Assembly (NCBI RefSeq): GCF_003149025.1
Contig: NZ_QGDV01000002.1
Coordinates: 186,001 to 250,000, forward strand
Source: Rathayibacter iranicus NCPPB 2253 = VKM Ac-1602
GTDB taxonomy: Bacteria > Actinomycetota > Actinomycetes > Actinomycetales > Microbacteriaceae
DNA length: 64,000 nucleotides
Direction: 5' to 3'
The notes below the pieces were generated by a model, which was not told the DNA's origin, did not search any database, and saw only the letters and a list, made by a program, of their open reading frames with translations. The position numbers were made by a program, and so were the translations under genes. Every line of letters begins with the position of its first letter. The first letter of the stretch is position 1. This document shows, one piece after another, positions 1 to 64,000 of this stretch.

Positions 1-1
1 C

Positions 2-295
2 TTTGGGCTCAAGGTCGCTGATCCGGTGGTCGTGCTGGTCGCAGGAGCTGTGCTCTGCCTCGCGCTGGTCGCTGCCGTGGGCCTGCTGAACCGCCCGATC
101 GGGTTCCGCGTCGGCTGGGTGCTCCAGTTCGTTATCGTGGCCTCGGGCCTGCTGGTCCCGATCATGTACGTCATCGGCGCCGCCTTCGTGGCGCTGTGGA
201 CGTACTGCATGGTGACCGGCACCCGCCTCGACGCACAGACCCACCGAGCCGCGCAGCCCGCCGATCCCACCGATCCCACCGAAGGAGAACGCTGA
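2..295 (+). CDS. DUF4233-like membrane protein, 5' end outside window
   Basis: The frame is open from the first bases of the window, so only the C-terminal 97 residues are visible. They contain two hydrophobic segments separated by a short polar turn (NRPIGFRVGW), then a polar Pro/Thr-rich tail. Proteins of the DUF4233 family look like this and usually sit between folC and ndk in actinobacteria, which fits the ndk gene that starts 4 bp after this stop codon. The function of the family is not known to me. It is probably in the same transcript as ndk. The family assignment rests on style and position. Confidence 0.65.
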   Translation, partial: FGLKVADPVVVLVAGAVLCLALVAAVGLLNRPIGFRVGWVLQFVIVASGLLVPIMYVIGAAFVALWTYCMVTGTRLDAQTHRAAQPADPTDPTEGER

Positions 296-298
296 ATC

Positions 299-715
299 AT
301 GGCAACTCAGGAGACTCTCGTCCTCGTCAAGCCCGACGGCGTCGCCCGCAACCTCACCGGCGAGATCCTCCGCCGCATCGAGGCGAAGGGCTACTCTCTC
401 ATCGACGTCAAGCTTGTCGAGGCCGACCGCGGGCTGCTTTCCGCCCACTACGCCGAGCACGAGGGCAAGCCGTTCTACGAGCCCCTTGTGGAGTTCATGG
501 AGAGCGGACCGATCGTCGCCCTCCGCATCGCTGGCGACCGCGTTATCGAAGGCTTCCGCGCCCTCGCCGGAACCACCGACCCCACCACAGCCGCACCGGG
601 CACGATCCGCGGCGACCTGGGACGCGACTGGGGTCTCAAGGTTCAACAGAATCTCGTGCACGGCTCCGACTCCGAGGAGTCCGCCGCTCGCGAACTCGCG
701 CTGTGGTTCGCCTGA
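299..715 (+). CDS. ndk: Nucleoside diphosphate kinase
   Basis: Transfers the terminal phosphate of ATP to nucleoside diphosphates through a phosphohistidine, balancing NTP and dNTP pools in the cytoplasm. The 138-residue length is normal for the family. The N-terminus TLVLVKPDGVARN and the active-site motif NLVHGSDSEESA (catalytic His near residue 120) are both intact. The ATG is preceded by AAGGAG at a good distance. It follows the DUF4233 gene by 4 bp, so the two are probably co-transcribed, and it faces the convergent VKOR gene. Confidence 0.97.
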   Translation: MATQETLVLVKPDGVARNLTGEILRRIEAKGYSLIDVKLVEADRGLLSAHYAEHEGKPFYEPLVEFMESGPIVALRIAGDRVIEGFRALAGTTDPTTAAPGTIRGDLGRDWGLKVQQNLVHGSDSEESAARELALWFA

Positions 716-732
716 GCATTGTGATGGGGGCA

Positions 733-755
733 CGCCCGAGCGTTGTGGTCGGGCG
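733..755 (+). terminator. Stem-loop after ndk
   Basis: CGCCCGA and TCGGGCG form a 7-bp stem with a 9-nt loop, 18 bp after the ndk stop and between two convergent genes. There is no T-run, as is common in GC-rich actinobacteria. A direct repeat GTTGTGGTCGGGC overlaps the second arm. Confidence 0.45.
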
Positions 756-813
756 TTGTGGTCGGGCTGGGCGTGGCTGGCCCGAGGCGATCCGCTTGCC
801 GCGACGGCCTCCG

Positions 814-1431
814 TCACAGGTAGGCGAGCACGTCCAGCCGCACCTGCGCCAGCACGGCGATGAGCAGGTAGCAGAGCAGGGTGAGGAACGGGGTCCAGCC
901 GTACGCCGCGCGCGCGACGCGGCGGATCTTTGAGGGAACCGGGTAGACGCCCTCGCGGAGATTGCGCAAGGTCACGAGCCAAAAGCCGGGAATGACGACT
1001 GCCCACGTGAGCATGCACCAGGGGCACAGCGTCCCGAGAGCGTAGATGCTCGTTGCGACGAGCCAGCCGACGAAAACGAGCGCCAGAACGAAGCCGGCGT
1101 TAAATAGCGCCCAGAACCATCGGTCGAACCGCGCGCCCGCGAGCAGACCTGCCCCCACGACGATGGGCGCGATCCACGCGGCGAGCCCGATCAGCGGATT
1201 CGGGAAGCCGAAGATCGCGCCCTGCGTGGAGTTCAGATTCGCGCTGCACTGCACGAGGAGGCTGAAGTCGCAGCCAAGGCTCGCCTCAGGGGTCGCGAGG
1301 GCGGTGAACTTGTCGTTCGTGAGGGCGAATGCGGCGGTCCAGCCGATGATGCCCAGCGCGATCAGCAGGACGGCGAAAACGACCGGACGGTGCTGGGTGG
1401 GGGTGCCGTGCACCCCAGAATCGCTGGACAC
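814..1431 (-). CDS. Vitamin K epoxide reductase (VKOR) family protein
   Basis: Integral membrane thiol oxidoreductase. Bacterial VKORs reoxidise a DsbA-like partner and pass electrons to quinone, so disulfide bonds can form in exported proteins. The 205-residue protein has about five hydrophobic segments, a first periplasmic-side cysteine pair (GCDFSLLVQC) and the redox motif CPWC near residue 140; both pairs needed for electron relay are present. The GTG start is chosen because a CATAAT -10 hexamer lies exactly 6 nt upstream, which suggests a leaderless mRNA. No thioredoxin-like partner is encoded nearby. It is divergent from rne. Confidence 0.88.
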   Translation of the reverse strand: MSSDSGVHGTPTQHRPVVFAVLLIALGIIGWTAAFALTNDKFTALATPEASLGCDFSLLVQCSANLNSTQGAIFGFPNPLIGLAAWIAPIVVGAGLLAGARFDRWFWALFNAGFVLALVFVGWLVATSIYALGTLCPWCMLTWAVVIPGFWLVTLRNLREGVYPVPSKIRRVARAAYGWTPFLTLLCYLLIAVLAQVRLDVLAYL

Positions 1432-1437
1432 CGGGGG

Positions 1438-1443
1438 ATTATG
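1438..1443 (-). promoter_or_regulatory. -10 hexamer of the VKOR gene (leaderless)
   Basis: CATAAT on the minus strand ends 6 nt before the GTG start codon, so transcription would begin at the start codon itself. Confidence 0.5.
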
Positions 1444-1802
1444 ACATGCGCCGGATCAGCGCCTCTGGGAATGCGTGCGATAATCGGAGCCGTCGGTCCG
1501 GGAGACCCCGCATCGACGCGAAGAAGATTTACCGGGCGAGTACCGGGCCACAGGAGATCGACAGCGTTCCGCGAATGGACGCGCCCGGTCTCCGCTCGAC
1601 CGAGAGACGACCGCTGGTCGCACGACGGTGGAGTACGTGTCGGATAGTCAGTTCCGAGAGTGAAGCTGCACCCGGAGTCTGCGCCACGTGAGCGATGGGA
1701 CCGGGGGAGCGGAAGGATTCGCGACGGGCCGAGGCCCCTCGCACGAGAGAAGCATCCGGGGAATCGGCGCGGCGAACGACCCGGCCGAGGAGTGCACCAG
1801 GA
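1444..1802 (+). other. Intergenic region upstream of rne
   Basis: About 360 bp between the divergent VKOR and rne genes. It stays open in the rne frame back to 1695 but the sequence there is Arg/Glu/Ser-rich and unlike a protein start. I see no recognisable gene. It probably holds the rne promoter and a leader; RNase E mRNAs are autoregulated through their leaders in Enterobacteria, but nothing here shows such a structure. A GAGGAG Shine-Dalgarno sequence lies at 1787-1792. Confidence 0.5.
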
Positions 1803-4421
1803 ATGGTGGAAGACAACAGCACGAGCGGATCCGATCCGGACCGCGACGAGCCCCGCAGCGGGGCCAGAAAGATCAGCCGCCTCTTCGGTGGCCGCCGGAT
1901 GACCCGGCGGACCGAGTCGAGCGCGCCAGCGACAGGGGAGACCATCATCGATAGCACCGAGACCGACCAGACCGGCAACGACGAGACCGGGCGGGCGGAG
2001 GCTTCCACCGATGTGTCGACGCAGGCGCCCGGGCAGGCGCCTGAGGCCTCCACAGCAGCGCCTGAGCCGTCGACGCTGGCAGGTACCGCGTCCGCCCCCG
2101 CACTGCTACCGGTGACCGCTGAGGGGGAGGAGCCGCGCCGGCCCGTCCTGCCGCCCGCGTCACTCCTGTTTCAGGCCCCCGTCCTACCCGATTACGTCGA
2201 GCTGACTCCTCTACCCCCGCGAGGCGCCCCGCTCGGTCTCCGCGACGAGCGCGACGAGCGGGACGCTCCTTCGGACGAGCAGGGCTCGATCCGGCGCCGC
2301 TCGAGACGCCGCAGCGGCGAGAACGATCGAGGTGGGTCGGATGATCCTGAGCAGACCGTCGTCAGGGTCCGCCAGCCGCGCGAACCCCGCGAGGCGCGCG
2401 AACCCGAGCTGATCACCGAACCGCAGCGCATCAAGGGTTCTACCCGGCTTGAGGCCAAGAAGCAGCGCCGTCGCGACGGCCGCGACGCCGGCCGCCGTCG
2501 GACCGTCGTGACCGAGTCCGAGTTCCTCGCGCGCCGCGAGGCCGTCGACCGCGTCATGGTCGTGCGTTCGAGGCAGGACAGCATCCGCATCGGCGTGCTC
2601 GAAGACGGCGTGCTCGCCGAGCACTACGTCGCCCGCTCACAGGAGGCGTCGCTTATCGGCAACGTCTACCTCGGTCGCGTGCAGAACGTTTTGCCGAGTA
2701 TGGAGGCCGCCTTCGTCGACATTGGGCGCGGTCGCAATGCCGTGCTGTACTCCGGCGAGGTCGACTGGGACGCCGCGAACAACGCCGGTGGCCCCCGCCG
2801 GATCGAACTCGCACTCAAGCCCGGCGACCGTGTCCTCGTGCAGGTCACGAAGGACCCGGTCGGTCACAAGGGCGCCCGCCTCACCAGCCAGATCTCACTG
2901 CCCGGCCGCTACCTCGTGTACGTGCCCAACGGATCAATGAACGGCATCTCGCGCAAGCTTCCCGACACAGAGCGCGCGCGCCTCAAGAAGATCCTCAAGG
3001 AAGTCCTGCCCGAGAACGTCGGCGTCATCGTCCGCACAGCCGCTGAAGGTGCCACCGAGGAGCAACTCACGGTGGACGTCGAACGCCTCACGGCGCAGTG
3101 GACCGCGCTGAGCGACAAGGCCGCAACGGGCCAGGCGCCGGCCCTTCTCCACAGCGAGCCGGACCTCCTGATCAAGATCGTGCGCGACGTCTTCAACGAG
3201 GACTTCGAGACGATGGTCATCGCGGGCGACGACGCCCGCGAGACGATCGAGCTCTACCTCAGTCAGGTCGCTCCCGACCTGCTCGAGCGCGTCGAGATCT
3301 ACACCGGCGAGCAGGACGCCTTCGACGAGTTCCGCATCACGGAGCAGATTGAGAAGGCGCTGGAGCGCAAGGTGTGGCTGCCCAGCGGCGGCTCGCTCGT
3401 GATCGACCGCACCGAGGCCATGACCGTCGTCGACGTCAACACCGGCAAGTTCGTCGGCTCCGGCGGCAACCTCGAAGAGACGGTCACCAAGAACAATCTC
3501 GAGGCGGCGGAGGAGATCGTTCGCCAGCTGCGGCTGCGCGACATCGGCGGCATCATCGTCGTCGACTTCATCGACATGGTGCTCGAGTCCAACCGCGACC
3601 TCGTCCTGCGGCGCCTGGTCGAGTGCCTGAGCCGCGACCGTACGAAGCACCAGGTGGCCGAGGTCACCTCGCTCGGGCTCGTACAGATGACCCGCAAGAA
3701 GTTGGGGCTCGGTCTGCTCGAGACGTTCAGCGAAAACTGCGAAGTCTGCGCGGGCCGCGGTGTCATCGTGCACCACGATCCTGTGCTGAAGCATCGCTCG
3801 ACCGCGGCGCCGCAGCAGGAGCAGCGCCGGCGCGGAAAGGGCGGCGATCAGCAGCCCGCCTCCGGCCGCTCGAACGGCGCGTCCACGGCTGCCGCCAAGT
3901 CGGTCAGCACTCACGCCATTACCGATGACGCCAAGAACGCCCTCGCGCAGATCGCCGCAAGCACCATTCAGCCGCAGGCAGCGCGCCAGGCTACGGAGGA
4001 AGTGGCCGAACTGGTCGAGGACGCCACCGAAACCGAGCCGATCGCCGCTCCCCAGGAGGCGGGAGAGAAGCAGCTCGCCGAGCCTGCGTCCCGTGGGGAA
4101 CGTCCCGTTCGGGGAGAGCGGCGGCGCCGCAGCCGTGACCGCGAGCCTCGCCAGGAGAGCGCCGAGGCGCCTGTCGAGCAGATGGCCGACTTTGCCGCGG
4201 CGGCGATTCTCGACATCCCGATCCCGCCGGCGCCTGTCACGCCACCGCGTCGGGTACGCAGCGACGTGGCCGAGCACCTGCTTGACTCCGTGCTCGATGC
4301 GCTGCCCGCGCCGAAGCAGCCCGGTCAGGGTCGAGCCAAGAGCCGCCGGGTCACCACGGCCGCGCTCACGGGTGTCGCCGTCATCCCCGAGCACACGCCG
4401 CGGCGCGCCGACCAGCAATAG
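1803..4421 (+). CDS. rne: Ribonuclease E/G family endoribonuclease
   Basis: Single-strand-specific endoribonuclease of mRNA decay and rRNA/tRNA maturation. From the ATG at 1803 (GAGGAG 10 nt upstream) the protein is 872 residues. Residues 1-230 are a low-complexity, charged arm. An S1 domain begins near residue 260 (RVQNVLPSMEAAFVDIG). The catalytic DNase-I-like part includes DRTEAMTVVDVNTGKF near residue 533 and VVDFIDM near residue 580. The Zn-link CEVCAGRG near residue 645 joins dimers. The C-terminal 200 residues are again low complexity with Arg-rich patches, likely for scaffold and RNA contacts. The frame can be extended to 1695 but the shorter start has the better ribosome binding site. 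Confidence 0.95.
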   Translation: MVEDNSTSGSDPDRDEPRSGARKISRLFGGRRMTRRTESSAPATGETIIDSTETDQTGNDETGRAEASTDVSTQAPGQAPEASTAAPEPSTLAGTASAPALLPVTAEGEEPRRPVLPPASLLFQAPVLPDYVELTPLPPRGAPLGLRDERDERDAPSDEQGSIRRRSRRRSGENDRGGSDDPEQTVVRVRQPREPREAREPELITEPQRIKGSTRLEAKKQRRRDGRDAGRRRTVVTESEFLARREAVDRVMVVRSRQDSIRIGVLEDGVLAEHYVARSQEASLIGNVYLGRVQNVLPSMEAAFVDIGRGRNAVLYSGEVDWDAANNAGGPRRIELALKPGDRVLVQVTKDPVGHKGARLTSQISLPGRYLVYVPNGSMNGISRKLPDTERARLKKILKEVLPENVGVIVRTAAEGATEEQLTVDVERLTAQWTALSDKAATGQAPALLHSEPDLLIKIVRDVFNEDFETMVIAGDDARETIELYLSQVAPDLLERVEIYTGEQDAFDEFRITEQIEKALERKVWLPSGGSLVIDRTEAMTVVDVNTGKFVGSGGNLEETVTKNNLEAAEEIVRQLRLRDIGGIIVVDFIDMVLESNRDLVLRRLVECLSRDRTKHQVAEVTSLGLVQMTRKKLGLGLLETFSENCEVCAGRGVIVHHDPVLKHRSTAAPQQEQRRRGKGGDQQPASGRSNGASTAAAKSVSTHAITDDAKNALAQIAASTIQPQAARQATEEVAELVEDATETEPIAAPQEAGEKQLAEPASRGERPVRGERRRRSRDREPRQESAEAPVEQMADFAAAAILDIPIPPAPVTPPRRVRSDVAEHLLDSVLDALPAPKQPGQGRAKSRRVTTAALTGVAVIPEHTPRRADQQ

Positions 4422-4436
4422 CGGCCGGGAAGGCGC

Positions 4437-4742
4437 TCAGGAGGGCCCGGAGGTCGGCGAGAGTCGGCACCGGGCCCTCTCGCGGTCGCGACCCCTGATC
4501 CGTAAGCCGCTGTCTCGGAGCCGCTCGACCAGCTCCCGCATGCTGACGTGCAGCGCGCCGGCGCCGATCAGTTCTGCAATCCGCTCCTGTGGCACGTCGT
4601 AGTGGTCGAGGTCGAAGCCGCGCTCCGGTACTCCGGCGCGTTGAGCGAACGCGTGTAGCTCCTCCAACGAGACGTCGCTCACGAGGTGCGCCCAGAGCGT
4701 GCCGTGAGCCGGCCAGCGTGCTGCGTCGATGAGGATGGCCAC
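4437..4742 (-). CDS. DUF4031 domain protein
   Basis: A 101-residue soluble protein matching the DUF4031 pattern: a start such as MAILIDAARWPAHGTLWAHL, a central GFDLDHYDVPQER and a C-terminal VSMRELVERLRDSGLR. I know of no assigned function for the family; the conserved Asp and His residues (LID, HLVSD, DHYD) could bind metal, but this is inference. The GTG start is supported by TACGAT 6 nt upstream. It converges with rne, the stop codons lying 15 bp apart. Confidence 0.85.
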   Translation of the reverse strand: MAILIDAARWPAHGTLWAHLVSDVSLEELHAFAQRAGVPERGFDLDHYDVPQERIAELIGAGALHVSMRELVERLRDSGLRIRGRDRERARCRLSPTSGPS

Positions 4743-4748
4743 GCCTTG

Positions 4749-4754
4749 ATCGTA
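4749..4754 (-). promoter_or_regulatory. -10 hexamer of the DUF4031 gene (leaderless)
   Basis: TACGAT on the minus strand, 6 nt before the GTG start. Confidence 0.5.
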
Positions 4755-4843
4755 GGCGGCGCGTCGCCGCCGCGTCCGCCCACAGCTCGGCTACCGTGAC
4801 GAGGTCGTTGGTCGGACGGCGCAGCCCCAGTGGGTGCGTGAGT

Positions 4844-4872
4844 TTGACCGTGGAGTGTGTAACCCGTACTCT
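4844..4872 (+). promoter_or_regulatory. Housekeeping promoter of rplU-rpmA
   Basis: TTGACC (4844-4849), a 17-nt spacer and TACTCT (4867-4872) fit the sigma-70/SigA consensus well. Transcription would start near 4879, giving a leader of about 190 nt before rplU. Confidence 0.75.
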
Positions 4873-4878
4873 TGACCG

Positions 4879-5070
4879 TTGGTGTGGCGCGATCCATGTG
4901 CTCACGCAGATTTCCGTTGTCGCTCCGCCCCTTCGGGGGTGCGGGCCGCGGTGCCGGTTCCCTCTCATCGTGAGGAGACGGGTACGAACCGGAAGACCGG
5001 GGCACAGCCCCGTCCCTACAAGCCCCGGATGGCGCCTCCGCTCCGTCCAGACGAGAAACAGGTACGAGAA
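4879..5070 (+). promoter_or_regulatory. Structured 5' leader of rplU
   Basis: Between the predicted transcription start and rplU are three stem-loops: CCGCCCC-TTCG-GGGG with a UUCG tetraloop (4925-4944); CCGGTTC (4954-4960) pairing with GAACCGG (4986-4992) around an inner GAGG-rich hairpin; and a hairpin GGGGC-ACA-GCCCC (4999-5011). Ribosomal protein operons are often autoregulated through such leaders. Whether L21 binds here is inference. Confidence 0.5.
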
Positions 5071-5379
5071 GTGGTTTACGCAGTTGTGCGCGCCGGCGGT
5101 CGGCAGGAGAAGGTCGAGGTCGGCACCATCGTGACGATGGACCGGGTCAAGGCCGACGAGAACGGCACCGTGCAGCTTCCTGCCGTGCTGCTCGTTGATG
5201 GTGAGTCAATCACCTCGGATGCGGCGACCCTCGCGGGTGTCACCGTTACCGCCGAGGTGCTCGAGGACCTCCGCGGTCCGAAGATCATCATTCAGAAGTT
5301 CAAGAACAAGACCGGTTACAAGAAGCGCCAGGGGCACCGTCAGGACCTCACGCGCGTCAAGGTCACTGGCATCAAGTAG
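5071..5379 (+). CDS. rplU: 50S ribosomal protein L21 (bL21)
   Basis: Large-subunit protein that binds 23S rRNA with L20. The family start [18 protein letters not shown] is found at the GTG at 5071, giving 102 residues, the normal length; the frame runs open further upstream but that part is leader RNA. The C-terminus [18 protein letters not shown] is the conserved rRNA-contacting end. It heads rplU-rpmA-obgE, the usual bacterial order. Confidence 0.97.
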
Positions 5380-5385
5380 TCCTGA

Positions 5386-7395
<2,010 letters not shown>

Positions 7396-7422
7396 CTTCT
7401 CGGCCACCGGGTCGTCGGCGAA

Positions 7423-7428
7423 TACACT
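7423..7428 (+). promoter_or_regulatory. -10 hexamer of proA (leaderless)
   Basis: TACACT ends 6 nt before the proA ATG. It gives proA its own promoter although obgE ends only 39 bp upstream. Confidence 0.55.
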
Positions 7429-7434
7429 GGCCCG

Positions 7435-8703
7435 ATGCCGCAGACGACCCATGACAGCATCGAGCTGACCGAGCGCTTCGCCGCCTCCCGCGCCGCCTCC
7501 CGCGCTCTCAGGAGCGCGACGACCGACCTCAAGAATCGCGCGCTGATGGCCATCGCCGAAGCAGTGCGCACGAGCGCCGCGCGAGTAGTACCGGCGAACG
7601 AACTCGATCTCGAACGTGGCCGGGGCAGCGGCATGAGTGCGGGGCTGCAGGACCGCCTCCGACTCGATCAGGCCCGCCTAGGGTCTCTCGCCGAGGCTGT
7701 CCTGGCTATCGCAGGGCTGACCGATCCCGTCGGGCAGACCGTCCGCGGCTCGAACCTCCCGAACGGAGCCTCGCTCACACAGGTACGGGTGCCCTTCGGT
7801 GTCGTCGGAGCGATCTACGAGGCGCGGCCGAACGTCACCATCGACATCGCGGCGCTCGCCCTGAAGAGCGGCAACGCCGTCGTCCTGCGTGGAGGTAGCG
7901 CCGCCGAGAACACGAACCGCGTGCTGGTGGAGCTGTTGCAGGATGCAGTCGTCTCCGTCGGGCTGCCGGCCGCGCTGGTGCAGACGGTCGATGACCACGG
8001 CCGCGACGGCGCAAAGGCGCTGATGCGCGCGCGCGGCTACGTCGATGTCCTGGTGCCGCGGGGGAGTGCCGGCCTGATCGAGTCGGTCGTCACGGAATCG
8101 ACCGTGCCGGTCATCGAGACCGGCGCCGGCGTGGTCCACACCTTTCTCGATGCGAGCGCCAACGAGCAGTGGGCGGTCGACATCGTGCACAACGCCAAGG
8201 TGCAGCGGCCGAGCACGTGCAACGCCCTCGAGACGCTTCTGGTGCACCGCGACGCGGCCGAGCGCCTACTCCCGCCCGTTTTGGGGCGTCTCGCCGAGGC
8301 GGGGGTCACCGTCCACGGCGACGACCGCGTGCTCGCTCTGCACCCCGCTGCAGTACCGGCGACGGAGGAGGACTGGTCAGCCGAGTACTACTCGCTCGAC
8401 ATTGCCGTCGCCGTTGTCGATGACCTCGACGCCGCGATGGCGCATATCGACAGGTACTCGACGCATCACACCGAGTCGATCGTGACGAACGACCTGGCAA
8501 ACGCCGAGCGTTTTCTCGCCGAGGTTGACTCCGCCGTGGTGATGGTCAACGCCTCCTCCCGCTTCACGGACGGGGGCGAGTTCGGCTTTGGCGCCGAAGT
8601 CGGCATCTCGACGCAGAAGCTGCACGCGCGTGGGCCGATGGGACTCCCCGAGCTGACGACCACGAAATGGTTGCTGCGCGGAACAGGGCAGATCCGGGGC
8701 TGA
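7435..8703 (+). CDS. proA: Gamma-glutamyl phosphate reductase
   Basis: Second step of proline synthesis: NADPH-dependent reduction of gamma-glutamyl phosphate to glutamate semialdehyde. The 422-residue length is normal. The catalytic cysteine lies in NAKVQRPSTCNALETLL, and the cofactor-binding region VRVPFGVVGAIYEARPNVT and the C-terminal GEFGFGAEVGISTQKLHARGPMG (split here as GEFGFGAEVG and STQKLHARGPMG) are intact. Many actinobacteria have proB (glutamate 5-kinase) between obgE and proA; here there is none, so proB must lie elsewhere if proline is made by this route. Confidence 0.96.
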   Translation: MPQTTHDSIELTERFAASRAASRALRSATTDLKNRALMAIAEAVRTSAARVVPANELDLERGRGSGMSAGLQDRLRLDQARLGSLAEAVLAIAGLTDPVGQTVRGSNLPNGASLTQVRVPFGVVGAIYEARPNVTIDIAALALKSGNAVVLRGGSAAENTNRVLVELLQDAVVSVGLPAALVQTVDDHGRDGAKALMRARGYVDVLVPRGSAGLIESVVTESTVPVIETGAGVVHTFLDASANEQWAVDIVHNAKVQRPSTCNALETLLVHRDAAERLLPPVLGRLAEAGVTVHGDDRVLALHPAAVPATEEDWSAEYYSLDIAVAVVDDLDAAMAHIDRYSTHHTESIVTNDLANAERFLAEVDSAVVMVNASSRFTDGGEFGFGAEVGISTQKLHARGPMGLPELTTTKWLLRGTGQIRG

Positions 8704-8800
8704 ATGCGCTGCGGCCGCTAGGCTGACCTGTCGCCCCGCGGCATCCGGGTACACTCGACGGAGCCCCGCCGGGGTGTCCACGACCTCCAAGGAGCACCGC

Positions 8801-8998
8801 ATGTCCCTCGCGACGACCGTCCTTGCCGAAGCAGCGGCCCACGCGGAGCTTCCGTTCCCCCCGATCGTCTTCGGCCTGATCGCCGCCGTCGCCTTCACCG
8901 CTCTCGGCTTCGTCACCTGGAGCTACCGCGACGTCGCCAATCGCCACTCGCACAAGACTGGCGCGGGGTCGCAGGACCAGCACGGTCACGGCCACTAG
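8801..8998 (+). CDS. Small single-pass membrane protein with His-rich tail
   Basis: A 65-residue protein starting at an ATG preceded by AAGGAG (spacing 6-7 nt). One hydrophobic helix spans roughly residues 18-40 (IVFGLIAAVAFTALGFVTW), followed by SYRDVANRHSHK and a tail ending GHGH. I do not recognise a named family. The four histidines in the last ten residues or so could bind a metal, but may be chance. It sits between proA and nadD. Confidence 0.7.
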   Translation: MSLATTVLAEAAAHAELPFPPIVFGLIAAVAFTALGFVTWSYRDVANRHSHKTGAGSQDQHGHGH

Positions 8999-9016
8999 CC
9001 TGGGAGCCCCGCTATC

Positions 9017-9628
9017 GTGACGTCCGCCTCGAGCGGAGACACCCGGCGTCCCCGCATCGGCGTGATGGGCGGCACCTTCGACCCAATCCACCACGGGCAC
9101 CTGGTGGCCGCCTCGGAGGTAGCGCAGTCGTTCGATCTCGACGAAGTTGTCTTCGTGCCCACTGGTCAGCCGTGGCACAAGAAGACGGTGACCTCGGCCG
9201 AACACCGCTATTTGATGACAGTGATTGCAACGGCATCAAACCCCTCGTTTACCGTGAGCCGCGTTGACGTCGACCGCGTAGGGACGACCTACACGATCGA
9301 CACTCTTCGAGACATCCACGCCGCGCATCCGGATGCCGAACTGTTCTTCATCACCGGTGCCGACGCAGTCGCCCAAATCCTGAGCTGGAAGGACTACGAC
9401 GAGCTCTGGGAGCTGGCCCACTTCGTCGCGGTCAGCCGGCCAGGCCATGTCCTCAACGTTTCGGAATTGCCGGCGCAAGACGTATCCTTGTTGGAAATTC
9501 CGGCGCTAGCGATTTCCTCGACCGACTGTCGGAGCCGCGTGAACCGGGGTCATCCGGTCTGGTATCTGGTTCCCGACGGTGTCGTCCAGTACATCTCGAA
9601 GCACCACCTGTATCGGAGTACGTCATGA
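9017..9628 (+). CDS. nadD: Nicotinate-nucleotide adenylyltransferase
   Basis: Joins nicotinate mononucleotide to AMP in NAD synthesis. The N-terminus [18 protein letters not shown] holds the nucleotidyltransferase HxGH motif, and [20 protein letters not shown] is the C-terminal ISSTxxR signature. Start GTG at 9017 with GGGAG upstream; 203 residues, normal length. The stop overlaps the next start (ATGA), so the following membrane protein gene is translationally coupled. nadD followed by rsfS is a common bacterial arrangement. Confidence 0.95.
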
Positions 9629-10836
9629 CAGTTCAGCCCGAGGAGAAGCCGCTCACCCGGCGCGAGATCCGCGAGCGAGAGAGGCGCGAGGCCGGTGCGA
9701 CCCCCTCCGCCGCCGCTCCGACGACATCACGCCGGGCAGCCACCGCCTCCGCGACAGCCGCCGGTGACATTCCGGTCCTCACCCCTACCCAGGCGATGCG
9801 GATCACGCCCGTCGCTCCGAGCCCCGCGAGCGAGCCTGACCTGCGGACGTCCTCGCTCGAGATTGTTGCAACGGAGAATGCGACCGGTCGCGCCCTCACT
9901 CGACGCGAATTGCGCGCGCTCCTCGCGCAGCAGCAGGCCGAGAACGTCGCCGCTGCACCACAGACCGAGCGGTCCTCCCACTTCGGCGACGTCGAAGACG
10001 CTCTCGAGCGCCCCTCGTCGATTCAGCCGACCGGTGCCGGTGCAGTCGAGGAGGCCGCGGACGTATCACGCGACGCCGAGCCCGTCCCCGAGTACAGGTC
10101 TGGGGACCTAGAGACCGGTGCCGCGCAGGAGCAGCCGGCCCTTGGCCCCTCCGGTCCTGTGTCGACGGACGACCCCGAGTCCGAGACGCACGACAAGCCA
10201 ACAGACGACGACAAGCCAGCGGACGATGACGAACGAGGGACAGACGGCGAGTCCGGGCAGCCGCACCTGAACACCGCGCTCTTCGCTGCCGTCGGCTCCC
10301 TCGACATCGCAGAGGAGAAGGCGACTGAGATCACTGGCAACTTCCACCCTCCGATCGAGCACCTCGCCATCACCGAGGAACTCGACAACAAGTCGAAGGA
10401 AGAGGTCGACGCCTCGTTTGACTCGCTCATCGCGAGCGGAGTCGCCGCGACCGGCGCGGTCACGACCACTAATGCTCTGATTCTGCCGACGACCGGCTCG
10501 GGCACTACCGCGAGGGCGGACACGGGAGAAATCCTGGTCACCGGCTCGTTCGATCTGCCCCGCAGCCTCGGCTCGACCGGCCAACATCCTAATCTCTACG
10601 ACTCGCCGGACGTCGACCGTTACGTCGATCGTATCGACCGTGAGCAGCCCGTCGGCGAATCGGAGCCTGTCCGCGCCTCGAGTGCCGTGTCCACCCACGC
10701 CGCCGGTACGTCGATAATCGCGCCGCAGAAGCGTGCAGGCATCAGCGTGCCCGTCGTCCTTGCGATCACGGCAGCCGTTCTCCTCGTCGCCTCCATCGCG
10801 CTGTTCGTCGGCGGCTTTGTGCTCCACATCTTCTGA
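9625..10836 (+). CDS. Hypothetical membrane-anchored protein with LTRRE motifs
   Basis: A 403-residue protein overlapping nadD by 4 bp. The body is low complexity, rich in Thr, Ala, Asp and Glu, and probably disordered. A basic motif occurs twice: [15 protein letters not shown] near residue 9 and [14 protein letters not shown] near residue 91. A single hydrophobic helix lies at about residues 377-400 ([21 protein letters not shown]), leaving almost no sequence beyond it, so most of the protein is presumably cytoplasmic. I do not recognise a named family. Its place between nadD and rsfS and its coupling to nadD argue that it is a real gene. Confidence 0.75.
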
Positions 10837-10862
10837 TCCCCACCACCGACACTGAAGGCTTC

Positions 10863-11258
10863 ATGACTGCGACCGACTCCGCCCGCGCCCTGCTTCAACT
10901 CGCGGCCACCGCCGCCGACTCCAAGGGCGGAGAGGATCTTGTCGCGCTCGACGTCTCAGGCCCGCTGCCTCTCGTCGACATTTTCTTCCTCGTGACTGGT
11001 CGGTCCGAGCGAAACGTGGTCGCCATCGCGAACGAGGTGGAGGACCGACTGCACGACTCGGGGGCGAAGCTCCTCCGCCGGGAGGGACGAGCCGAGGGCC
11101 GCTGGATCCTGCTCGACTTCGGCGATCTCGTCGTCCACGTCTTCCACGAGGAGGACCGGATGTACTACTCACTCGAGCGCCTTTGGAAGGACTGCCCGAC
11201 AGTGCCGTTCACCCTCAATCAGGCCGTCTCGGCAGACTCATCGGCTGCGACGACCTGA
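10863..11258 (+). CDS. rsfS: Ribosomal silencing factor RsfS
   Basis: Binds L14 on the large ribosomal subunit and blocks joining with the small subunit when nutrients are short. The 131-residue protein has the family motifs KGGEDLVALDVSGPLPLVD, DIFFLVTGRSERNVVAIA and GRWILLDFGDLVVHVFHEE. It follows the nadD pair by 26 bp and is probably in the same operon. Confidence 0.95.
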   Translation: MTATDSARALLQLAATAADSKGGEDLVALDVSGPLPLVDIFFLVTGRSERNVVAIANEVEDRLHDSGAKLLRREGRAEGRWILLDFGDLVVHVFHEEDRMYYSLERLWKDCPTVPFTLNQAVSADSSAATT

Positions 11259-11411
11259 GGAACACGCCCGGCGGCAGGACTCGATTTCGCTGCACGAAGA
11301 TCGTGTTGTAGGTTATCGGAGTTGCTTCCGCTGGGCGGTGACGGCACAACAGCAAGAAGCGCAGAACAGAAAAACTGTTACGCAGTAAAAACATCAAACA
11401 GCACTACTCAC

Positions 11412-11484
11412 GGGTCCGTGGCGCAGCTGGTAGCGCACCTGCATGGCATGCAGGGGGTCAGGGGTTCGAATCCCCTCGGATCCA
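11412..11484 (+). tRNA. tRNA-Ala (anticodon GGC)
   Basis: A 73-nt cloverleaf: acceptor GGGTCCG pairs with CGGATCC and includes the G3-U70 wobble that marks alanine tRNAs. The anticodon stem CCTGC/GCAGG encloses the loop ATGGCAT with anticodon GGC at 11445-11447. The T arm GGGG-TTCGAAT-CCCC is canonical. The discriminator is A11484 and CCA is not encoded. Confidence 0.96.
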
Positions 11485-11490
11485 CCGAAT

Positions 11491-11518
11491 GGTCCGCACT
11501 CCTTTGGGAGTGCGGACC
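11491..11518 (+). terminator. Terminator of tRNA-Ala
   Basis: GGTCCGCACTCC and GGAGTGCGGACC form a perfect 12-bp stem with a TTTG loop, 6 bp after the tRNA, followed by TTGG. Confidence 0.85.
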
Positions 11519-11954
11519 TTGGTCGTTAAGGGCGGCTCGCGGCCCTCCGTGCTGCAGGTGAGCGCCGGTCCCAACGAGGAACGTCGACGGGCTCTCGCGG
11601 CCGTCCTGCGCCAGGGTAGACGTCGCGCCACCTCGGCCAGCATGTCGGTCAGTGCCTCAGCGCGCGCGGCGATCCTGGTCTGTGCCGCCCTATCATCCGG
11701 GCGCGAAGGCGAGGGAAAGCGCCCACAGAAGGTGATTGGTGCATAGGCACATGGAGGGAGAACTCGTCGTCCCGGACGGCGTGCACCGTCTGTTCCGGGG
11801 CGACTGCTTCTAGCCCACCCATGTCGTCCCAGTCGCAAGAGTCGGCTCCCTCAATGCGCTCCGTGCGGCGGTTCGAGCGCTGGTCCCAGCCCGAACACGA
11901 TCGTCGGCGTGAGCGACGCGGTCGAGACCACGAAAGACCCCCACTGAGCGCCTC
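11519..11954 (+). other. Intergenic region after tRNA-Ala
   Basis: About 435 bp without a convincing gene. Short open frames exist on both strands but none has family-like sequence. A 20-codon frame starting with ATG at 11751 (MEGELVVPDG, VHRLFRGDCF) is the only stretch that reads like protein and may be a gene remnant. I see no copy of the tRNA 3' end that would mark an attachment site. Confidence 0.4.
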
Positions 11955-11960
11955 TACCCT
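11955..11960 (+). promoter_or_regulatory. -10 hexamer of the Nif3-like gene (leaderless)
   Basis: TACCCT ends 6 nt before the ATG at 11967. Confidence 0.5.
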
Positions 11961-11966
11961 GGAGAC

Positions 11967-12782
11967 ATGCCCACTCTGCGCGACGTCCATGCCGTCATCG
12001 ACCGACTCTGGCCCGAGGCGGCCGCCGAGGACTGGGACGCGCCCGGTCTCGTGACGGGCAACCCCGGCGCCCCTGTCGAGCGCATCCTTCTCACCATCGA
12101 CGTGGTCGCCGACACGGTGGCGGAGGCTGTCGACGGCGGCTTCCAGTTGCTCATCGCGCACCATCCGCTTCTCCTGCGAGGCGTGACCTCTATCGCCGAG
12201 GATGGATACAAGGGCCGGCTCCTCGCCGACCTGATCCGTGGCGGCTGCGCCCTGATCTCGGCACACACGAACGCTGACATCGTGGCCAGCGGCGTCTCGG
12301 ACGTGATTGCTGGCCGCCTGGGCCTGACCGGCGCGACCCCCGTCGTCCCGGGGGCCGACCCGTCCGTCGGGCTCGGTCGCGTCGGCAATCTGCCGGAGGA
12401 ACTCACTCTCGGCCGCCTCGCCGCGGCCGTCGCCGAGATGTTGCCTCCGACGGCTGGGGGAGTGCGCGTTGCCGGAGGGTATGAGACGCCCGTGCGGAGG
12501 GTCTCCCTCTGTGGCGGAGCAGGCGACTCCCTCCTCAGCGCCCCTGCGGTGCGGACAAGCGACGTCTACATCACGGCTGATCTGCGGCACCACCCGGCGT
12601 CGGAGGCGCGTGAGAAGGCCGTGCACGGTACCGGTCCCGCCCTCATCGACGTCTCGCACTGGGCGAGCGAGTGGCTCTGGCTTGACGTCGCTGCCGCCGC
12701 GCTGCGTGAGGCGTTGCCGACCGTGACCGTGACGGTCAGCGAGACCCGTACCGACCCGTGGGATTTCGCCATCGTGCGGTGA
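11967..12782 (+). CDS. Nif3-like dinuclear metal centre protein (DUF34)
   Basis: A 271-residue member of the Nif3/YbgI/GTP cyclohydrolase I type 2 family. The metal-binding signatures are present: LLIAHHPLLLRG (His pair), ALISAHTNADI and, near the C-terminus, LIDVSHWASEW. The WDAPGLVTGNPGAPVERI start matches family members (ENWDNVGLL type). Its cellular role is not settled; it has been linked to metal insertion or GTP cyclohydrolase activity. In actinobacteria it commonly precedes the coiled-coil zinc-ribbon gene, as here. Confidence 0.92.
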   Translation: MPTLRDVHAVIDRLWPEAAAEDWDAPGLVTGNPGAPVERILLTIDVVADTVAEAVDGGFQLLIAHHPLLLRGVTSIAEDGYKGRLLADLIRGGCALISAHTNADIVASGVSDVIAGRLGLTGATPVVPGADPSVGLGRVGNLPEELTLGRLAAAVAEMLPPTAGGVRVAGGYETPVRRVSLCGGAGDSLLSAPAVRTSDVYITADLRHHPASEAREKAVHGTGPALIDVSHWASEWLWLDVAAAALREALPTVTVTVSETRTDPWDFAIVR

Positions 12783-12849
12783 GCGGCGATCGGCACGGGA
12801 GAATAGACGCGGCACGCTCACCCTCCGTGCCGGGAACGAGGACAGCGAC

Positions 12850-13587
12850 GTGAACGCCACCCCCGCCGACCAGCGCCAACTCCTGACGCTGGCGAGTTTA
12901 GACACGAGGGGCGCGCAGCTTCGGCACGCCATCGCGACCCTCCCGCACATCGCAAAGATCCAGGCGTTGCAGGCTCGTGACAACGAGACTCGCCGCGCTC
13001 TCGCCGAGCGAGTCGGACGTCTCGAGGACGTGCGCACCGAGCTTGGTCGCATCGAGTCCGACGTCACCGTCGTCGAGAAGCGCCTCGCGCGCGACCGCGA
13101 CCGCCTTCAGACCGCTTCGTCCGCGAAGGACATCGCGGCGCTCGAGGGCGAGATCACCTCGCTCGTCAAGCGCCGCGGCAATCTCGAGGACATCGAGCTC
13201 ACGCTGATGGAGCGGATCGAGGGAATCGAAGGTGAGGTCGCGGCGGCGCAAGCCGAGCGTGACGAGGTCGTTGCAGCGCTGGCCGCCCTCGCTGACGAGC
13301 GAGACGCCCAGGCCGAGAAGCTGCGGGAGAAGCAGGAGGCGCTGGCCCGCGATCGCGCGTCGCTCGTCACTACTCTTCCCGAGGATCTCGTGGAGCTCTA
13401 CGACAAGCAGCGTGCCCGCTATGGCGTTGGTGCGGCCCTCCTTCGCGGCAAGGTCTCCGAGGGCAGCGGAGTCGCGCTGACGGAATCGGACCTGTCCTGG
13501 ATCCGTGCTTCCGCGCCCGACGAGGTCGTCCTTTGCCCCGATAGCGGTTGTATTCTCATTCGCGGTGAGGAGTCCACTCTCGGGTGA
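12850..13587 (+). CDS. Coiled-coil protein of the C4-type zinc-ribbon family, ribbon degenerate
   Basis: A 245-residue protein with a long coiled coil (about residues 10-180, heptads of Leu/Ala with Glu and Arg) followed by what should be a C4 zinc ribbon. Family members usually have a first CxxC pair before the 'LS..DL..I' stretch and a second CPxCG pair afterwards. Here the first pair is missing (KVSEGSGVALTESDLSWIR) and the second reads CPDSGC, with Ser232 in place of the second cysteine. Zinc binding is therefore unlikely. The gene ends just before the rnpB promoter. The function of the family is uncertain. Confidence 0.85.
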   Translation: MNATPADQRQLLTLASLDTRGAQLRHAIATLPHIAKIQALQARDNETRRALAERVGRLEDVRTELGRIESDVTVVEKRLARDRDRLQTASSAKDIAALEGEITSLVKRRGNLEDIELTLMERIEGIEGEVAAAQAERDEVVAALAALADERDAQAEKLREKQEALARDRASLVTTLPEDLVELYDKQRARYGVGAALLRGKVSEGSGVALTESDLSWIRASAPDEVVLCPDSGCILIRGEESTLG

Positions 13588-13591
13588 GCCG

Positions 13592-13597
13592 TACACT
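13592..13597 (+). promoter_or_regulatory. -10 hexamer of rnpB
   Basis: TACACT ends about 7 nt before the expected 5' end of the RNase P RNA. No good -35 box is seen 17 bp upstream. Confidence 0.5.
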
Positions 13598-13603
13598 GGT
13601 CGG

Positions 13604-13984
13604 GCGAACGGGTCGGCAAGACGGTCGCGTCACCGGAGCGAGAGTTCCGGTGCCGAGGAACGTCCGGGCTCCGCAGAGCAGGGTGGTGGGTAACACCCAC
13701 CCGGGGCAACCCGCGAGACAGTGCCACAGAGAACAGACCGCCGCAGACTCCGGTCCGCGGTAAGGGTGAAACGGTGGTGTAAGAGACCACCAGGGGCCGG
13801 AGTGATCCGGTCCGCTCGGTAAACCTCGCCCGGAGCAAGGTCAGACAGAGGACGATGCGGCTGCTCGTCGGGTCCTCGGGTAGACCGCTGGAGGGTCGCG
13901 GCAACGCGACTCCGAGAGAGATGGCCGTCTAGCGCCCGCCGAGAGGCGCGGCGTGAACAGAACCCGGCGTATCAGCCGACCCCT
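13604..13984 (+). ncRNA. rnpB: RNase P RNA, bacterial type A
   Basis: Catalytic RNA that removes 5' leaders from tRNA precursors. The conserved core elements occur in order: GAGGAACGTCCGGGCTCC (CRI), ACAGAGAACAGACCGCC (CRII/III), GGTAAGGGTGAAACGGTGG, GTAAGAGACCACCAG, AAACCTCGCCCGGAGCAAGG and the 3' AACAGAACCCGGCGTAT. Helix P1 is formed by GGGTCGGC (13610-13617) and GCCGACCC (13975-13982), which fixes the ends to within a few bases. The length, about 380 nt, is normal. Confidence 0.95.
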
Positions 13985-13990
13985 TCGCCG

Positions 13991-14020
13991 GGAGACGCCC
14001 CACTCCGGTGGGGCATCTCC
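13991..14020 (+). terminator. Terminator of rnpB
   Basis: GGAGACGCCCCAC and GTGGGGCATCTCC pair over 13 bp with one mismatch and a 4-nt loop, 7 bp after the end of rnpB. Confidence 0.75.
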
Positions 14021-14055
14021 CGTCCCCACCCCCCTCCCACGCTCCTCGCCCTTAC

Positions 14056-14710
14056 GCGTGCCAGCAGGAACCGCCGTGCCAACGAGGACCAGGCCACCCA
14101 CCGAAACGCCTACCAGCGTTTCGACGCAGCCGTTCGCGCCCCGCTCTGCAAAACGCCTACGTCGCGAGGCCAACCGCGCCACGGCAGGCAGGGACCGCCA
14201 TGCCAACAAGGACCAGGCGACCCACCGAAACGCGTGCCAGCGTTTCGACGCAGCCGTTCGCGCCCCGCTCTGCAAAACGTCTACGTCGCAAAGCCAACCG
14301 CACCACGGCAGGCAGGGACCGCCATGCCAACAAGGACCAGGCGACCCACCGAAACGCGTGCCAGCGTTTCGGCGCAGCCGTTCGCACCCCGCTCTGCAAA
14401 ACGCCTACGTCGCAAAGCCAACCGCGCCACGGCGGGCAGGGACCGCCGTGGAAACAAGGACCAGGCGACCCGCCGAAACGCGTGCCAGCGTTTCGGCGCA
14501 GCCGTTCGCGCCCCGCTCTGCGAAACGTTTACGTCGCGAAGCCAACCGCGCCACGGCGGGCAGGGACCGCCGTGGAAACAAGGACCAGGCGACCCGCCGA
14601 AACGCGTGCCAGCGTTTCGGCGCAGCCGTTCGCGCCCCGCTCTGCGAAACGTTTACGTCGCGAAGCCAACCGCGCCACGGCGGGCAGGGACCGCCGTGGA
14701 AACAAGGACA
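14056..14710 (+). repeat. Five tandem copies of a 124-bp repeat between rnpB and ppgK
   Basis: The string GACCAGGC recurs at 14087, 14211, 14335, 14459 and 14583, and a shortened copy of it at 14707, always exactly 124 bp apart. So there are five full units (14087-14706) and a partial upstream copy from about 14056. Units differ by a few substitutions and by no visible indels; the last two are nearly identical. Each unit contains an inverted repeat CCGAAACGC-GTGCCA-GCGTTTCGG (the first unit has CTACCA in the loop), a possible hairpin. Because 124 is not a multiple of 3, a frame rotates from unit to unit; the long open frames across the array are not convincing proteins. The array ends 4-8 bp before the ppgK stop codon. 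Confidence 0.95.
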
Positions 14711-14713
14711 GCC

Positions 14714-15475
14714 TCAGCTCGGCCCGCCTCCGGCAAGGGCGGCGGCGCCGAGGATGCCCGCGTTGTTGCGCAGAGCCGCCGGAACGATCGGGGTGCGCAG
14801 CTCTAGGAGTGGGAGGAATTCCTCGTGGTGCTTCGAGATGCCGCCGCCGACGATGAAGAGGTCTGGCCAGAGCAGGGCTTCGAGGTGTGAGTAGTAGCGT
14901 TGGAGCCGCTTCGCCCAGTGCTTGTAGTCGAGGTCGTCCCGCTCCTTCGCTGCGAACGAGGCCTTCTTCTCGTAGTCGCCGCCGTGGATCTCGAGGTGGC
15001 CGAGTTCGGCGTTGGGGATCAGCACGCCGTTGTAGATCTGGGCCGTGCCGATGCCCGTGCCGAGCGTGGTCATGATGACCAGGCCACCTTTATCCTTTGC
15101 GGCTCCAAAACGTGACTCGGCGTATCCGGCGGCGTCCGCGTCGTTGACGAAGGAGATATTGCGGCCAATCGCGTCCTCGAAGAGCTTCTCTGCTTCGAGG
15201 CCGATCCACTCGTCCGAAACGTTGGCCGCTGACATGGTGCGGCCGTGAACGACCGCAGCAGGGAAGCAGATGCCGACGGGAGTGCTCGACGGTACATCCG
15301 GTATCGCCTCCAGGATCCGCTCGACCGTCGCGACAATGTCTCTTGGGCGACCGCCTTCAGGGGTAGGCAGCTTCATCCTGTCGCTGAGCAGCAACCCTCC
15401 GCCCAGGTCGACCGAGGCTCCCTTGATGCCTGTTCCCCCGATGTCGATCCCGATGGCCATTGCCTCAGCTGTCAT
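14714..15475 (-). CDS. ppgK: Polyphosphate glucokinase
   Basis: Phosphorylates glucose with polyphosphate (and often ATP). A 253-residue ROK-type kinase: phosphate-binding IGIDIGGTGIKGASVDL at the N-terminus, VNDADAAGYAE and the second phosphate loop TTLGTGIGTAQIYNG, then NAELGHLEIHGGDYE, where PpgK proteins differ from other ROK kinases. The ATG at 15475 is chosen because TAGCAT lies 7 nt upstream; an ATG 9 bp further upstream overlaps that hexamer. Convergent with rnpB, separated by the 124-bp repeats. Confidence 0.93.
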   Translation of the reverse strand: MTAEAMAIGIDIGGTGIKGASVDLGGGLLLSDRMKLPTPEGGRPRDIVATVERILEAIPDVPSSTPVGICFPAAVVHGRTMSAANVSDEWIGLEAEKLFEDAIGRNISFVNDADAAGYAESRFGAAKDKGGLVIMTTLGTGIGTAQIYNGVLIPNAELGHLEIHGGDYEKKASFAAKERDDLDYKHWAKRLQRYYSHLEALLWPDLFIVGGGISKHHEEFLPLLELRTPIVPAALRNNAGILGAAALAGGGPS

Positions 15476-15482
15476 ACGCGTC

Positions 15483-15488
15483 ATGCTA
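15483..15488 (-). promoter_or_regulatory. -10 hexamer of ppgK (leaderless)
   Basis: TAGCAT on the minus strand, 7 nt before the ATG at 15475; it decides between two possible ATG starts. Confidence 0.55.
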
Positions 15489-15525
15489 GCGAAGCACGAG
15501 GGAAGCGGCGTGCTGACGACCGGCA

Positions 15526-15531
15526 TAGGAT
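15526..15531 (+). promoter_or_regulatory. -10 hexamer of the SPOR-like gene (leaderless)
   Basis: TAGGAT, 6 nt before the ATG at 15538, divergent from the ppgK promoter. Confidence 0.5.
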
Positions 15532-15537
15532 CGCCGC

Positions 15538-15723
15538 ATGACTGACGGCGACGCGAACTCCTGGTGGTACAACCTGAAAGCCGGTGCGGTGGAGCAGGGC
15601 TTCGTCTCCCCATCCGTTGACCGTGTCGGGCCTTTCTCTTCGCGGGAAGAGGCGTCGCACGCGCTCGAGCGACTGCACGAGAACAGCCGCAAGTGGGCCG
15701 AGGAGGACGCCGCCGAGGACTAG
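15538..15723 (+). CDS. Small SPOR-like domain protein
   Basis: A 61-residue soluble protein: WWYNLKAGAVEQGFVSPSVD, RVGPFSSREEASHALERLHE and an acidic end. The pattern 'YNL.TG.VE.G......DR.GPY.T..EA..AL' is that of a short actinobacterial protein often annotated as SPOR domain-containing. True SPOR domains bind denuded peptidoglycan glycans, but this copy has no signal peptide or membrane segment, so a cytoplasmic role is more likely. Function unknown. Confidence 0.75.
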   Translation: MTDGDANSWWYNLKAGAVEQGFVSPSVDRVGPFSSREEASHALERLHENSRKWAEEDAAED

Positions 15724-15729
15724 GGCCGG

Positions 15730-16542
15730 CTACTCGAAGCTGTGCTCGGTGCCGGGGTACGCGCCGGACTCGACGTCCTCCCGATAAGCGGCCACCGCTC
15801 CCGCGAGCACTCCGCGCAGGTCGGCGTACTGCTTGACGAAGCGGGGGATGCGGCCGGTGGTGAGGCCAGCGAAATCGGTCCAAACCAGTAGTTGACCATC
15901 GACGTGGGGGCCGGCGCCGACTCCGATCGTCGGGATGCGCAACTCCTCGGTGACCTGGCGGGCCGCGTCGGCCGGCACCATTTCGAGGACGACGGCGAAC
16001 GCCCCTGCCTCCTGGACAGCATGGGCGTCCGCGAGTAGTTGCTCCAACCCCTCACCGCGACCCTGCACCATGTGGCCGCCCAGGCCATGCTCGCTCTGAG
16101 GCGTGAATCCAATGTGCGCCATCACGGGGATGCCCGCCTCGACGATGCGGCGAATCTGCTCTGCCGAGCGCACGCCCCCCTCGAGCTTCACGGCGTGGGC
16201 GTGCGTTTCCTTCATAAAACGGAACGCCGTGTGCAGTGCGTCGTCCGCTCCGGACTCGTAGGAGCCGAAGGGCATGTCAGCGACGACGAAGGCGCGATCG
16301 ACGGCCCCCGCCACCGCTCGCGCCAAGGGGATCAGCTCGTCTACTGTGACCGGCAGCGTCGTGTCGTAGCCGAGGACGGTGTTGCCGGCGGAGTCGCCGA
16401 CGAGGAGGAAGTCGATGCCCGCCTCGTCGAAGATCTTCGCGGTGAGCTGGTCATAGCTGGTCAGGCCAGTGATGCGCACACCCGATTCCTTTGCGTTCTG
16501 GAAGTGGCGGGTTCGAACGCGTTTCACCGGCTGCGCTGACAT
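15730..16542 (-). CDS. panB: 3-methyl-2-oxobutanoate hydroxymethyltransferase
   Basis: First step of pantothenate (CoA) synthesis, adding a hydroxymethyl group from methylene-THF to ketoisovalerate. The 270-residue (beta/alpha)8 enzyme shows [21 protein letters not shown], the metal-binding [18 protein letters not shown], and [23 protein letters not shown] and [17 protein letters not shown]. The ATG at 16542 is supported by TAGAGT 7 nt upstream; the frame upstream of it is not family sequence. Divergent from glnA2. No panC or panD is nearby. Confidence 0.96.
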
Positions 16543-16549
16543 GGCCGCC

Positions 16550-16555
16550 ACTCTA
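16550..16555 (-). promoter_or_regulatory. -10 hexamer of panB (leaderless)
   Basis: TAGAGT on the minus strand, 7 nt before the panB ATG. Confidence 0.5.
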
Positions 16556-16628
16556 CCGGCGCCCCCGCCGCAACCCGCGGGCACTGGTCGGAGGCAGTAG
16601 CCTGAGGGGCGAAACAGAAGGAGTCTGG

Positions 16629-17966
16629 ATGGACAAGCAACGGGACTTCGTTCTTCGCACCATTGAAGAGCGAGGGATCAAATTCGTTCGCCTCTGGTTC
16701 ACGGACGTCGTCGGCACGCTGAAGTCAGTCGCGATAGCGCCCGCCGAGGTCGAAGGGGCATTCGCCGAGGGCCTGGGGTTCGACGGCTCTGCTATTGAGG
16801 GCCTGACGCGCTCGTTCGAGGCCGACGTGCTCGCGCATCCGGACCCATCCACGTTCCAGATCCTGCCGTGGCGGGGCGAGATTGATCCGACGGCGCGGAT
16901 GTTCTGCGACATCACCACGCCCGACGGCCAGCCCGCGGTCGCGGACCCGCGAAATGTGCTCAAGCGCACGCTCGCAAAGGCGGCTGAGCGCGGCTTCACG
17001 TTCTACACGCATCCCGAAATCGAGTTCTACCTCTTGAAGTCCTCGACGTTCGGCGCCGAGGGCCCCGAGCCCGTCGATTCCGCGGGATATTTCGACAACG
17101 TCCCGGGAGGCACCGCGCACGACTTCCGTCGACGCTCCGTGCGGATGCTGGAGGACCTGGGCATCTCGGTCGAGTTCAGCCATCACGAGGCCGGCCCTGG
17201 CCAGAACGAGATCGACCTCCGTTACGCCGATGCGTTGACGACGGCTGACAACATCATGACCTTCCGCACGGTCATCAAAGAGGTTGCCATCGAGCAGGGC
17301 GTGTACGCGACCTTCATGCCCAAACCGCTCTCCGGCCACCCCGGCTCCGGCATGCACACTCACCTCTCCCTCTTCGAGGGTGACGTCAACGCGTTCTACG
17401 AGCAGGGCGCGCAGTACCAGCTCTCGAAGCTTGGCCGCCAGTTCATCGCGGGGCTGCTCAAGCACGCCCCCGAGATCACCGCGGTCACCAACCAGTTCGT
17501 GAACTCGTACAAGCGACTCTGGGGCGGCGACGAGGCGCCGAGCTACGTCTCCTGGGGTCACAACAACCGGTCAGCCCTGGTGCGGGTGCCGCTTTACAAG
17601 CCGAACAAGGGCCAGTCCTCGCGCATCGAGTATCGTGCACTCGACTCTGCTGCAAACCCCTACCTCGCTTACTCGCTGCTGCTGGCCGCGGGGCTCAAGG
17701 GCATCGAAGAGGGCTACGAGCTACCTGCCGAGGCTGAGGACAACGTGTGGGCTCTCTCGGACGCCGAGCGCCGTGCACTGGGATACGGCGCTCTGCCCGC
17801 GAGCCTCGACCGCGCCATTTCGCTGATGGAGGAGTCGGAGCTGGTCGCTGAGACGCTCGGGGAACAGGTATTCAACTTCGTGCTGCTCAACAAGCGGAAG
17901 GACTGGGCCGAGTACCGCGCGCAGGTCACTCCGTACGAGCTGCGCAGCAACCTCGAGATGCTCTGA
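16629..17966 (+). CDS. glnA2: Glutamine synthetase family protein GlnA2
   Basis: A 445-residue type-I GS-fold enzyme starting at an ATG with AGAAGGAG upstream. Motifs: [12 protein letters not shown] near the N-terminus, [46 protein letters not shown] and the end [13 protein letters not shown]. It lacks the LYELPPEE adenylylation loop of GlnA1 (here [13 protein letters not shown]) and resembles the GlnA2 subgroup of mycobacteria and Streptomyces. It may make glutamine, but the Streptomyces homologue at a comparable locus is reported to ligate glutamate to polyamines, so the substrate is open. glnE follows after 10 bp. Confidence 0.9.
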
Positions 17967-17976
17967 CTCCTCGGCC

Positions 17977-20900
17977 ATGCCGCGCGAACGCTCACTCCGC
18001 GATATCGCGCGTCTCGGCTTCGCCGCGCTCGGCGAGACGGGGGCGCGCTTGGCGGAGGCGGAGGAGCGAGCCGGACGCGACCTTGAGTCCGTGCTGCCAT
18101 CCTTCGCCGCTGTCGCCGACCCGGATGCTGCGCTGAGCGCTCTGATCAGTGTGCTCCGTCGGCATCGCGACCGGATGAACGAGGTCCTGGCCGACGACGA
18201 AGCACTCACTCGGCTTCTGCTCGTGATCGGCGCCTCCTCCGGTCTTGCCGATTTCCTCCAGCGTCGGCCGGACGAACTCACGAGCTTCCTGGAGCCGGTG
18301 CCGTCCCTGCCCGGACGCGCCGAGTTCGTGGGCGAACTGCTCGACTCGGTGGGAGCCGTCGATGGCTTCTCGACGCTGCGGGAGGAGGCGGGATGGACGG
18401 CGCTGCGTGTGCGGTACCGGCGCTTGCTCACTCGTATCGTGGTGCACGACATCAGCCAGCCCGATCCGGTCGCAGCGATCGACCGCGTCACGCGCGCACT
18501 CGCCGACCTTGCTGGAGCTGCGCTGGAGGCCGCACTCGCCGTCGCTCGCACCGAGCTTGTCGAGGGCACGGGCCCCGGTCGATTCCCTCGCGGCGAGGTG
18601 GCAGCGACCCGATTCGCCGTCATCGGGATGGGCAAGGCCGGCGCCTCCGAACTCAACTACGTCAGCGACGTCGACGTGATCTTCGTCGCCGAGGGGGATC
18701 CCGAGCGTGAGCTCTCGAACGCGCGTGCTCTTGACATCGCGACACGCCTCGCCGTCCTGCTCATGCGCGGAACCTCGGCGCCCGCAGTGGAGCCCGAGCT
18801 GTGGGAAGTCGACCCGAATCTTCGTCCAGAGGGCAAGCAGGGCGCGCTCGTGCGCACTCTCGAGTCGCACATCACCTACTACGACCGCTGGGCCAAGAGT
18901 TGGGAGTTCCAGGCCCTGCTCAAGGCTCGCCCGCTCGCCGGCGACCCAGAGCTAGGCCGTGCCTACGTCAACGCCGTCGCCCCCAAGGTGTGGTCGAGCG
19001 CTTCCCGGGAGAATTTCGTCGAGTCCGTCCAGCGGATGCGCGAGCGAGTCACGGAACACATCCCGCAGAAGGACGTGCATTATCAGATCAAGCTCGGGCC
19101 TGGCGGACTGCGCGACATCGAATTCACGGTCCAGCTGCTCCAGCTCGTGCACGGGCAGACCGATGACGAGATCCACATGCCTGGCACGCTCCTTGCCCTG
19201 GGCGCGCTCGCCGAACGTGGCTATATCGGACGGTCGGCAGCGGAGGAGTTCGCGCAGGATTACCGCGCGCTGCGCCTCCTCGAGCACCGCCTCCAGCTGC
19301 GTCAGCTCCGGCGCACGCATCTCATGCCGCGCGACGAGCACGAGCTGCGCACGCTGGCTCGTTCCAGTGGCCTCGCGCGCACGGCCGAGGAGCTGCTCCA
19401 GGTCTGGAACGGCATTAAGCATCGGGTGCGCGGCTTGCATGAGCGCCTGTTCTACCGCCCCCTGCTCTCGGCCGTTGCGGCGCTCCCGGAGGGCGGCGCC
19501 GAGCTCTCGACGGGCCAGGCGGAGGCGCGCCTCGCGGCGATTGGCTTCGCGGACTCGCGCGGCGCTCTCGGCCACATCGCGGCGATGACGTCCGGCGTCT
19601 CGCGGCGCGCGAGCATTCAGCGCCACCTGGCGCCGGTCATGCTGCAGTGGTTCGCCGACGGCGCCGACCCTGACTACGGTCTGCTCGCCTTCCGTCGGCT
19701 CAGCGATGCCCTCGGCGGTACGCCGTGGTTCCTACGGATGCTGCGCGACTCCTCCGGGGCGGCGAAGCGACTCACGACGGTTCTCTCGGGCTCGCGCTTT
19801 GTCGGGGAGCTGCTCGACCGCATTCCGGAGTCGGCCGCGTGGCTCGAAGACGACGACGCCCTCCGCCCGCGCGGCGCCCCGCAGCTCGATGAGGAGGTGC
19901 GCGCGGTCCTGTCCCGCCACGAGACTCCCGACGCGGTCGCCTCCGTCCTGCGCTCGATGCGCAGACGCGAGGTGTTGCGGACGGCGATGGGGGGCGTGCT
20001 CGGACTGAGCACGATCGAGGAGATCGCGGCAAGCCTCACCGACATCATCAGTGCCTTGCTGAGCGGCGTGCTCACGGCGATCCGGCGTGGCAGTGCGACC
20101 CGGCCGGGCGCGGAGGCGGAGTTCGCGATCATCGGCATGGGGCGCTACGGGGGCGCAGAGCTCGGCTTCGGCTCCGACGCCGACGTGATGTACGTCCAGC
20201 GCCCCGGCGCCGCCGAGCCGCACCAAGCGCAGCTGTACTCGCAATTCCTCGTCGCCGAGCTGGTGCGCCTCACCGAGGACTCGCGCCTCCCGCTCGACCT
20301 CGACGCCAACTTGCGGCCCGAGGGGAAGAACGGACCGCTGGTGCGGTCGCTCGACTCCTACCGTGCCTACTACGCCCGCTGGTCGCTGACCTGGGAGGCG
20401 CAGGCTCTGCTGAGGGCCAGGGGAGTGGCGGGCGATCGGGCGCTGATCGACGACTTCGAGAAACTGGCCGACGATGTCCGCTACCCGGGCACGATCTCGG
20501 ACCGCGACATCCGCGAGGTCAAGCGGATCAAGGCCCGCGTCGAAAACGAGCGGCTGCCGCAGGGCGCCGACCCGCGTCGGCACCTCAAGCTCGGTCGCGG
20601 CTCGCTGAGCGACGTGGAGTGGCTGGTACAGCTCCTGCAGCTGCAGCACGCGCGCCGGATGCCATCGTTGCGCACGACCTCCACGCTCACGGCCCTCGCG
20701 GTCGCGGAGAGCGAGGGACTGGTCGGTGCGCACGATGCCGAACGCCTCCGTGCAGCATGGCTGCTCGCCTCCCGCGTGCGCTCGGGGACGACCCTGTGGC
20801 CGAACCGCACGAGCGACGTCCTCCCGACCGACCGCCGCCAGCTCGACGGTGTCGCGCGCCTGCTGGAGTACCCGGCCGGCTCAGCGACGGCCCTGGAGGA

Positions 20901-20991
20901 CGACTACCTCGGCGTGACCCGCCGCTCGCGGGCAGTCTTCGAGCGGCTGTTCTACGGGCCTGCGGCGGGGGATGTGCCCACCTCCAGCTGA
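17977..20991 (+). CDS. glnE: Bifunctional glutamine synthetase adenylyltransferase/adenylyl-removase
   Basis: Controls GlnA1 by attaching or removing AMP at its regulatory tyrosine. The 1004-residue protein has two nucleotidyltransferase domains: the N-terminal adenylyl-removing one with GMGKAGASELNYVSDVDVIF near residue 216 and the C-terminal adenylylating one with GMGRYGGAELGFGSDADVMY near residue 716. Both keep the G-G-x-x-E-L..SD-D core. Each is followed by a helical domain (LKLGPGGLRDIEFTVQLLQL-type and LKLGRGSLSDVEWLVQLLQL). It is co-transcribed with glnA2, the arrangement also seen in mycobacteria, where glnA1 lies beside it; here an extra gene intervenes. Confidence 0.96.
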   Translation: MPRERSLRDIARLGFAALGETGARLAEAEERAGRDLESVLPSFAAVADPDAALSALISVLRRHRDRMNEVLADDEALTRLLLVIGASSGLADFLQRRPDELTSFLEPVPSLPGRAEFVGELLDSVGAVDGFSTLREEAGWTALRVRYRRLLTRIVVHDISQPDPVAAIDRVTRALADLAGAALEAALAVARTELVEGTGPGRFPRGEVAATRFAVIGMGKAGASELNYVSDVDVIFVAEGDPERELSNARALDIATRLAVLLMRGTSAPAVEPELWEVDPNLRPEGKQGALVRTLESHITYYDRWAKSWEFQALLKARPLAGDPELGRAYVNAVAPKVWSSASRENFVESVQRMRERVTEHIPQKDVHYQIKLGPGGLRDIEFTVQLLQLVHGQTDDEIHMPGTLLALGALAERGYIGRSAAEEFAQDYRALRLLEHRLQLRQLRRTHLMPRDEHELRTLARSSGLARTAEELLQVWNGIKHRVRGLHERLFYRPLLSAVAALPEGGAELSTGQAEARLAAIGFADSRGALGHIAAMTSGVSRRASIQRHLAPVMLQWFADGADPDYGLLAFRRLSDALGGTPWFLRMLRDSSGAAKRLTTVLSGSRFVGELLDRIPESAAWLEDDDALRPRGAPQLDEEVRAVLSRHETPDAVASVLRSMRRREVLRTAMGGVLGLSTIEEIAASLTDIISALLSGVLTAIRRGSATRPGAEAEFAIIGMGRYGGAELGFGSDADVMYVQRPGAAEPHQAQLYSQFLVAELVRLTEDSRLPLDLDANLRPEGKNGPLVRSLDSYRAYYARWSLTWEAQALLRARGVAGDRALIDDFEKLADDVRYPGTISDRDIREVKRIKARVENERLPQGADPRRHLKLGRGSLSDVEWLVQLLQLQHARRMPSLRTTSTLTALAVAESEGLVGAHDAERLRAAWLLASRVRSGTTLWPNRTSDVLPTDRRQLDGVARLLEYPAGSATALEDDYLGVTRRSRAVFERLFYGPAAGDVPTSS

Positions 20992-21047
20992 GGACGCTCG
21001 CGGATCGAGGACGCGCGTCTGCGCCAGTCGCGGCACGACCAGGTCAG

Positions 21048-22223
21048 CTACACCCACCCTCGGCTCTTAAGTTCGGCCGCAAGGCGGGCCCCAATGTGCG
21101 ACGCAAACTGCGTCTTGATGTGCTGGCCGTCGTGGGTGAGCTGCGGGGCGAGCGCGTCCTCAAGGCGGTTGTCTCGGTCGGACTTGTAGGTGTAGCCGTT
21201 GATGGTCACCGGTGTCGTGCCCTCGGTCAGGCCAGCGACGCCCATGAGGCTGTCCTGGATCCAGTGGCGGAGGTCGTAGTAGAGGTTGGGGTAGATGCGT
21301 GCGAGTTCGTGCTCCACGTTCCACACGACGTAGTGCTTCTCGCGACGGTTCTTATTGACATCATTCAGTGCTGGCAGGTTGCCGTCGATCAGCCACGGGC
21401 TGGGGCCGCCATCATTTGCCCGGATCAGGGATCCAACCAGCAGGGTCCGCTTCACGGTCGAGCGCTGAGCCTCGACCATCGCGCAGGTCGCCGTGACGCA
21501 TCGACCGACCGCCTGCCGGATGGTCTCGCCGGGCATCGCCACGGAGTCATTGACCGCGGAACCGATGATCTGGACGGCATCCCCGTAGAGCTTCTGGTCG
21601 TCGCTGACGAACCACATGGACGTCACGTCCGTGATGACAGTGCCTGGGGTGGAACGCAAGAAAAAGTAGGTGCTGCCGTCGCTCGTGCTCTGATGTTGGA
21701 GGGTTCCGTGGATCGCGGTAGTCCCACTCGATGTCACGACGGTGAGAGTGCCTGCGTCCGCAGGTATAGGCCCGGCCGTCGTGCGGAAGCGGACGTCCGC
21801 GACGAGAGTCGCGTAGGGGCTGTTGGTCGCGGGGAAGGTCTGCGCCGCCCCTTGCATCGTGAACAGGGGAGTGATCGCGCCGGCACGGAGCGCGGCTTCC
21901 TCGGACGTGCTTCCGCCGAGCGCGCGCACGATGACGCTTGCGGTGGGTAGCTCCTGGTCGAGGAAGTACGGCCATGACTTCTCGTACGCAACGTCGCCTT
22001 GGGGCGAGGATCGCCCCAACATGTGCGAATCGCCTCGAACAATCACGTGACTCGGGTCGGGGACCATCACGGAAGGGAGAGTGGAAGGCGGCGGCAGATG
22101 AATCGAGTGGTAGGGGTTCACGAACGGGGATCCGGCCGGCAGCGTGTAGGGCCAGTCACCAGGGTCGTTGTTGCTCAACGAAGAGTCCTTCCAGGTCGGT
22201 GCCGCGGCCGGTTCAGTTTGCAC
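21048..22223 (-). CDS. SGNH-hydrolase-like protein, possibly truncated at its N-terminus
   Basis: A 391-residue protein with no signal peptide. Blocks of the SGNH/GDSL hydrolase fold appear in order: VIVRGDSHM (Gly64-Asp65-Ser66), RALGGSTSEEAA, IRANDGG, and close to the C-terminus HDGQH (Asp365, His368), the usual D-x-x-H pair. The middle, Thr/Ser-rich part looks like a beta insertion. The GTG start is weak: there is no clear ribosome binding site, and the frame stays open upstream to about 22299 with protein-like sequence (AELPQLSSTV), so the gene may have lost its true 5' end. It separates glnE from glnA1 and looks acquired. Substrate unknown. Confidence 0.6.
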   Translation of the reverse strand: MQTEPAAAPTWKDSSLSNNDPGDWPYTLPAGSPFVNPYHSIHLPPPSTLPSVMVPDPSHVIVRGDSHMLGRSSPQGDVAYEKSWPYFLDQELPTASVIVRALGGSTSEEAALRAGAITPLFTMQGAAQTFPATNSPYATLVADVRFRTTAGPIPADAGTLTVVTSSGTTAIHGTLQHQSTSDGSTYFFLRSTPGTVITDVTSMWFVSDDQKLYGDAVQIIGSAVNDSVAMPGETIRQAVGRCVTATCAMVEAQRSTVKRTLLVGSLIRANDGGPSPWLIDGNLPALNDVNKNRREKHYVVWNVEHELARIYPNLYYDLRHWIQDSLMGVAGLTEGTTPVTINGYTYKSDRDNRLEDALAPQLTHDGQHIKTQFASHIGARLAAELKSRGWV

Positions 22224-22640
22224 AATGACGACCGTCCACGACGAAGGCTGAACAGTGCTGCTCAGCTGGGGAAGTTCCGCAACGGAGAACGGCCGTCGCT
22301 ATCAGAGGTGCGCGACGATGTGCCGCGTGCTGCGGGGTGGGCAGCTCGCCGAGGAGGCTATCGCTGCTCGCGACGACGCCCAGTCCCGCGGCGCGACGCG
22401 CGTGACGTGTAACGGTTCGGGGGTGTCGCGGAGGAGCGGCGAACGAGAGCCGGCCCGGGGCCAACCAGCGAACAGGCAGCACGCTTCGCCCTCGACCCCC
22501 CCCGTGTGAGGAATGGCGCGTGCTGGGGTCTGACGCGACCTGCCGCTTTACGCGCTGACGAGGTACGGCCACCGCTGAAGCAGTAGTGGCTCCCACCCGA
22601 ATTCACGACTGCCTGCGGGAACACGTGGCCCGACACAGAC
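22224..22640 (-). other. Intergenic remnant region between the SGNH-like gene and glnA1
   Basis: About 415 bp. The minus-strand frame of the SGNH-like gene continues open from 22223 to about 22299. Beyond that only short, unrecognised frames are found. It may hold the lost beginning of that gene. No insertion sequence ends are visible. Confidence 0.4.
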
Positions 22641-22690
22641 GAGTCCGCACGAGCGGCCGTTGCACAGGTGCTGGCCGCTCGTGCGGACTC
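22641..22690 (-). terminator. Terminator of glnA1
   Basis: GAGTCCGCACGAGCGGCC (22641-22658) and its exact complement (22673-22690) form an 18-bp perfect stem with a 14-nt loop, 36 bp after the glnA1 stop. There is no U-run. Confidence 0.8.
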
Positions 22691-22726
22691 GATGCGGACT
22701 GACTCCGCTATTTCCGCGGGATCTCG

Positions 22727-24151
22727 CTAGACCCCGTAGTACAACTCGAACTCGAACGGGTGCGGGCGCTGCGCGAGGGGCTTAATCTCCTTCTCGCGCT
22801 TGTACTCGATCCAGGTGTCGATGAGTTCCTGGGTGAACACGCCACCCTGAAGCAGGAAGTCGTGGTCGGCCTCAAGGGCGTCGAGCGCCTCACCGAGGGT
22901 CGCAGGGACCTGCGGAATGAGCTTGGCCTCCTCGGGGGGCAACTCGTAGAGATCCTTATCGACCGGCTCATGCGGCTCAATGCGGTTCTTAATGCCATCC
23001 AGTCCCGCCATCAGCTGGGCGGCGAACGCGAGGTACGGGTTCCCCGAGGCGTCCGGCGCGCGGAACTCAATGCGCTTCGCCTTCGGGTTTGTGCCGGTGA
23101 TCGGGATGCGGATCGACGCGGACCGATTGCCGGCCGAGTAGACGAGGTTGACCGGCGCCTCGAAGCCCGGGATGAGACGGTGGTACGAGTTGACCGTCGG
23201 GTTGGTGAACGCGAGGACAGCGGGGGCATGCTTGAGCAGGCCGCCGATGTACCAGCGCGCGACATCCGAGAGTCCGCCGTAGCCGTTCTCGTCGTAGAAC
23301 AGCGGCGTGCCGTCGTTCCAGAGCGACTGGTGGGTGTGCATTCCCGAGCCGTTGTCGCCGAAAAGGGGCTTGGGCATGAATGTAGCGGTCTTGCCCCACT
23401 GCTCGGCCGTGTTCTTGACGATGTATTTGAACTTCAGAATGTCGTCGGCTGCGTGCACCATCGTGTCGAAGCGGTAGTTGATCTCGGCCTGGCCACCCGT
23501 ACCCACTTCGTGGTGGGAGCGCTCGAGGATGAGCCCGGCGTCGATCAGCTTCAGGCAAATGTCGTCGCGGAGATCGGCCTGCTTATCCACCGGGCTCACC
23601 GGGAAGTAGCCGCCCTTATAGGGGGTCTTGTTGCCGAGGTTGCCGCCCTCCTCGACGCGTCCCGAGTTCCAAGCGCCCTCAACCGAGTCGACGGAGTGGA
23701 ATGCGGAATTCTGCGTGACCTCGTAGCGGACGTCGTCGAAGATGTAGAACTCGGCCTCGGGGGCGAAGAACGCGGTGTCGGCTATGCCGGTCGACGCGAG
23801 ATACTTCTCGGCCTTTTTGGCGACCTGGCGAGGATCCTTGGAGTAGATCTCACCGTTGCGCGGGTTGTAGATGTCGAAGACGAGGATCAGCGTGCGCTCG
23901 ATGCGGAACGGATCCACGTAGGCGGTGGTCACGTCAGGGATCAGCTGCATGTCCGATTCGTGGATGTTCGCGAATCCGCGGATCGACGACCCGTCGAAGA
24001 GCTGGCCGACGGAGAAGAATTCCTCGTCGACAGTCGAGGCGGGGATGTTGAAGTGCTGCTGGACACCGGGAAGATCGGTGAACCGGATGTCGAGGAACTT
24101 GACGTCCGTGTCCTTGATGAACGTGAGCACCTCGGAAGAATCTTTAAACAT
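22727..24151 (-). CDS. glnA1: Glutamine synthetase type I-beta
   Basis: Main ammonium-assimilating enzyme, making glutamine from glutamate, ammonia and ATP. The 474-residue protein has [71 protein letters not shown] and [20 protein letters not shown]. The adenylylation loop [11 protein letters not shown] carries Tyr402, the target of GlnE in this window. An ATG with GGAGAC upstream starts the gene. A four-box GlnR-type operator lies upstream, so transcription is probably set by nitrogen supply and activity by GlnE. Confidence 0.98.
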
Positions 24152-24200
24152 GCAAAGGTCTCCAATGGCGTAACGGGTGGCTGCAGAGCGCAGCCGTTTC

Positions 24201-24206
24201 AGGGTA
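24201..24206 (-). promoter_or_regulatory. -10 hexamer of glnA1
   Basis: TACCCT on the minus strand, 10 nt downstream of the GlnR-type operator; transcription would start near 24194, leaving a leader of about 43 nt. Confidence 0.5.
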
Positions 24207-24216
24207 GTGATGGGCG

Positions 24217-24254
24217 GTTTCCCCGCCGTGTCCCTTCTGTTTCCGGTATGTTAC
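24217..24254 (-). promoter_or_regulatory. Four-box GlnR-type operator of glnA1
   Basis: Read on the minus strand: GTAAC-n6-GAAAC-n6-GACAC-n6-GAAAC, all spacers exactly 6 nt. The actinobacterial GlnR consensus is GTNAC-n6-GAAAC repeated; only one base of the third box departs from it. The position just upstream of the -10 hexamer, over the -35 region, is typical of activation by GlnR. Confidence 0.8.
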
Positions 24255-24305
24255 GCGGCCGCCACGGGGGTTCGCTCCGCGTGGCTCGTCCCACGTGTCC
24301 GGCGA

Positions 24306-24311
24306 TAGAGT
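24306..24311 (+). promoter_or_regulatory. -10 hexamer of the RDD gene (leaderless)
   Basis: TAGAGT, 6 nt before the ATG at 24318. Confidence 0.5.
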
Positions 24312-24317
24312 CGGAGG

Positions 24318-24740
24318 ATGCCAGGAGCCGACCGAAGGACCTTCGCTGACGCCGCCCCAAGTGAGTACCCGGGGGAGCGCCTAGGTCTTCCTCAGGATGG
24401 CCGCCTCTCCATTGGCCGCTCTGGACGCCGCATCGCCGCGCTGGCCGTTGACTTCGCTCTTTCTGCCCTGATCTCGTTCGCGTTCTTCGACTACGACCGT
24501 TGGGCAAGCCTGCTGCTGTTCGTCCTGCTGCAAGCGGTCTTCATCCCGACCATCGGCGGCAGCCCCGGCCATCGACTGCTCGGGATGCGCGTCATTCGGC
24601 TCGGCGGAGGCTGGGTGGGTGTGTGGCGTCCGCTGGTGCGCTCGGTGCTGCTGGCAGTGCTCGTGCCCGCCCTAGTTTGGGACTCGGACCAGCGGGGCTT
24701 CCACGACAAGGTGGCCGGTACCGTGCTGGTGCGCTACTGA
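24318..24740 (+). CDS. RDD family membrane protein
   Basis: A 140-residue protein with the RDD pattern: GRRIAALAVDFALSALISF (the R..D of the first helix), a second hydrophobic stretch LLLFVLLQAVFIPTIGG, SPGHRLLGMRVIRL, a third helix and a terminal RGFHDKVAGTVLV. Function unknown in general; some members are linked to ion exchange. The position beside glnA1 and the DUF4191 gene is common in actinobacteria. Confidence 0.88.
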   Translation: MPGADRRTFADAAPSEYPGERLGLPQDGRLSIGRSGRRIAALAVDFALSALISFAFFDYDRWASLLLFVLLQAVFIPTIGGSPGHRLLGMRVIRLGGGWVGVWRPLVRSVLLAVLVPALVWDSDQRGFHDKVAGTVLVRY

Positions 24741-24825
24741 CGGGCCTTCCCGAACACGGAGCCGACCCTTCGCAGACACGGAACGGGACGGGAATGGCTG
24801 CCAGCGGCCCACAGTCTCGTGAAGG

Positions 24826-25536
24826 TCAGCGCGAGCGCTGCGGCCGCACCTTGAAGGGATCGACGCCTTTGGGGATCGGCAGTGAGGTATTGAGGGAAGC
24901 AAGACGATTCTTGACCGCAAGGACCTCGGCCTTGGTCAGAACCTTTTTCGTCTTTGCAAGGCGGCTGGGGACTCTGTGCAGCGGCACGGCGTCAGCATCC
25001 GGGCCCACGGTGACGAAGGTCACGGGTACGTTCGGCAGGATGCGGGTAACCTTGCGTCGCTCGTCCTCGAGCATCCGCTTGGTGCGACCGGCGGGGCCCT
25101 CCGCGATCAGCACGACACCGCCGCGACCGACCGCTCGATAGACCGCGTCCTGGGTCTTGCCGTTCACGGCAACCGGCATCTCGCCGCCGGTCCACGTGCC
25201 GCGAAGTCCGCTTCGCAGGACCGCGCCGACCGCGCCGGGCTGGCCAGCAATCTGGCCGTAGGCCGCACGTTCTGCACGGCGGGAGAGAACCGCGAGGCCG
25301 GATACGAGACCCGCCATGACGCCCACGAGAATCCAGAGAGCGATGACGAAGCCGTTGCCGTTCCCAAGCACGATACCGAGAAGGACGCCGAGAAGGATCG
25401 GGAGCAGGAGCGCGAGGAGGATGATCCAGACGGCGCTGCTGTCGTAGCGGCGGGTCATCTGGAACACCTGCCACATCTGCTTGAGACGTCCTGGTTCCTT
25501 GGCCGCCTTCGTCGACGGTTCCGTGCTGCGTGCCAT
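24826..25536 (-). CDS. DUF4191 family membrane protein
   Basis: A 236-residue protein: a basic cytoplasmic start (LKQMWQVFQMTRRYD), two adjacent hydrophobic helices (about residues 35-80) and a soluble C-terminal half with QPGAVGAVLRSGLRGTW and VGRGGVVLIAEGPAGR. This is the DUF4191 pattern, found beside lipA/lipB and glnA in many actinobacteria. Function unknown. The ATG is supported by TATCCT 7 nt upstream. lipA and lipB, which often lie on its far side, are absent. Confidence 0.88.
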   Translation of the reverse strand: MARSTEPSTKAAKEPGRLKQMWQVFQMTRRYDSSAVWIILLALLLPILLGVLLGIVLGNGNGFVIALWILVGVMAGLVSGLAVLSRRAERAAYGQIAGQPGAVGAVLRSGLRGTWTGGEMPVAVNGKTQDAVYRAVGRGGVVLIAEGPAGRTKRMLEDERRKVTRILPNVPVTFVTVGPDADAVPLHRVPSRLAKTKKVLTKAEVLAVKNRLASLNTSLPIPKGVDPFKVRPQRSR

Positions 25537-25543
25537 GCGGTCA

Positions 25544-25549
25544 AGGATA
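25544..25549 (-). promoter_or_regulatory. -10 hexamer of the DUF4191 gene (leaderless)
   Basis: TATCCT on the minus strand, 7 nt before the ATG at 25536. Confidence 0.5.
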
Positions 25550-25679
25550 CCGAGCGAGCGCGAGGCGGCGGACCCTGTCAGCGTGATCGCGCTCCTCCAC
25601 AGGCGAACGCTCGTGCGATTCGTCCACAGAATGTCGCCGGAGCCGCCTGCTCCCGCGGAGCCTGGACCACGCTCGGAGT

Positions 25680-26918
25680 ATGAGATCGAGGAGCGCCGGG
25701 CGGCGCAGCAAGATCGGCGGTTACCGGGTCGTCGAGCGGACGCCGCGCGGTCTTGTCCTCGTGAACGAAGACGGCTCGGAGTTTGCCGGGCGGCGGCTTA
25801 GGCCACGCGAGGCCGAGGCGGTTCGCGAGTCGCCGATGGCCCGTCTCCCGGCCCATCGACATCGGGAGGCCATCGTCGGGATCGTGCCTTCCCGCGGACG
25901 GCGTGTGGTCGTCGCCACGCCGTCCACGGTCGCCACAGGCGAGCAGCTGCTTGCAGGGGAGCGACCACTGCGGCTGGGGGCCGCGATCACTCTCCTCGGA
26001 CCCGTGATCGGAGCGGTCCGCTCCGCGGGAGCCGTCGGCGTGCACTTGGCACCGACCGCCGCCGATATCGGGCTGACCTCAGAGGGCCGGCCTGTGTTAC
26101 TCCTGACGACTCCCTCCGTACCATCCCCTCGGGAGACGCGGGCTGCGCTGCGGCGGCTGCTGACCGAGGTGAGCGTACGCTGCGCTGAATTGCCCGTCAC
26201 GCTCCTCTTAGAGCAGGGTGACCTCCTTGCGCTCGAGGGTCGGCTCTATGGACTTGCGGATCCCGAGGGCATCGGCTTGGTCCGCCTCAGCGCAGGGACG
26301 ACCACCACGTCCGTCCGACGACGTGAGCACACTCGTTCTTCAGCTGCACGCCACAGGCGGCGGCATCCTCTCGACGGCTGGCGATCCCGAGTCCAGGACG
26401 TCGCAGTGCGGCGTCGCGGCCCTCTGCTTGCGGCCGCCGTCATCATGCTCGGCGCGGTCATTGCGGGAGTCCTCGGGACCCCGCCGTCCGGCCGAGCCGA
26501 TCATTCCCGCACCCCGACCACCGCGTCCCCTTCTCGCAGTCCAGTGTCCGAACCCCCCGCCACGCAGGCGCCGTTCGTCGGTATGCCGTCTTCGCCCGGG
26601 TCCGCGGGGAGGGCGCAGACTCCGGCCGAAGCGGAGGAGGCAGCGCACCTGCTCGTCGAGGCCGCACTGGCCTGCTCCGACGCCGACTGCCGTCGAGCGT
26701 TGACCACTGCGGAGTCACCGTTACGCACGGCCGCGGACGCACTCGCCGAGCACCTACCGGCGGGTGTTGGTGTCGGGGTGGTCCTGGCCGACGTGAACGG
26801 TTCCTCCGCAGTGGTCGACCTCGAGACGGCCCCGGGCACAACAGCGGCCTCCGTCCTGATCATCAGGACGGAGGCCGGGTGGCTTATCCGCGATGTCTAT
26901 GCCGGAGCCGCACCGTGA
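25680..26918 (+). CDS. Membrane protein with pseudokinase-like N-terminus
   Basis: A 412-residue protein. Residues 11-150 resemble a worn protein-kinase fold: IGGYRVVERTPRGLVLV could be the glycine loop and VHLAPTAADIGLTSEGRPVLL looks like the 'H.D..P.N..L...G.PVL' catalytic segment with the catalytic Asp replaced. One membrane helix follows (about 245-265, LLAAAVIMLGAVIAGVLG), then a Pro/Ser/Thr-rich linker and a C-terminal domain of about 100 residues (AEEAAHLLVEAALACSDADC to GWLIRDVYAG) of NTF2-like appearance. The kinase resemblance is by eye and weak. It is convergent with sucB. Confidence 0.7.
   Translation: MRSRSAGRRSKIGGYRVVERTPRGLVLVNEDGSEFAGRRLRPREAEAVRESPMARLPAHRHREAIVGIVPSRGRRVVVATPSTVATGEQLLAGERPLRLGAAITLLGPVIGAVRSAGAVGVHLAPTAADIGLTSEGRPVLLLTTPSVPSPRETRAALRRLLTEVSVRCAELPVTLLLEQGDLLALEGRLYGLADPEGIGLVRLSAGTTTTSVRRREHTRSSAARHRRRHPLDGWRSRVQDVAVRRRGPLLAAAVIMLGAVIAGVLGTPPSGRADHSRTPTTASPSRSPVSEPPATQAPFVGMPSSPGSAGRAQTPAEAEEAAHLLVEAALACSDADCRRALTTAESPLRTAADALAEHLPAGVGVGVVLADVNGSSAVVDLETAPGTTAASVLIIRTEAGWLIRDVYAGAAP
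26846..26876 (-). terminator. 31-bp perfect palindrome, candidate terminator of sucB
   Basis: GGCCTCCGTCCTGAT and ATCAGGACGGAGGCC flank a single C. It lies within the last 25 codons of the upstream-strand gene and 66 bp past the sucB stop, so it could end sucB transcription from inside the convergent coding region. A regulatory site is an alternative. Confidence 0.55.
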
Positions 26919-26941
26919 CGGGCCGACTCAGCGCTGATACC

Positions 26942-28384
26942 TCAGACTCCCAGGTCGTTCTCGAACGAGCCCTCCTCGAGGCGCTCCTTGATCGCGACCA
27001 GGAAGCGCGCCGCGTCGGCACCGTCGACGGTGCGGTGATCGTACGAGAGCGCGAGGAACACCGTCGAGCGGATGGCGATAGCGTCTGCGCCATCGACCTG
27101 CACGACCGCCGGCTTCTTCGTGACGATGCCGGTACCGAGGATCGCGGTCTGCGGCAGGAACACGACGGGCGTGTCGAACAGCGCTCCGCGGGATCCCGTG
27201 TTGGTCAGCGTGAAGGTGCCGCCCGCGAGCTCATCGGGCTTGAGCTTGTTATTGCGCGTACGCTCCGCGAGGTCGCCGATGGTGCTAGCGATCTGCGCGA
27301 GGTTCAGCTCGGAGGCGTTCTTGAGCACGGGGGTGAGCAGGCCGCGCTCGGTGTCCACCGCGATGCTGATGTTCTCGTGGTCCGGGTAAACGATCGACTC
27401 GCCGTCGAGCGTGGAGTTGATGACCGGATACGCCTTGAGGGCTTCGGCTGCGGCAAGGGCGAAGAAGGGGAGGAAGGAGAGCTTGGCGCCCGTCTTCTCC
27501 TGGAAGCTCTTCTTCACCGAGTCGCGGAAGCGCGCTACCGCGGTCACGTCGACCTCGATGACCGACGTGAGCTGAGCGCTCGTCTGCATCGACTCGACTG
27601 CCCGCTGCGCAAGAACCTTGCGCAGCCGGGACATCGGTTGCGTGGTACCACGCAGGGGAGAGGTCTCGAGCGGGGTGCGCGTGGCCTGAGCGGCGGCGGC
27701 GATCGGGGCCGCCGCTGCAGCGGCGGGAGTCGACTTCGCGGCCTCGACAGCGTCGAGAACGTCCTGCTTGCGGATGCGGCCGCCCACGCCGGTGCCGGTC
27801 AGGGCCGAGAGGTCGATGCCGTGCTCGCTCGCGAGCTTTCGGACGAGCGGAGTCACGTAGCCGGGGTTCGAGTCGGTGGGCTCGGGAGCCGCGGCGGGTG
27901 CGGGAGCCGCAGCAATCGGAGCCGCAGCGGCAGGCGCGGGAACCGAGGGGGCAGGTGCGGTGACCTCCGGCGCAGAGGGCCTTTCGACTGCCGGAGCGGG
28001 CTCGGGCTCGGCCGGCGCGGGCGCCTCGGCATCGCTGTCGGCGTCGACGGACGGGGTCGCCTCCTCCGTGGGCTCAGTCTCGGCTGCCTGAACCTCGGGC
28101 TCCTGCTCAGCGGGTGCCTCGGGCTCGGAGGTGGAGGCCGCACCGGAGCCATCGCCGATGCGCACGAGCTCAGCGCCAACTTCAACGGTCTCGTCCTCCT
28201 GGACGAGGATCTCCTCGATGACGCCGGCGACGGGCGACGGGATCTCCGTGTCGACCTTGTCGGTCGAGACTTCGAGCAGGGGCTCGTCCACCTCGACGCG
28301 GTCCCCGACGTTCTTCAGCCAGCGGGTGACCGTTCCTTCCGTGACACTCTCTCCGAGTGCCGGGAGGCTGACGGATTCGCTCAT
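26942..28384 (-). CDS. sucB: 2-oxoglutarate dehydrogenase E2 component (dihydrolipoamide succinyltransferase)
   Basis: Core acyltransferase of a 2-oxoacid dehydrogenase complex. The 480-residue protein has one lipoyl domain with the lipoylated lysine in STDKVDTEIPSP (about residue 44), a long Ala/Pro/Glu linker, an E3-binding domain (VTPLVRKLASEHGIDLSALTG) and a catalytic domain ending LALSYDHRTVDGADAARF with the active-site His. It may serve both pyruvate and 2-oxoglutarate dehydrogenase, as in other actinobacteria. It forms an operon with lpd just upstream. No lipoate synthesis gene is in the window although its lipoyl domain needs one. Confidence 0.95.
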   Translation of the reverse strand: MSESVSLPALGESVTEGTVTRWLKNVGDRVEVDEPLLEVSTDKVDTEIPSPVAGVIEEILVQEDETVEVGAELVRIGDGSGAASTSEPEAPAEQEPEVQAAETEPTEEATPSVDADSDAEAPAPAEPEPAPAVERPSAPEVTAPAPSVPAPAAAAPIAAAPAPAAAPEPTDSNPGYVTPLVRKLASEHGIDLSALTGTGVGGRIRKQDVLDAVEAAKSTPAAAAAAPIAAAAQATRTPLETSPLRGTTQPMSRLRKVLAQRAVESMQTSAQLTSVIEVDVTAVARFRDSVKKSFQEKTGAKLSFLPFFALAAAEALKAYPVINSTLDGESIVYPDHENISIAVDTERGLLTPVLKNASELNLAQIASTIGDLAERTRNNKLKPDELAGGTFTLTNTGSRGALFDTPVVFLPQTAILGTGIVTKKPAVVQVDGADAIAIRSTVFLALSYDHRTVDGADAARFLVAIKERLEEGSFENDLGV

Positions 28385-28465
28385 GAGCCTGTCTCCTTAA
28401 AACGCTTGTGCTTCGATGTTCAGCTTACTAATGCGGACGCAACGGGTTGCCGCGCCGCAATGGTT

Positions 28466-29839
28466 CTACAGTGCGTGCAAAGGCTTGCCGGCCAGAGCGA
28501 GGTGCGCCTCGCCGAGCGCCTCGTTCTGAGTCGGATGCGCGTGGACAAGAGGCGCGACGTCCTCGGGATGGGCTTCCCAGTTCACGATGAGCTGCGCCTC
28601 GCCGATCAGTTCGCCCACACGGGCGCCGACCATGTGGACTCCCACGACGGGGCCATCCACCACCCGCACTACTTTGACGGAACCGGTCGTGCCGATGATG
28701 GTGCTGCGTGCGTTGCCGCCCAGGCCGTAGTCGTAGGTCGATATGCGCTCGGCGCCGAATTCGGCGATCGCGCGCTCCTCGCTGAGGCCGACCGAAGCGA
28801 CCTCGGGGTCGCTGTAGGTCACTTTCGGAACGTTGACGTCCGAGACGATCTGAGGACCGAGACCGGCGATCTCCTCCGCGACAAAGATGCCCTGCTGGAA
28901 GCTCCGGTGCGCGAGTTGGAGGCCGGGCACGATGTCTCCCACTGCATACACCCCGGGCACGGAGGTCTGCAGGCGCTCGTCCGTCAGCACGTAGCCGCGG
29001 TCGAGGCGGACTCCGACCTCCTCGAGGCCAACGCCCGCGGTCACGGGGCCGCGGCCCACGGCGACCAAGAGCAGCTCGCCCTCGACGGTCGCTCCGCCCT
29101 CGAGCGAGACCCTCACGCCCTCGTCCGACTGCGACACCGAGGCGACGCGGGAGCCAAGTTGAAAGGCGATGCCGCGACGCCGGAAAGCCCGCTCCAGTTG
29201 CTTGCTGACGCTCTCATCCTCATTGGGCACGAGGTGGTCGAGCGCCTCGACAATGGTGACCTCGGCGCCGAAGGATCGCCAGACGCTCGCGAACTCGACG
29301 CCGATCACTCCGCCGCCAAGGACCACTACCCGCGAGGGAACGTGGTCGAGTTCGAGGGCCTGGTCACTCGTGAGAACGCGTCCGCCGATCTCGATACCGG
29401 GAAGGGTGCGCGACGCAGACCCCGTCGCGACGACGATCGACGATCCGTGCACAACATGCTCGCCGACCGTCACCGTCCCGGGAGCCGTCAGACGTCCCTC
29501 CCCAGAGATCACGGTGATCCCCCGCGAGGACACGAGGCTCTGCAGACCCTTGTACTTGCCCGCCACAACGCCCTCGCGGTAGCGGGTGACGCCTGCCATG
29601 TCGATCCCGGCGAAGCTCGAGAGCACGCCGTATTTCGCTCCGTCGCGGGCGCCGTCGGCCAGCTCAGCGGCGTGCAGAAGCGCTTTCGTCGGCACGCAAC
29701 CGCGGTGCAGGCACGTGCCGCCAAGCTTGTCCCGCTCGATGAGCGCAACGCTCATCCCGAGCTGCGTCGCCCGCAGGGCTGCCGCATATCCACCGCTGCC
29801 ACCACCGAGCACGACCAGGTCGTAGCGCTCTTCCGACAC
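28466..29839 (-). CDS. lpd: Dihydrolipoyl dehydrogenase (E3)
   Basis: FAD enzyme that reoxidises dihydrolipoamide with NAD+. The 457-residue protein has the FAD-binding GGGSGGYAAALRATQLG, the redox-active disulfide GGTCLHRGCVPTKALL, the NAD-binding GGGVIGVEFASVW and the C-terminal HAHPTQNEALGEAHLAL with the catalytic His-Glu pair. GTG start with GGGAG upstream. It lies 81 bp upstream of sucB on the same strand, fitting a shared complex. Confidence 0.97.
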   Translation of the reverse strand: MSEERYDLVVLGGGSGGYAAALRATQLGMSVALIERDKLGGTCLHRGCVPTKALLHAAELADGARDGAKYGVLSSFAGIDMAGVTRYREGVVAGKYKGLQSLVSSRGITVISGEGRLTAPGTVTVGEHVVHGSSIVVATGSASRTLPGIEIGGRVLTSDQALELDHVPSRVVVLGGGVIGVEFASVWRSFGAEVTIVEALDHLVPNEDESVSKQLERAFRRRGIAFQLGSRVASVSQSDEGVRVSLEGGATVEGELLLVAVGRGPVTAGVGLEEVGVRLDRGYVLTDERLQTSVPGVYAVGDIVPGLQLAHRSFQQGIFVAEEIAGLGPQIVSDVNVPKVTYSDPEVASVGLSEERAIAEFGAERISTYDYGLGGNARSTIIGTTGSVKVVRVVDGPVVGVHMVGARVGELIGEAQLIVNWEAHPEDVAPLVHAHPTQNEALGEAHLALAGKPLHAL

Positions 29840-29953
29840 TCAGTGACTCCCTCGCAACGTGCGGTCCCACTGCATCGCCGACCGGCTCCGGCGCTGAGCG
29901 CTCGGCGGATCGGGAAGGGAGACGAGGCGAGGTTTCCCGCCCCGACGACCCTA

Positions 29954-31447
29954 CTACGCGCGTGCGAGGCGCTCGGCCAGCGCGATCAGCGCCCGGACCG
30001 AGACCCCGGTCGCACCGGCACCGGTGAAGCCGTAGGCGCCGCCACCGTTGCTTGCCGGGCCCGCGATGTCAAGGTGTACCCACGGAATCGAGGTCGTATC
30101 GTCGCCCTCACCGCGTGTACCGACGAACTCGCGGAGGAAGTGTGCGGCAAGCAGCATGCCACCGGCGGTGTTGCCCGGCTTCACATTCGCGATATCGGCG
30201 ATATCCGAGTTCAACAGGGGCCGCAGCTCGGCCGGAAGCGGCATGTGCCAGAAGGATTCACCCGAGGCGCGCGCGGCCTCGAGTACCTCAGCGACAAGCT
30301 TCTCGTCGCCCATTGCGCCGACCGTCCGGTTGCCGAGGGCAACGACGGACGCCCCGGTGAGCGTCGCGACGTCGATGATCGCATCGGGCTGCTCCTCGCT
30401 CGCGGCGACGATGCCATCGGCGAGCACGAGCCGACCCTCGGCATCTGTGTTCAGCACCTCGACCGTCGTCCCGCCACGGATCGTGAGGACATCATCCGGT
30501 CGGATCGCGGTGCCAGAGGGCAGGTTCTCGGCGATGCAGAGCCAGGCGGTGGCGCGGATCGGGAGGCCGAGTTCCGCGATGGCGCGCACCACGGCGTACA
30601 CGGTCGCAGCACCCGCCATGTCGGTCTTCATCCCGATCATCGAAGCCGGCGGCTTGAGCGAGAGTCCGCCGCTGTCGAAGGTGATGCCCTTGCCGACCAG
30701 GGCGAGGTGGGTATGAGCGCCCTCGGGGGAGTAGGCGACCTTCACCAGACGCGGTGGGCGGGAGGATCCACCGCCAACCCCGAGGATCCCGCCGAACCCA
30801 CCCTCGGCGAGGGCCTTCTCGTCCCAGACCGTCACATCGAGGGGCAGCCCTTCGATGCCTCCCTGCACGGCCTCGGCGAGCGTTTGGGGGTACAGGTGGG
30901 AGGGAGGAGTGTTGACGAGATCCTTCACCGTCGACACCGCGCGCCCGAGCACGAGGGCACGGTCGAGAACCTCCGCGTCAGCGGAACCATCCGCGCCCAG
31001 GAGGACGACGTGCTCGACAGGCGCCTTCACCGAAGAGGCGGTGCTGCCGCGGAAGGTGGTGAAGGCGTACGCGCCAAGGGCGGCGCCCTCGGCGACCGCG
31101 GCAAGAGAGCCGTCGGATCCGCGGGGAAGAGACAGCGCGACCCAGGCGCAACCGGCAAGCGCGCGGATTGCCGAACCGGCGGCGGTCCGCAGAGCGGCGT
31201 CGTCGGGTTCGGCCGAGCCCAGCCCGACCAGCACGACGACTCCGGCGTGCACAGGCGAGGGAACGCGGATGATCGACTCCGCCGCGCCGGTCACTCCGAG
31301 AGCAGTGAACGAGGAGGCCAGCTCCTCGAATCCCTCCACGCCGACGAGGCGTGGTCCGTCCGGTCCCGGAGCAACGCCCAGCACGAGCGCGTCAGTGTCG
31401 ATCTCGGAGGCGGGGACAGTCGAGTATTCGAGAGAGGAGAGGGGCAT
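29954..31447 (-). CDS. pepA: Leucyl aminopeptidase (M17 family)
   Basis: Cytoplasmic two-metal aminopeptidase that finishes peptide breakdown. The 497-residue protein carries the metal and catalytic motifs VGKGITFDSGGLSLKP (Lys and Asp) and NTDAEGRLVLAD (Asp, Glu, Arg), and MKTDMAGAATVY between them. ATG start supported by TAGCAT 7 nt upstream. Divergent from the PAC2 gene, to which its role in peptide breakdown may be related only loosely. Confidence 0.97.
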   Translation of the reverse strand: MPLSSLEYSTVPASEIDTDALVLGVAPGPDGPRLVGVEGFEELASSFTALGVTGAAESIIRVPSPVHAGVVVLVGLGSAEPDDAALRTAAGSAIRALAGCAWVALSLPRGSDGSLAAVAEGAALGAYAFTTFRGSTASSVKAPVEHVVLLGADGSADAEVLDRALVLGRAVSTVKDLVNTPPSHLYPQTLAEAVQGGIEGLPLDVTVWDEKALAEGGFGGILGVGGGSSRPPRLVKVAYSPEGAHTHLALVGKGITFDSGGLSLKPPASMIGMKTDMAGAATVYAVVRAIAELGLPIRATAWLCIAENLPSGTAIRPDDVLTIRGGTTVEVLNTDAEGRLVLADGIVAASEEQPDAIIDVATLTGASVVALGNRTVGAMGDEKLVAEVLEAARASGESFWHMPLPAELRPLLNSDIADIANVKPGNTAGGMLLAAHFLREFVGTRGEGDDTTSIPWVHLDIAGPASNGGGAYGFTGAGATGVSVRALIALAERLARA

Positions 31448-31454
31448 GGCGGCA

Positions 31455-31460
31455 ATGCTA
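31455..31460 (-). promoter_or_regulatory. -10 hexamer of pepA (leaderless)
   Basis: TAGCAT on the minus strand, 7 nt before the pepA ATG. Confidence 0.5.
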
Positions 31461-31514
31461 GGTGCTGTTCGCTGAGGGCTCAGCGGAGCCGGGCGGGCGA
31501 GACAGACGCCCGTC

Positions 31515-31520
31515 TAAGCT
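31515..31520 (+). promoter_or_regulatory. -10 hexamer of the PAC2 gene (leaderless)
   Basis: TAAGCT, 7 nt before the ATG at 31528; it favours this start over ones further upstream. Confidence 0.55.
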
Positions 31521-31527
31521 TGTCCGC

Positions 31528-32451
31528 ATGCTGGATCCGGAAGACCTGTTCGAGATCGAGGGCGACCTCTCCGAGATCCCCCGTGGGCTGCACCTGGTTG
31601 CTGGGCTCACCGGTTCGGCAGATGCGGGTGGCGCCGTCGGGCAGCTCGGCGAATACCTCCTCGACACACTCGAGCACCGTTCCGTCGCCGTCTTCGACCA
31701 GGACCAGCTCCTGGACTACCGTGCTCGGCGGCCGATCATCACCTTCGACCAAGACCACCTCACCGATTATCGTCCGGCGATGTTGCGGCTTTCACTCGCC
31801 CACGACGAGCTACACCAGCCCTTCCTTCTGCTCACCGGCTTCGAGCCCGACTTCCAGTGGGAGCGGTTCACCCGTGCCGTGGTATCGCTGGTCACCCGTC
31901 TCGACGTCGCCTCAACCACCTGGGTGCAGGCGATCCCGATGCCGGTCCCGCACACTCGGCCCGTCGGCGTGACCGTCAGCGGAACTCGCGAGGACCTGGT
32001 TGATGCGATGTCAGTATGGAAGCCGCACACGCAGGTCCCCTCCAATGTCCTGCACCTGCTCGAACTTCGTCTTTCTGAGCGCGGGCTCGTCGCCGTGGGC
32101 TTCGCGCTGCTCATCCCGCACTACCTCTCTGACACGGAGTATCCGCAGGCTGCGGTTGCGGCTCTCGAAAGCATCTCGGCGGCGACCGGCCTGATCTTCC
32201 CCACCGACCGACTCCGCGAGAGCGGCCGGGAGTTCCTGTCGAAGGTCGACGAACAGGTCGCCGGTAACGAGGAGTTGCAGAAGCTGGTGTCGGCCCTCGA
32301 AGCTCGGCACGACACCTATATGGAGGGAACGAGCCTCCGCTCGCCGCTGACGGACGAGGACGGTTTCGTACCGAGCGCGGACGCCATCGCCGCGGAACTC
32401 GAGAAATTCCTCGCCATCCGCCGACCCGGCGACGAGCCCGCCACCTCCTGA
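31528..32451 (+). CDS. PAC2 family protein
   Basis: A 307-residue soluble protein of the PAC2 (proteasome assembly chaperone 2-like) family: HLVAGLTGSADAGGAVGQL near the start, SVAVFDQDQLLDYRARRPII, LLLTGFEPDFQWERFTRAVV and a C-terminal helical part. Actinobacterial PAC2 proteins are common, including in species without a 20S proteasome, so the name does not prove a link to proteasomes; none of the proteasome genes is in this window. Function unknown. Confidence 0.92.
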   Translation: MLDPEDLFEIEGDLSEIPRGLHLVAGLTGSADAGGAVGQLGEYLLDTLEHRSVAVFDQDQLLDYRARRPIITFDQDHLTDYRPAMLRLSLAHDELHQPFLLLTGFEPDFQWERFTRAVVSLVTRLDVASTTWVQAIPMPVPHTRPVGVTVSGTREDLVDAMSVWKPHTQVPSNVLHLLELRLSERGLVAVGFALLIPHYLSDTEYPQAAVAALESISAATGLIFPTDRLRESGREFLSKVDEQVAGNEELQKLVSALEARHDTYMEGTSLRSPLTDEDGFVPSADAIAAELEKFLAIRRPGDEPATS

Positions 32452-32477
32452 CCGCCGGCCGACGCTTGGGGCGTTGG

Positions 32478-32483
32478 TAGGAT
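32478..32483 (+). promoter_or_regulatory. -10 hexamer of the MFS gene (leaderless)
   Basis: TAGGAT, 7 nt before the GTG at 32491. Confidence 0.5.
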
Positions 32484-32490
32484 CGCGGGA

Positions 32491-33837
32491 GTGCGAGATC
32501 GTCGGGCCTGGTTTGTCTTCGGTACCGGCGCATTCGCCTATCTGGTGGCAGTCCTCAATCGCACGACTCTCGGTGTGGCGGGCGTCGATGCAGCGGAACG
32601 ATTCGGAGTCGCGGCGGCGGTCCTCTCGACCCTCGCGGTCGTCCAGCTAATCGTGTACGCGGGGATGCAGATCCCCGTCGGGATCCTGATCGACCGCTTT
32701 GGACCGCGCGCACTCATCCTCAGCGGGACGGCGCTCATGATGGCGGGACAGATCGTGGTAGCGGTCGCGCCGAGCATCAGCATCGCAGTCCTCGGGCGCG
32801 TGCTGCTGGGGGCGGGTGACGCCGCGATCTTCACCTCTGTGATCCGCCTCACCGTGACGTGGTTCAGCGGCCCGATCGTTCCCCAGCTGTCGCAGTGGAC
32901 CGGGAACATCGGTCAGGTGGGCCAAATCCTCTCCGCCCTTCCTTTCGCCGCCGTTCTGCACACGTTCGGCTGGACTCCTGCATTCCTCTCTGCTGCGGGT
33001 ACCGGGGCTCTCGCGTTCCTCGCCGTGCTCTTCCTGATCAGCGACCTACCACCGCGCGCGGAGCAGGTCGTCCCTGGGCCGTCGACGCTGAGGGCGACCG
33101 TCGCGCAGCTCGGAGTGAGCCTGAGCCGGCCCGGGACGCAGCTCGGCTTTTGGTCGCATTTCACGACGCAGTCCTCCGGCACGGTCTTCACGCTGCTGTG
33201 GGGCTACCCGTTCCTCGTCTATGCGATCCAGCTACCCCCGGCGGTCGCGGCGCCCACCCTGACGATCGTTGTCGTCGCCGGAATCGTGGTCGGCCCCGTC
33301 CTCGGAGTGCTCACCGCGCGCCATCCGACACGCCGTAGCAATCTGGTGCTGGGGATCGTCTCGGCGATGGGCGTCGCCTGGACCGCGGTGCTGCTCTGGC
33401 CGGGCATCCCGCCGTACTGGCTCGTCGTGGTGCTCCTCATCGTCGTGGGAGCGGGCGGCCCGGGCTCGATGATCGGCTTCGACTTCGCCCGTACTTTTAA
33501 TCCGTCTCGGAGTCTCGGGGCGGCGAATGGGGTCGTCAACGTGGGCGGATTCCTCGCGAGCTTCACGATGATGTTCGCGATCGGCCTGATCCTGGACGCT
33601 CTTGCGGGCCCGGACGCGTCGTCAGAGCAGACGTATTCCCTCGAGCATTTCCGGATTGCCTGGTGCGTGCAGTACGTCGTGATTGGTGCCGGGGTCGTGG
33701 GGCTGCTTGTTGCTCGGCGCCGCACCCGCCGCCGCCTCGCCGAGGACGAGGGAATAACCGTGGCACCGCTCTGGGTTGCACTGAACAACCGTCTACGCTG
33801 CGACGACCGTCTGCGCCGCGGGCGCACGGGGCGCTAA
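32491..33837 (+). CDS. MFS transporter
   Basis: A 448-residue protein with about 12 hydrophobic helices. The major facilitator motif A is seen after helix 2 (PVGILIDRFGPRALILSG) and a weak copy after helix 8 (GVLTARHPTRRSNLVLG). Helix 1 begins YLVAVLNRTTLGVAGVDAAERFGV, typical of the anion/cation symporter-like MFS groups. The substrate cannot be told. GTG start supported by TAGGAT 7 nt upstream. Confidence 0.9.
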   Translation: MRDRRAWFVFGTGAFAYLVAVLNRTTLGVAGVDAAERFGVAAAVLSTLAVVQLIVYAGMQIPVGILIDRFGPRALILSGTALMMAGQIVVAVAPSISIAVLGRVLLGAGDAAIFTSVIRLTVTWFSGPIVPQLSQWTGNIGQVGQILSALPFAAVLHTFGWTPAFLSAAGTGALAFLAVLFLISDLPPRAEQVVPGPSTLRATVAQLGVSLSRPGTQLGFWSHFTTQSSGTVFTLLWGYPFLVYAIQLPPAVAAPTLTIVVVAGIVVGPVLGVLTARHPTRRSNLVLGIVSAMGVAWTAVLLWPGIPPYWLVVVLLIVVGAGGPGSMIGFDFARTFNPSRSLGAANGVVNVGGFLASFTMMFAIGLILDALAGPDASSEQTYSLEHFRIAWCVQYVVIGAGVVGLLVARRRTRRRLAEDEGITVAPLWVALNNRLRCDDRLRRGRTGR

Positions 33838-34141
33838 TCGTCATCTGCTTCCGATCGTCATCTACCTCCGATCGCTCGCCGAGAACCGTGATCTTCCTGT
33901 GTGACGCAGCCTGGTCGGGCGGTTCTCGGCCTGCAAGGGGCGCAATCGCACCCCACCGCACAGCTGCACTACTCAGACGTGCAATAATTGTCAATAGGAC
34001 CCGTTCGGGTCGAGGAGCACCAGGCCTACGTCGGGTGTGCAACGTCCTCGACTTGACATGGGTCCTCGTAATGCCCACCGACAGACGACGCTCTCCTGGC
34101 GTCGTCCGCCTCCGGGACGCAACGGATGGAGAGGTGCCGCC
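33838..34141 (+). promoter_or_regulatory. Upstream region of sigA
   Basis: 304 bp with no gene. It begins with a 17-bp imperfect direct repeat (ATCGTCATCTGCTTCCG / ATCGTCATCTACCTCCG, 33837-33870). TTGACA at 34053-34058 looks like a -35 box, but no clear -10 follows at 16-18 bp. GGAGAGG precedes the sigA start. Local base composition is less GC-rich around 33960-34000. Probably the sigA promoter and leader. Confidence 0.45.
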
Positions 34142-35455
34142 ATGGCCACCAGAGCTACCAAGACCGCAACGCTCGACGCCGTCGATGACGACGTGACGAC
34201 GACCACCAAGAAGCCCGCGACGCGCAAGCCCGCGGCAAAGAAGGCGGCGACGAAGACCACCGCTGCCAAAACCACCCGCTCGCGCGCGACCACGAAGGCC
34301 GCAGCTCCCGCCGACGGCGACGAGGAGCCGACCGAGGCGGTTGAGCCCGACGAGGTGGAGGTAGCTGAAGACGACGAGACCGAGGTCGTCGTCGAGGACA
34401 CCGAGACCAAGGACGACGCGGAGGTCGCGGATGCTCCCGTCGTCGCAGTCGCGGCGCCCGCGGAGCCGCTCCCGAGCGGCGCCCTCGTTCTCTCCTTCGG
34501 CGGCGAGGACGACGAGGTCCCGGTCTACTCGACCGCGATCACCGGCGCGACGGCCGACCCGGTCAAGGACTACCTCAAGCAGATCGGCAAGGTCGCGCTC
34601 TTGAACGCGGCCGAGGAGGTCGAACTCGCGATGCGCATCGAGGCAGGTCTCTTCGCCGAGGACAAGCTCGCAAACTCGTCCGATCTCAGTCCTGAACTCG
34701 TCCGCGAGCTGCGCTGGGTCGCGAAAGACGGCCAACGAGCGAAGAGCCACCTTCTCGGGGCAAACCTCCGACTCGTAGTCAGCCTGGCCAAGCGCTATAC
34801 CGGTCGTGGAATGCAGTTCCTCGATCTCATCCAGGAGGGCAACCTCGGCCTGATCCGTGCGGTCGAGAAGTTCGACTACACCAAGGGCTTCAAGTTCTCG
34901 ACCTACGCGACGTGGTGGATCCGCCAGGCCATCACCCGCGCGATGGCCGACCAAGCGCGCACCATTCGCATCCCGGTGCACATGGTAGAGGTCATCAACA
35001 AGCTGGCTCGCGTGCAGCGCCAGATGCTGCAAGACCTGGGCCGAGAGCCAACGCCTGAGGAACTTTCTCGCGAGCTCGACATGACCCCGGAGAAAGTCAT
35101 CGAGGTGCAGAAGTACGGCCGTGAGCCGATTTCGCTGCATACGCCTCTCGGCGAGGACGGCGACAGCGAGTTCGGTGACCTCATTGAGGACACCGAGGCG
35201 GTCGTGCCGGCCGATGCGGTGGGCTTCACCATGCTGCAGAAGCAGCTCGAGTCACTTCTCGATTCGCTTTCGGAGCGCGAAGCGGGCGTCATTCGTATGC
35301 GCTTTGGCCTCGGCGACGGCATGCCCAAGACGCTCGACCAGATTGGCGACACCTTCGGTGTCACGCGCGAGCGGATCCGCCAGATCGAATCCAAAACGAT
35401 GGCCAAGCTGCGTCACCCGTCCCGCTCGCAGTCGCTCCGCGACTACCTCGAGTAG
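34142..35455 (+). CDS. sigA: Primary RNA polymerase sigma factor (SigA/RpoD)
   Basis: Housekeeping sigma factor. The 437-residue protein has a Lys/Ala/Thr-rich then acidic N-terminal arm (1-130), region 1.2 ([20 protein letters not shown]), region 2 with [20 protein letters not shown] and [20 protein letters not shown] (promoter melting and -10 recognition), region 3 and region 4.2 with the helix-turn-helix [20 protein letters not shown]. The ATG at 34142 has GGAGAGG 8 nt upstream; the frame runs further upstream but with no good start. The murT-like gene begins 4 bp after the stop. Confidence 0.97.
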
Positions 35456-35459
35456 GCCG

Positions 35460-36722
35460 GTGATCCGCTACGCCCCGGCGATCCTCCTGGGAAGGGCCGC
35501 CCGATTCGCAGCGCGGGTGCGAAAGCCCGGTGGGGGATCCGCTGTTCCCGGGCTGGTGGTGAATCGCCTCGCACCGGGCTTTCTCCCCGCCGTGGTAACT
35601 GGCTTCCCGGAGGGACTCGTCGTTGTGACGGGATCCGCGGGCAAGTCCACGACAACGAAGATGCTCGTTGCCATCCTCCGCGCGCACGGCCTCCGGGTGT
35701 TCACCAACCCCTCGACTGCGAATATCGCACAGGGGCTCACCTCTGCCCTGCTCGAGCGAGCCGATCTCCGCGGCCGAATCGACGCGGACATCGCCGTCCT
35801 CGAGATGGACGAGGGGCACGGTGCACGGCTTGCGCCACGTCTACGCCCTCGCGTGGTACTGCTGACAAATGTGGTGGTTGATCAGATCGACCGTTTCTTT
35901 GACCCCGCGATGGTCGCGCGGATGCTCGCGGCGATCGCTGCCCGGGCGACCGGACGGGTGGTGCTGAACGCCGACGACCGACACGTCGCCGACATAGCAA
36001 GCGGCCTCTCCGATGACATCGTCCGCTGGTATGGCGTCTCCGATTCGGTGCGCGCTGGCTTCCCACGCGGTCTCGGTTATGCCACTGATGCCGAGGGAGG
36101 TGACCGCGCTACCACCGTCGTGGAGTCGACTCACGGCGACGCTGCCGAGATCAGGAGTGACGGTGACGCGCTCGCCGTGCGCCTCCCGGCTCGAGGCGTC
36201 CACTACGCCGTCGATGCCGCAGCGGCCGTCTCGACCGCCCGGGCGGTGCTCGACGCGCGCTTCGATCCCGCGACGACCGCCCACGCGCTCTCATCAATCG
36301 AGCCCGTCTTTGGCCGGGGCGAAGTCGTGACCGTTCGAGGCCAGGAGGTGGAGTTTGTCCTGGTGCAAAATCCGGCAAGCTACCGGCTCAACATTGCCGA
36401 GATTCCGGACGGCACCGAGCAGATCATGCTCGCGATCGGCTCCGACGTGCGCGACCCGTCGTACTTCTGGCCCGTCGACACCTCGGTTCTGCGACGGGTC
36501 CGCGTCATTTCGGGATCGAAGGCCTACGAGGCGGCACTGCACCTGCGCTACGACGGCGTTGCGGTCGACGCGGTGGACGAGGATCTCGGGCGAGCGCTCG
36601 AGAGTTTCCTCGCCCTGCCGACGCCGACTATCGGGCGAAAGACGATCGTCTTCTCAGCAGACTCGATGCGCCGCACACGTTCTCTTCTGCATCTCACTAC
36701 CAACCGCGAGGAGCCCGAATGA
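35460..36722 (+). CDS. murT: MurT-like Mur ligase without the zinc ribbon
   Basis: MurT with GatD amidates the alpha-carboxyl of D-Glu in lipid II. This 420-residue protein has the Mur ligase ATP loop VVTGSAGKSTTTKM (residues 55-68), FTNPSTANIAQGL, VLEMDEGHGARL and VLLTNVVVDQIDRFFD (where the family usually reads NLFRDQLDR), and the DUF1727 C-terminal domain (FVLVQNPASYRLNIAEI, then DVRDPSYFWPVD where WDVD is usual). The protein contains no cysteine, so the four-cysteine zinc ribbon of characterised MurT is missing. The GTG lies 4 bp after sigA. The stop overlaps gatD (ATGA). It is clearly MurT-like, but amidation is doubtful. Confidence 0.85.
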   Translation: MIRYAPAILLGRAARFAARVRKPGGGSAVPGLVVNRLAPGFLPAVVTGFPEGLVVVTGSAGKSTTTKMLVAILRAHGLRVFTNPSTANIAQGLTSALLERADLRGRIDADIAVLEMDEGHGARLAPRLRPRVVLLTNVVVDQIDRFFDPAMVARMLAAIAARATGRVVLNADDRHVADIASGLSDDIVRWYGVSDSVRAGFPRGLGYATDAEGGDRATTVVESTHGDAAEIRSDGDALAVRLPARGVHYAVDAAAAVSTARAVLDARFDPATTAHALSSIEPVFGRGEVVTVRGQEVEFVLVQNPASYRLNIAEIPDGTEQIMLAIGSDVRDPSYFWPVDTSVLRRVRVISGSKAYEAALHLRYDGVAVDAVDEDLGRALESFLALPTPTIGRKTIVFSADSMRRTRSLLHLTTNREEPE

Positions 36723-37432
36723 CCACGTTGCGCATCGCGGTCCTCGCCCCTGACATCCTCGACAGCAACGGCGATGCCGGGAACGCACGTGTTCTCGCCG
36801 CGCGCGCACGCTGGGCCGGAACGGATGCTAACGTCCTCCCGCTCGCGAGACCGGAGGACGCCGCTGTCCGACCCGATGTGTTGGTCGCGGGTACCGGTGC
36901 CGAAGCAGACCTTCCGGCCGTCCTGGAATTCCTACGGACGATTGCCTCGACCGTGCACGCATGGGTTGCGGAGGGCACCCAGGTTGTCGCTGTCGGAGCC
37001 GGTTGGGAGCTGATGGCGGAGTCCCTTGTGACGCCCTCAGGCGAGCTAAAGGGGATTGGCCTGTTCCCAGGACGCTCCGTGGCCGGAGACCGAGTGGCCG
37101 ACGACCTCGTCGTCGACGGGGCGGACGGCCTGCTCATTGGCTTCGAGAACCACGAGCGCCGAATGACTGGCATCTCTGCCGAACACGCGCTCGGCCGCGT
37201 CCTGTACGGGACCGGTGACGGAGCCGGCTACGAGGGTTACTTCGCGGGCGGTCTGCTCGGCACACACCTGCACGGGCCCGTTCTCGCGAAGAACCCCGCA
37301 CTGGCCGATGTCATCCTCCGCCGCGCCCTCGGCGACGCTTACTCGATCAGCGATGAGCGCATCCGCTCGGTGGATGACACGGCACGAGCCGCCCGCAATA
37401 TCATCGCGAAGCGGCTCGGTGTCGGTCGGTAG
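36719..37432 (+). CDS. gatD: GatD-like protein lacking the glutaminase cysteine
   Basis: GatD is the class-I glutaminase that feeds ammonia to MurT. The 237-residue fold is kept: a start such as LRIAVLAPDILDSNGDAGNA, VAGTGAEAD, FENHERRMTG and GLLGTHLHGPVLAKNPALAD with the conserved His185. At the nucleophile elbow, where the family reads VCGGYQLLG, this protein reads VGAGWELMA: Gly93 replaces the catalytic Cys. There is no cysteine anywhere in the protein. Glutamine hydrolysis by the usual mechanism is therefore not possible. The overlap with murT says that the two still act together. Confidence 0.85.
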   Translation: MTTLRIAVLAPDILDSNGDAGNARVLAARARWAGTDANVLPLARPEDAAVRPDVLVAGTGAEADLPAVLEFLRTIASTVHAWVAEGTQVVAVGAGWELMAESLVTPSGELKGIGLFPGRSVAGDRVADDLVVDGADGLLIGFENHERRMTGISAEHALGRVLYGTGDGAGYEGYFAGGLLGTHLHGPVLAKNPALADVILRRALGDAYSISDERIRSVDDTARAARNIIAKRLGVGR

Positions 37433-37451
37433 GGTTGTCGGTCGGTAGGGT
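37420..37451 (+). repeat. 16-bp direct duplication at the gatD stop codon
   Basis: TGTCGGTCGGTAGGGT occurs twice without a gap; the first copy contains the gatD stop codon. A recent slippage duplication is likely. Confidence 0.8.
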
Positions 37452-37484
37452 ACAGACGCTCCAACCGGGCTGATCAAGGGAGCG

Positions 37485-37718
37485 CTACGGGCGCTGTTCC
37501 TCGAAGAGCCGGGCGGATTCATCGTGCCAGCTCTGGGCGATGCCGGAAAGCTTCTCCTGGTACTTCTTGCCGTGGTGTGAGCAGAACAGCAGTTCGCCGT
37601 TGTTCACGACCACTCGGATGTACGCCTGCGCACCGCAGCTGTCGCAGCGGTCGGCGCCGGAGAGCTGGTGGGCACTGGCGAGTTCGTCCACGCCATTCTG
37701 GGTTGCTGTGGTCGACAT
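37485..37718 (-). CDS. DUF7455-like small zinc-finger protein
   Basis: A 77-residue protein starting at an ATG with GGAGG 7 nt upstream. It contains a CDSCGAQAYIRVVVNNGELL...CSHHGKKY arrangement, that is CxxC followed by CxxH, a probable zinc knuckle, then an amphipathic C-terminal helix (YQEKLSGIAQSWHDESARLF). Such proteins are widespread near sigA in actinobacteria; function unknown. Confidence 0.88.
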   Translation of the reverse strand: MSTTATQNGVDELASAHQLSGADRCDSCGAQAYIRVVVNNGELLFCSHHGKKYQEKLSGIAQSWHDESARLFEEQRP

Positions 37719-37898
37719 GACTTGGCCTCCTGCACTCGGTCTTCGATCTCTGCTTAGTGGAACCATCCAAGCACGCGGATGTTTCCCGGCGGAGTCGATC
37801 AGGCGGCATTTCGCTCTGCGCGTAGGCGGGTCGGTCCCCGGAGGGATGTGCTGAATGCCTCGTCCGCGCCGCAACCAGGGGGAGCGTCACCGCGAAAG

Positions 37899-37904
37899 TA
37901 GACT
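37899..37904 (+). promoter_or_regulatory. -10 hexamer of parE (leaderless)
   Basis: TAGACT, 6 nt before the ATG at 37911. Confidence 0.5.
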
Positions 37905-37910
37905 CGACGG

Positions 37911-39992
37911 ATGGCCTCTACCGACTACAACGCCCGGCATCTCTCGGTCCTCGAAGGTCTCGAAGCGGTCCGCAAGCGGCCGGGGATGTACATCGGCTCG
38001 ACCGATTCGCGCGGGCTGATGCACTGTGTGTGGGAGGTGATCGATAACTCCGTCGATGAAGCCCTGGCGGGGCACGGCACCGAGATCAGCGTTCTGCTGC
38101 ACGCCGACGGGAGCGTCGAGGTCCGCGACCGAGCGCGCGGAATCCCCGTCGACATCGAACCCAAGACCGGACTCTCCGGGGTGGAGGTCGTCTTCACGAA
38201 GCTGCACGCGGGGGGGAAGTTTGGCTCCGGCTCGTACGCTGCGTCCGGCGGCCTGCACGGCGTCGGCGCCTCGGTCGTCAACGCGCTCTCGGAGCGGCTC
38301 GACGTCGAAGTCGACCGCAACGGCCGTACGTACCAGATGTCCTTCCACCGCGGCGAGCCGGGCCGCTTCGCCGACGCTGGCGAGCCCACTCCGGACGCGC
38401 CGTTCACGCCGTTCGAGAACGGCTCCGAACTCACCGTCATCGGAAAAGTCGCGAAGGGCGTGACAGGAACCCGCGTGCGTTATTGGGCCGACCGCCAAAT
38501 TTTCACGAAAGGCGCGTCATTCCAGACGGACGAGCTCGTTACTCGGGCGCGGCAGACAGCGTTTCTCGTCCCCGGTCTCACGATCGACATTGTCGATGAC
38601 CGGGCGGAGGAGCGCCGCGCGGAGATGTTCCGTTACGACGGTGGCATCTCGGAATTCGTCGAGTTCCTCGCCCCTGACGCGCCGGTGACCGACATCCTGC
38701 GCCTCACGGGCTCGGGTACCTTCACCGAGACGGTCCCCGTGCTCACCTCGGGCGGTGCGATGGTGCCGACTGAGGTCGAGCGCACCTGCGAGGTCGACAT
38801 CGCCCTGCGCTGGGGAACCGGCTACGAGACTGTCGTGCGCAGCTTCGTGAACATCATCTCGACACCCAAGGGAGGGACGCATCAGACCGGGTTCGAACAG
38901 GGCCTGCTCAAGTTGCTCCGCTCACAGGTCGAGGCGAACGCTCGGCGCCTCAAGGTCGGCTCGGACAAGCTGGAAAAGGATGACGTGCTCGCGGGGCTCA
39001 CCGCGGTGCTGACCGTGCGACTCCCTGAGCCGCAGTTCGAGGGCCAGACCAAAGAGATTCTCGGCACGCCGGCGGTGCGCGCGATCGTCGCGAGCACACT
39101 CGCCTCGACGCTGGGCGCGGTCTTCTCCTCGACCCGCCGAGAAGATAAGACGCAGACGTCGCAGCTGCTCGAGAAGGTCGTCGCCGAAATGAAGTCGCGC
39201 ATTTCGGCGCGCGCACACAAGGAGACGCAGCGCCGGAAGAATGCGCTGGAATCGTCGTCGCTGCCGGCGAAACTCGTGGATTGTCGTAGCAACGACGTGG
39301 AGAACAGCGAGCTTTTCATCGTCGAGGGCGATTCCGCTCTCGGCACCGCGAAGCTCGCCCGCAACAGCGAATACCAGGCGCTGCTGCCCATCCGCGGGAA
39401 GATCCTCAACACTCAAAAGGCCAGCATCGCCGACATGCTCTCGAACGCCGAGTGCGCGTCGATGATCCAGGTGATCGGCGCGGGCTCCGGCCGCTCGTTC
39501 GATCTTCCGGCGGCCCGATACGGGAAGATCATCCTGATGAGCGACGCCGACGTCGATGGCGCGCATATTCGCACCCTGCTGCTTACTCTGTTCTTTCGCT
39601 ACATGCGCCCGCTGGTCGAGGCGGGCCGAGTCTTCGCTGCCGTTCCGCCACTGCACAGGCTTGTCGTCATGAACGCCGGTAAGAAGCCGAACGAGACGAT
39701 CTACACATACTCCGAGAAGGAGCTGCAGAGCGTCCTCGCTGCGCTGGGTAAAGCGGGCCGGCGCTACCAGGACCCGATTCAGCGCTACAAAGGCCTGGGT
39801 GAGATGGACGCGGACCAGCTGGCGACGACCACGATGGACCGGGCCCGACGCACGCTCCGTCGAGTCCGCGTGGCCGATGCCGAAAATGCGGGACGGGTCT
39901 TCGAGCTGCTGATGGGTAACGACGTCGCCCCGCGCAAGGAGTTCATTGTGCGCGGTTCGGAGTCGCTCTCGCGGGATCGCATCGACGTCTGA
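37911..39992 (+). CDS. parE: DNA topoisomerase IV subunit B
   Basis: ATPase subunit of a type II topoisomerase. The 693-residue protein has the GHKL ATP site (EVIDNSVDEALAGHG, RGIPVDIEPKTGLSGVEV, GGLHGVGASVVNALS), the Toprim motifs FIVEGDSALGTAKLARN and ILMSDADVDGAHIRTLLLT, and the C-terminal IQRYKGLGEMDADQLATTTM. It pairs with the convergent parC 92 bp away rather than lying beside recF/dnaN, which together favour topoisomerase IV over gyrase, though the two are close in sequence. Confidence 0.9.
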   Translation: MASTDYNARHLSVLEGLEAVRKRPGMYIGSTDSRGLMHCVWEVIDNSVDEALAGHGTEISVLLHADGSVEVRDRARGIPVDIEPKTGLSGVEVVFTKLHAGGKFGSGSYAASGGLHGVGASVVNALSERLDVEVDRNGRTYQMSFHRGEPGRFADAGEPTPDAPFTPFENGSELTVIGKVAKGVTGTRVRYWADRQIFTKGASFQTDELVTRARQTAFLVPGLTIDIVDDRAEERRAEMFRYDGGISEFVEFLAPDAPVTDILRLTGSGTFTETVPVLTSGGAMVPTEVERTCEVDIALRWGTGYETVVRSFVNIISTPKGGTHQTGFEQGLLKLLRSQVEANARRLKVGSDKLEKDDVLAGLTAVLTVRLPEPQFEGQTKEILGTPAVRAIVASTLASTLGAVFSSTRREDKTQTSQLLEKVVAEMKSRISARAHKETQRRKNALESSSLPAKLVDCRSNDVENSELFIVEGDSALGTAKLARNSEYQALLPIRGKILNTQKASIADMLSNAECASMIQVIGAGSGRSFDLPAARYGKIILMSDADVDGAHIRTLLLTLFFRYMRPLVEAGRVFAAVPPLHRLVVMNAGKKPNETIYTYSEKELQSVLAALGKAGRRYQDPIQRYKGLGEMDADQLATTTMDRARRTLRRVRVADAENAGRVFELLMGNDVAPRKEFIVRGSESLSRDRIDV

Positions 39993-40083
39993 GGTCGGTG
40001 GTGCGGGCGCTCACCGCGATTCACGTAGTCAGAGCGGGCGCACGTACTCACAGTGGCTCAAGGGCTCGCAGCGGTTCGAGGGC

Positions 40084-42552
40084 TCAGAACAGTTCAGATG
40101 CTGCTCCAATTGTCGCGATCGGTGCGGCGAGCGCGACGCCGGATCCATCGCGCTTCATCCCCGACTCGGGGAGCGACGCGACCGAGCCGTCGGCCTCGAG
40201 AGCGTGAGCCGGGCCGGGACCGACCCACGCGACTCCGAGGGCCGTCTCACCCCGGAGGAAACGCTGCGCGCGGACCCCGCCGGTCGCCCGCCCCTTGCTC
40301 GGGAACTCGGAGAAGGGCGTCACCTTCGCGCTGCCGGTGTCGGTGCCTGTCAGGGCCCAGCTGTCGACGGCAACGGTCGCAACGACGGCGTTTTCGCGGT
40401 CTTTCGCCGAGACCACTCCGAAGTGCACGACCCCGTCGGTCTCGCCGAGCTTCACTCCGGCCATGCCCGCCGCCGTGCGACCCTGCGGCCGGACGGCGGC
40501 GGCGCTGAATCGGAGGAGCTGCGCCTCACCGGTGACGAATACGAGTTCGTCATCGTCGGTCGACCCGGCCGCGCCGACCACGACATCCTTCGGCTTCAGT
40601 GCGATCAGCTCGATGTCGGGCCGGTTGGGGAGTTCGCCGGGAGCGACGCGTTTGACGACGCCCTGCAGGGTCCCGAGAGCGATGGGCCGAGGGTCATCGA
40701 GGGCGACGAGCGACAGCACGCGCTCGTCCTTCATCAGATGCGGGAGGTACTCGGTCATTCGCACTCCCGCCGCCAGCTGCACCGAGGAGGAGGGCACAGC
40801 CGGAACGTCGACGGGGGAAAATCGCAGGAGGCGCCCGGCAGTCGTCACCGCACCGATCTCCGTGCGCGTCGTCGTATCGAGCACGCTGAGTATGGCGTCG
40901 TGCTTCGAGCGGCGTGTGGCGCGCTCAGGGTGGGGAGCGGCCTCCGGGTCGCGGTCGACGCGCACCATCCGACCGGTGGTGCTGAGCAGGAGGCGGCAGG
41001 GGACGTCGGCGATCTCGAGCACGGCGGCGGCTTTGCGCCCCGTTGTGGCGATCGAGGGGCGCGCCTCTGTCAGCAGCGTGCGACGAGGAGTGCCGAGGCG
41101 CTGAGCGACCTCGTCGAGCTCGTCTGACACGAGTTCGTCAATCCGCGCGCGGTTGGCGAGGAGCGCCTCCAGCTCGGCGATCTCGGCCAGCAGGGTGTCG
41201 CGTTCAGCCTCGAGCTCGATGCGCGAGAACTTCGTCAGGCGGCGCAATTGCAGCTCGAGGATGTAGTCGGCCTGCAGCGTGCTGAGTTCGAAGACCTCGA
41301 TGAGCCGGGCACGCGCGGCGGACGTGTCGTCGCTGGCGCGAATGAGTTGGATGACCTCGTCGATGTCGAGGATCGCGATGAGTAGGCCCTCGACGAGGTG
41401 CAGGCGCTCCTGACGCTTGCGCAGTCGGTAGCGGGAGCGGCGGGTGACGACCTGCACCCGGTGGCCGATGTAGACCTGCAGGAGTTCCTTCAGACCGAGC
41501 GTGCGGGGACCACCGTCGACCAGCGCGACGTTGTTGATCGCGAAGGCGTCTTCGAGCGGCGTGTACCGGTAAAGCTGCTCCAGCACCGCCTCCGGGCTGA
41601 AACCGGTCTTGATGCCGATGACCAGCCGGAGGCCGTTGTCGCGATCCGTGAGGTCGGTAACGTCCGAGATCCCGCTGAGCTTCTTGTTCTGCACACCGTC
41701 CTTGATCTTGTCGATCACCTTTTCGGCGCCGACGAGGTAGGGCAGCTCTGTCACGACGAGGCCCGATTTGCGGGCCGTCATGCTCTCCACGGAGACACGC
41801 GCACGGGTCTTGAAGCTGCCCCGGCCGGTCGCGTAAGCATCGCGAACCCCGGCGAGGCCGACGATCGTGCCGCCGCTGGGGAAGTCAGGGCCGGGCACGA
41901 ACGACATCAGGTCATCGAGGGAGGCGTCGGGATGCGCGATGAGATGCCGCGCTGCTCCGATGACCTCTACCAGATTGTGCGGCGCCATATTGGTCGCCAT
42001 GCCCACGGCGATGCCGCTCGCGCCGTTGACGAGAAGGTTGGGGAAGGCCGACGGCAGCACCTCGGGCTGGTCGTGGGAATTGTCGTAGTTCGGCACGAAG
42101 TCGACGACGTCTTCGCCGAGGTGCTCAGTCATCGCCGTCGCGGCCGGAGCGAGGCGCGCCTCCGTGTAACGGGCCGCGGCGGGGCCGTCGTCGAGGGAGC
42201 CGAAGTTGCCGTGCCCATCGACGAGCGCCACCCGCATCGTGAACGGCTGCGCCAGGCGCACGAGGGAGTCGTAGATCGAGGCGTCGCCGTGCGGGTGCAG
42301 CTTGCCCATCACCTCGCCGACCACTCTTGCCGACTTCACATGGCCGTGATCGGGGCGGAGGCCCATCTCGCTCATCATGTAGAGGATGCGGCGCTGAACC
42401 GGCTTCAGGCCGTCGCGGGCATCGGGCAGCGCTCGGGAGTAGATCACCGAGTACGCGTACTCGAGGAACGAACCCTCCATCTCGGCCGAGACGTCGACGT
42501 CCTCGATCCGCTCGGTCAGCGAAGATCCGGAGGAAGGGGCTGCTGCGTTCAT
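40084..42552 (-). CDS. parC: DNA topoisomerase IV subunit A
   Basis: DNA-cutting subunit of topoisomerase IV, which unlinks daughter chromosomes. The 822-residue protein has the quinolone-resistance region [17 protein letters not shown], the catalytic tyrosine in [11 protein letters not shown] and a C-terminal beta-propeller that lacks a clear GyrA box (no QRRGGKG), which supports ParC rather than GyrA. No change at the quinolone positions can be called without a reference. It is convergent with parE. Confidence 0.9.
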
Positions 42553-42749
42553 GACTCACTTCGGTGGCGGACGCGGGACGGCGGGGTGAGCGCCTCCTGA
42601 ACGGATGACTCCCGACAGGGAGCCACGGGTGAGAGCGGGACGAGGCACCGGCGGAGGCGGCGTCGCGCCGGTCCAGGCGCGTAGTCCTGCCCGTCGGTTC
42701 CGCAGCGTCGGCCCGGCGGGGACGGCGGCGCTGTGCGAAACTGGGCGCA

Positions 42750-43877
42750 ATGACCCTCATGATACCGGTCGCCCCCGCCGGGCGGCGGTGCCTCGCCGAT
42801 GTCCTGCCGGGAGCCCTCGACGCGATCCTCGGTCGCCCCGGACTCCTGGGTTCCCGGCACGTCGAGCGGATTCTGCTGGTCCTTGTCGACGGCCTCGGGG
42901 CAGCGAACCTTCGACAGCGCTCCGGGCACTCGCGGGTACTCGCGCCCGCGCTGAATCGCGCCACCACGCTGGTCTCCGGATTCCCGACCACCACGGCATC
43001 CGCCCTCGCCAGCCTCACCACCGGGCTGCGGCCGGGGGAGCATGGGATGGTGGGCTACCGCGTGCTCGACCGCGCCTCAGACCGCCTGGTCAACCAGCTC
43101 TCGGGCTGGGACGAGCGCATGGTTCCGGAGCAGTGGCAGCCACACCCGACTGTGTTTGAGCGAGCCGTCGCCGAGGGCATCCGCACCGGCGTCATCGGCC
43201 ACCCGCGCTACGCCCACTCGGGTCTCACCCGGGCCATCCTCCGCGGAGCCGAGTACCACTCCGCCGGCACCGTCACCGAACGCTTCGCCGCGGCGCGAAC
43301 GCTGCTCGATCGGGGTGGCCGGCAACTCGTCTACCTCTACGTCCCCGAACTCGACCAGGTCGCGCACGCACGCGGCTGGGAATCACCGGAGTGGACCGCG
43401 GCGCTCGAGCAGCTCGACGGCGAGCTCGCCACCGCCACCCGCCTTCTCGGCAGCCGGGAGGGGCTCGTGGTCACGGCCGACCATGGGGTGATCGACGTGC
43501 CTGCCTCTTCGCACGTCCTTCTCGAGCGTCCCCTCCTCGATGGCGTCCGCCATCTCGGCGGGGAGCCGCGCTGCCTCCAGCTGCACCTCGAGCCGGGCGT
43601 CGATGCCGACGAGGTTGCGGGACGCTGGGCCGAGGCCGAGGGCGAGCGGGCCTGGATCGGCACGCGGTCAGATATGGCGGCGAGCGGCTGGTTTGGCGAG
43701 GTCGGACCAGCGGCGGCCGCGCGGATGGGCGATGTGTTCGTCGCCGCTCGCAAGGCGATCGCCTACTACTCGGCGAGCGACTCCTCCGGTCGTTCGATGA
43801 TCGGCCAGCACGGCTCGCTCACCCCCGAGGAGACCCACGTCCCACTGCTCGGCTTTGGGGCGCTCGCGACGAGCTGA
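42750..43877 (+). CDS. Alkaline phosphatase family / nucleotide pyrophosphatase-phosphodiesterase
   Basis: A 375-residue soluble enzyme of the type I phosphodiesterase/nucleotide pyrophosphatase superfamily. The metal ligands and nucleophile are seen: LVLVDGLGAANL (Asp), FPTTTASALASLTTG (Thr nucleophile), YVPELDQVAHARGWESPEW (Asp, His), VVTADHGVIDVP (Asp-His) and GQHGSLTPEETHVPL (His). No signal peptide, so probably cytoplasmic. Substrate unknown. Such a gene next to sepH is usual in Micrococcales. Confidence 0.9.
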   Translation: MTLMIPVAPAGRRCLADVLPGALDAILGRPGLLGSRHVERILLVLVDGLGAANLRQRSGHSRVLAPALNRATTLVSGFPTTTASALASLTTGLRPGEHGMVGYRVLDRASDRLVNQLSGWDERMVPEQWQPHPTVFERAVAEGIRTGVIGHPRYAHSGLTRAILRGAEYHSAGTVTERFAAARTLLDRGGRQLVYLYVPELDQVAHARGWESPEWTAALEQLDGELATATRLLGSREGLVVTADHGVIDVPASSHVLLERPLLDGVRHLGGEPRCLQLHLEPGVDADEVAGRWAEAEGERAWIGTRSDMAASGWFGEVGPAAAARMGDVFVAARKAIAYYSASDSSGRSMIGQHGSLTPEETHVPLLGFGALATS

Positions 43878-43907
43878 GCGGCGGCCGTCCCGCGAACGAC
43901 GACCACC

Positions 43908-44999
43908 TCAGTCGTCGCTCCGCGCTCCGAAGACGATCTCGTCCCAGCTCGGCATCGACACTCGACCTCGTCGGACACTCCCTCGCGCCGCCGACGGCTG
44001 CTCGGGCACCGGTGGGGTCGCACGCGGCAGCTCCGGCGCCTTCTCGGCAACGGACGCCTCGGCGCCGTGCTCAGGCTCCTCGCGGACACGCAGCGAGGAG
44101 GCGTGATCGCGCTCACCACGGCGGCGGCGCAGGGCATCGAGCAGATCGGCGGTGTCGTTCAGGTTCCGTTCGCGTTGCTCCGTGGTGCTCGTGACGGGGC
44201 GGGGGAGCGTCGAGATCGGGCGAGGGGTCTCGGCCAGAGCCGGCTGCGGCTCAGTGTCCGAGGGGCGGACCGCGGCGGGGCGCGCATGCGGCATCGCGGC
44301 CGGGCGACCCGCAGTGGGGTGGTCGGCCCGCGTCGAACGCGCCCGTGACTGCGGGGCGCTGGAGTCGGGATCGAAGCGGGTAGCCAATTCGTCGACCGCG
44401 GCGGGGACGACAGCGCGCAGGCGCGGGATCAGCGTCGGCCGGATCTCGCCCTGCTGCGAGAGAGTGACCGCCTCGGCGGTCAGTGGCGAGAGGAGTGCCT
44501 TGCGCGGGTCGAACCGCCAGCGGGCGTCATGGTCGATCTCGTCCGAGCGGAAAAGGAGCTTCACGATCCACCCCTCCTCCTCCTTCCAGCTCGACCACTG
44601 CTCGCCCTCGGCGCCGAGGGCGACGAGACGTTCGCGAATGACGTCCCCGAAAGGGGTCCCCTCTTCGAGGGGGTCGGGATCGGCGCTCGTATACACGCGC
44701 ACCGCAAGCGCGGAAGCGACGACGTGCTCGCGTTCGGCGGTTACCGGACCTTCGAAACGAAGGACATAGTCGAGATCGGCGCCCGTGAGGTCGGCGACCT
44801 CGACTGCCGAGAGCCCCGAGCGAATGTGGGCCTGGATCTCGCGCGGCGACACGCGCTTCTCCCGCGGCGGGAGAGAGTGGACGCGCGGCCGCAGCTGGCT
44901 TTGCAGCGTCTCGTCGATGCGAACGGAGAATCGGTCGCCGCCCTCCGACACGAGGACGAGAGATCCGCCCTCGACGCCGATCACCTTCAGTTCCATCAT
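43908..44999 (-). CDS. sepH: Septation protein SepH
   Basis: Actinobacterial cell division protein (DUF3071) that binds FtsZ and promotes its assembly. The 363-residue protein begins MMELKVIGVEGGSLVLVSEG, has the helix-turn-helix region PREIQAHIRSGLSAVEVADL and ends with the conserved RRGRVSMPSWDEIVFGARSD. A disordered Pro/Arg-rich linker (about 215-330) joins the two conserved ends. The ATG at 44999 has GGAGGT 8 nt upstream. Convergent with the phosphodiesterase gene. Confidence 0.94.
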   Translation of the reverse strand: MMELKVIGVEGGSLVLVSEGGDRFSVRIDETLQSQLRPRVHSLPPREKRVSPREIQAHIRSGLSAVEVADLTGADLDYVLRFEGPVTAEREHVVASALAVRVYTSADPDPLEEGTPFGDVIRERLVALGAEGEQWSSWKEEEGWIVKLLFRSDEIDHDARWRFDPRKALLSPLTAEAVTLSQQGEIRPTLIPRLRAVVPAAVDELATRFDPDSSAPQSRARSTRADHPTAGRPAAMPHARPAAVRPSDTEPQPALAETPRPISTLPRPVTSTTEQRERNLNDTADLLDALRRRRGERDHASSLRVREEPEHGAEASVAEKAPELPRATPPVPEQPSAARGSVRRGRVSMPSWDEIVFGARSDD

Positions 45000-45209
45000 C
45001 GTGGGAGACCTCCTTTTGGACGCGGACGGGCCAAGGATGCCACGCGCCGCGGCGATCGGCCGGGAATACCGCGGGCGGGTCGAAAGTTGGTGGGGAGGAA
45101 GAGCGGTGGACGGTGTCAAGAGCCGCGCGACGTGGTTTGCGAATCGATCCATCGTGATGCACACTGACCCCGCCGATGTGTTGAACAGCTAAATAAGAAG
45201 TGGATGGGA

Positions 45210-45503
45210 ATGGCTACGGACTACGACGCCCCCCGCAAGACCGATGACGACTCCGAGTCGATCGAGGCCCTAAAGGAGCGAGTCCCCGACAAGATGTCCG
45301 GAGTCGTGGACGTCGATGACGCCGACAACCCGGGCGGATTCGAATTGCCCGGCGCCGATCTGTCCGACCTCGATCTGGACGTCGTGGTCCTTCCGCCCCA
45401 GGCGGACGAATTCACGTGCGTGAGCTGCTTCCTCGTGAAGCACCGCTCGCAGATCGACCACGAGGAGAAGCTCGGACCGATTTGCCTGGAGTGCGCCGCC
45501 TAG
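45210..45503 (+). CDS. DUF4193 family zinc-binding protein
   Basis: A 97-residue acidic protein, MATDYDAPRKTDDDSESIEA at the start, and a C-terminal zinc site CVSCFLVKHRSQ...CLECAA (two CxxC pairs). DUF4193 proteins are widespread in actinobacteria; homologues have been reported to contact RNA polymerase or transcription factors, but the role here is not shown. The start at 45210 is preferred because family members begin with MATDYD; an ATG at 45204 is also possible. Its stop codon overlaps that of the convergent DUF3093 gene. Confidence 0.9.
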   Translation: MATDYDAPRKTDDDSESIEALKERVPDKMSGVVDVDDADNPGGFELPGADLSDLDLDVVVLPPQADEFTCVSCFLVKHRSQIDHEEKLGPICLECAA

Positions 45504-45973
45504 GCGCCTGGCAGACCTGAAGGACGACCGCTCCGTCGCCGTGATCCCTGGATCGCGGCGACGATGTCGTTGGGGCGCCGACTCGAGAGCAGCCAGTACG
45601 GCGTCGGGTCTTCCGGGTCCTCGATCGGCACCCGCACCACGTCCTTTATCCAGCCGCGGATGACCAGGTAGGCCCGCGCGTCGAGCCGGGGGCCGCGCTC
45701 GGCGAACGCCTGCTGGCCGGCGTGAGCGCTGGGCTCGCCCACCAGGTCGAGCGGGATGTGAGCGCGACCGGCGCGCAGCTCTCCCTCCGCCACCTCGATC
45801 GTGGGCGAGAGCGCGAGCAGCGCGAGCACACAGCCGGAGTAGAGCACGGCTGCCACGATCACCCCGACCGTGAAGTCGATCGGCGCGAAAACCAGGATGC
45901 TGGCGGGAATGACGAGGGCGGTGGCAACGAACAGCCACGGCGCGGGCCACAGCCTCTCTCGGTAGGACGGCAT
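45500..45973 (-). CDS. DUF3093 family membrane protein
   Basis: A 157-residue protein: YRERLWPAPWLFVATALVIP begins a pair of hydrophobic helices (about residues 12-60), followed by a soluble domain with VGEPSAHAGQQAFAERG and RLDARAYLVIRGWIKDVVRV. This is the DUF3093 pattern, nearly always next to dut in actinobacteria, as here (divergent). Function unknown. The stop shares two bases with the DUF4193 stop. Confidence 0.88.
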   Translation of the reverse strand: MPSYRERLWPAPWLFVATALVIPASILVFAPIDFTVGVIVAAVLYSGCVLALLALSPTIEVAEGELRAGRAHIPLDLVGEPSAHAGQQAFAERGPRLDARAYLVIRGWIKDVVRVPIEDPEDPTPYWLLSSRRPNDIVAAIQGSRRRSGRPSGLPGA

Positions 45974-45999
45974 GACCCTATTGCACCAGACGATTGGTC

Positions 46000-46005
46000 T
46001 ACCCT
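46000..46005 (+). promoter_or_regulatory. -10 hexamer of dut (leaderless)
   Basis: TACCCT, 6 nt before the GTG at 46012; it supports that start over an upstream one. Confidence 0.55.
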
Positions 46006-46011
46006 CGTCAC

Positions 46012-46485
46012 GTGCTTGCAACCGTCGATGTCCCGATCCGCGCGGATCGGCTGCCCACCTATGCTCGACCGGCCGATGCCGGAGCCGACCTGCACTCGAC
46101 GGAAGACGTCGAACTCGCGCCGGGTGAACGGGCGAGCGTCGGCACCGGTGTCGCGATCGCACTACCCGAGGGGCACGCCGGCCTCGTGGTCCCGCGCAGT
46201 GGGCTGGCCTTCATGCATGGCGTCACCATCGTCAACTCCCCGGGAACGATCGACGCGGGCTATCGCGGCGAGATCCGGGTCGCGCTGCTGAACACCGACA
46301 GTCGCGAGAGCTACCGGGTCTCGGTGGGTGACAGGATCGCGCAGCTCGTGATCGTCCCCGTCGTCCAGGCGCGCTTCACAGCCGTCGACGAGCTTCCCGA
46401 ATCGGTCCGCGGCACGGGCGGCTTCGGATCCACCGGGTACGCCGCCGGCGCCCGGGGTCCCAGAACCCACGAGGAGAGCGCATGA
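46012..46485 (+). CDS. dut: Deoxyuridine 5'-triphosphate nucleotidohydrolase
   Basis: Hydrolyses dUTP to dUMP, keeping uracil out of DNA and feeding dTMP synthesis. The 157-residue trimeric dUTPase has all five motifs: PADAGADLHS, PRSGLAFMHG, NSPGTIDAGYRGEI, GDRIAQLVIVP and RGTGGFGSTG. GTG start at 46012. The stop overlaps the DUF3710 start (ATGA), so the two are coupled. Confidence 0.97.
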   Translation: MLATVDVPIRADRLPTYARPADAGADLHSTEDVELAPGERASVGTGVAIALPEGHAGLVVPRSGLAFMHGVTIVNSPGTIDAGYRGEIRVALLNTDSRESYRVSVGDRIAQLVIVPVVQARFTAVDELPESVRGTGGFGSTGYAAGARGPRTHEESA

Positions 46486-47105
46486 GCGACATCCAGCCCA
46501 CAGCCGACGAGGCACTCGAGCCGGTCCAGCAGGACTTCGAGAAGTCGGCTCCGCACGACCGCGCCGAGGCGGGCCCCCTCGACGAGCGCGAGGCGAACCC
46601 GGTTCGCCCCTACATCGACCTCGGCGGGGTGAAGGTGCTCCCTCGCGAGGGGATGCACATCCGTCTCGAGGTCGAGGAGGGCACGAAACGCGTCATCGCC
46701 GTTGGCCTGGACTACGCAGGCTCGACGCTGCAGGTGCAGCCCTTCTCGGCGCCGCGATCATCCGGGCTCTGGCACGAGATCCGCGCGCAGATCGGAGAGC
46801 AGATCGGTCGCCAGGGCGGTGCAATTGCGGAACGCGACGGCGTGTTCGGCCCCGAGCTGGTGGCCGAGCTGCCCGTCGCCGGCGGTCAGACGCGGGTCGC
46901 GCGCTTCGTCGGTGTCGACGGTCCCCGCTGGTTCCTCCGCGGAGTAATCGCGGGGGCGGGCGCCACCGACGAGCAGGCCGCCGCCGCTGTCGAGGAACTC
47001 TTCCGCAGCATCGTCGTGGTGCGAGGAAGCGGCCCGATGCCTCCGCGCGACCTCATCCCACTCAAGGTGCCCACCGGCGGCCAGACCCAGCAAAGCGCGA
47101 GCTGA
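46482..47105 (+). CDS. DUF3710 family protein
   Basis: A 207-residue soluble protein with an acidic N-terminal arm (1-45), then YIDLGGVKVLPREGMHIRLE, SSGLWHEIRAQIGEQIGRQG and LPVAGGQTRVARFVGVDGPRWFLRG. This is the DUF3710 pattern, regularly found after dut in actinobacteria. Function unknown. Translationally coupled to dut. Confidence 0.9.
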   Translation: MSDIQPTADEALEPVQQDFEKSAPHDRAEAGPLDEREANPVRPYIDLGGVKVLPREGMHIRLEVEEGTKRVIAVGLDYAGSTLQVQPFSAPRSSGLWHEIRAQIGEQIGRQGGAIAERDGVFGPELVAELPVAGGQTRVARFVGVDGPRWFLRGVIAGAGATDEQAAAAVEELFRSIVVVRGSGPMPPRDLIPLKVPTGGQTQQSAS

Positions 47106-47110
47106 CCCGC

Positions 47111-47863
47111 ATGGAGGCGGGACGATCCGAGCGCGAGGAGCCCAGTGAGCCGGCGCGCCCCGAGGTGAGCGAGGCGATCGCCGACGCGGCCCGCCGCTCC
47201 GGACTCGGGGTTGTTGCGACGGGCGAGCCCTTCGACGGCCGCGCGCTGTTGCGCACGATGGGCGGGGTGCGTGGGATCCTCGAGGCCGTCGTTCCGGGCA
47301 TCGCCTTCGTTCTCCTGTACACGATCACGTCGAATCTCGTGCTCTCGCTCGCCGCATCGGTCGGGCTCGCACTGGCGTTCACCGTCGCACGCGTGCTCGG
47401 CCGCACCCCGGTCATCCAGGCTGTCGGCGGTCTACTCGGAGTGGTGGTCTCAGCGGCGCTCGCGCTGTTCACCGGACGCGCTGTCGACAACTTCGTGCCT
47501 GGCCTGATCACGAACCTCGCCTACGGACTGGTGTTCCTGATCTCGGCCCTCGTGCGTTGGCCGCTGATCGGCATCGCCGCTGGTTACCTGATGGGAGACG
47601 GGACCGTCTGGCGCGACGACCGACGCAAGCGCCGCCTCTTTGCCGCACTGACCTTCGCCTGGGCGGGACTGTTCCTCCTGCGCTTGGCAGTGCAATACCC
47701 GCTGTTCCTTGCCGAGGACACGACGGCGCTCGGTACCTGGAAGCTCGTCCTCGGTCTTCCTCTGTACGCACCGCTGTTGGTGCTCACCGTTCTCGCGGTA
47801 CGGGCGGAGTACCGGGGAGCCGCAGAGCGCAAGGATGCGGGTAACCCCTCCGAACAGGCGTAG
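47111..47863 (+). CDS. DUF3159 family membrane protein
   Basis: A 250-residue protein with about six hydrophobic helices between residues 55 and 240, after a charged N-terminal arm. Conserved family stretches: LLRTMGGVRGILEAVVPGIA, FTGRAVDNFVPGLITNLAYG and WRDDRRKRRLFAALTFAWAG. DUF3159 genes follow DUF3710 genes in many actinobacteria. Function unknown; it looks like a small transporter or scaffold in the membrane. Confidence 0.9.
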   Translation: MEAGRSEREEPSEPARPEVSEAIADAARRSGLGVVATGEPFDGRALLRTMGGVRGILEAVVPGIAFVLLYTITSNLVLSLAASVGLALAFTVARVLGRTPVIQAVGGLLGVVVSAALALFTGRAVDNFVPGLITNLAYGLVFLISALVRWPLIGIAAGYLMGDGTVWRDDRRKRRLFAALTFAWAGLFLLRLAVQYPLFLAEDTTALGTWKLVLGLPLYAPLLVLTVLAVRAEYRGAAERKDAGNPSEQA

Positions 47864-47868
47864 AATTG

Positions 47869-47882
47869 TCTCGACGTCGAGA
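47869..47882. promoter_or_regulatory. 14-bp palindrome upstream of acnA
   Basis: TCTCGACGTCGAGA is a perfect palindrome, 2 bp after a -10-like TAGAAT (47861-47866). A repressor bound here would cover the transcription start of acnA, whose leader would be about 180 nt. The regulator is not known. Confidence 0.6.
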
Positions 47883-48051
47883 TAAATAGCACTCGCCTCC
47901 CCGCACCGTTGCGGAGGGGATGACCGGGAGCGACGACGTTGTCGAGTTAGGTCCTCCTTGGTGGCAGGTCGCTGTGCGCGGTCGTCAAGATGAGGGCGGA
48001 GAGCGGCGCCGCCCGACGGCGGATGCTGCAGTCAGCGAAGGAGAGGGCGAC

Positions 48052-50865
48052 GTGTCCGCGGTAGACAGCTTTGGATCCAAAGACACCCTGACGGTCGGCT
48101 CGACCGACTACGAGGTGTTCCGCATCGACCGGGTTCCTGGTCACGAGAAGCTTCCGTTCAGCCTCAAGGTGCTGCTCGAAAACCTTCTCCGCACGGAGGA
48201 CGGCGCCAACATCACGGCCGACCACATCCGCGCGCTTGGCGAATGGGTCCCGGAGTCGGAGCCAGACACCGAAATCCAGTTCACCCCAGCCCGCGTCGTG
48301 ATGCAGGACTTCACCGGCGTGCCCTGCATCGTCGATCTCGCGACCATGCGCGAGGCCGTGGCGGCCTTGGGCGGCGACGCGAACCGGATCAATCCGCTCG
48401 CCCCTGCCGAAATGGTCATCGACCACTCCGTCATCGCCGACATCTTCGGCACCGAGGACGCCCTCGAGCGCAACGTCGAGCTCGAGTACGAGCGCAACGG
48501 CGAGCGCTACCAGTTCCTCCGCTGGGGCCAGACCGCCTTCGATGACTTCAAGGTCGTCCCGCCAGGAACCGGCATCGTCCACCAGGTCAATATCGAGTAC
48601 CTGGCCCGCGTCACGATGACCCGCGAGGTCGGCGGAGTGTTGCGCGCCTATCCCGATACCTGCGTCGGCACCGACTCGCACACCACCATGGTCAACGGTC
48701 TCGGAGTGCTGGGCTGGGGTGTCGGCGGCATCGAGGCCGAGGCAGCGATGCTCGGCCAGCCCGTCTCGATGCTCATTCCCAAGGTCGTCGGTTTCAAGCT
48801 GACCGGCTCGATCCCGACCGGCGTGACCGCAACCGACGTCGTCCTCACCATCACCCAGATGCTGCGCAAGCACGGCGTCGTCGGCAAGTTCGTCGAGTTC
48901 TACGGAGCCGGCGTCGCCGAGGTCCCGCTGGCGAACCGCGCGACCATCGGCAATATGAGTCCCGAGTTCGGCTCGACCGCCGCGATGTTCCCGATTGACG
49001 ACGTCACCCTCGACTACCTGCGTCTCACCGGCCGTCGCGACGAGCAGATCGCCCTCGTCGAGCAGTACTCCAAGTTGCAGAAGCTCTGGCACGACCCCGT
49101 GGTCGAGCCCGTGTTCAGCGAGTACCTCGAGCTCGATCTCAGCACTGTCGTCCCCTCGATCGCGGGTCCGAAGCGCCCGCAGGACCGGATCGAGTTATCG
49201 TCGGCCAAGACTCAGTTCGAGGCCGACCTCACGAACTACGCGGACGTCTCCCACGACATCGTCGACCTCACCCTGACGGAGTCGTTCCCGGCCTCCGATC
49301 CGGGAGAACTCCAGCCGCAGGACGAGCACAGCAGTCACGAGCACATCCACCGCTCGCACGCACCCGCCAGCGCCTCCAAGCCGACCGTTGTCGAGCTGGG
49401 CGAGAAGGGCGAACGCTTCACGATCGACCACGGCGCCGTCGCCATCGCCGCGATCACCTCCTGCACCAACACGTCGAACCCCTCGGTCATGCTCGCGGCC
49501 GGCCTGCTGGCCCGCAACGCGGCGCAGAAGGGGCTCAAGGCCAAGCCGTGGGTCAAGACCACGTTGGCTCCCGGCTCGAAGGTCGTCACCGACTACTACG
49601 AAAAGGCTGGCCTCACGAAGTCGCTCGAGGCCCTCGGTTTCTACACCGTCGGCTACGGCTGCACCACCTGCATCGGGAACTCCGGCCCGCTGCTCGAGGA
49701 GATCTCGGCCGCGGTGCAGGACAATGACCTCGCCGTGACCGCGGTGCTCTCGGGCAACCGCAATTTCGAGGGCCGCATCAACCCCGACGTGAAGATGAAC
49801 TACCTGGCGAGCCCGCCGCTCGTGATCGCCTACGCGCTCGCCGGCTCGATGAACTTCGACTTCGAGGTCGACGCGCTCGGCACCGACTCCGACGGCAACG
49901 ACGTGTTCCTCAAGGACATCTGGCCCGACGCGGCCGAGGTGCAGGCGACGATCGACTCCTCGATCGACAAGTCGATGTTCGACACCCAGTACGCGGGCGT
50001 GTTCGACGGTGACGAGCGCTGGCGCGCGCTACAGACCCCCGAGGGTTCGATCTTCGAGTGGGACGAGTCGTCGACCTACGTGCGCAAGCCTCCGTACTTC
50101 GACGGCATGACGATGGAGACGACCCCGGTCACCGATATCGCCGGCGCGCGCGTCCTCGCCAAGCTGGGCGACTCCGTCACCACCGACCACATCAGCCCCG
50201 CCGGCTCGATCAAGGCCGATAGCCCCGCCGGCCGCTACCTCGACGCGCACGGCATCGACCGCAAGGACTACAACTCCTACGGCTCGCGCCGCGGCAACCA
50301 CGAAGTGATGATCCGCGGCACCTTCGCGAACATCCGCTTGCGCAACCAACTGCTCGACGGGGTGGAGGGCGGCTACACCCGCGACTTCACCAAGTCCGAC
50401 GCGCCGCAGTCGTTCATCTACGACGCCTCCGAGAACTATCAGGCCGACGGCACCCCGCTCGTCATCCTGGGCGGCAAGGAGTACGGCTCCGGCTCGTCGC
50501 GCGACTGGGCCGCTAAGGGGACGAGTCTTCTGGGTGTCAAGGCGGTCATCGTCGAGAGCTTCGAGCGGATCCACCGCTCCAACCTCATCGGCATGGGCGT
50601 CGTCCCGCTGCAATTCCCGGCGGGGGAGACCTGGCAGTCACTCGGACTCGACGGCACCGAGTCGATCAGCATCTCGGGTATCGAGAAGTTGAACGCGGGC
50701 GTCACCCCCAAGACCGTGCATGTCGTCGCCGAGCCGACCGAGCACTCCGCAGCGGGTAAGCACACCGTCGAGTTCGACGCGGTCGTCCGTATCGACACCC
50801 CCGGCGAGGCGGACTACTACCGCAACGGCGGCATTCTGCAGTACGTCCTGCGCTCGCTCGTCTAA
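48052..50865 (+). CDS. acnA: Aconitate hydratase (AcnA type)
   Basis: Converts citrate to isocitrate with a [4Fe-4S] cluster. From the GTG at 48052 (GGAGAGG upstream) the protein is 937 residues. The cluster cysteines are in [18 protein letters not shown] and [29 protein letters not shown] near the C-terminus is the swivel-domain active site. The long upstream extension of the frame to 47920 is leader, not family sequence. A 14-bp palindrome and a long leader hint at transcriptional control. Confidence 0.96.
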
Positions 50866-50877
50866 TCAGCCGCAGAA

Positions 50878-50912
50878 CGTGTGCGCCTCCCCTTCAGGGG
50901 GAGGCGCACACG
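50878..50912 (+). terminator. Terminator of acnA
   Basis: CGTGTGCGCCTCCCC and GGGGAGGCGCACACG form a 15-bp perfect stem with a TTCAG loop, 13 bp after the acnA stop. No U-run. Confidence 0.8.
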
Positions 50913-50985
50913 CATTCCCGGCGGGCCCGTGCGTAGACTCGGGAGACGTCCTCACCCTCGACTCCTCTCCCGGAAGGCGGCGCGC

Positions 50986-52926
50986 ATGGCTGTTCTCGAG
51001 ACCATCGGCGGTCCTCGCGATCTTGATCGCCTGACCCGTTCCGAGCTCGAGACCTTGGCGCAGGAGATCCGCGACTTCCTCGTGCTCGAGGTGTCCAAGA
51101 CAGGCGGTCACCTCGGTCCAAACCTCGGCGTGGTCGAGATGACCATCGCGATCCACCGGGTCTTCGACTCGCCACACGACGCGATCATCTTCGATACCGG
51201 GCACCAGTCGTACGTGCACAAGCTTCTGACGGGGCGGCAAGACTTCTCGCGCTTGCGTCAGCGCGGCGGCCTCGCGGGCTACCCGCAGCGGTCGGAGTCG
51301 CCGCACGACATCGTCGAGAGTTCGCACGCCTCGAGTTCGCTCTCGTGGGCCGACGGCATCTCCCGCGCGTTCACGATGACCGGTCAAAAGGACCGCCACG
51401 TCGTGGCCGTCGTTGGCGACGGAGCGCTCACCGGGGGAATGACCTGGGAGGCGTTGAATAACATCAGCGACGACAACTCCCGGGGGCTCGTCATCGTGGT
51501 CAACGACAATGGTCGCTCCTACGCCCCGACCATCGGCGGCATGGCGCGGTTCCTCAACGGAGTGCGGACCCGGCCCGGCTATCGCACGATGCACCGGGGC
51601 TCCCGCGCTGTCTCGGAGCGGCTCGGCGGACCGGCCGCCGCTGTCTACCGGGGTGTGCGCGGCGGGCTGCACGGCTTCCTCAGCCGCTTCATCAACAACG
51701 AGGCGCTGTACTCCAACCTCGACATCAAGTACCTCGGGCCGATCGACGGCCACGACCTCACGGCGATGGAGGAGGCGCTCCAGCAGGCCAAGGACTACGG
51801 CCAGCCGGTCATCGTGCATGCAATCACGCAGAAGGGCAAGGGTTTTGGTCCTGCCGTGGACGACCTCGCCGACCAGTTCCACGCCGTCGGGCAGATCGAC
51901 CACGAGACCGGCGAGCCGCTCGCGGCTCCCGGCGCCCGCTCCTGGACGTCGGTCTTCGCGGAGGAGATCGTCACGCTCGCCGACGAAGACCCGAGCATCG
52001 TCGGCATCACTGCGGCGATGCTCCGCCCGGTCGGCCTCGATCGCCTCGCGGAGAAGTATCCCGAGCGGGTCTTCGACGTCGGCATCGCCGAACAGCACGC
52101 CGTGACCTCGGCCGCGGGTTTGGCTTTTGGTGGGCTCCACCCCGTGGTGGCGCTCTATGCGACCTTTGTGAACCGTGCCTTCGACCAGGTTCTGATGGAT
52201 GTCGCGCTCCACCGCGCGGGAGTCACCTTCGTGCTGGACCGCGCGGGAGTGACGGGACCGGACGGACCGAGCCACCATGGCATGTGGGACCTCGCGATCC
52301 TCCAGGTCGTACCCAACATCCGCCTAGCCGCCCCCCGTGACTCTCTTCGGCTGCGCGAAGAGCTGCGCGAGGCCGTGGGCGTGACCGACGCGCCGACGGT
52401 GCTTCGCTTCTCGAAGGGCGACGTCGGTGACGAGATCGAAGCCATCGAACGTCTGAGCGACGGGGTCGACGTTCTTGCTCGCGGCGAGCGGCAGGACGTG
52501 CTGCTCGTCACCGTGGGACCGATGGCGGCAACGGGGCTCGACGTCGCGCGGCGCTTGAGCGCGCAGGGCATCGGAGCCACGGTCGTCGATCCGCGCTGGG
52601 TCGTTCCGGTACCGACGAGCATCATCGAACTCGCTCGCGAGCACCGCATCGTCGTCTCGATCGAGGACGGCGTGCGTGTCGGTGGGATCGGCACTCGGAT
52701 CCGTCAGGATCTGCGCGAGGCCGGCGTGGACACAGCGGTGACCGAACTCGGCCTCCCTGACCAGTTCCTCGACCACGCGAAGCGCGATGAAATCCTTGAG
52801 GACGTGGGGCTCACTCCGCAGCACATCGCCCGCGACGTGGTGGCGCAGGTGCTCGGCAGCAAAATCCCCGTTGCCCGCCCGCTGCCGGACGAGGTTGCGG
52901 CGCGGGACGACGCCCGCAGCGACTGA
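50986..52926 (+). CDS. dxs: 1-deoxy-D-xylulose-5-phosphate synthase
   Basis: First enzyme of the MEP isoprenoid route; a thiamine-diphosphate enzyme joining pyruvate and glyceraldehyde 3-phosphate. The 646-residue protein has SKTGGHLGPNLGVVEMTIAI, the ThDP site VVGDGALTGGMTWEALNN, FDVGIAEQHAVTSAAGLAFG (catalytic Glu) and GPDGPSHHGMWDLA. The ATG at 50986 has GGAAGG upstream. Confidence 0.96.
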   Translation: MAVLETIGGPRDLDRLTRSELETLAQEIRDFLVLEVSKTGGHLGPNLGVVEMTIAIHRVFDSPHDAIIFDTGHQSYVHKLLTGRQDFSRLRQRGGLAGYPQRSESPHDIVESSHASSSLSWADGISRAFTMTGQKDRHVVAVVGDGALTGGMTWEALNNISDDNSRGLVIVVNDNGRSYAPTIGGMARFLNGVRTRPGYRTMHRGSRAVSERLGGPAAAVYRGVRGGLHGFLSRFINNEALYSNLDIKYLGPIDGHDLTAMEEALQQAKDYGQPVIVHAITQKGKGFGPAVDDLADQFHAVGQIDHETGEPLAAPGARSWTSVFAEEIVTLADEDPSIVGITAAMLRPVGLDRLAEKYPERVFDVGIAEQHAVTSAAGLAFGGLHPVVALYATFVNRAFDQVLMDVALHRAGVTFVLDRAGVTGPDGPSHHGMWDLAILQVVPNIRLAAPRDSLRLREELREAVGVTDAPTVLRFSKGDVGDEIEAIERLSDGVDVLARGERQDVLLVTVGPMAATGLDVARRLSAQGIGATVVDPRWVVPVPTSIIELAREHRIVVSIEDGVRVGGIGTRIRQDLREAGVDTAVTELGLPDQFLDHAKRDEILEDVGLTPQHIARDVVAQVLGSKIPVARPLPDEVAARDDARSD

Positions 52927-52957
52927 CTCCGGCCGGACGCTCGGCACGCCGAGGTTC

Positions 52958-53071
52958 GATGTGCAGGGGACGGTGCGATCTGCAGGACTTTTTTCCGAAA
53001 TCCGGGTGCTGCCGCGAGGTTGGACCGAGGACGGAAGAATCCCCTGCAGATCGCACGTGCCCCTGCACATC
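52958..53071. repeat. Imperfect 29-bp inverted repeat after dxs
   Basis: Arm 1 (52958-52986) and arm 2 (53043-53071) pair over 29 bp except for three central bases, around a 56-nt loop that contains six T. Each arm itself contains the element TGCGATNTGCAGG or its near copy twice, so the site has four related subrepeats in two orientations. It may be a bidirectional terminator for the convergent dxs and the beta-oxidation genes, or a member of a dispersed repeat family. Confidence 0.8.
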
Positions 53072-53115
53072 GCACGGCGCGGGGGCGCGCCGGTGGATCT
53101 CCGACGCCCCGCCGG

Positions 53116-55239
53116 TCAGTCGACGCCGCGAATCGCGGGGTGGTGGAAGGTATCGCTGAAGGCGCGCTCACTCGCGCCGACACGGTCGAGGTAGGGAGTC
53201 AGCCCGCCCATCTGGAACGGGTAGCCCGCGCCCAGGATGAGACAGAGGTCGATGTCCTCGGCGGCGTGCACGACGTCGTCGTCCAGCATCCGCTTCACCT
53301 CATCGGCGAGACCGGTCTCGACGCGCAGCCGCAGCTGCTCCGCTGTCATCGGCTCGGTACCGCCCGCGACGATCGCGACCGCGCGCTTGTCGACACCCTT
53401 CACGCGGCCTTTCGCGTCTCGCTCAAACACGTGGCCGAGTTCGGCGAGGCGGTGCAGGTTGGGACTCTTGAAGAAGCGGTCCGGGAACGCGGCGTGGTGC
53501 GTGTCGAGCACGTGCGCACCGACCTTGAGGCCGACCAGCTCGAGCAGTTCGAACGGGGTCATCGGCAGACCGAACGGGGCGAGCGAACGCTCGACCACCT
53601 CGAAAGGCGTGCCCGTGTCGACGGCGTGCATCGCCTCTCCAAGCACTTTCGCGAGAACACGGTTGACGACGAAGCCGGGAGTATCGCGCGTAATTACCGC
53701 GTTTTTCTTGAGTGACGCGGCGGTCACCATCGCAGTCGAGAGAGTCTCGTCGTCGGTATGTGGTGTCCGAACGACCTCGATCAGCGGCATCACCGCGACC
53801 GGGTTGAAGAAGTGGAAGCCAACCAGGCGCTCTGGGTGCTGCAACCGCTCGCCGATCCGCTCGACCGAGAGGGACGAGGTGTTGGTGGCGAGTACCGCGG
53901 TCGGCGAGACGTAACGCTCGATGTCGGCAAAGACGTCCTGTTTGACGGACAGCTCCTCAAAGACCGCCTCAATGACCCAGTCGGCATCGGCGAAGTCGGA
54001 GCGGTCGGTCGTGCCGGTGATGAGTGCGCGGAGGCGGTTGGCGTCATCGGGAGACACGCGACCCTTCGCTAGAAGCGTGTCAATCTCGCTCCGGATGCCC
54101 GCCACGCCCTTGTCGACCCGTTCCTGATCGAGGTCGGTGATGACCACCGGGACCTGAAGGCGGCGCAGGAAAAGCAGAGCGAACTGCGAAGCCATCAACC
54201 CCGCTCCGATCACGCCGACCTTGGTGACCGGCTTCGCGAGCGCCTTGTCGGGCGCGCCCGCTGGACGCTTGGCCCGCTTCTGCACCAGGTCGAAGGCGTA
54301 GATGCTCGCGCGGAACTGGTCTCCCGAGATGAGGTCAGCCAACGCCTCGTCCTCGGCGGCGAACCCCTCCTCGCGGGTCGTGTTCTTCGCCGCTTTGAGC
54401 AGGTCCAGCGCGCGATACGGCGAGGCCGCAACGGTGCCGATCCGCGACTCCAGCTGCTTGCGGGCGATCGAGATCGCGGCGTCCCACTTGACCAGGCGCT
54501 CCAGCTTGCCAGGCACATGTGACCGCTCCACCGTGACAGTGCCGCCGAGCACGCCGTCGGCCCAGCGGAGCGAGTCCTCAAGGAAGTTCGCAGGCGCGAA
54601 GATCGCGTCGGCGATACCGAGGTCGAACACCTCCTGGCCCTTGAGCGTGCGGTTGTTCTTCAGTGGGTTCTCGACGACGACCTTGAGCGCGTTTTCGATC
54701 CCGATCAGATTCGGCAGGAGCCACGCGCCGCCCCAGCCGGGGATGATCCCGAGGAACACCTCGGGCAGCCCGAGCGCGGGAATGGACGAATCGACGGTGC
54801 GGTAATCGGCATTCAGGCCGATCTCGGTACCACCGCCGAGCGCGAGTCCATTGATGAAGGCGAAGGACGGGACGCCCAGTTCGGCGAGCATCCCGAGTGT
54901 GCGGTGGCCCAGACGCGCCAGTTGACGGCCGAGCTCACGGCTCGGGATGTGTCCGACCTTGCTGAGGTCGGCGCCCGCAGCCAGGATGAACGGCTTGCCG
55001 GTGACACCGACCGCATGAATGGCACCGCGCGAGGCCCGCTCCTTCTGCGCGATCAACATGTCGGCCAGCTCGAAGAGCGAGGCCGGACCGAACGTGTTGG
55101 GCCGCGTGTGGTCGCGGTCGTTGTCGAGCGTGATCAGGGCGAGCGTGCGACCGCTGGGCAGTGGCACGTCTCGGAGGTAGGAGTGGGTGACGACCTCGCC
55201 CTCGGCGAGGTCCACGAAGTTCTCGAATCCGTCGAGCAT
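53116..55239 (-). CDS. fadB: Fatty-acid oxidation multifunctional protein (enoyl-CoA hydratase / 3-hydroxyacyl-CoA dehydrogenase)
   Basis: A 707-residue fusion for beta-oxidation. The N-terminal crotonase domain shows AAGADLSKVGHIP (oxyanion hole) and NGLALGGGTEIGLNADYR (second oxyanion and catalytic Glu region); the Rossmann domain begins VGVIGAGLMASQFALLF near residue 345; GFHFFNPVAVMPLIEVVR holds the catalytic His; ITRDTPGFVVNRVLAK follows. GAGLMASQ replaces the usual GAGxMGxG. It is followed upstream on the same strand by the thiolase gene (4 bp apart), forming an alpha/beta beta-oxidation pair. FadB versus FadJ cannot be told; fadB is used as the general symbol. Confidence 0.92.
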   Translation of the reverse strand: MLDGFENFVDLAEGEVVTHSYLRDVPLPSGRTLALITLDNDRDHTRPNTFGPASLFELADMLIAQKERASRGAIHAVGVTGKPFILAAGADLSKVGHIPSRELGRQLARLGHRTLGMLAELGVPSFAFINGLALGGGTEIGLNADYRTVDSSIPALGLPEVFLGIIPGWGGAWLLPNLIGIENALKVVVENPLKNNRTLKGQEVFDLGIADAIFAPANFLEDSLRWADGVLGGTVTVERSHVPGKLERLVKWDAAISIARKQLESRIGTVAASPYRALDLLKAAKNTTREEGFAAEDEALADLISGDQFRASIYAFDLVQKRAKRPAGAPDKALAKPVTKVGVIGAGLMASQFALLFLRRLQVPVVITDLDQERVDKGVAGIRSEIDTLLAKGRVSPDDANRLRALITGTTDRSDFADADWVIEAVFEELSVKQDVFADIERYVSPTAVLATNTSSLSVERIGERLQHPERLVGFHFFNPVAVMPLIEVVRTPHTDDETLSTAMVTAASLKKNAVITRDTPGFVVNRVLAKVLGEAMHAVDTGTPFEVVERSLAPFGLPMTPFELLELVGLKVGAHVLDTHHAAFPDRFFKSPNLHRLAELGHVFERDAKGRVKGVDKRAVAIVAGGTEPMTAEQLRLRVETGLADEVKRMLDDDVVHAAEDIDLCLILGAGYPFQMGGLTPYLDRVGASERAFSDTFHHPAIRGVD

Positions 55240-55242
55240 GGG

Positions 55243-56457
55243 TTAGCGTCCCTTCCGTCGTCCGCGCTTGCCGTCGAAGTGCGGGTTCTCCCAGATCACT
55301 GTGCCGCCCTGGCCGAGCCCGACGCAGAGCGCGGTCAGGCCGTACTGCACATCGGGGTGCGCCTCGAACTGACGGGCGAGCTGGATCATCAGCCGCACTC
55401 CGGAGGATGCGAGCGGGTGGCCGATCGCAATCGCTCCGCCGTACTCATTGACCCGGGGGTCGTCGTCGTCCAGGCCGAAGTGGTCGAGGAAGGAGAGCAC
55501 CTGCACGGCGAACGCCTCGTTCAGTTCGAAGAGCCCGATGTCCTTGATGCCCAGGCCCGCCTTGCGCAGCGCTTTCTCGGTGGAAGGGACGGGTCCGATT
55601 CCCATGATCTCGGGCTCCACCCCGGCGTACGCAAAGCTCACCATCCGCATCTTCGTACTTAGTCCGAGCTCCTTCGCCGCCTCGGCGCTGGCGAGGAGCG
55701 AGACGGTTGCCCCGTCGTTGAGTCCGGAGGAGTTGCCCGCGGTGACGCGGCCGTGGGGTCGGAACGGAGTGCGCAATCCCGCGAGGCCCGCAAGCGTCGT
55801 CTCGGGGCGCGGCGCCTCGTCCGTGGTCGCGAGGCCCCAGCCGGAGGCACTTCGTGTGGCGACCGGCACGAGGTCGGGCTGGATGTCGCCCGCGGCGTAT
55901 GCGGCGGCGAGCTTCTGCTGGCTGCGCAGGGCGTAACGGTCGGAGCGCTCCTTGGTCAGGTGCGGAAAGCGGTCGTGGATCCGCTCGGCAGTGCGGCCCA
56001 TGTTGAGAGCGTCTTCGCCGACCAGGCGCTCTGAGAGAAAGCGCGGGTTGGGGTCAGCGCCGAAGCCCATCGGATGGCGGCCCATGTGCTCGACTCCGCC
56101 CGCGAGGACGACGTCGTACGCGCCGAACGCGATGCCACCGGCCGTGGTGGTGACCGAGGTCATCGCTCCGGCGCACATCCGATCGATGGCAAAGCCCGGC
56201 ACCGATTTCGGCAGACCGGCGAGGATCGCGGCGGTTCGTCCAAGGGTGAGGCCCTGGTCGCCCTGCTGGGTGGTCGCGGCGATGGCCACCTCGTCCACCC
56301 GCTCCTTCGGCAGAGCGCCGTTGCGCTCGAGTAGCCCGATCATCGCCTTGACGACGAGGTCGTCGGCTCTGGTTTGCCAGTACATACCCTTCTCGCCGGC
56401 ACGCCCGAACGGAGTACGGACTCCGTCGACGAATACGACTTCGGATCTCTCGGCCAC
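55243..56457 (-). CDS. fadA: Acetyl-CoA acyltransferase (3-ketoacyl-CoA thiolase)
   Basis: Last step of beta-oxidation, splitting 3-ketoacyl-CoA with CoA. The 404-residue thiolase has VDGVRTPFGRAGEKG at the start, the nucleophile cysteine in DRMCAGAMTSV, the GHPLASSGVR histidine and the second cysteine in TALCVGLGQGG. The GTG at 56457 has GGGAGG 4 nt upstream; an ATG 48 bp further upstream is possible but gives non-family residues. Genes for acyl-CoA dehydrogenase and ligase are not nearby. Confidence 0.93.
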   Translation of the reverse strand: MAERSEVVFVDGVRTPFGRAGEKGMYWQTRADDLVVKAMIGLLERNGALPKERVDEVAIAATTQQGDQGLTLGRTAAILAGLPKSVPGFAIDRMCAGAMTSVTTTAGGIAFGAYDVVLAGGVEHMGRHPMGFGADPNPRFLSERLVGEDALNMGRTAERIHDRFPHLTKERSDRYALRSQQKLAAAYAAGDIQPDLVPVATRSASGWGLATTDEAPRPETTLAGLAGLRTPFRPHGRVTAGNSSGLNDGATVSLLASAEAAKELGLSTKMRMVSFAYAGVEPEIMGIGPVPSTEKALRKAGLGIKDIGLFELNEAFAVQVLSFLDHFGLDDDDPRVNEYGGAIAIGHPLASSGVRLMIQLARQFEAHPDVQYGLTALCVGLGQGGTVIWENPHFDGKRGRRKGR

Positions 56458-56532
56458 AATGCCTCCCAGGAACTCACGGTCGCCGTCGATCGTAGGAAAC
56501 CGCACCGCGTAGCCGGAATCCTTTGCCGCTTC

Positions 56533-57732
56533 CTACGAAGGGCTTTCGGTGCCCTCGGCCGGCGCTTGGGCGGCTTCGACAAATGCGGTCGCAATCGAGC
56601 CGGACGTCGCTTCGATCTGCCAGGGTCTGGCTCCGGCGCGGGCAAGCTCCTCGGCGACCGTCGTCGCGTCGAGCGGCTCGGGCGGGTTCCACGCCAGGCG
56701 GCGCAGTAGCTCCGGCGTCAGCAGATTCTCCACGGGCATCGTCAGAAGTTCAGCAATCTCGGTCACGACGGCGCGACCGGCCTTGAGCCGGGCGTCAGCA
56801 GCCGGGTTGCGGTCGCCCCACGCGCGCGGCGGGGGGAGGGTGTCGACGGCGGGCCGAGTGGGGTTGGGCAGCTCCTCCGTCGCGACACCCCGTTCGATCG
56901 CTGCCCACCAGCGCTCTACCTCGCCGCGACTGGCTCGACCGGTAAAGTCGCGCCGACCCGAGAGTTGCCCCACGCTGGTGGGGATATTGCGAGCGACGGC
57001 GATGATCGAGGCATCCGGGATGAGTCGGCCGGGCGCGATGTCACGCTCGCGGGCAAAGGCGTCGCGAGCCAGCCAGAGTTCTCGCGCCACGGCGAGGGGC
57101 CGCTGGCCGCGGAGGGAATGCACTCCGGCGAGGCGTCGCCAGGGATCGGGCGGGATGACCTTCGGCGCGCGAGCCAGGGTCGCCTCGAACTCCTCGCGCA
57201 CGATCCGGGTCTTCCGGGCCGCGACAAGCAGCTCCTCCATCCGATCACGCAGGTCGATCAGGAGTTCGACGTCCTTCGCGGCATAGACGAGCCAGCTCTG
57301 GGGGAGCGGCCGGGTGGACCAGTCGGCCGCCGAGTGTTCTTTCGCGAGGTGGACGCCCAGCAGATCTTCGACGACGGCGCCGAGACCCACCCGAGGCAGG
57401 CCCAGGAGCCGCGCCGCGAGCTCGGTGTCGAAGATGCGGACGGGATCGAGGCCGACCTCGCGCAGGCACGCAAGGTCCTGACTCGCGGCGTGTAGAACCC
57501 ACTCCTCCTCGCCGATGACCGCCTGAAGCGCATCCATCCGGCCGATGGCGGGCGGGTCAAGGAGGAACGCGCCGGCACCACGCCGATAGACCTGGATCAG
57601 GTACGCGCGCTGCGAGTAGGTGAAGCCGGAAGCGCGCTCGGCGTCGACAGCAACCGGACCCTCGCCGGCGGCGAGGGCGTCGACCGCGGCGAGGAACTCG
57701 TCGGGTGTGGAGAGGACTCGGTAATCAGTCAC
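56533..57732 (-). CDS. rnd: RNase D-like 3'-5' exonuclease with HRDC domain
   Basis: A 399-residue member of the DEDD-y nuclease family: VAVDAERASGFTYSQRA (DED part), HAASQDLACLREVGLDP (second Asp), FDTELAARLLGLPRVGLG and YAAKDVELLIDLRDRM (Tyr-x3-Asp). An HRDC domain follows (about residues 215-295, LWLARDAFARERDIAPGRLI). RNase D trims tRNA and other structured RNA 3' ends. GTG start. It overlaps the DUF3000 gene by 8 bp. Confidence 0.92.
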   Translation of the reverse strand: MTDYRVLSTPDEFLAAVDALAAGEGPVAVDAERASGFTYSQRAYLIQVYRRGAGAFLLDPPAIGRMDALQAVIGEEEWVLHAASQDLACLREVGLDPVRIFDTELAARLLGLPRVGLGAVVEDLLGVHLAKEHSAADWSTRPLPQSWLVYAAKDVELLIDLRDRMEELLVAARKTRIVREEFEATLARAPKVIPPDPWRRLAGVHSLRGQRPLAVARELWLARDAFARERDIAPGRLIPDASIIAVARNIPTSVGQLSGRRDFTGRASRGEVERWWAAIERGVATEELPNPTRPAVDTLPPPRAWGDRNPAADARLKAGRAVVTEIAELLTMPVENLLTPELLRRLAWNPPEPLDATTVAEELARAGARPWQIEATSGSIATAFVEAAQAPAEGTESPS

Positions 57733-58324
57733 GATTGTTCCGTCGAAGGGCGAGCGAGGTCACACCGTCGCCCGATACGGGCGGGAGACCCGCGAGCATG
57801 CACAACAGCTCCCCCCACCCTTCCACGTGTGCGGCAAGCTGCGCATCCTCTGGACTCCACGATGCACGGATCTCGATCTGCGCGCCGTCGCCCTGGGTGG
57901 CCAACTCGCCGAACCCGGTCGAGAGCACCTTCGTCGCGGTGCCGGAGGCGGCGGAGTATCGGGCGCCGCGCACCTCGAGCGCGTCGATCAGCCACGACCA
58001 GGCCACCTCGGCGAGGAAGGGATCCGTGCCGATCTCAACCTCGAGTGGAGCCTGGGCGAAGCAGACCACTCGGAAAGGGCCGCCCCACTGCTCGGGCTCC
58101 TCAGGGTCATACAGCAGGATGAAGCGGCCGGTGCCCAGTTCGGAGTCGCGGCCGTGGGCGTGCGGAGAGACGTCACCGGAGAGGGCGAAGGCCCAGGGAG
58201 CGAGTCCGGCGGGCGAAGCGATCTCGGACACGGTGAGTTCCTCGCGCGTCACGGCCGTGCGGATCGACTGCGTCGCGATCCGGAACTCCTCGGGTAGCTG
58301 GGACGACGCTGGGAATTCGGGCAC
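57725..58324 (-). CDS. DUF3000 family protein
   Basis: A 199-residue soluble protein of a small actinobacterial family: PAGLAPWAFALSGDV, GTGRFILLYDPEEPEQWGGP, FRVVCFAQAPLEVEIGTDPF and GDGAQIEIRASWSPE. Function unknown; the constant pairing with the RNase D gene (overlapping by 8 bp here) suggests shared expression. GTG start supported by TAGTCT 6 nt upstream. Confidence 0.9.
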   Translation of the reverse strand: MPEFPASSQLPEEFRIATQSIRTAVTREELTVSEIASPAGLAPWAFALSGDVSPHAHGRDSELGTGRFILLYDPEEPEQWGGPFRVVCFAQAPLEVEIGTDPFLAEVAWSWLIDALEVRGARYSAASGTATKVLSTGFGELATQGDGAQIEIRASWSPEDAQLAAHVEGWGELLCMLAGLPPVSGDGVTSLALRRNNRD

Positions 58325-58330
58325 GTCCGC

Positions 58331-58336
58331 AGACTA
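58331..58336 (-). promoter_or_regulatory. -10 hexamer of the DUF3000-rnd operon (leaderless)
   Basis: TAGTCT on the minus strand, 6 nt before the GTG at 58324. Confidence 0.5.
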
Positions 58337-58418
58337 GGGTTTTGGCGCGCTTGTGGGCCGGAGGCACGCCGCGCAGCGCGCCGACCGCCAGCGTCCGAGA
58401 GTTCACGCGCGGCGGACA

Positions 58419-59123
58419 TCAGTGCACACGGCTCCAGCGCGCGTAGGTAGAGCCGGAGTCGTCGACCGCGAGAAGCGCGAGGGCGAAGGCGTCGTCGATG
58501 ACGGCGTCTCCGGTCGCGATCGGAAGCCCCGGCAGAACGACGCGAGGCGACGTCGTCAGGCAGAACTCATCGACGCGGCCGGAGGCAAGGAACTGGCCGG
58601 CGAGCGACGCGCCTCCCTCGCACACCACTCGATGCAGGCCGAGGTCGGCGAGAGCGCGCAGGACGGCGTCGACCGCGAGGCGGCCATCGGCGGAGGGGAC
58701 CGCGACGACCTCGACTCCCACGGGCAGACCGGCGACCGCGCCGAGCGACTCCGGGACGAGGAGGAGGACCCGAGATCCTTCCTGCAGCTCGAGCCGGTGC
58801 CCAGCCAGGTTGCCCGACGCCGAGACAACAGCCAACGGCACCCGTCTGGGCACCCGATAGCCCTCGGCACGCACACTTGCCGCGCCTACAAGCACGACGT
58901 CCGCGTGCTCGCGGATCACGCCCAGGATCGTCCGGTCGACCCGGTTCGTGAGAGTCTCGCTCGTTCCGTCCGACCCGGTGCTCGATCCGGTGATGCTCGC
59001 GATCATGTTCAGCCGCACCCGTACGCCGTCGCTCGGGCGGTAGGCCTCGACGATCGCAGCACGGGCGCCCTCCTCGCCCACCCGGATCGGCGGGCCCGCC
59101 GGGACGAGCGGTTGCAGGATCAT
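58419..59123 (-). CDS. RibD C-terminal-like reductase (dihydrofolate reductase fold)
   Basis: A 234-residue protein with the RibD reductase pattern: VRLNMIASITGSSTGSDGTSE, DRTILGVIREHADVVLVGAA, RRVPLAVVSASGNL and HRVVCEGGASLAGQFLASGRVDEF. Members reduce pyrimidine intermediates of riboflavin synthesis or related compounds with NADPH; this stand-alone copy without a deaminase domain may have another substrate. Its ATG overlaps the sufE stop (ATGA), so it is translated from the sufE transcript. Confidence 0.88.
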   Translation of the reverse strand: MILQPLVPAGPPIRVGEEGARAAIVEAYRPSDGVRVRLNMIASITGSSTGSDGTSETLTNRVDRTILGVIREHADVVLVGAASVRAEGYRVPRRVPLAVVSASGNLAGHRLELQEGSRVLLLVPESLGAVAGLPVGVEVVAVPSADGRLAVDAVLRALADLGLHRVVCEGGASLAGQFLASGRVDEFCLTTSPRVVLPGLPIATGDAVIDDAFALALLAVDDSGSTYARWSRVH

Positions 59124-59563
59124 GTGGCGAGCAGGGCACGCACCTGCCGTTTGGTGCGGCCGAGAAGCGCGGTCATGCCGCGCAGGCGCAGCGGTGACAC
59201 CGCCTCCGAGAGCCCGATGGTCTGCGGGAAATCGTCCGGTACGGCGAGCACCTGCTCGGGCGTGAGACCGTCGAGGCCCTGCGCGAGGATCGACGCGAAG
59301 CCGCGAGTCGTCGGCGCCTCGCGTGGGGCCGTCGCGTGCAGGTGAACCGCTCCGTCCTCGATATCGACGACGATGAACACCGGCGCCTGACACTCCTCGA
59401 CTCGCTCGAAGAGGTCGGGATGATCGCGGTAGCGTTCGGGGAGTTCGGGGAGGTCATTCGAGAATTCGAGGAGGAGCTGGAGGCGCTCCGGCTTCTCGAG
59501 AGCGAGGAACTCGTCGCGGATGTCGCGGAGCGCATCGGAGAGCGCGGGCGTCGGGTCAGTCAT
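59120..59563 (-). CDS. sufE: SufE-like sulfur acceptor protein
   Basis: Accepts persulfide sulfur from a cysteine desulfurase or sulfurtransferase. The 147-residue protein shows RLQLLLEFSNDLPELPERY, the sulfur-accepting cysteine in VEECQAPVFIVV, HLHATAPREAPTTRGFASIL and LSPLRLRGMTALL-type residues near the end. The ATG at 59563 gives the family start; the frame upstream is not SufE. It follows sseA, its likely sulfur source, by 107 bp; such sseA-sufE pairs are common in actinobacteria. Confidence 0.92.
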   Translation of the reverse strand: MTDPTPALSDALRDIRDEFLALEKPERLQLLLEFSNDLPELPERYRDHPDLFERVEECQAPVFIVVDIEDGAVHLHATAPREAPTTRGFASILAQGLDGLTPEQVLAVPDDFPQTIGLSEAVSPLRLRGMTALLGRTKRQVRALLAT

Positions 59564-59670
59564 CGAATCCAGTGTCTCATCGAGGAGTTGGTTTTCGGTG
59601 TCGCGCAGAAGGCCGAGGAGCCGGATCGCCCGCTGACAGACGACCGGGCCCCTCGCCCTCGGCGCTGCGT

Positions 59671-60573
59671 TCAGCGGGCGGCTGGGGCCTCTCCCGGTTC
59701 GGCGCCCTGGACGATCGGGACGCGCACGGCGCTGCCCCACTCGGTCCACGAACCGTCGTAGTTGCGCACACCTTCGAAGCCGAGCAGATGGGTCAGCACG
59801 AACCAGGTGTGGGCCGACCGCTCGCCGATGCGACAGTAGGCGATCACCGAGTCGCCGTCCTTCAAGCCCGCGCCCTCACGGTAGATGCCGTTCAGCTCAT
59901 CGAGCGGACGGAAGGTGCCGTCGTCGGCCGCGGCCTTGCCCCAGGGCACGTTCTGGGCACTGGGGATGTGGCCGGCGCGGAGCGCGCCCTCCTCCGGGTA
60001 GGCCGGCGCGCTCGTGCGCTGGCCGGTGAACTCCTCGGGCGAGCGGACGTCGATCAACGGGTTGCCGAAGTGCGCAAGCACGTCGTCCTTGAAGGCGCGG
60101 ATCTCGGCATCGCTGCGGTCGACAACCGGGTACTCGACGGTCGAGGGGGAGGAGGCGTCTGTCGTCGTGGGGCGCCCGTCGGCGATCCACTTATCGCGCC
60201 CGCCATCGAGGAGGCGAACGTCCTCGTGGCCGAAGAGGGTGAACACCCACAGGGCGTAGGCGGCCCACCAGTTGTTCTTGTCGCCATAGATCACGACGGT
60301 GGTGTCGCGGGCGATCCCCTTGCCCCCGACCAGCGCCGCGAACCCTGCGCCGTCGATGTAGTCGCGCTGCACGGGGTCGTTGAGGTCGGTGTGCCAGTCG
60401 ATCTTGACGGAGCCGGGGATGTGACCGGTCTCGTAGAGCAGGACGTCCTCGTCGGACTCCACGACGACGAGACCGGGGGTGCCGAGACGGTGCTCGAGCC
60501 AGTCGGCGCTGACGAGTCGTTCTGGGTGCGCGTAGGAGGCGAACTTCGGCGACGGATCGGTTTCGACGGGCAA
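59671..60573 (-). CDS. sseA: Sulfurtransferase (tandem rhodanese domains)
   Basis: A 300-residue protein with two rhodanese domains: the first, inactive-like ([20 protein letters not shown]), and the second with the active-site loop [12 protein letters not shown] holding the persulfide cysteine. Probably thiosulfate or 3-mercaptopyruvate sulfurtransferase supplying sulfur to SufE. The TTG at 60573 is chosen because GGAGG lies 7 nt upstream and the family region starts just after it; the ATG 45 bp further upstream lies ahead of the ribosome binding site. Confidence 0.9.
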
Positions 60574-60831
60574 GAGAGAACCTCCAGGATGATGCGCGGA
60601 GCGCGGACGTGATTCCACGGCGGGCTACGCTGGAGCCCGCCCTCCTGCGACAGTACGCGTCCGCGGACGACGCCGCACGGAGGGCGCCGTAAGAGTTCGA
60701 CGCCGAATCGGGTGAAGAACGAACCGGATCGACACCACACCGCGGCGGATCCGCACCCTTCGCCCTGATGCGAAGCGGACGCTGCCACTGAGCGCGCGGA
60801 GCCTCCAGCCAGCGCAGGATGCGAGACGCGA

Positions 60832-61875
60832 GTGAGCCCCGACGACGTCCGATCGACGAGCAGCCTGACCGTGCGGTCGCCGCAGATCAGTGGGCACGAG
60901 ATCGCGTCGACGCTCGTGCCGCCACGCCAGTTCGAGGGCGCGACCTTCGAGAGCTACCGTCCTGATCCGGAGTATCCCTCCCAGGCCGAGGCAGTCGAGG
61001 TCCTGCGCGCCTTCGCTGCGGGCGGCAACTCGAAGGGCGGAGGCGGCTTCCTCGGCTTCGGACGCAGGAAAGCGCCGACCAGTAAACCCGGCGTGTACCT
61101 CGACGGAGGTTTCGGAGTCGGCAAGACGCACCTGCTCGCCGCCATCTGGCACGCCGTTCCAGGGCGCACCTACTTCGGCACCTTCATCGAGTACACGGCG
61201 CTCGTCGGTGCGCTCGGCTATGCGGCGACCGTCTCGTTGCTGAAAGGGTCCGCTCTGCTCTGTATTGACGAGTTCGAGCTGGACGATCCGGGCGACACGA
61301 TGCTGATGACCCGCTTGCTCGGCGAGCTTGTCGCCTCCGGGACCCGCATTGCTGCCACCTCGAATACCCCGCCGAACGCCCTGGGCGAGGGTCGATTCGC
61401 CGCCGCCGACTTCCTTCGCGAGATCCAGTCGATGGCCGCGCACTTCGAAACGATGCGGATCGACGGCACCGACTACCGCCGCCGCGACATCGAGGGCCAC
61501 GCCCTGGTGCGCACCGACGACGAGATCGACGCGCTCGTGGCCGCCGCCCCGTCCGGCTCCGTGATCACCGACGACTCCTTCGCCGCGGCCGTCGGCCATC
61601 TGGGTACCGTGCACCCCTCCCGCTACATCAAGGTGATCGACGGAGTGGACGCCATCGTGCTCCGCGGCGTCGAAGCGCTCACCGACCAGACCGATGCGCT
61701 GCGCTTGGTTGCCTTCATCGACCGGGTTTACGACGCGCAGATCCCCGTGCTCGCCTCAGGAACGCCACTGGACGACGTCTTCGGCGGCGACATGCTCAGC
61801 GGCGGTTACCGCAAGAAGTACCTCCGCTCAATGTCTCGTCTGATCGCGCTAACGTCGATGCCGCCCCGCGCCTAG
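60832..61875 (+). CDS. zapE: ZapE-like (AFG1) ATPase
   Basis: A 347-residue P-loop ATPase of the AFG1/ZapE family, linked in Proteobacteria to division and, in eukaryotes, to mitochondrial protein quality control. Walker A LDGGFGVGKTHLLAA near residue 88, Walker B LLCIDEFELDD near residue 142, and RIAATSNTPPNALGEGRFAA. GTG start. A 258-bp gap separates it from the divergent sseA, with no gene seen in it. Confidence 0.92.
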   Translation: MSPDDVRSTSSLTVRSPQISGHEIASTLVPPRQFEGATFESYRPDPEYPSQAEAVEVLRAFAAGGNSKGGGGFLGFGRRKAPTSKPGVYLDGGFGVGKTHLLAAIWHAVPGRTYFGTFIEYTALVGALGYAATVSLLKGSALLCIDEFELDDPGDTMLMTRLLGELVASGTRIAATSNTPPNALGEGRFAAADFLREIQSMAAHFETMRIDGTDYRRRDIEGHALVRTDDEIDALVAAAPSGSVITDDSFAAAVGHLGTVHPSRYIKVIDGVDAIVLRGVEALTDQTDALRLVAFIDRVYDAQIPVLASGTPLDDVFGGDMLSGGYRKKYLRSMSRLIALTSMPPRA

Positions 61876-61959
61876 GCGCGCCGCACTTCCACCCGAGGAG
61901 TCCGGGCCGTGCCGATCGACAACGCCCTGTAACGCGCTGTTTACCTGCGGGGCTCGTCC

Positions 61960-61997
61960 GTAACCTCCGCGAAACGTGCTGCCGCACGCGTTGAAAC
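61960..61997 (+). promoter_or_regulatory. GlnR-type operator upstream of amt
   Basis: GTAAC-n6-GAAAC-n6-CCGCA-n6-GAAAC, all spacers 6 nt; the third box has decayed (GTNAC expected) but the other three fit the GlnR consensus. A -10-like CAGACT follows after 10 nt (62008-62013), the same spacing as in glnA1. Confidence 0.65.
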
Positions 61998-62117
61998 GTC
62001 CCGCCGCCAGACTGTCGGCTACCCGAGGTGACCCGACACCCACGTGTCTCGCACACGTACACCGACTTCGCATCCTCGCTCCGGGCTTTTCTCTGCACAC
62101 TCACGAGAGGTTCACTT

Positions 62118-63398
62118 ATGGATCAAGGCAATACCGCGTTCCTGCTCATCGCAGCCGCGCTGGTCCTGCTCATGACCCCCGGACTCGCCTTCTTTTATGG
62201 CGGTCTGGTCCGTGCGAAGAGCGTCATCAGCATGATGATGCTCAGCTTTGGAGCAATGGGACTCATCGGCGTCCTCTGGGTGCTCTACGGTTACGCGATC
62301 GCGTTCGGCAACGGTCCCGATGGAGCCGCCGGCTCCGACACCTTCGTCGGTATCGACGGCGTGCTAGGCATCGACACCGCTCAGATCGGCCTGCAGGGGG
62401 TGTACAACGACGCGCTCGGCGAGCAGTCGTCGGCCTATCCGACCCTCGCCTTCGCCGCCTTCCAGGCGACCTTCGCGATCATCACCGTCGCGCTGATCTC
62501 CGGCGCCATAGCCGACCGCGCCAAGTTTGGGGCCTGGCTGGTCTTTGCCGGAGTCTGGGCGACGGTCGTCTACTTCCCCGTCGCCTCCTGGGTCTTCAAC
62601 TTCACCCTCGGTGATGATGGGACCGTCGTCGACGGTGGCTGGATCGCCTACGGTGTCGGTGCAATCGACTTCGCCGGCGGCACCGCCGTGCACATCAACG
62701 CGGGTGCCGCCGCTCTCGCCCTCGCCCTGGTGCTGGGCAAGCGCGTGAACTTCACCAAGGGCGCACACCAGCCGCACAATCCGCCGTTCGTCCTGCTCGG
62801 CGCAGGCCTGCTCTGGTTCGGCTGGTTCGGCTTCAACGCGGGGTCCGAACTCGCGGCAGACGGAATCGCGGCGATCGCGTTCCTGAACACCATCGCCGCG
62901 CCCGCTGCCGCGATCCTCGGCTGGCTTGTCGTCGAAAAGATCAGGGATGGCAAGCCCACGTCGATCGGAGCAGCGTCGGGCGCCGTGGCCGGCCTCGTCG
63001 CCATCACCCCGGCCTGCGCCAGCCTGTCGCCGTTCTGGGCCATCGTGCTCGGAGTCATCACCGGTGCGGTTTGCGCCCTTGCGATCGACCTCAAGTACCG
63101 CCTCGGCTATGACGACTCGCTCGATGTCGTCGGCGTGCACCTGGTGGGCGGTCTGATCGGAACGCTGTACATCGGCTTCTTTGGCACCGACGTTGGCCTG
63201 TTCCTCACCGGCGACGCCAGCCAGCTCGGCAAGCAGGCCCTCGCGGCCTTCACTGTCCTGATCTACTCCTTCGTGATGACCCTCCTGATCGGCTGGATCA
63301 TCCAAAAGACCATGGGCTTCCGCGTGAAGAACGAAGACGAAATCGCGGGCATCGATACCGCGATCCACGGCGAGGCGGGCTACGTCCTGGCGGACTAA
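62118..63398 (+). CDS. amt: Ammonium transporter
   Basis: Membrane channel for ammonium (Amt/MEP/Rh family). From the ATG at 62118 (GAGAGG 7 nt upstream) the protein is 426 residues with about 11 membrane helices. Typical stretches are LLMTPGLAFFYGGLVRAKSV, GGTAVHINAGAAALALALVL (first pore histidine), LLGAGLLWFGWFGFNAGSEL and DVVGVHLVGGLIGTLYIGFF (second pore histidine). No glnK/glnB and no glnD follow. A terminator lies 20 bp after the stop, so it is probably transcribed alone. Confidence 0.96.
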   Translation: MDQGNTAFLLIAAALVLLMTPGLAFFYGGLVRAKSVISMMMLSFGAMGLIGVLWVLYGYAIAFGNGPDGAAGSDTFVGIDGVLGIDTAQIGLQGVYNDALGEQSSAYPTLAFAAFQATFAIITVALISGAIADRAKFGAWLVFAGVWATVVYFPVASWVFNFTLGDDGTVVDGGWIAYGVGAIDFAGGTAVHINAGAAALALALVLGKRVNFTKGAHQPHNPPFVLLGAGLLWFGWFGFNAGSELAADGIAAIAFLNTIAAPAAAILGWLVVEKIRDGKPTSIGAASGAVAGLVAITPACASLSPFWAIVLGVITGAVCALAIDLKYRLGYDDSLDVVGVHLVGGLIGTLYIGFFGTDVGLFLTGDASQLGKQALAAFTVLIYSFVMTLLIGWIIQKTMGFRVKNEDEIAGIDTAIHGEAGYVLAD

Positions 63399-63418
63399 TC
63401 CCTCTTGAGACTGCCCCC

Positions 63419-63454
63419 AGCGGGGTGTCGGCTCCCCGGAGTCGGCACCCCGCT
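63419..63454 (+). terminator. Terminator of amt
   Basis: AGCGGGGTGTCGGCTC and GAGTCGGCACCCCGCT pair over 16 bp with two wobble or mismatched positions and a CCCG loop, 20 bp after the stop. Confidence 0.75.
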
Positions 63455-63505
63455 GTCGTTCACGCGCCGTTCGCGCGGGGCGGACCGCATCCCGGCTAGG
63501 GTTCC

Positions 63506-64000
63506 GTGGTGCCCTCCTCACGCTCGGTCGTGTCCCTGCTCCTCCGACTCCTCGGGCGTACGAGCGCTCCCCGTCCCGACGCTGGCCCGCTCCCGCAGCG
63601 GCCATACCTGTCGACGACCGCACCAACGCCCGGCGCCAGCGGCGTGGGCCGCACGGTCGAGGTGGATCCGTCGAGACTGCGCGGCGTGCGCCTCACCTAC
63701 GGCCCCACTCCCGACGGAGATCCCGACCCGGGCGAGGTCGTCTGGACCTGGGTTCCCTTCGAGGAAGACGACGGCCGCGGCAAGGACCGGCCGGTCCTGG
63801 TGCTCGCCGTCGAGAAAACGGGTTCGGTGCTCGCGGTGCGCCTGAGTTCGAAGGAACATGCGGACTACCTCGCGGTGGGCGCCGGCGCCTGGGATCCGGA
63901 CGGACGCCCGAGCTGGGTCGACCCCGAGCGCGTCTTCCGTGTGCACCCCGCGGGGATGCGGCGAGAAGGTGCCGCCCTCGAGCGCTCACGATACGACGCC
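63506..64000 (+). CDS. PemK/MazF-like protein, 3' end outside window
   Basis: The frame starts with GTG (63506) and remains open to the window end, giving 165 residues. After a basic, Pro-rich arm (1-60) comes DPGEVVWTWVPFEEDDGRGK and DRPVLVLAVEKTGSVLAVRL, the pattern (GDVVWV..pf.d....K.RPvlVl) of PemK/MazF fold proteins. Single proteins of this kind in actinobacteria often have no antitoxin partner. Whether an antitoxin gene follows cannot be seen. I do not assume toxicity. Confidence 0.75.
   Translation, partial: MVPSSRSVVSLLLRLLGRTSAPRPDAGPLPQRPYLSTTAPTPGASGVGRTVEVDPSRLRGVRLTYGPTPDGDPDPGEVVWTWVPFEEDDGRGKDRPVLVLAVEKTGSVLAVRLSSKEHADYLAVGAGAWDPDGRPSWVDPERVFRVHPAGMRREGAALERSRYDA

What the first reader, a model, noticed from the sequence alone, without database searches (positions are those of the whole stretch)
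35460..37432. MurT-GatD pair without a glutaminase cysteine or a zinc ribbon: a possible new cell-wall ligase
Seen: GatD reads VGAGWELMA at the nucleophile elbow, so Gly93 stands where CobQ-like class-I glutaminases have the catalytic cysteine (VCGGYQLLG), while His185 remains. GatD contains no cysteine. The MurT-like protein keeps its ATP loop (GSAGKSTT) but has no cysteine, so lacks the Cys4 zinc ribbon known from Staphylococcus aureus and Streptococcus pneumoniae MurT; WDVD reads WPVD and NLFRDQLDR reads NVVVDQIDR. The reading frames are intact and overlap, so the pair is not decaying. Known: normal MurT-GatD turns the alpha-carboxyl of D-Glu in lipid II into the amide. In group-B peptidoglycan, typical of Microbacteriaceae, that same carboxyl carries an amino acid or diamino acid of the bridge. 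Inference: the MurT part still activates D-Glu with ATP, but the acceptor is an amino acid and GatD has become a structural or acceptor-binding subunit.
Basis: partly seen in the sequence, partly recalled or inferred. Interest (0 to 1): 0.88.

Follow-up and report, generated by a model that had tools for sequence, protein, structure and literature searches.

The report
Cell-wall ligase with a dead glutaminase
A family of soil and plant bacteria has turned a wall-amidating enzyme pair into what looks like the missing enzyme that hangs the cross-bridge amino acid on the cell-wall precursor, keeping a disabled glutamine-splitting subunit as its partner.

Summary
The window (genus Rathayibacter) holds an intact murT-gatD-like pair whose GatD has Gly93 for the catalytic Cys. 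In 138 variant loci (124 distinct GatD) none has the elbow Cys, the Tyr plugging the ammonia passage, or MurT Arg135, yet all keep the ligase residues. All 42 Cys-type pairs compared keep these (one His unread). In the genomes searched, variant-level scores occur only in this family.

The variant sits between sigA and parE. In 38 of 249 family genomes a different amide-ligase-like gene occurs instead, never with MurT/GatD; racemase-like and diaminobutyrate-transaminase genes share the site. The MurT tree splits by bridge diamino acid (diaminobutyrate against ornithine/lysine) better than a weakly resolved parE tree; racemase number follows MurT subtype. Neither is phylogenetically independent.

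Best reading: MurT activates the D-Glu alpha-carboxyl and joins it to the group-B bridge amino acid; GatD is a scaffold pseudoenzyme. No biochemistry exists. Zinc-ribbon loss is not diagnostic. Five family genomes of unknown wall type have only a Cys-type pair; nine of 249 have no candidate. A new variant of a known kind.

The parts
34037..35455 (+). sigA-type sigma-70 factor ORF, upstream anchor of the locus
   Evidence: Sigma70 regions 1.2, 2, 3 and 4; present upstream in 77 of 79 variant loci of the named set
35460..36722 (+). variant MurT (subtype I): predicted ATP-dependent ligase acting on the D-Glu alpha-carboxyl
   Evidence: PF08245 52.6 bits and PF08353 25.8 bits (cut-off 25); NCBIfam MurT 90 bits against cut-off 800
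35631..35657 (+). P-loop GSAGKSTTT (Lys62 kept; the Thr of GTNGKT is Ser)
35877..35879 (+). Val140, at the column of S. pneumoniae MurT Arg135 (gate facing GatD); followed by kept Asp141, Gln142 and Arg145
   Evidence: Arg in 42 of 42 Cys-type, 0 of 138 variant
36719..37432 (+). variant GatD: glutaminase-fold pseudoenzyme, predicted scaffold subunit
   Evidence: PF07685 44.8 bits; AlphaFold2 model mean pLDDT 96
36995..36997 (+). Gly93 codon (GGA) at the nucleophile elbow, in place of the catalytic Cys
37271..37273 (+). His185 codon, catalytic His kept in the window but lost in 43 of 138 variant loci
37485..37718 (-). DUF7455 small Cys-containing protein between the pair and parE
   Evidence: PF24254 80.5 bits; matched in 46 of 80 named loci
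37911..39992 (+). gyrase-B/ParE-type topoisomerase subunit (called parE here), downstream anchor of the locus
   Evidence: DNA_gyraseB and Toprim domains

Best explanation
The pair is an amino-acid ligase of group-B peptidoglycan synthesis. MurT binds ATP and the stem peptide as ordinary MurT does and phosphorylates the alpha-carboxyl of D-Glu at position 2, probably on lipid I or II. The acyl phosphate is then attacked by an amino group of a free amino acid, the first residue of the interpeptide bridge, instead of by ammonia. GatD has lost the glutaminase and stays as a scaffold holding MurT's C-terminal domain and the 135-143 loop. Subtype sets the substrate: subtype I (window; Rathayibacter, Agromyces, Cryobacterium, Plantibacter) would add 2,4-diaminobutyrate, perhaps the L form; subtype II would add a D-diamino acid (D-Dab, D-Orn, D-Lys) made with an extra racemase. 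Shown: residue pattern, genome distribution, alternative genes at one site, tree-chemistry match. Inferred: substrate, direction of attack, GatD's role, stereochemistry.
For: (1) Glutaminase loss with ligase retention: 42 Cys-type pairs keep Cys, Tyr plug, Arg135 and the P-loop Thr. In 138 variant loci Cys, Tyr and Arg135 are 0, while Lys, Asn85, Asp112, Glu113, Asp136, Gln137 and Arg140 are 138 of 138 and Asp349 137 of 138. GatD C94G and C94S kill amidation in S. aureus (PMC6113224 passages). (2) Distribution in the genomes searched: 15 family genomes of the order sample score 556 bits or more; the 92 matching genomes of other families score 409 or less. In the phylum sample 4 family genomes score 568 or more and 15 others 406 or less. 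31 of 31 other-family loci read keep Cys. (3) Alternative gene at the same site: 38 of 249 family genomes carry a strong F420-ligase-like match, all 38 among genomes without GatD or MurT; 183 + 19 + 38 = 240 disjoint. (4) Bridge-type neighbours: alanine-racemase family in 25 of 42 subtype II loci of the named set, EctB diaminobutyrate transaminase in a few, ATP-grasp. (5) Chemistry: C. michiganensis bridges D-Glu to D-Ala by D-Dab (PMC9603630), and its only MurT/GatD has neither Cys nor His. The Dab / Orn-Lys label needs 1 change on the MurT tree, 6 on the parE tree; Agreia (D-Orn) leaves its parE neighbours Subtercola and Herbiconiux (Dab) to join Curtobacterium, Frondihabitans and Frigoribacterium. 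(6) One racemase in 21 of 24 subtype I genomes, in 1 of 27 subtype II.
Against: No enzymology or mutant data. Ten of 70 in-family loci read are Cys-type; five of these genomes (G014, G021, G064, G183, G230) showed no other GatD or MurT, and G055 also has a Cys-type GatD. Their names and wall types are unknown, so group-B species with a Cys-type pair alone are not excluded. Nine of 249 genomes have none of the three solutions, so another enzyme must exist. The named scan used patterns from the variant itself and kept the best 80 of 389, so it cannot say how common Cys-type pairs are in named species. The parE tree is weakly resolved: starred branches force only 2 changes; on the MurT tree the Dab branch has 90/84 support and 1 change in 88% of bootstrap trees; only one independent pair lies on supported branches. 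Bridge labels for 7 of 16 genera are recalled, not read. Cryobacterium inferilacus has ornithine as well as Dab (PMC12113805). Rhodoluna, next to subtype I, has D-Dab (PMC4156110). EctB is absent from the window's genome and 19 more of 33, with 2 weak hits. Three subtype I genomes have two racemases and Arenivirga (subtype II) has one.
Confidence: 0.7

Rival explanations
1. The pair is still a D-Glu amidase but uses free ammonia; GatD is only a structural partner.
For: S. aureus MurT/GatD can use ammonia at pH 8.5 and then still needs GatD (PMC6085368 passage). Ligase residues are kept.
Against: The ammonia passage parts (Tyr plug, Arg135 gate) are lost in 138 of 138 loci. In C. michiganensis the D-Glu alpha-carboxyl is taken by the D-Dab bridge (PMC9603630), so there is little left to amidate. 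Subtype follows the bridge amino acid.
Confidence: 0.12
2. The pair ligates an amino acid, but elsewhere: another carboxyl of the wall (such as the free carboxyl of the bridge residue) or another envelope polymer.
For: Mur-domain ligases serve several polymers (PMC11915815 passages). Two variant pairs can coexist in one genome, subtypes I and III (G111, G145).
Against: Residues that hold the D-Glu carboxylate and Mg in S. pneumoniae MurT are unchanged (PMC6085368). Bridge chemistry tracks the MurT tree.
Confidence: 0.1
3. Ordinary relic: a decaying or regulatory MurT-GatD copy with no ligase role.
For: GatD evolves faster than MurT and is shortened in streamlined genomes.
Against: dN/dS 0.09-0.32, a recurrent locus, a single MurT in 30 of 32 named genomes, ligase residues invariant.
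Confidence: 0.04
4. A second, unlinked glutaminase feeds MurT, so amidation is unchanged.
For: Not excluded by sequence alone.
Against: No second GatD-like protein in the window's genome at E <= 0.01; the gate residue on the MurT side also changed.
Confidence: 0.03

Closest known systems
MurT/GatD lipid II isoglutaminyl synthase (S. aureus, S. pneumoniae, M. tuberculosis)
   Same: Two adjacent genes, Mur-ligase middle domain plus MurT_C, GATase_3-fold partner, carboxylate- and Mg-binding residues kept
   Different: No catalytic Cys, no Tyr plug, no Arg135 gate, altered P-loop, NCBIfam scores far below cut-offs; sits at sigA-parE, where none of the 13 Cys-type pairs with readable surroundings lies
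MurC/D/E/F amino-acid ligases
   Same: ATP-dependent carboxylate activation and amino-acid addition (works like them, inferred)
   Different: Closer by sequence to MurT; has a GatD-like partner gene
Archaeal MurT-like without GatD (PMC11915815, passages read)
   Same: MurT relative without a working glutaminase partner
   Different: No GatD gene at all; function unknown; archaeal pseudomurein
F420-0:gamma-glutamyl ligase (CofE) family
   Same: Carboxylate-amine ligase family; a member fills the same sigA-parE site in MurT-less genera
   Different: Unrelated family; itself only 34.9 bits against the CofE cut-off of 180.65

Membership tests
MurT/GatD isoglutaminyl synthase | Mur-ligase middle domain with P-loop and MurT C-terminal domain | tested here: met
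   PF08245 52.6 bits; PF08353 25.8 against 25
MurT/GatD isoglutaminyl synthase | NCBIfam equivalog cut-offs (MurT 800, GatD 400/450) | tested here: not met
   90.2 and 77.3; 63 and 78.4 bits
MurT/GatD isoglutaminyl synthase | Catalytic Cys at the GatD elbow | tested here: not met
   Gly93; 0 of 138 variant loci, 42 of 42 Cys-type
MurT/GatD isoglutaminyl synthase | Catalytic His of GatD | tested here: met
   His185 in the window; 95 of 138 variant loci
MurT/GatD isoglutaminyl synthase | Ammonia-gate residues GatD Tyr30 and MurT Arg135 (S. pneumoniae numbering) | tested here: not met
   Asn and Val in the window; 0 of 138
MurT/GatD isoglutaminyl synthase | Cys4 ribbon in MurT (not universal) | tested here: not met
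   No Cys in MurT; CxxC also absent from 10 of 10 Cys-type pairs of the family and 17 of 20 in other families of the order
MurT/GatD isoglutaminyl synthase | Glutamine-dependent amidation of lipid II | not testable with these tools
   needs enzyme assay
Group-B peptidoglycan bridge ligase (proposed) | Occurs where D-Glu alpha-carboxyl carries the bridge | tested here: inconclusive
   In the genomes searched only in Microbacteriaceae; fits the documented genera; Cys-type-only and MurT-less lineages unexplained
Group-B peptidoglycan bridge ligase (proposed) | Adds the bridge amino acid to D-Glu in vitro | not testable with these tools
   needs enzyme assay
GATase_3 / CobQ-like glutaminases | GATase_3 domain | tested here: met
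   PF07685 44.8 bits against 27; confident model; fold search not run

The most novel reading that the evidence does not exclude
The sigA-parE interval of Microbacteriaceae is a swap site for the enzyme that chooses the wall's cross-bridge. Variant MurT/GatD subtypes, a MurT with a ribbon and a second kind of pseudo-GatD, and an F420-ligase-like enzyme replace one another there, each attaching a particular L- or D-diamino acid (or other residue) to the D-Glu alpha-carboxyl, with racemase and diaminobutyrate-synthesis genes travelling along. The chemotaxonomic peptidoglycan types used for decades would then be read directly from this locus.
Probability: 0.5. Interest if true: 0.88.

Novelty: new variant of a known kind. 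Interest (0 to 1): 0.8.

Why it matters
Group-B peptidoglycan, cross-linked through D-Glu, is the wall type of a bacterial family that includes crop pathogens (group B as the family's type is recalled; searches show it for single genera). Three searches of the held library for MurT with Microbacteriaceae (and GatD), Microbacterium or Clavibacter found 0 papers each. If true, it names the missing bond-forming enzyme, gives a rare case of an amidotransferase turned amino-acid ligase with a retained pseudoenzyme partner, makes peptidoglycan type predictable from sequence, and offers a narrow wall target.

Tried and rejected
Zinc-ribbon loss as a marker of the new function: rejected, since 10 of 10 Cys-type MurT of this family and 17 of 20 from other families of the order lack CxxC motifs too.

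One of two weak MurT hits in the window's genome (L002) is FolC, by reading its ORF; the other (L003) was not read.

GatD as acceptor-binding subunit: weakened, because lineages of 1.4-1.7 Mb keep a GatD of about 200 aa (stop-to-stop ORF 198-224 aa) with the segment after the elbow deleted.

EctB as a marker of Dab walls: not informative, over the cut-off in 11 of 33 genomes and absent from several Dab genera.

Phylogenetic control of the racemase association: only one independent pair on supported branches, no significance possible. The Fisher values ignore kinship.

Rows left out of the count: the 12 pairs read (11 without Cys: small-genome, ribbon-type and L091; one with Cys, L093 of G055) and the truncated L223.

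Structure of MurT and fold search of GatD: never run. The genera of the CofE-type, ribbon-type and Cys-type-only genomes could not be named.
Full report
OBSERVATION. The window carries murT-like 35460-36722 and gatD-like 36719-37432 on the plus strand, overlapping by 4 bp. The GatD elbow reads VGAGWELMA, with Gly93 where the S. aureus enzyme has Cys94, and neither protein contains cysteine. GatD is single copy in the 3.38-Mb genome; MurT has two weak partial hits besides itself, one of them FolC, the other (L003) not read. Two 'same genus' genomes (G041, G156) have GatD cores identical to two Rathayibacter contigs (L195, L194), so the window's genus is Rathayibacter; the species is not known. 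Pfam places the pair in Mur_ligase_M, MurT_C (25.8 against 25 bits) and GATase_3; the NCBIfam MurT and GatD equivalogs score far below their cut-offs. The neighbours are a sigma-70 factor upstream, and a DUF7455 protein and a gyrase-B/ParE-type gene downstream.

IT IS A FAMILY VARIANT. In 249 family genomes, 183 have a GatD match at E <= 1e-5. I read 70 pairs: the window, the 29 other best-scoring loci, and 40 that I picked, mostly one per genus plus second copies. Ten have the Cys elbow with GGGGQD, RDQLDR/RDQMDR and GTNGKTT; sixty, the window included, do not. Four genomes were read to hold both kinds (G050, G060, G113, G149) and two to hold two variants (G111, G145). Five genomes (G014, G021, G064, G183, G230) show only a Cys-type pair. 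A scan of named genomes, with patterns taken from the variant and keeping the best 80 of 389 confirmed places, gave 80 loci; of the 79 with a GatD, 78 lack the Cys, the exception being a Cys-type pair in a contig labelled Saccharibacteria. Of 32 named genomes 30 have one MurT only; Leifsonia aquatica has a second, high-scoring with the Cys-type profile and not read, and Amnibacterium setariae has two. Pooled, 138 variant loci (124 distinct GatD; 14 genes seen twice) stand against 42 Cys-type pairs, 31 of these from other families. Twelve further pairs read are outside this count: eleven lack the Cys, one (G055) has it.

WHAT WAS LOST AND WHAT WAS KEPT. Column by column: elbow Cys 42 of 42 Cys-type, 0 of 138 variant; Tyr plug of the ammonia passage 42 and 0; MurT Arg135 of the gate 42 and 0; P-loop Thr 42 and 5 (133 Ser); GatD His 41 (one gap) and 95; MurT Asp361 42 and 49. 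Kept in both: P-loop Lys, Asn85, Asp112, Glu113, Asp136, Gln137 and Arg140 (138 of 138 variant), and the Asp called D349 in S. aureus (137). In passages I read, C94G and C94S abolish amidation in S. aureus (PMC6113224); Asn85, Asp112 and Glu113 serve the acceptor carboxylate and Mg, and Tyr30 and Arg135 line the ammonia route in S. pneumoniae (PMC6085368). So the carboxylate-activating half is intact and the ammonia-making and ammonia-passing half is gone. dN/dS is 0.09-0.11 (MurT) and 0.20-0.32 (GatD) against five relatives.

DISTRIBUTION. With the variant MurT profile, 107 of 297 genomes of the order match; 15 are in the family at 556 bits or more (ten more family genomes are listed without a match), and the 92 from other families score 409 or less. 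In the phylum 19 of 346 match at E <= 1e-60: four in the family (568 or more) and fifteen elsewhere (406 or less). These searches score only a handful of candidates per genome, so absence is not proven. All 31 other-family loci I read keep the Cys, and none of nine whose surroundings I read lies by sigA or parE. A few named contigs with the variant bear titles of other groups (Auritidibacter L218 and L221, Cellulomonadaceae L273, Planococcus L254, Acidobacteria L263); all but the Planococcus record are metagenome-assembled. I take them for mislabelled, untested. In a MurT tree of 80 chosen rows the variant subtypes I, II, III and the Rhodoluna kind are together one side of a branch ('quick' tree).

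THE LOCUS. In the named set 77 of 79 variant loci have sigA upstream; the other two begin at a contig end and have parE or DUF7455 downstream. Four Cys-type pairs of the family with recognised surroundings lie elsewhere. In 20 loci of genomes mostly without MurT, the sigA-parE stretch carries an F420-ligase-like protein (PF01996; 15 loci), a sugar-transfer-type ATP-grasp (PF14397; 13), alanine-racemase-like genes (10) and an EctB diaminobutyrate transaminase (2). The F420-ligase-like protein has 38 strong matches in 249 family genomes; all 38 are among the 66 without GatD and none is among the 19 of those that have a MurT. 183 + 19 + 38 = 240 are disjoint and nine have none of the three. Three weak matches (G049, G112, G134) do co-occur with GatD. 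A further kind at this site has a ribbon-bearing MurT with TNLTRDSIKRN and a GatD with neither Cys nor His. Small-genome lineages keep a GatD of about 200 aa with the segment after the elbow deleted: hence scaffold rather than acceptor-binding.

CHEMISTRY. In Clavibacter michiganensis D-Dab joins D-Glu to D-Ala (PMC9603630, passages); its only MurT/GatD lacks both Cys and His. Agreia and Frondihabitans have D-Orn and Subtercola Dab (PMC5945732, passages); Frigoribacterium D-Lys, Cryobacterium Dab, Salinibacterium Lys and Orn (PMC7033078 Table 3); Herbiconiux D- and L-Dab (PMC10011130, passages); an Agromyces and a Rathayibacter Dab (PMC11294650, passages); Agromyces aureus is written D-Glu-L-Dab (PMC5217419, passages). 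Labels for Plantibacter, Leifsonia, Pseudoclavibacter, Curtobacterium, Mycetocola, Okibacterium and Microcella are recalled (7 of 16 genera). On the MurT tree the Dab / Orn-Lys label changes once (branch support 90/84); on the parE tree six times, of which well-supported branches force two. Agreia sits with Subtercola and Herbiconiux on parE (98/94) but with Curtobacterium, Frondihabitans, Frigoribacterium, Salinibacterium and Microbacterium on MurT (100/99).

STEREOCHEMISTRY, A WEAKER EXTENSION. The alanine-racemase C-domain occurs once in 21 of 24 subtype I genomes and two to four times in 26 of 27 subtype II genomes. In the same searches it occurs twice or more in 7 of 10 F420-ligase-type genomes and once in each of three ribbon-type and three no-candidate-at-the-site genomes. 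A racemase gene lies in the interval of 25 of 42 subtype II loci and in none of 28 subtype I and 7 Rhodoluna-kind loci. With A. aureus D-Glu-L-Dab and C. michiganensis D-Dab this suggests subtype I adds an L and subtype II a D amino acid. Against it: Rhodoluna, next to subtype I, has D-Dab (PMC4156110, passages); kinship leaves one usable independent pair; Cryobacterium inferilacus has both Dab and Orn (PMC12113805, passages).

MECHANISM AND LIMITS. I infer that MurT phosphorylates the D-Glu alpha-carboxyl and an amino group of the bridge diamino acid attacks it, with GatD a retained scaffold. Glutamine-independent amidation and other carboxyl targets remain possible. Lineages in which I saw only a Cys-type pair, and genomes with no candidate, are unexplained. 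Searches for MurT with Microbacteriaceae (and GatD), Microbacterium and Clavibacter found no paper in the held library, which lacks most subscription journals. The GatD model is confident (pLDDT 96) but could not be compared with solved structures.

Noticed in passing
L111:2119-3601, L109, L134-L153 (sigA-parE interval of MurT-less genera): An F420-ligase-like protein, an ATP-grasp and alanine-racemase-like genes occupy the site where the window has murT-gatD; strong matches of the first never co-occur with MurT/GatD in 249 genomes.
   Followed up: partly
L130:2192-3514, L151, L153, L256: EctB-type diaminobutyrate transaminase gene sits in or beside the sigA-parE interval.
   Followed up: partly
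L094, L096, L099, L101, L103, L170, L171, L184: Another MurT kind (Cys4 ribbon, TNLTRDSIKRN) with, in the three GatD read, a THNA elbow and Ile for the His: a second glutaminase loss at the same site.
   Followed up: partly
L077, L078, L080, L082, L085, L086: Streamlined genomes of 1.4-1.7 Mb keep a GatD shortened to about 200 aa next to MurT, with the segment after the elbow deleted.
   Followed up: partly
L034, L035 (L167, L168): A further variant pair (subtype III, DQLHR) lies away from sigA in genomes that also have subtype I.
   Followed up: no
G017, G045, G047, G057, G108, G110, G159, G202, G240: Family genomes with neither MurT/GatD nor the F420-ligase-like gene; yet another bridge enzyme is expected.
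   Followed up: no
L218, L221, L254, L263, L271, L273: Public contigs titled Auritidibacter, Planococcus, Acidobacteria, Saccharibacteria and Cellulomonadaceae carry MurT pairs of this family's kinds (L271 Cys-type, the others at the sigA-parE locus): probably mislabelled or misbinned, not tested.
   Followed up: no
L232-L235, L237, L248, L249, L267-L269, L272, L273: Two alanine-racemase-like ORFs often lie in tandem in the interval.
   Followed up: no
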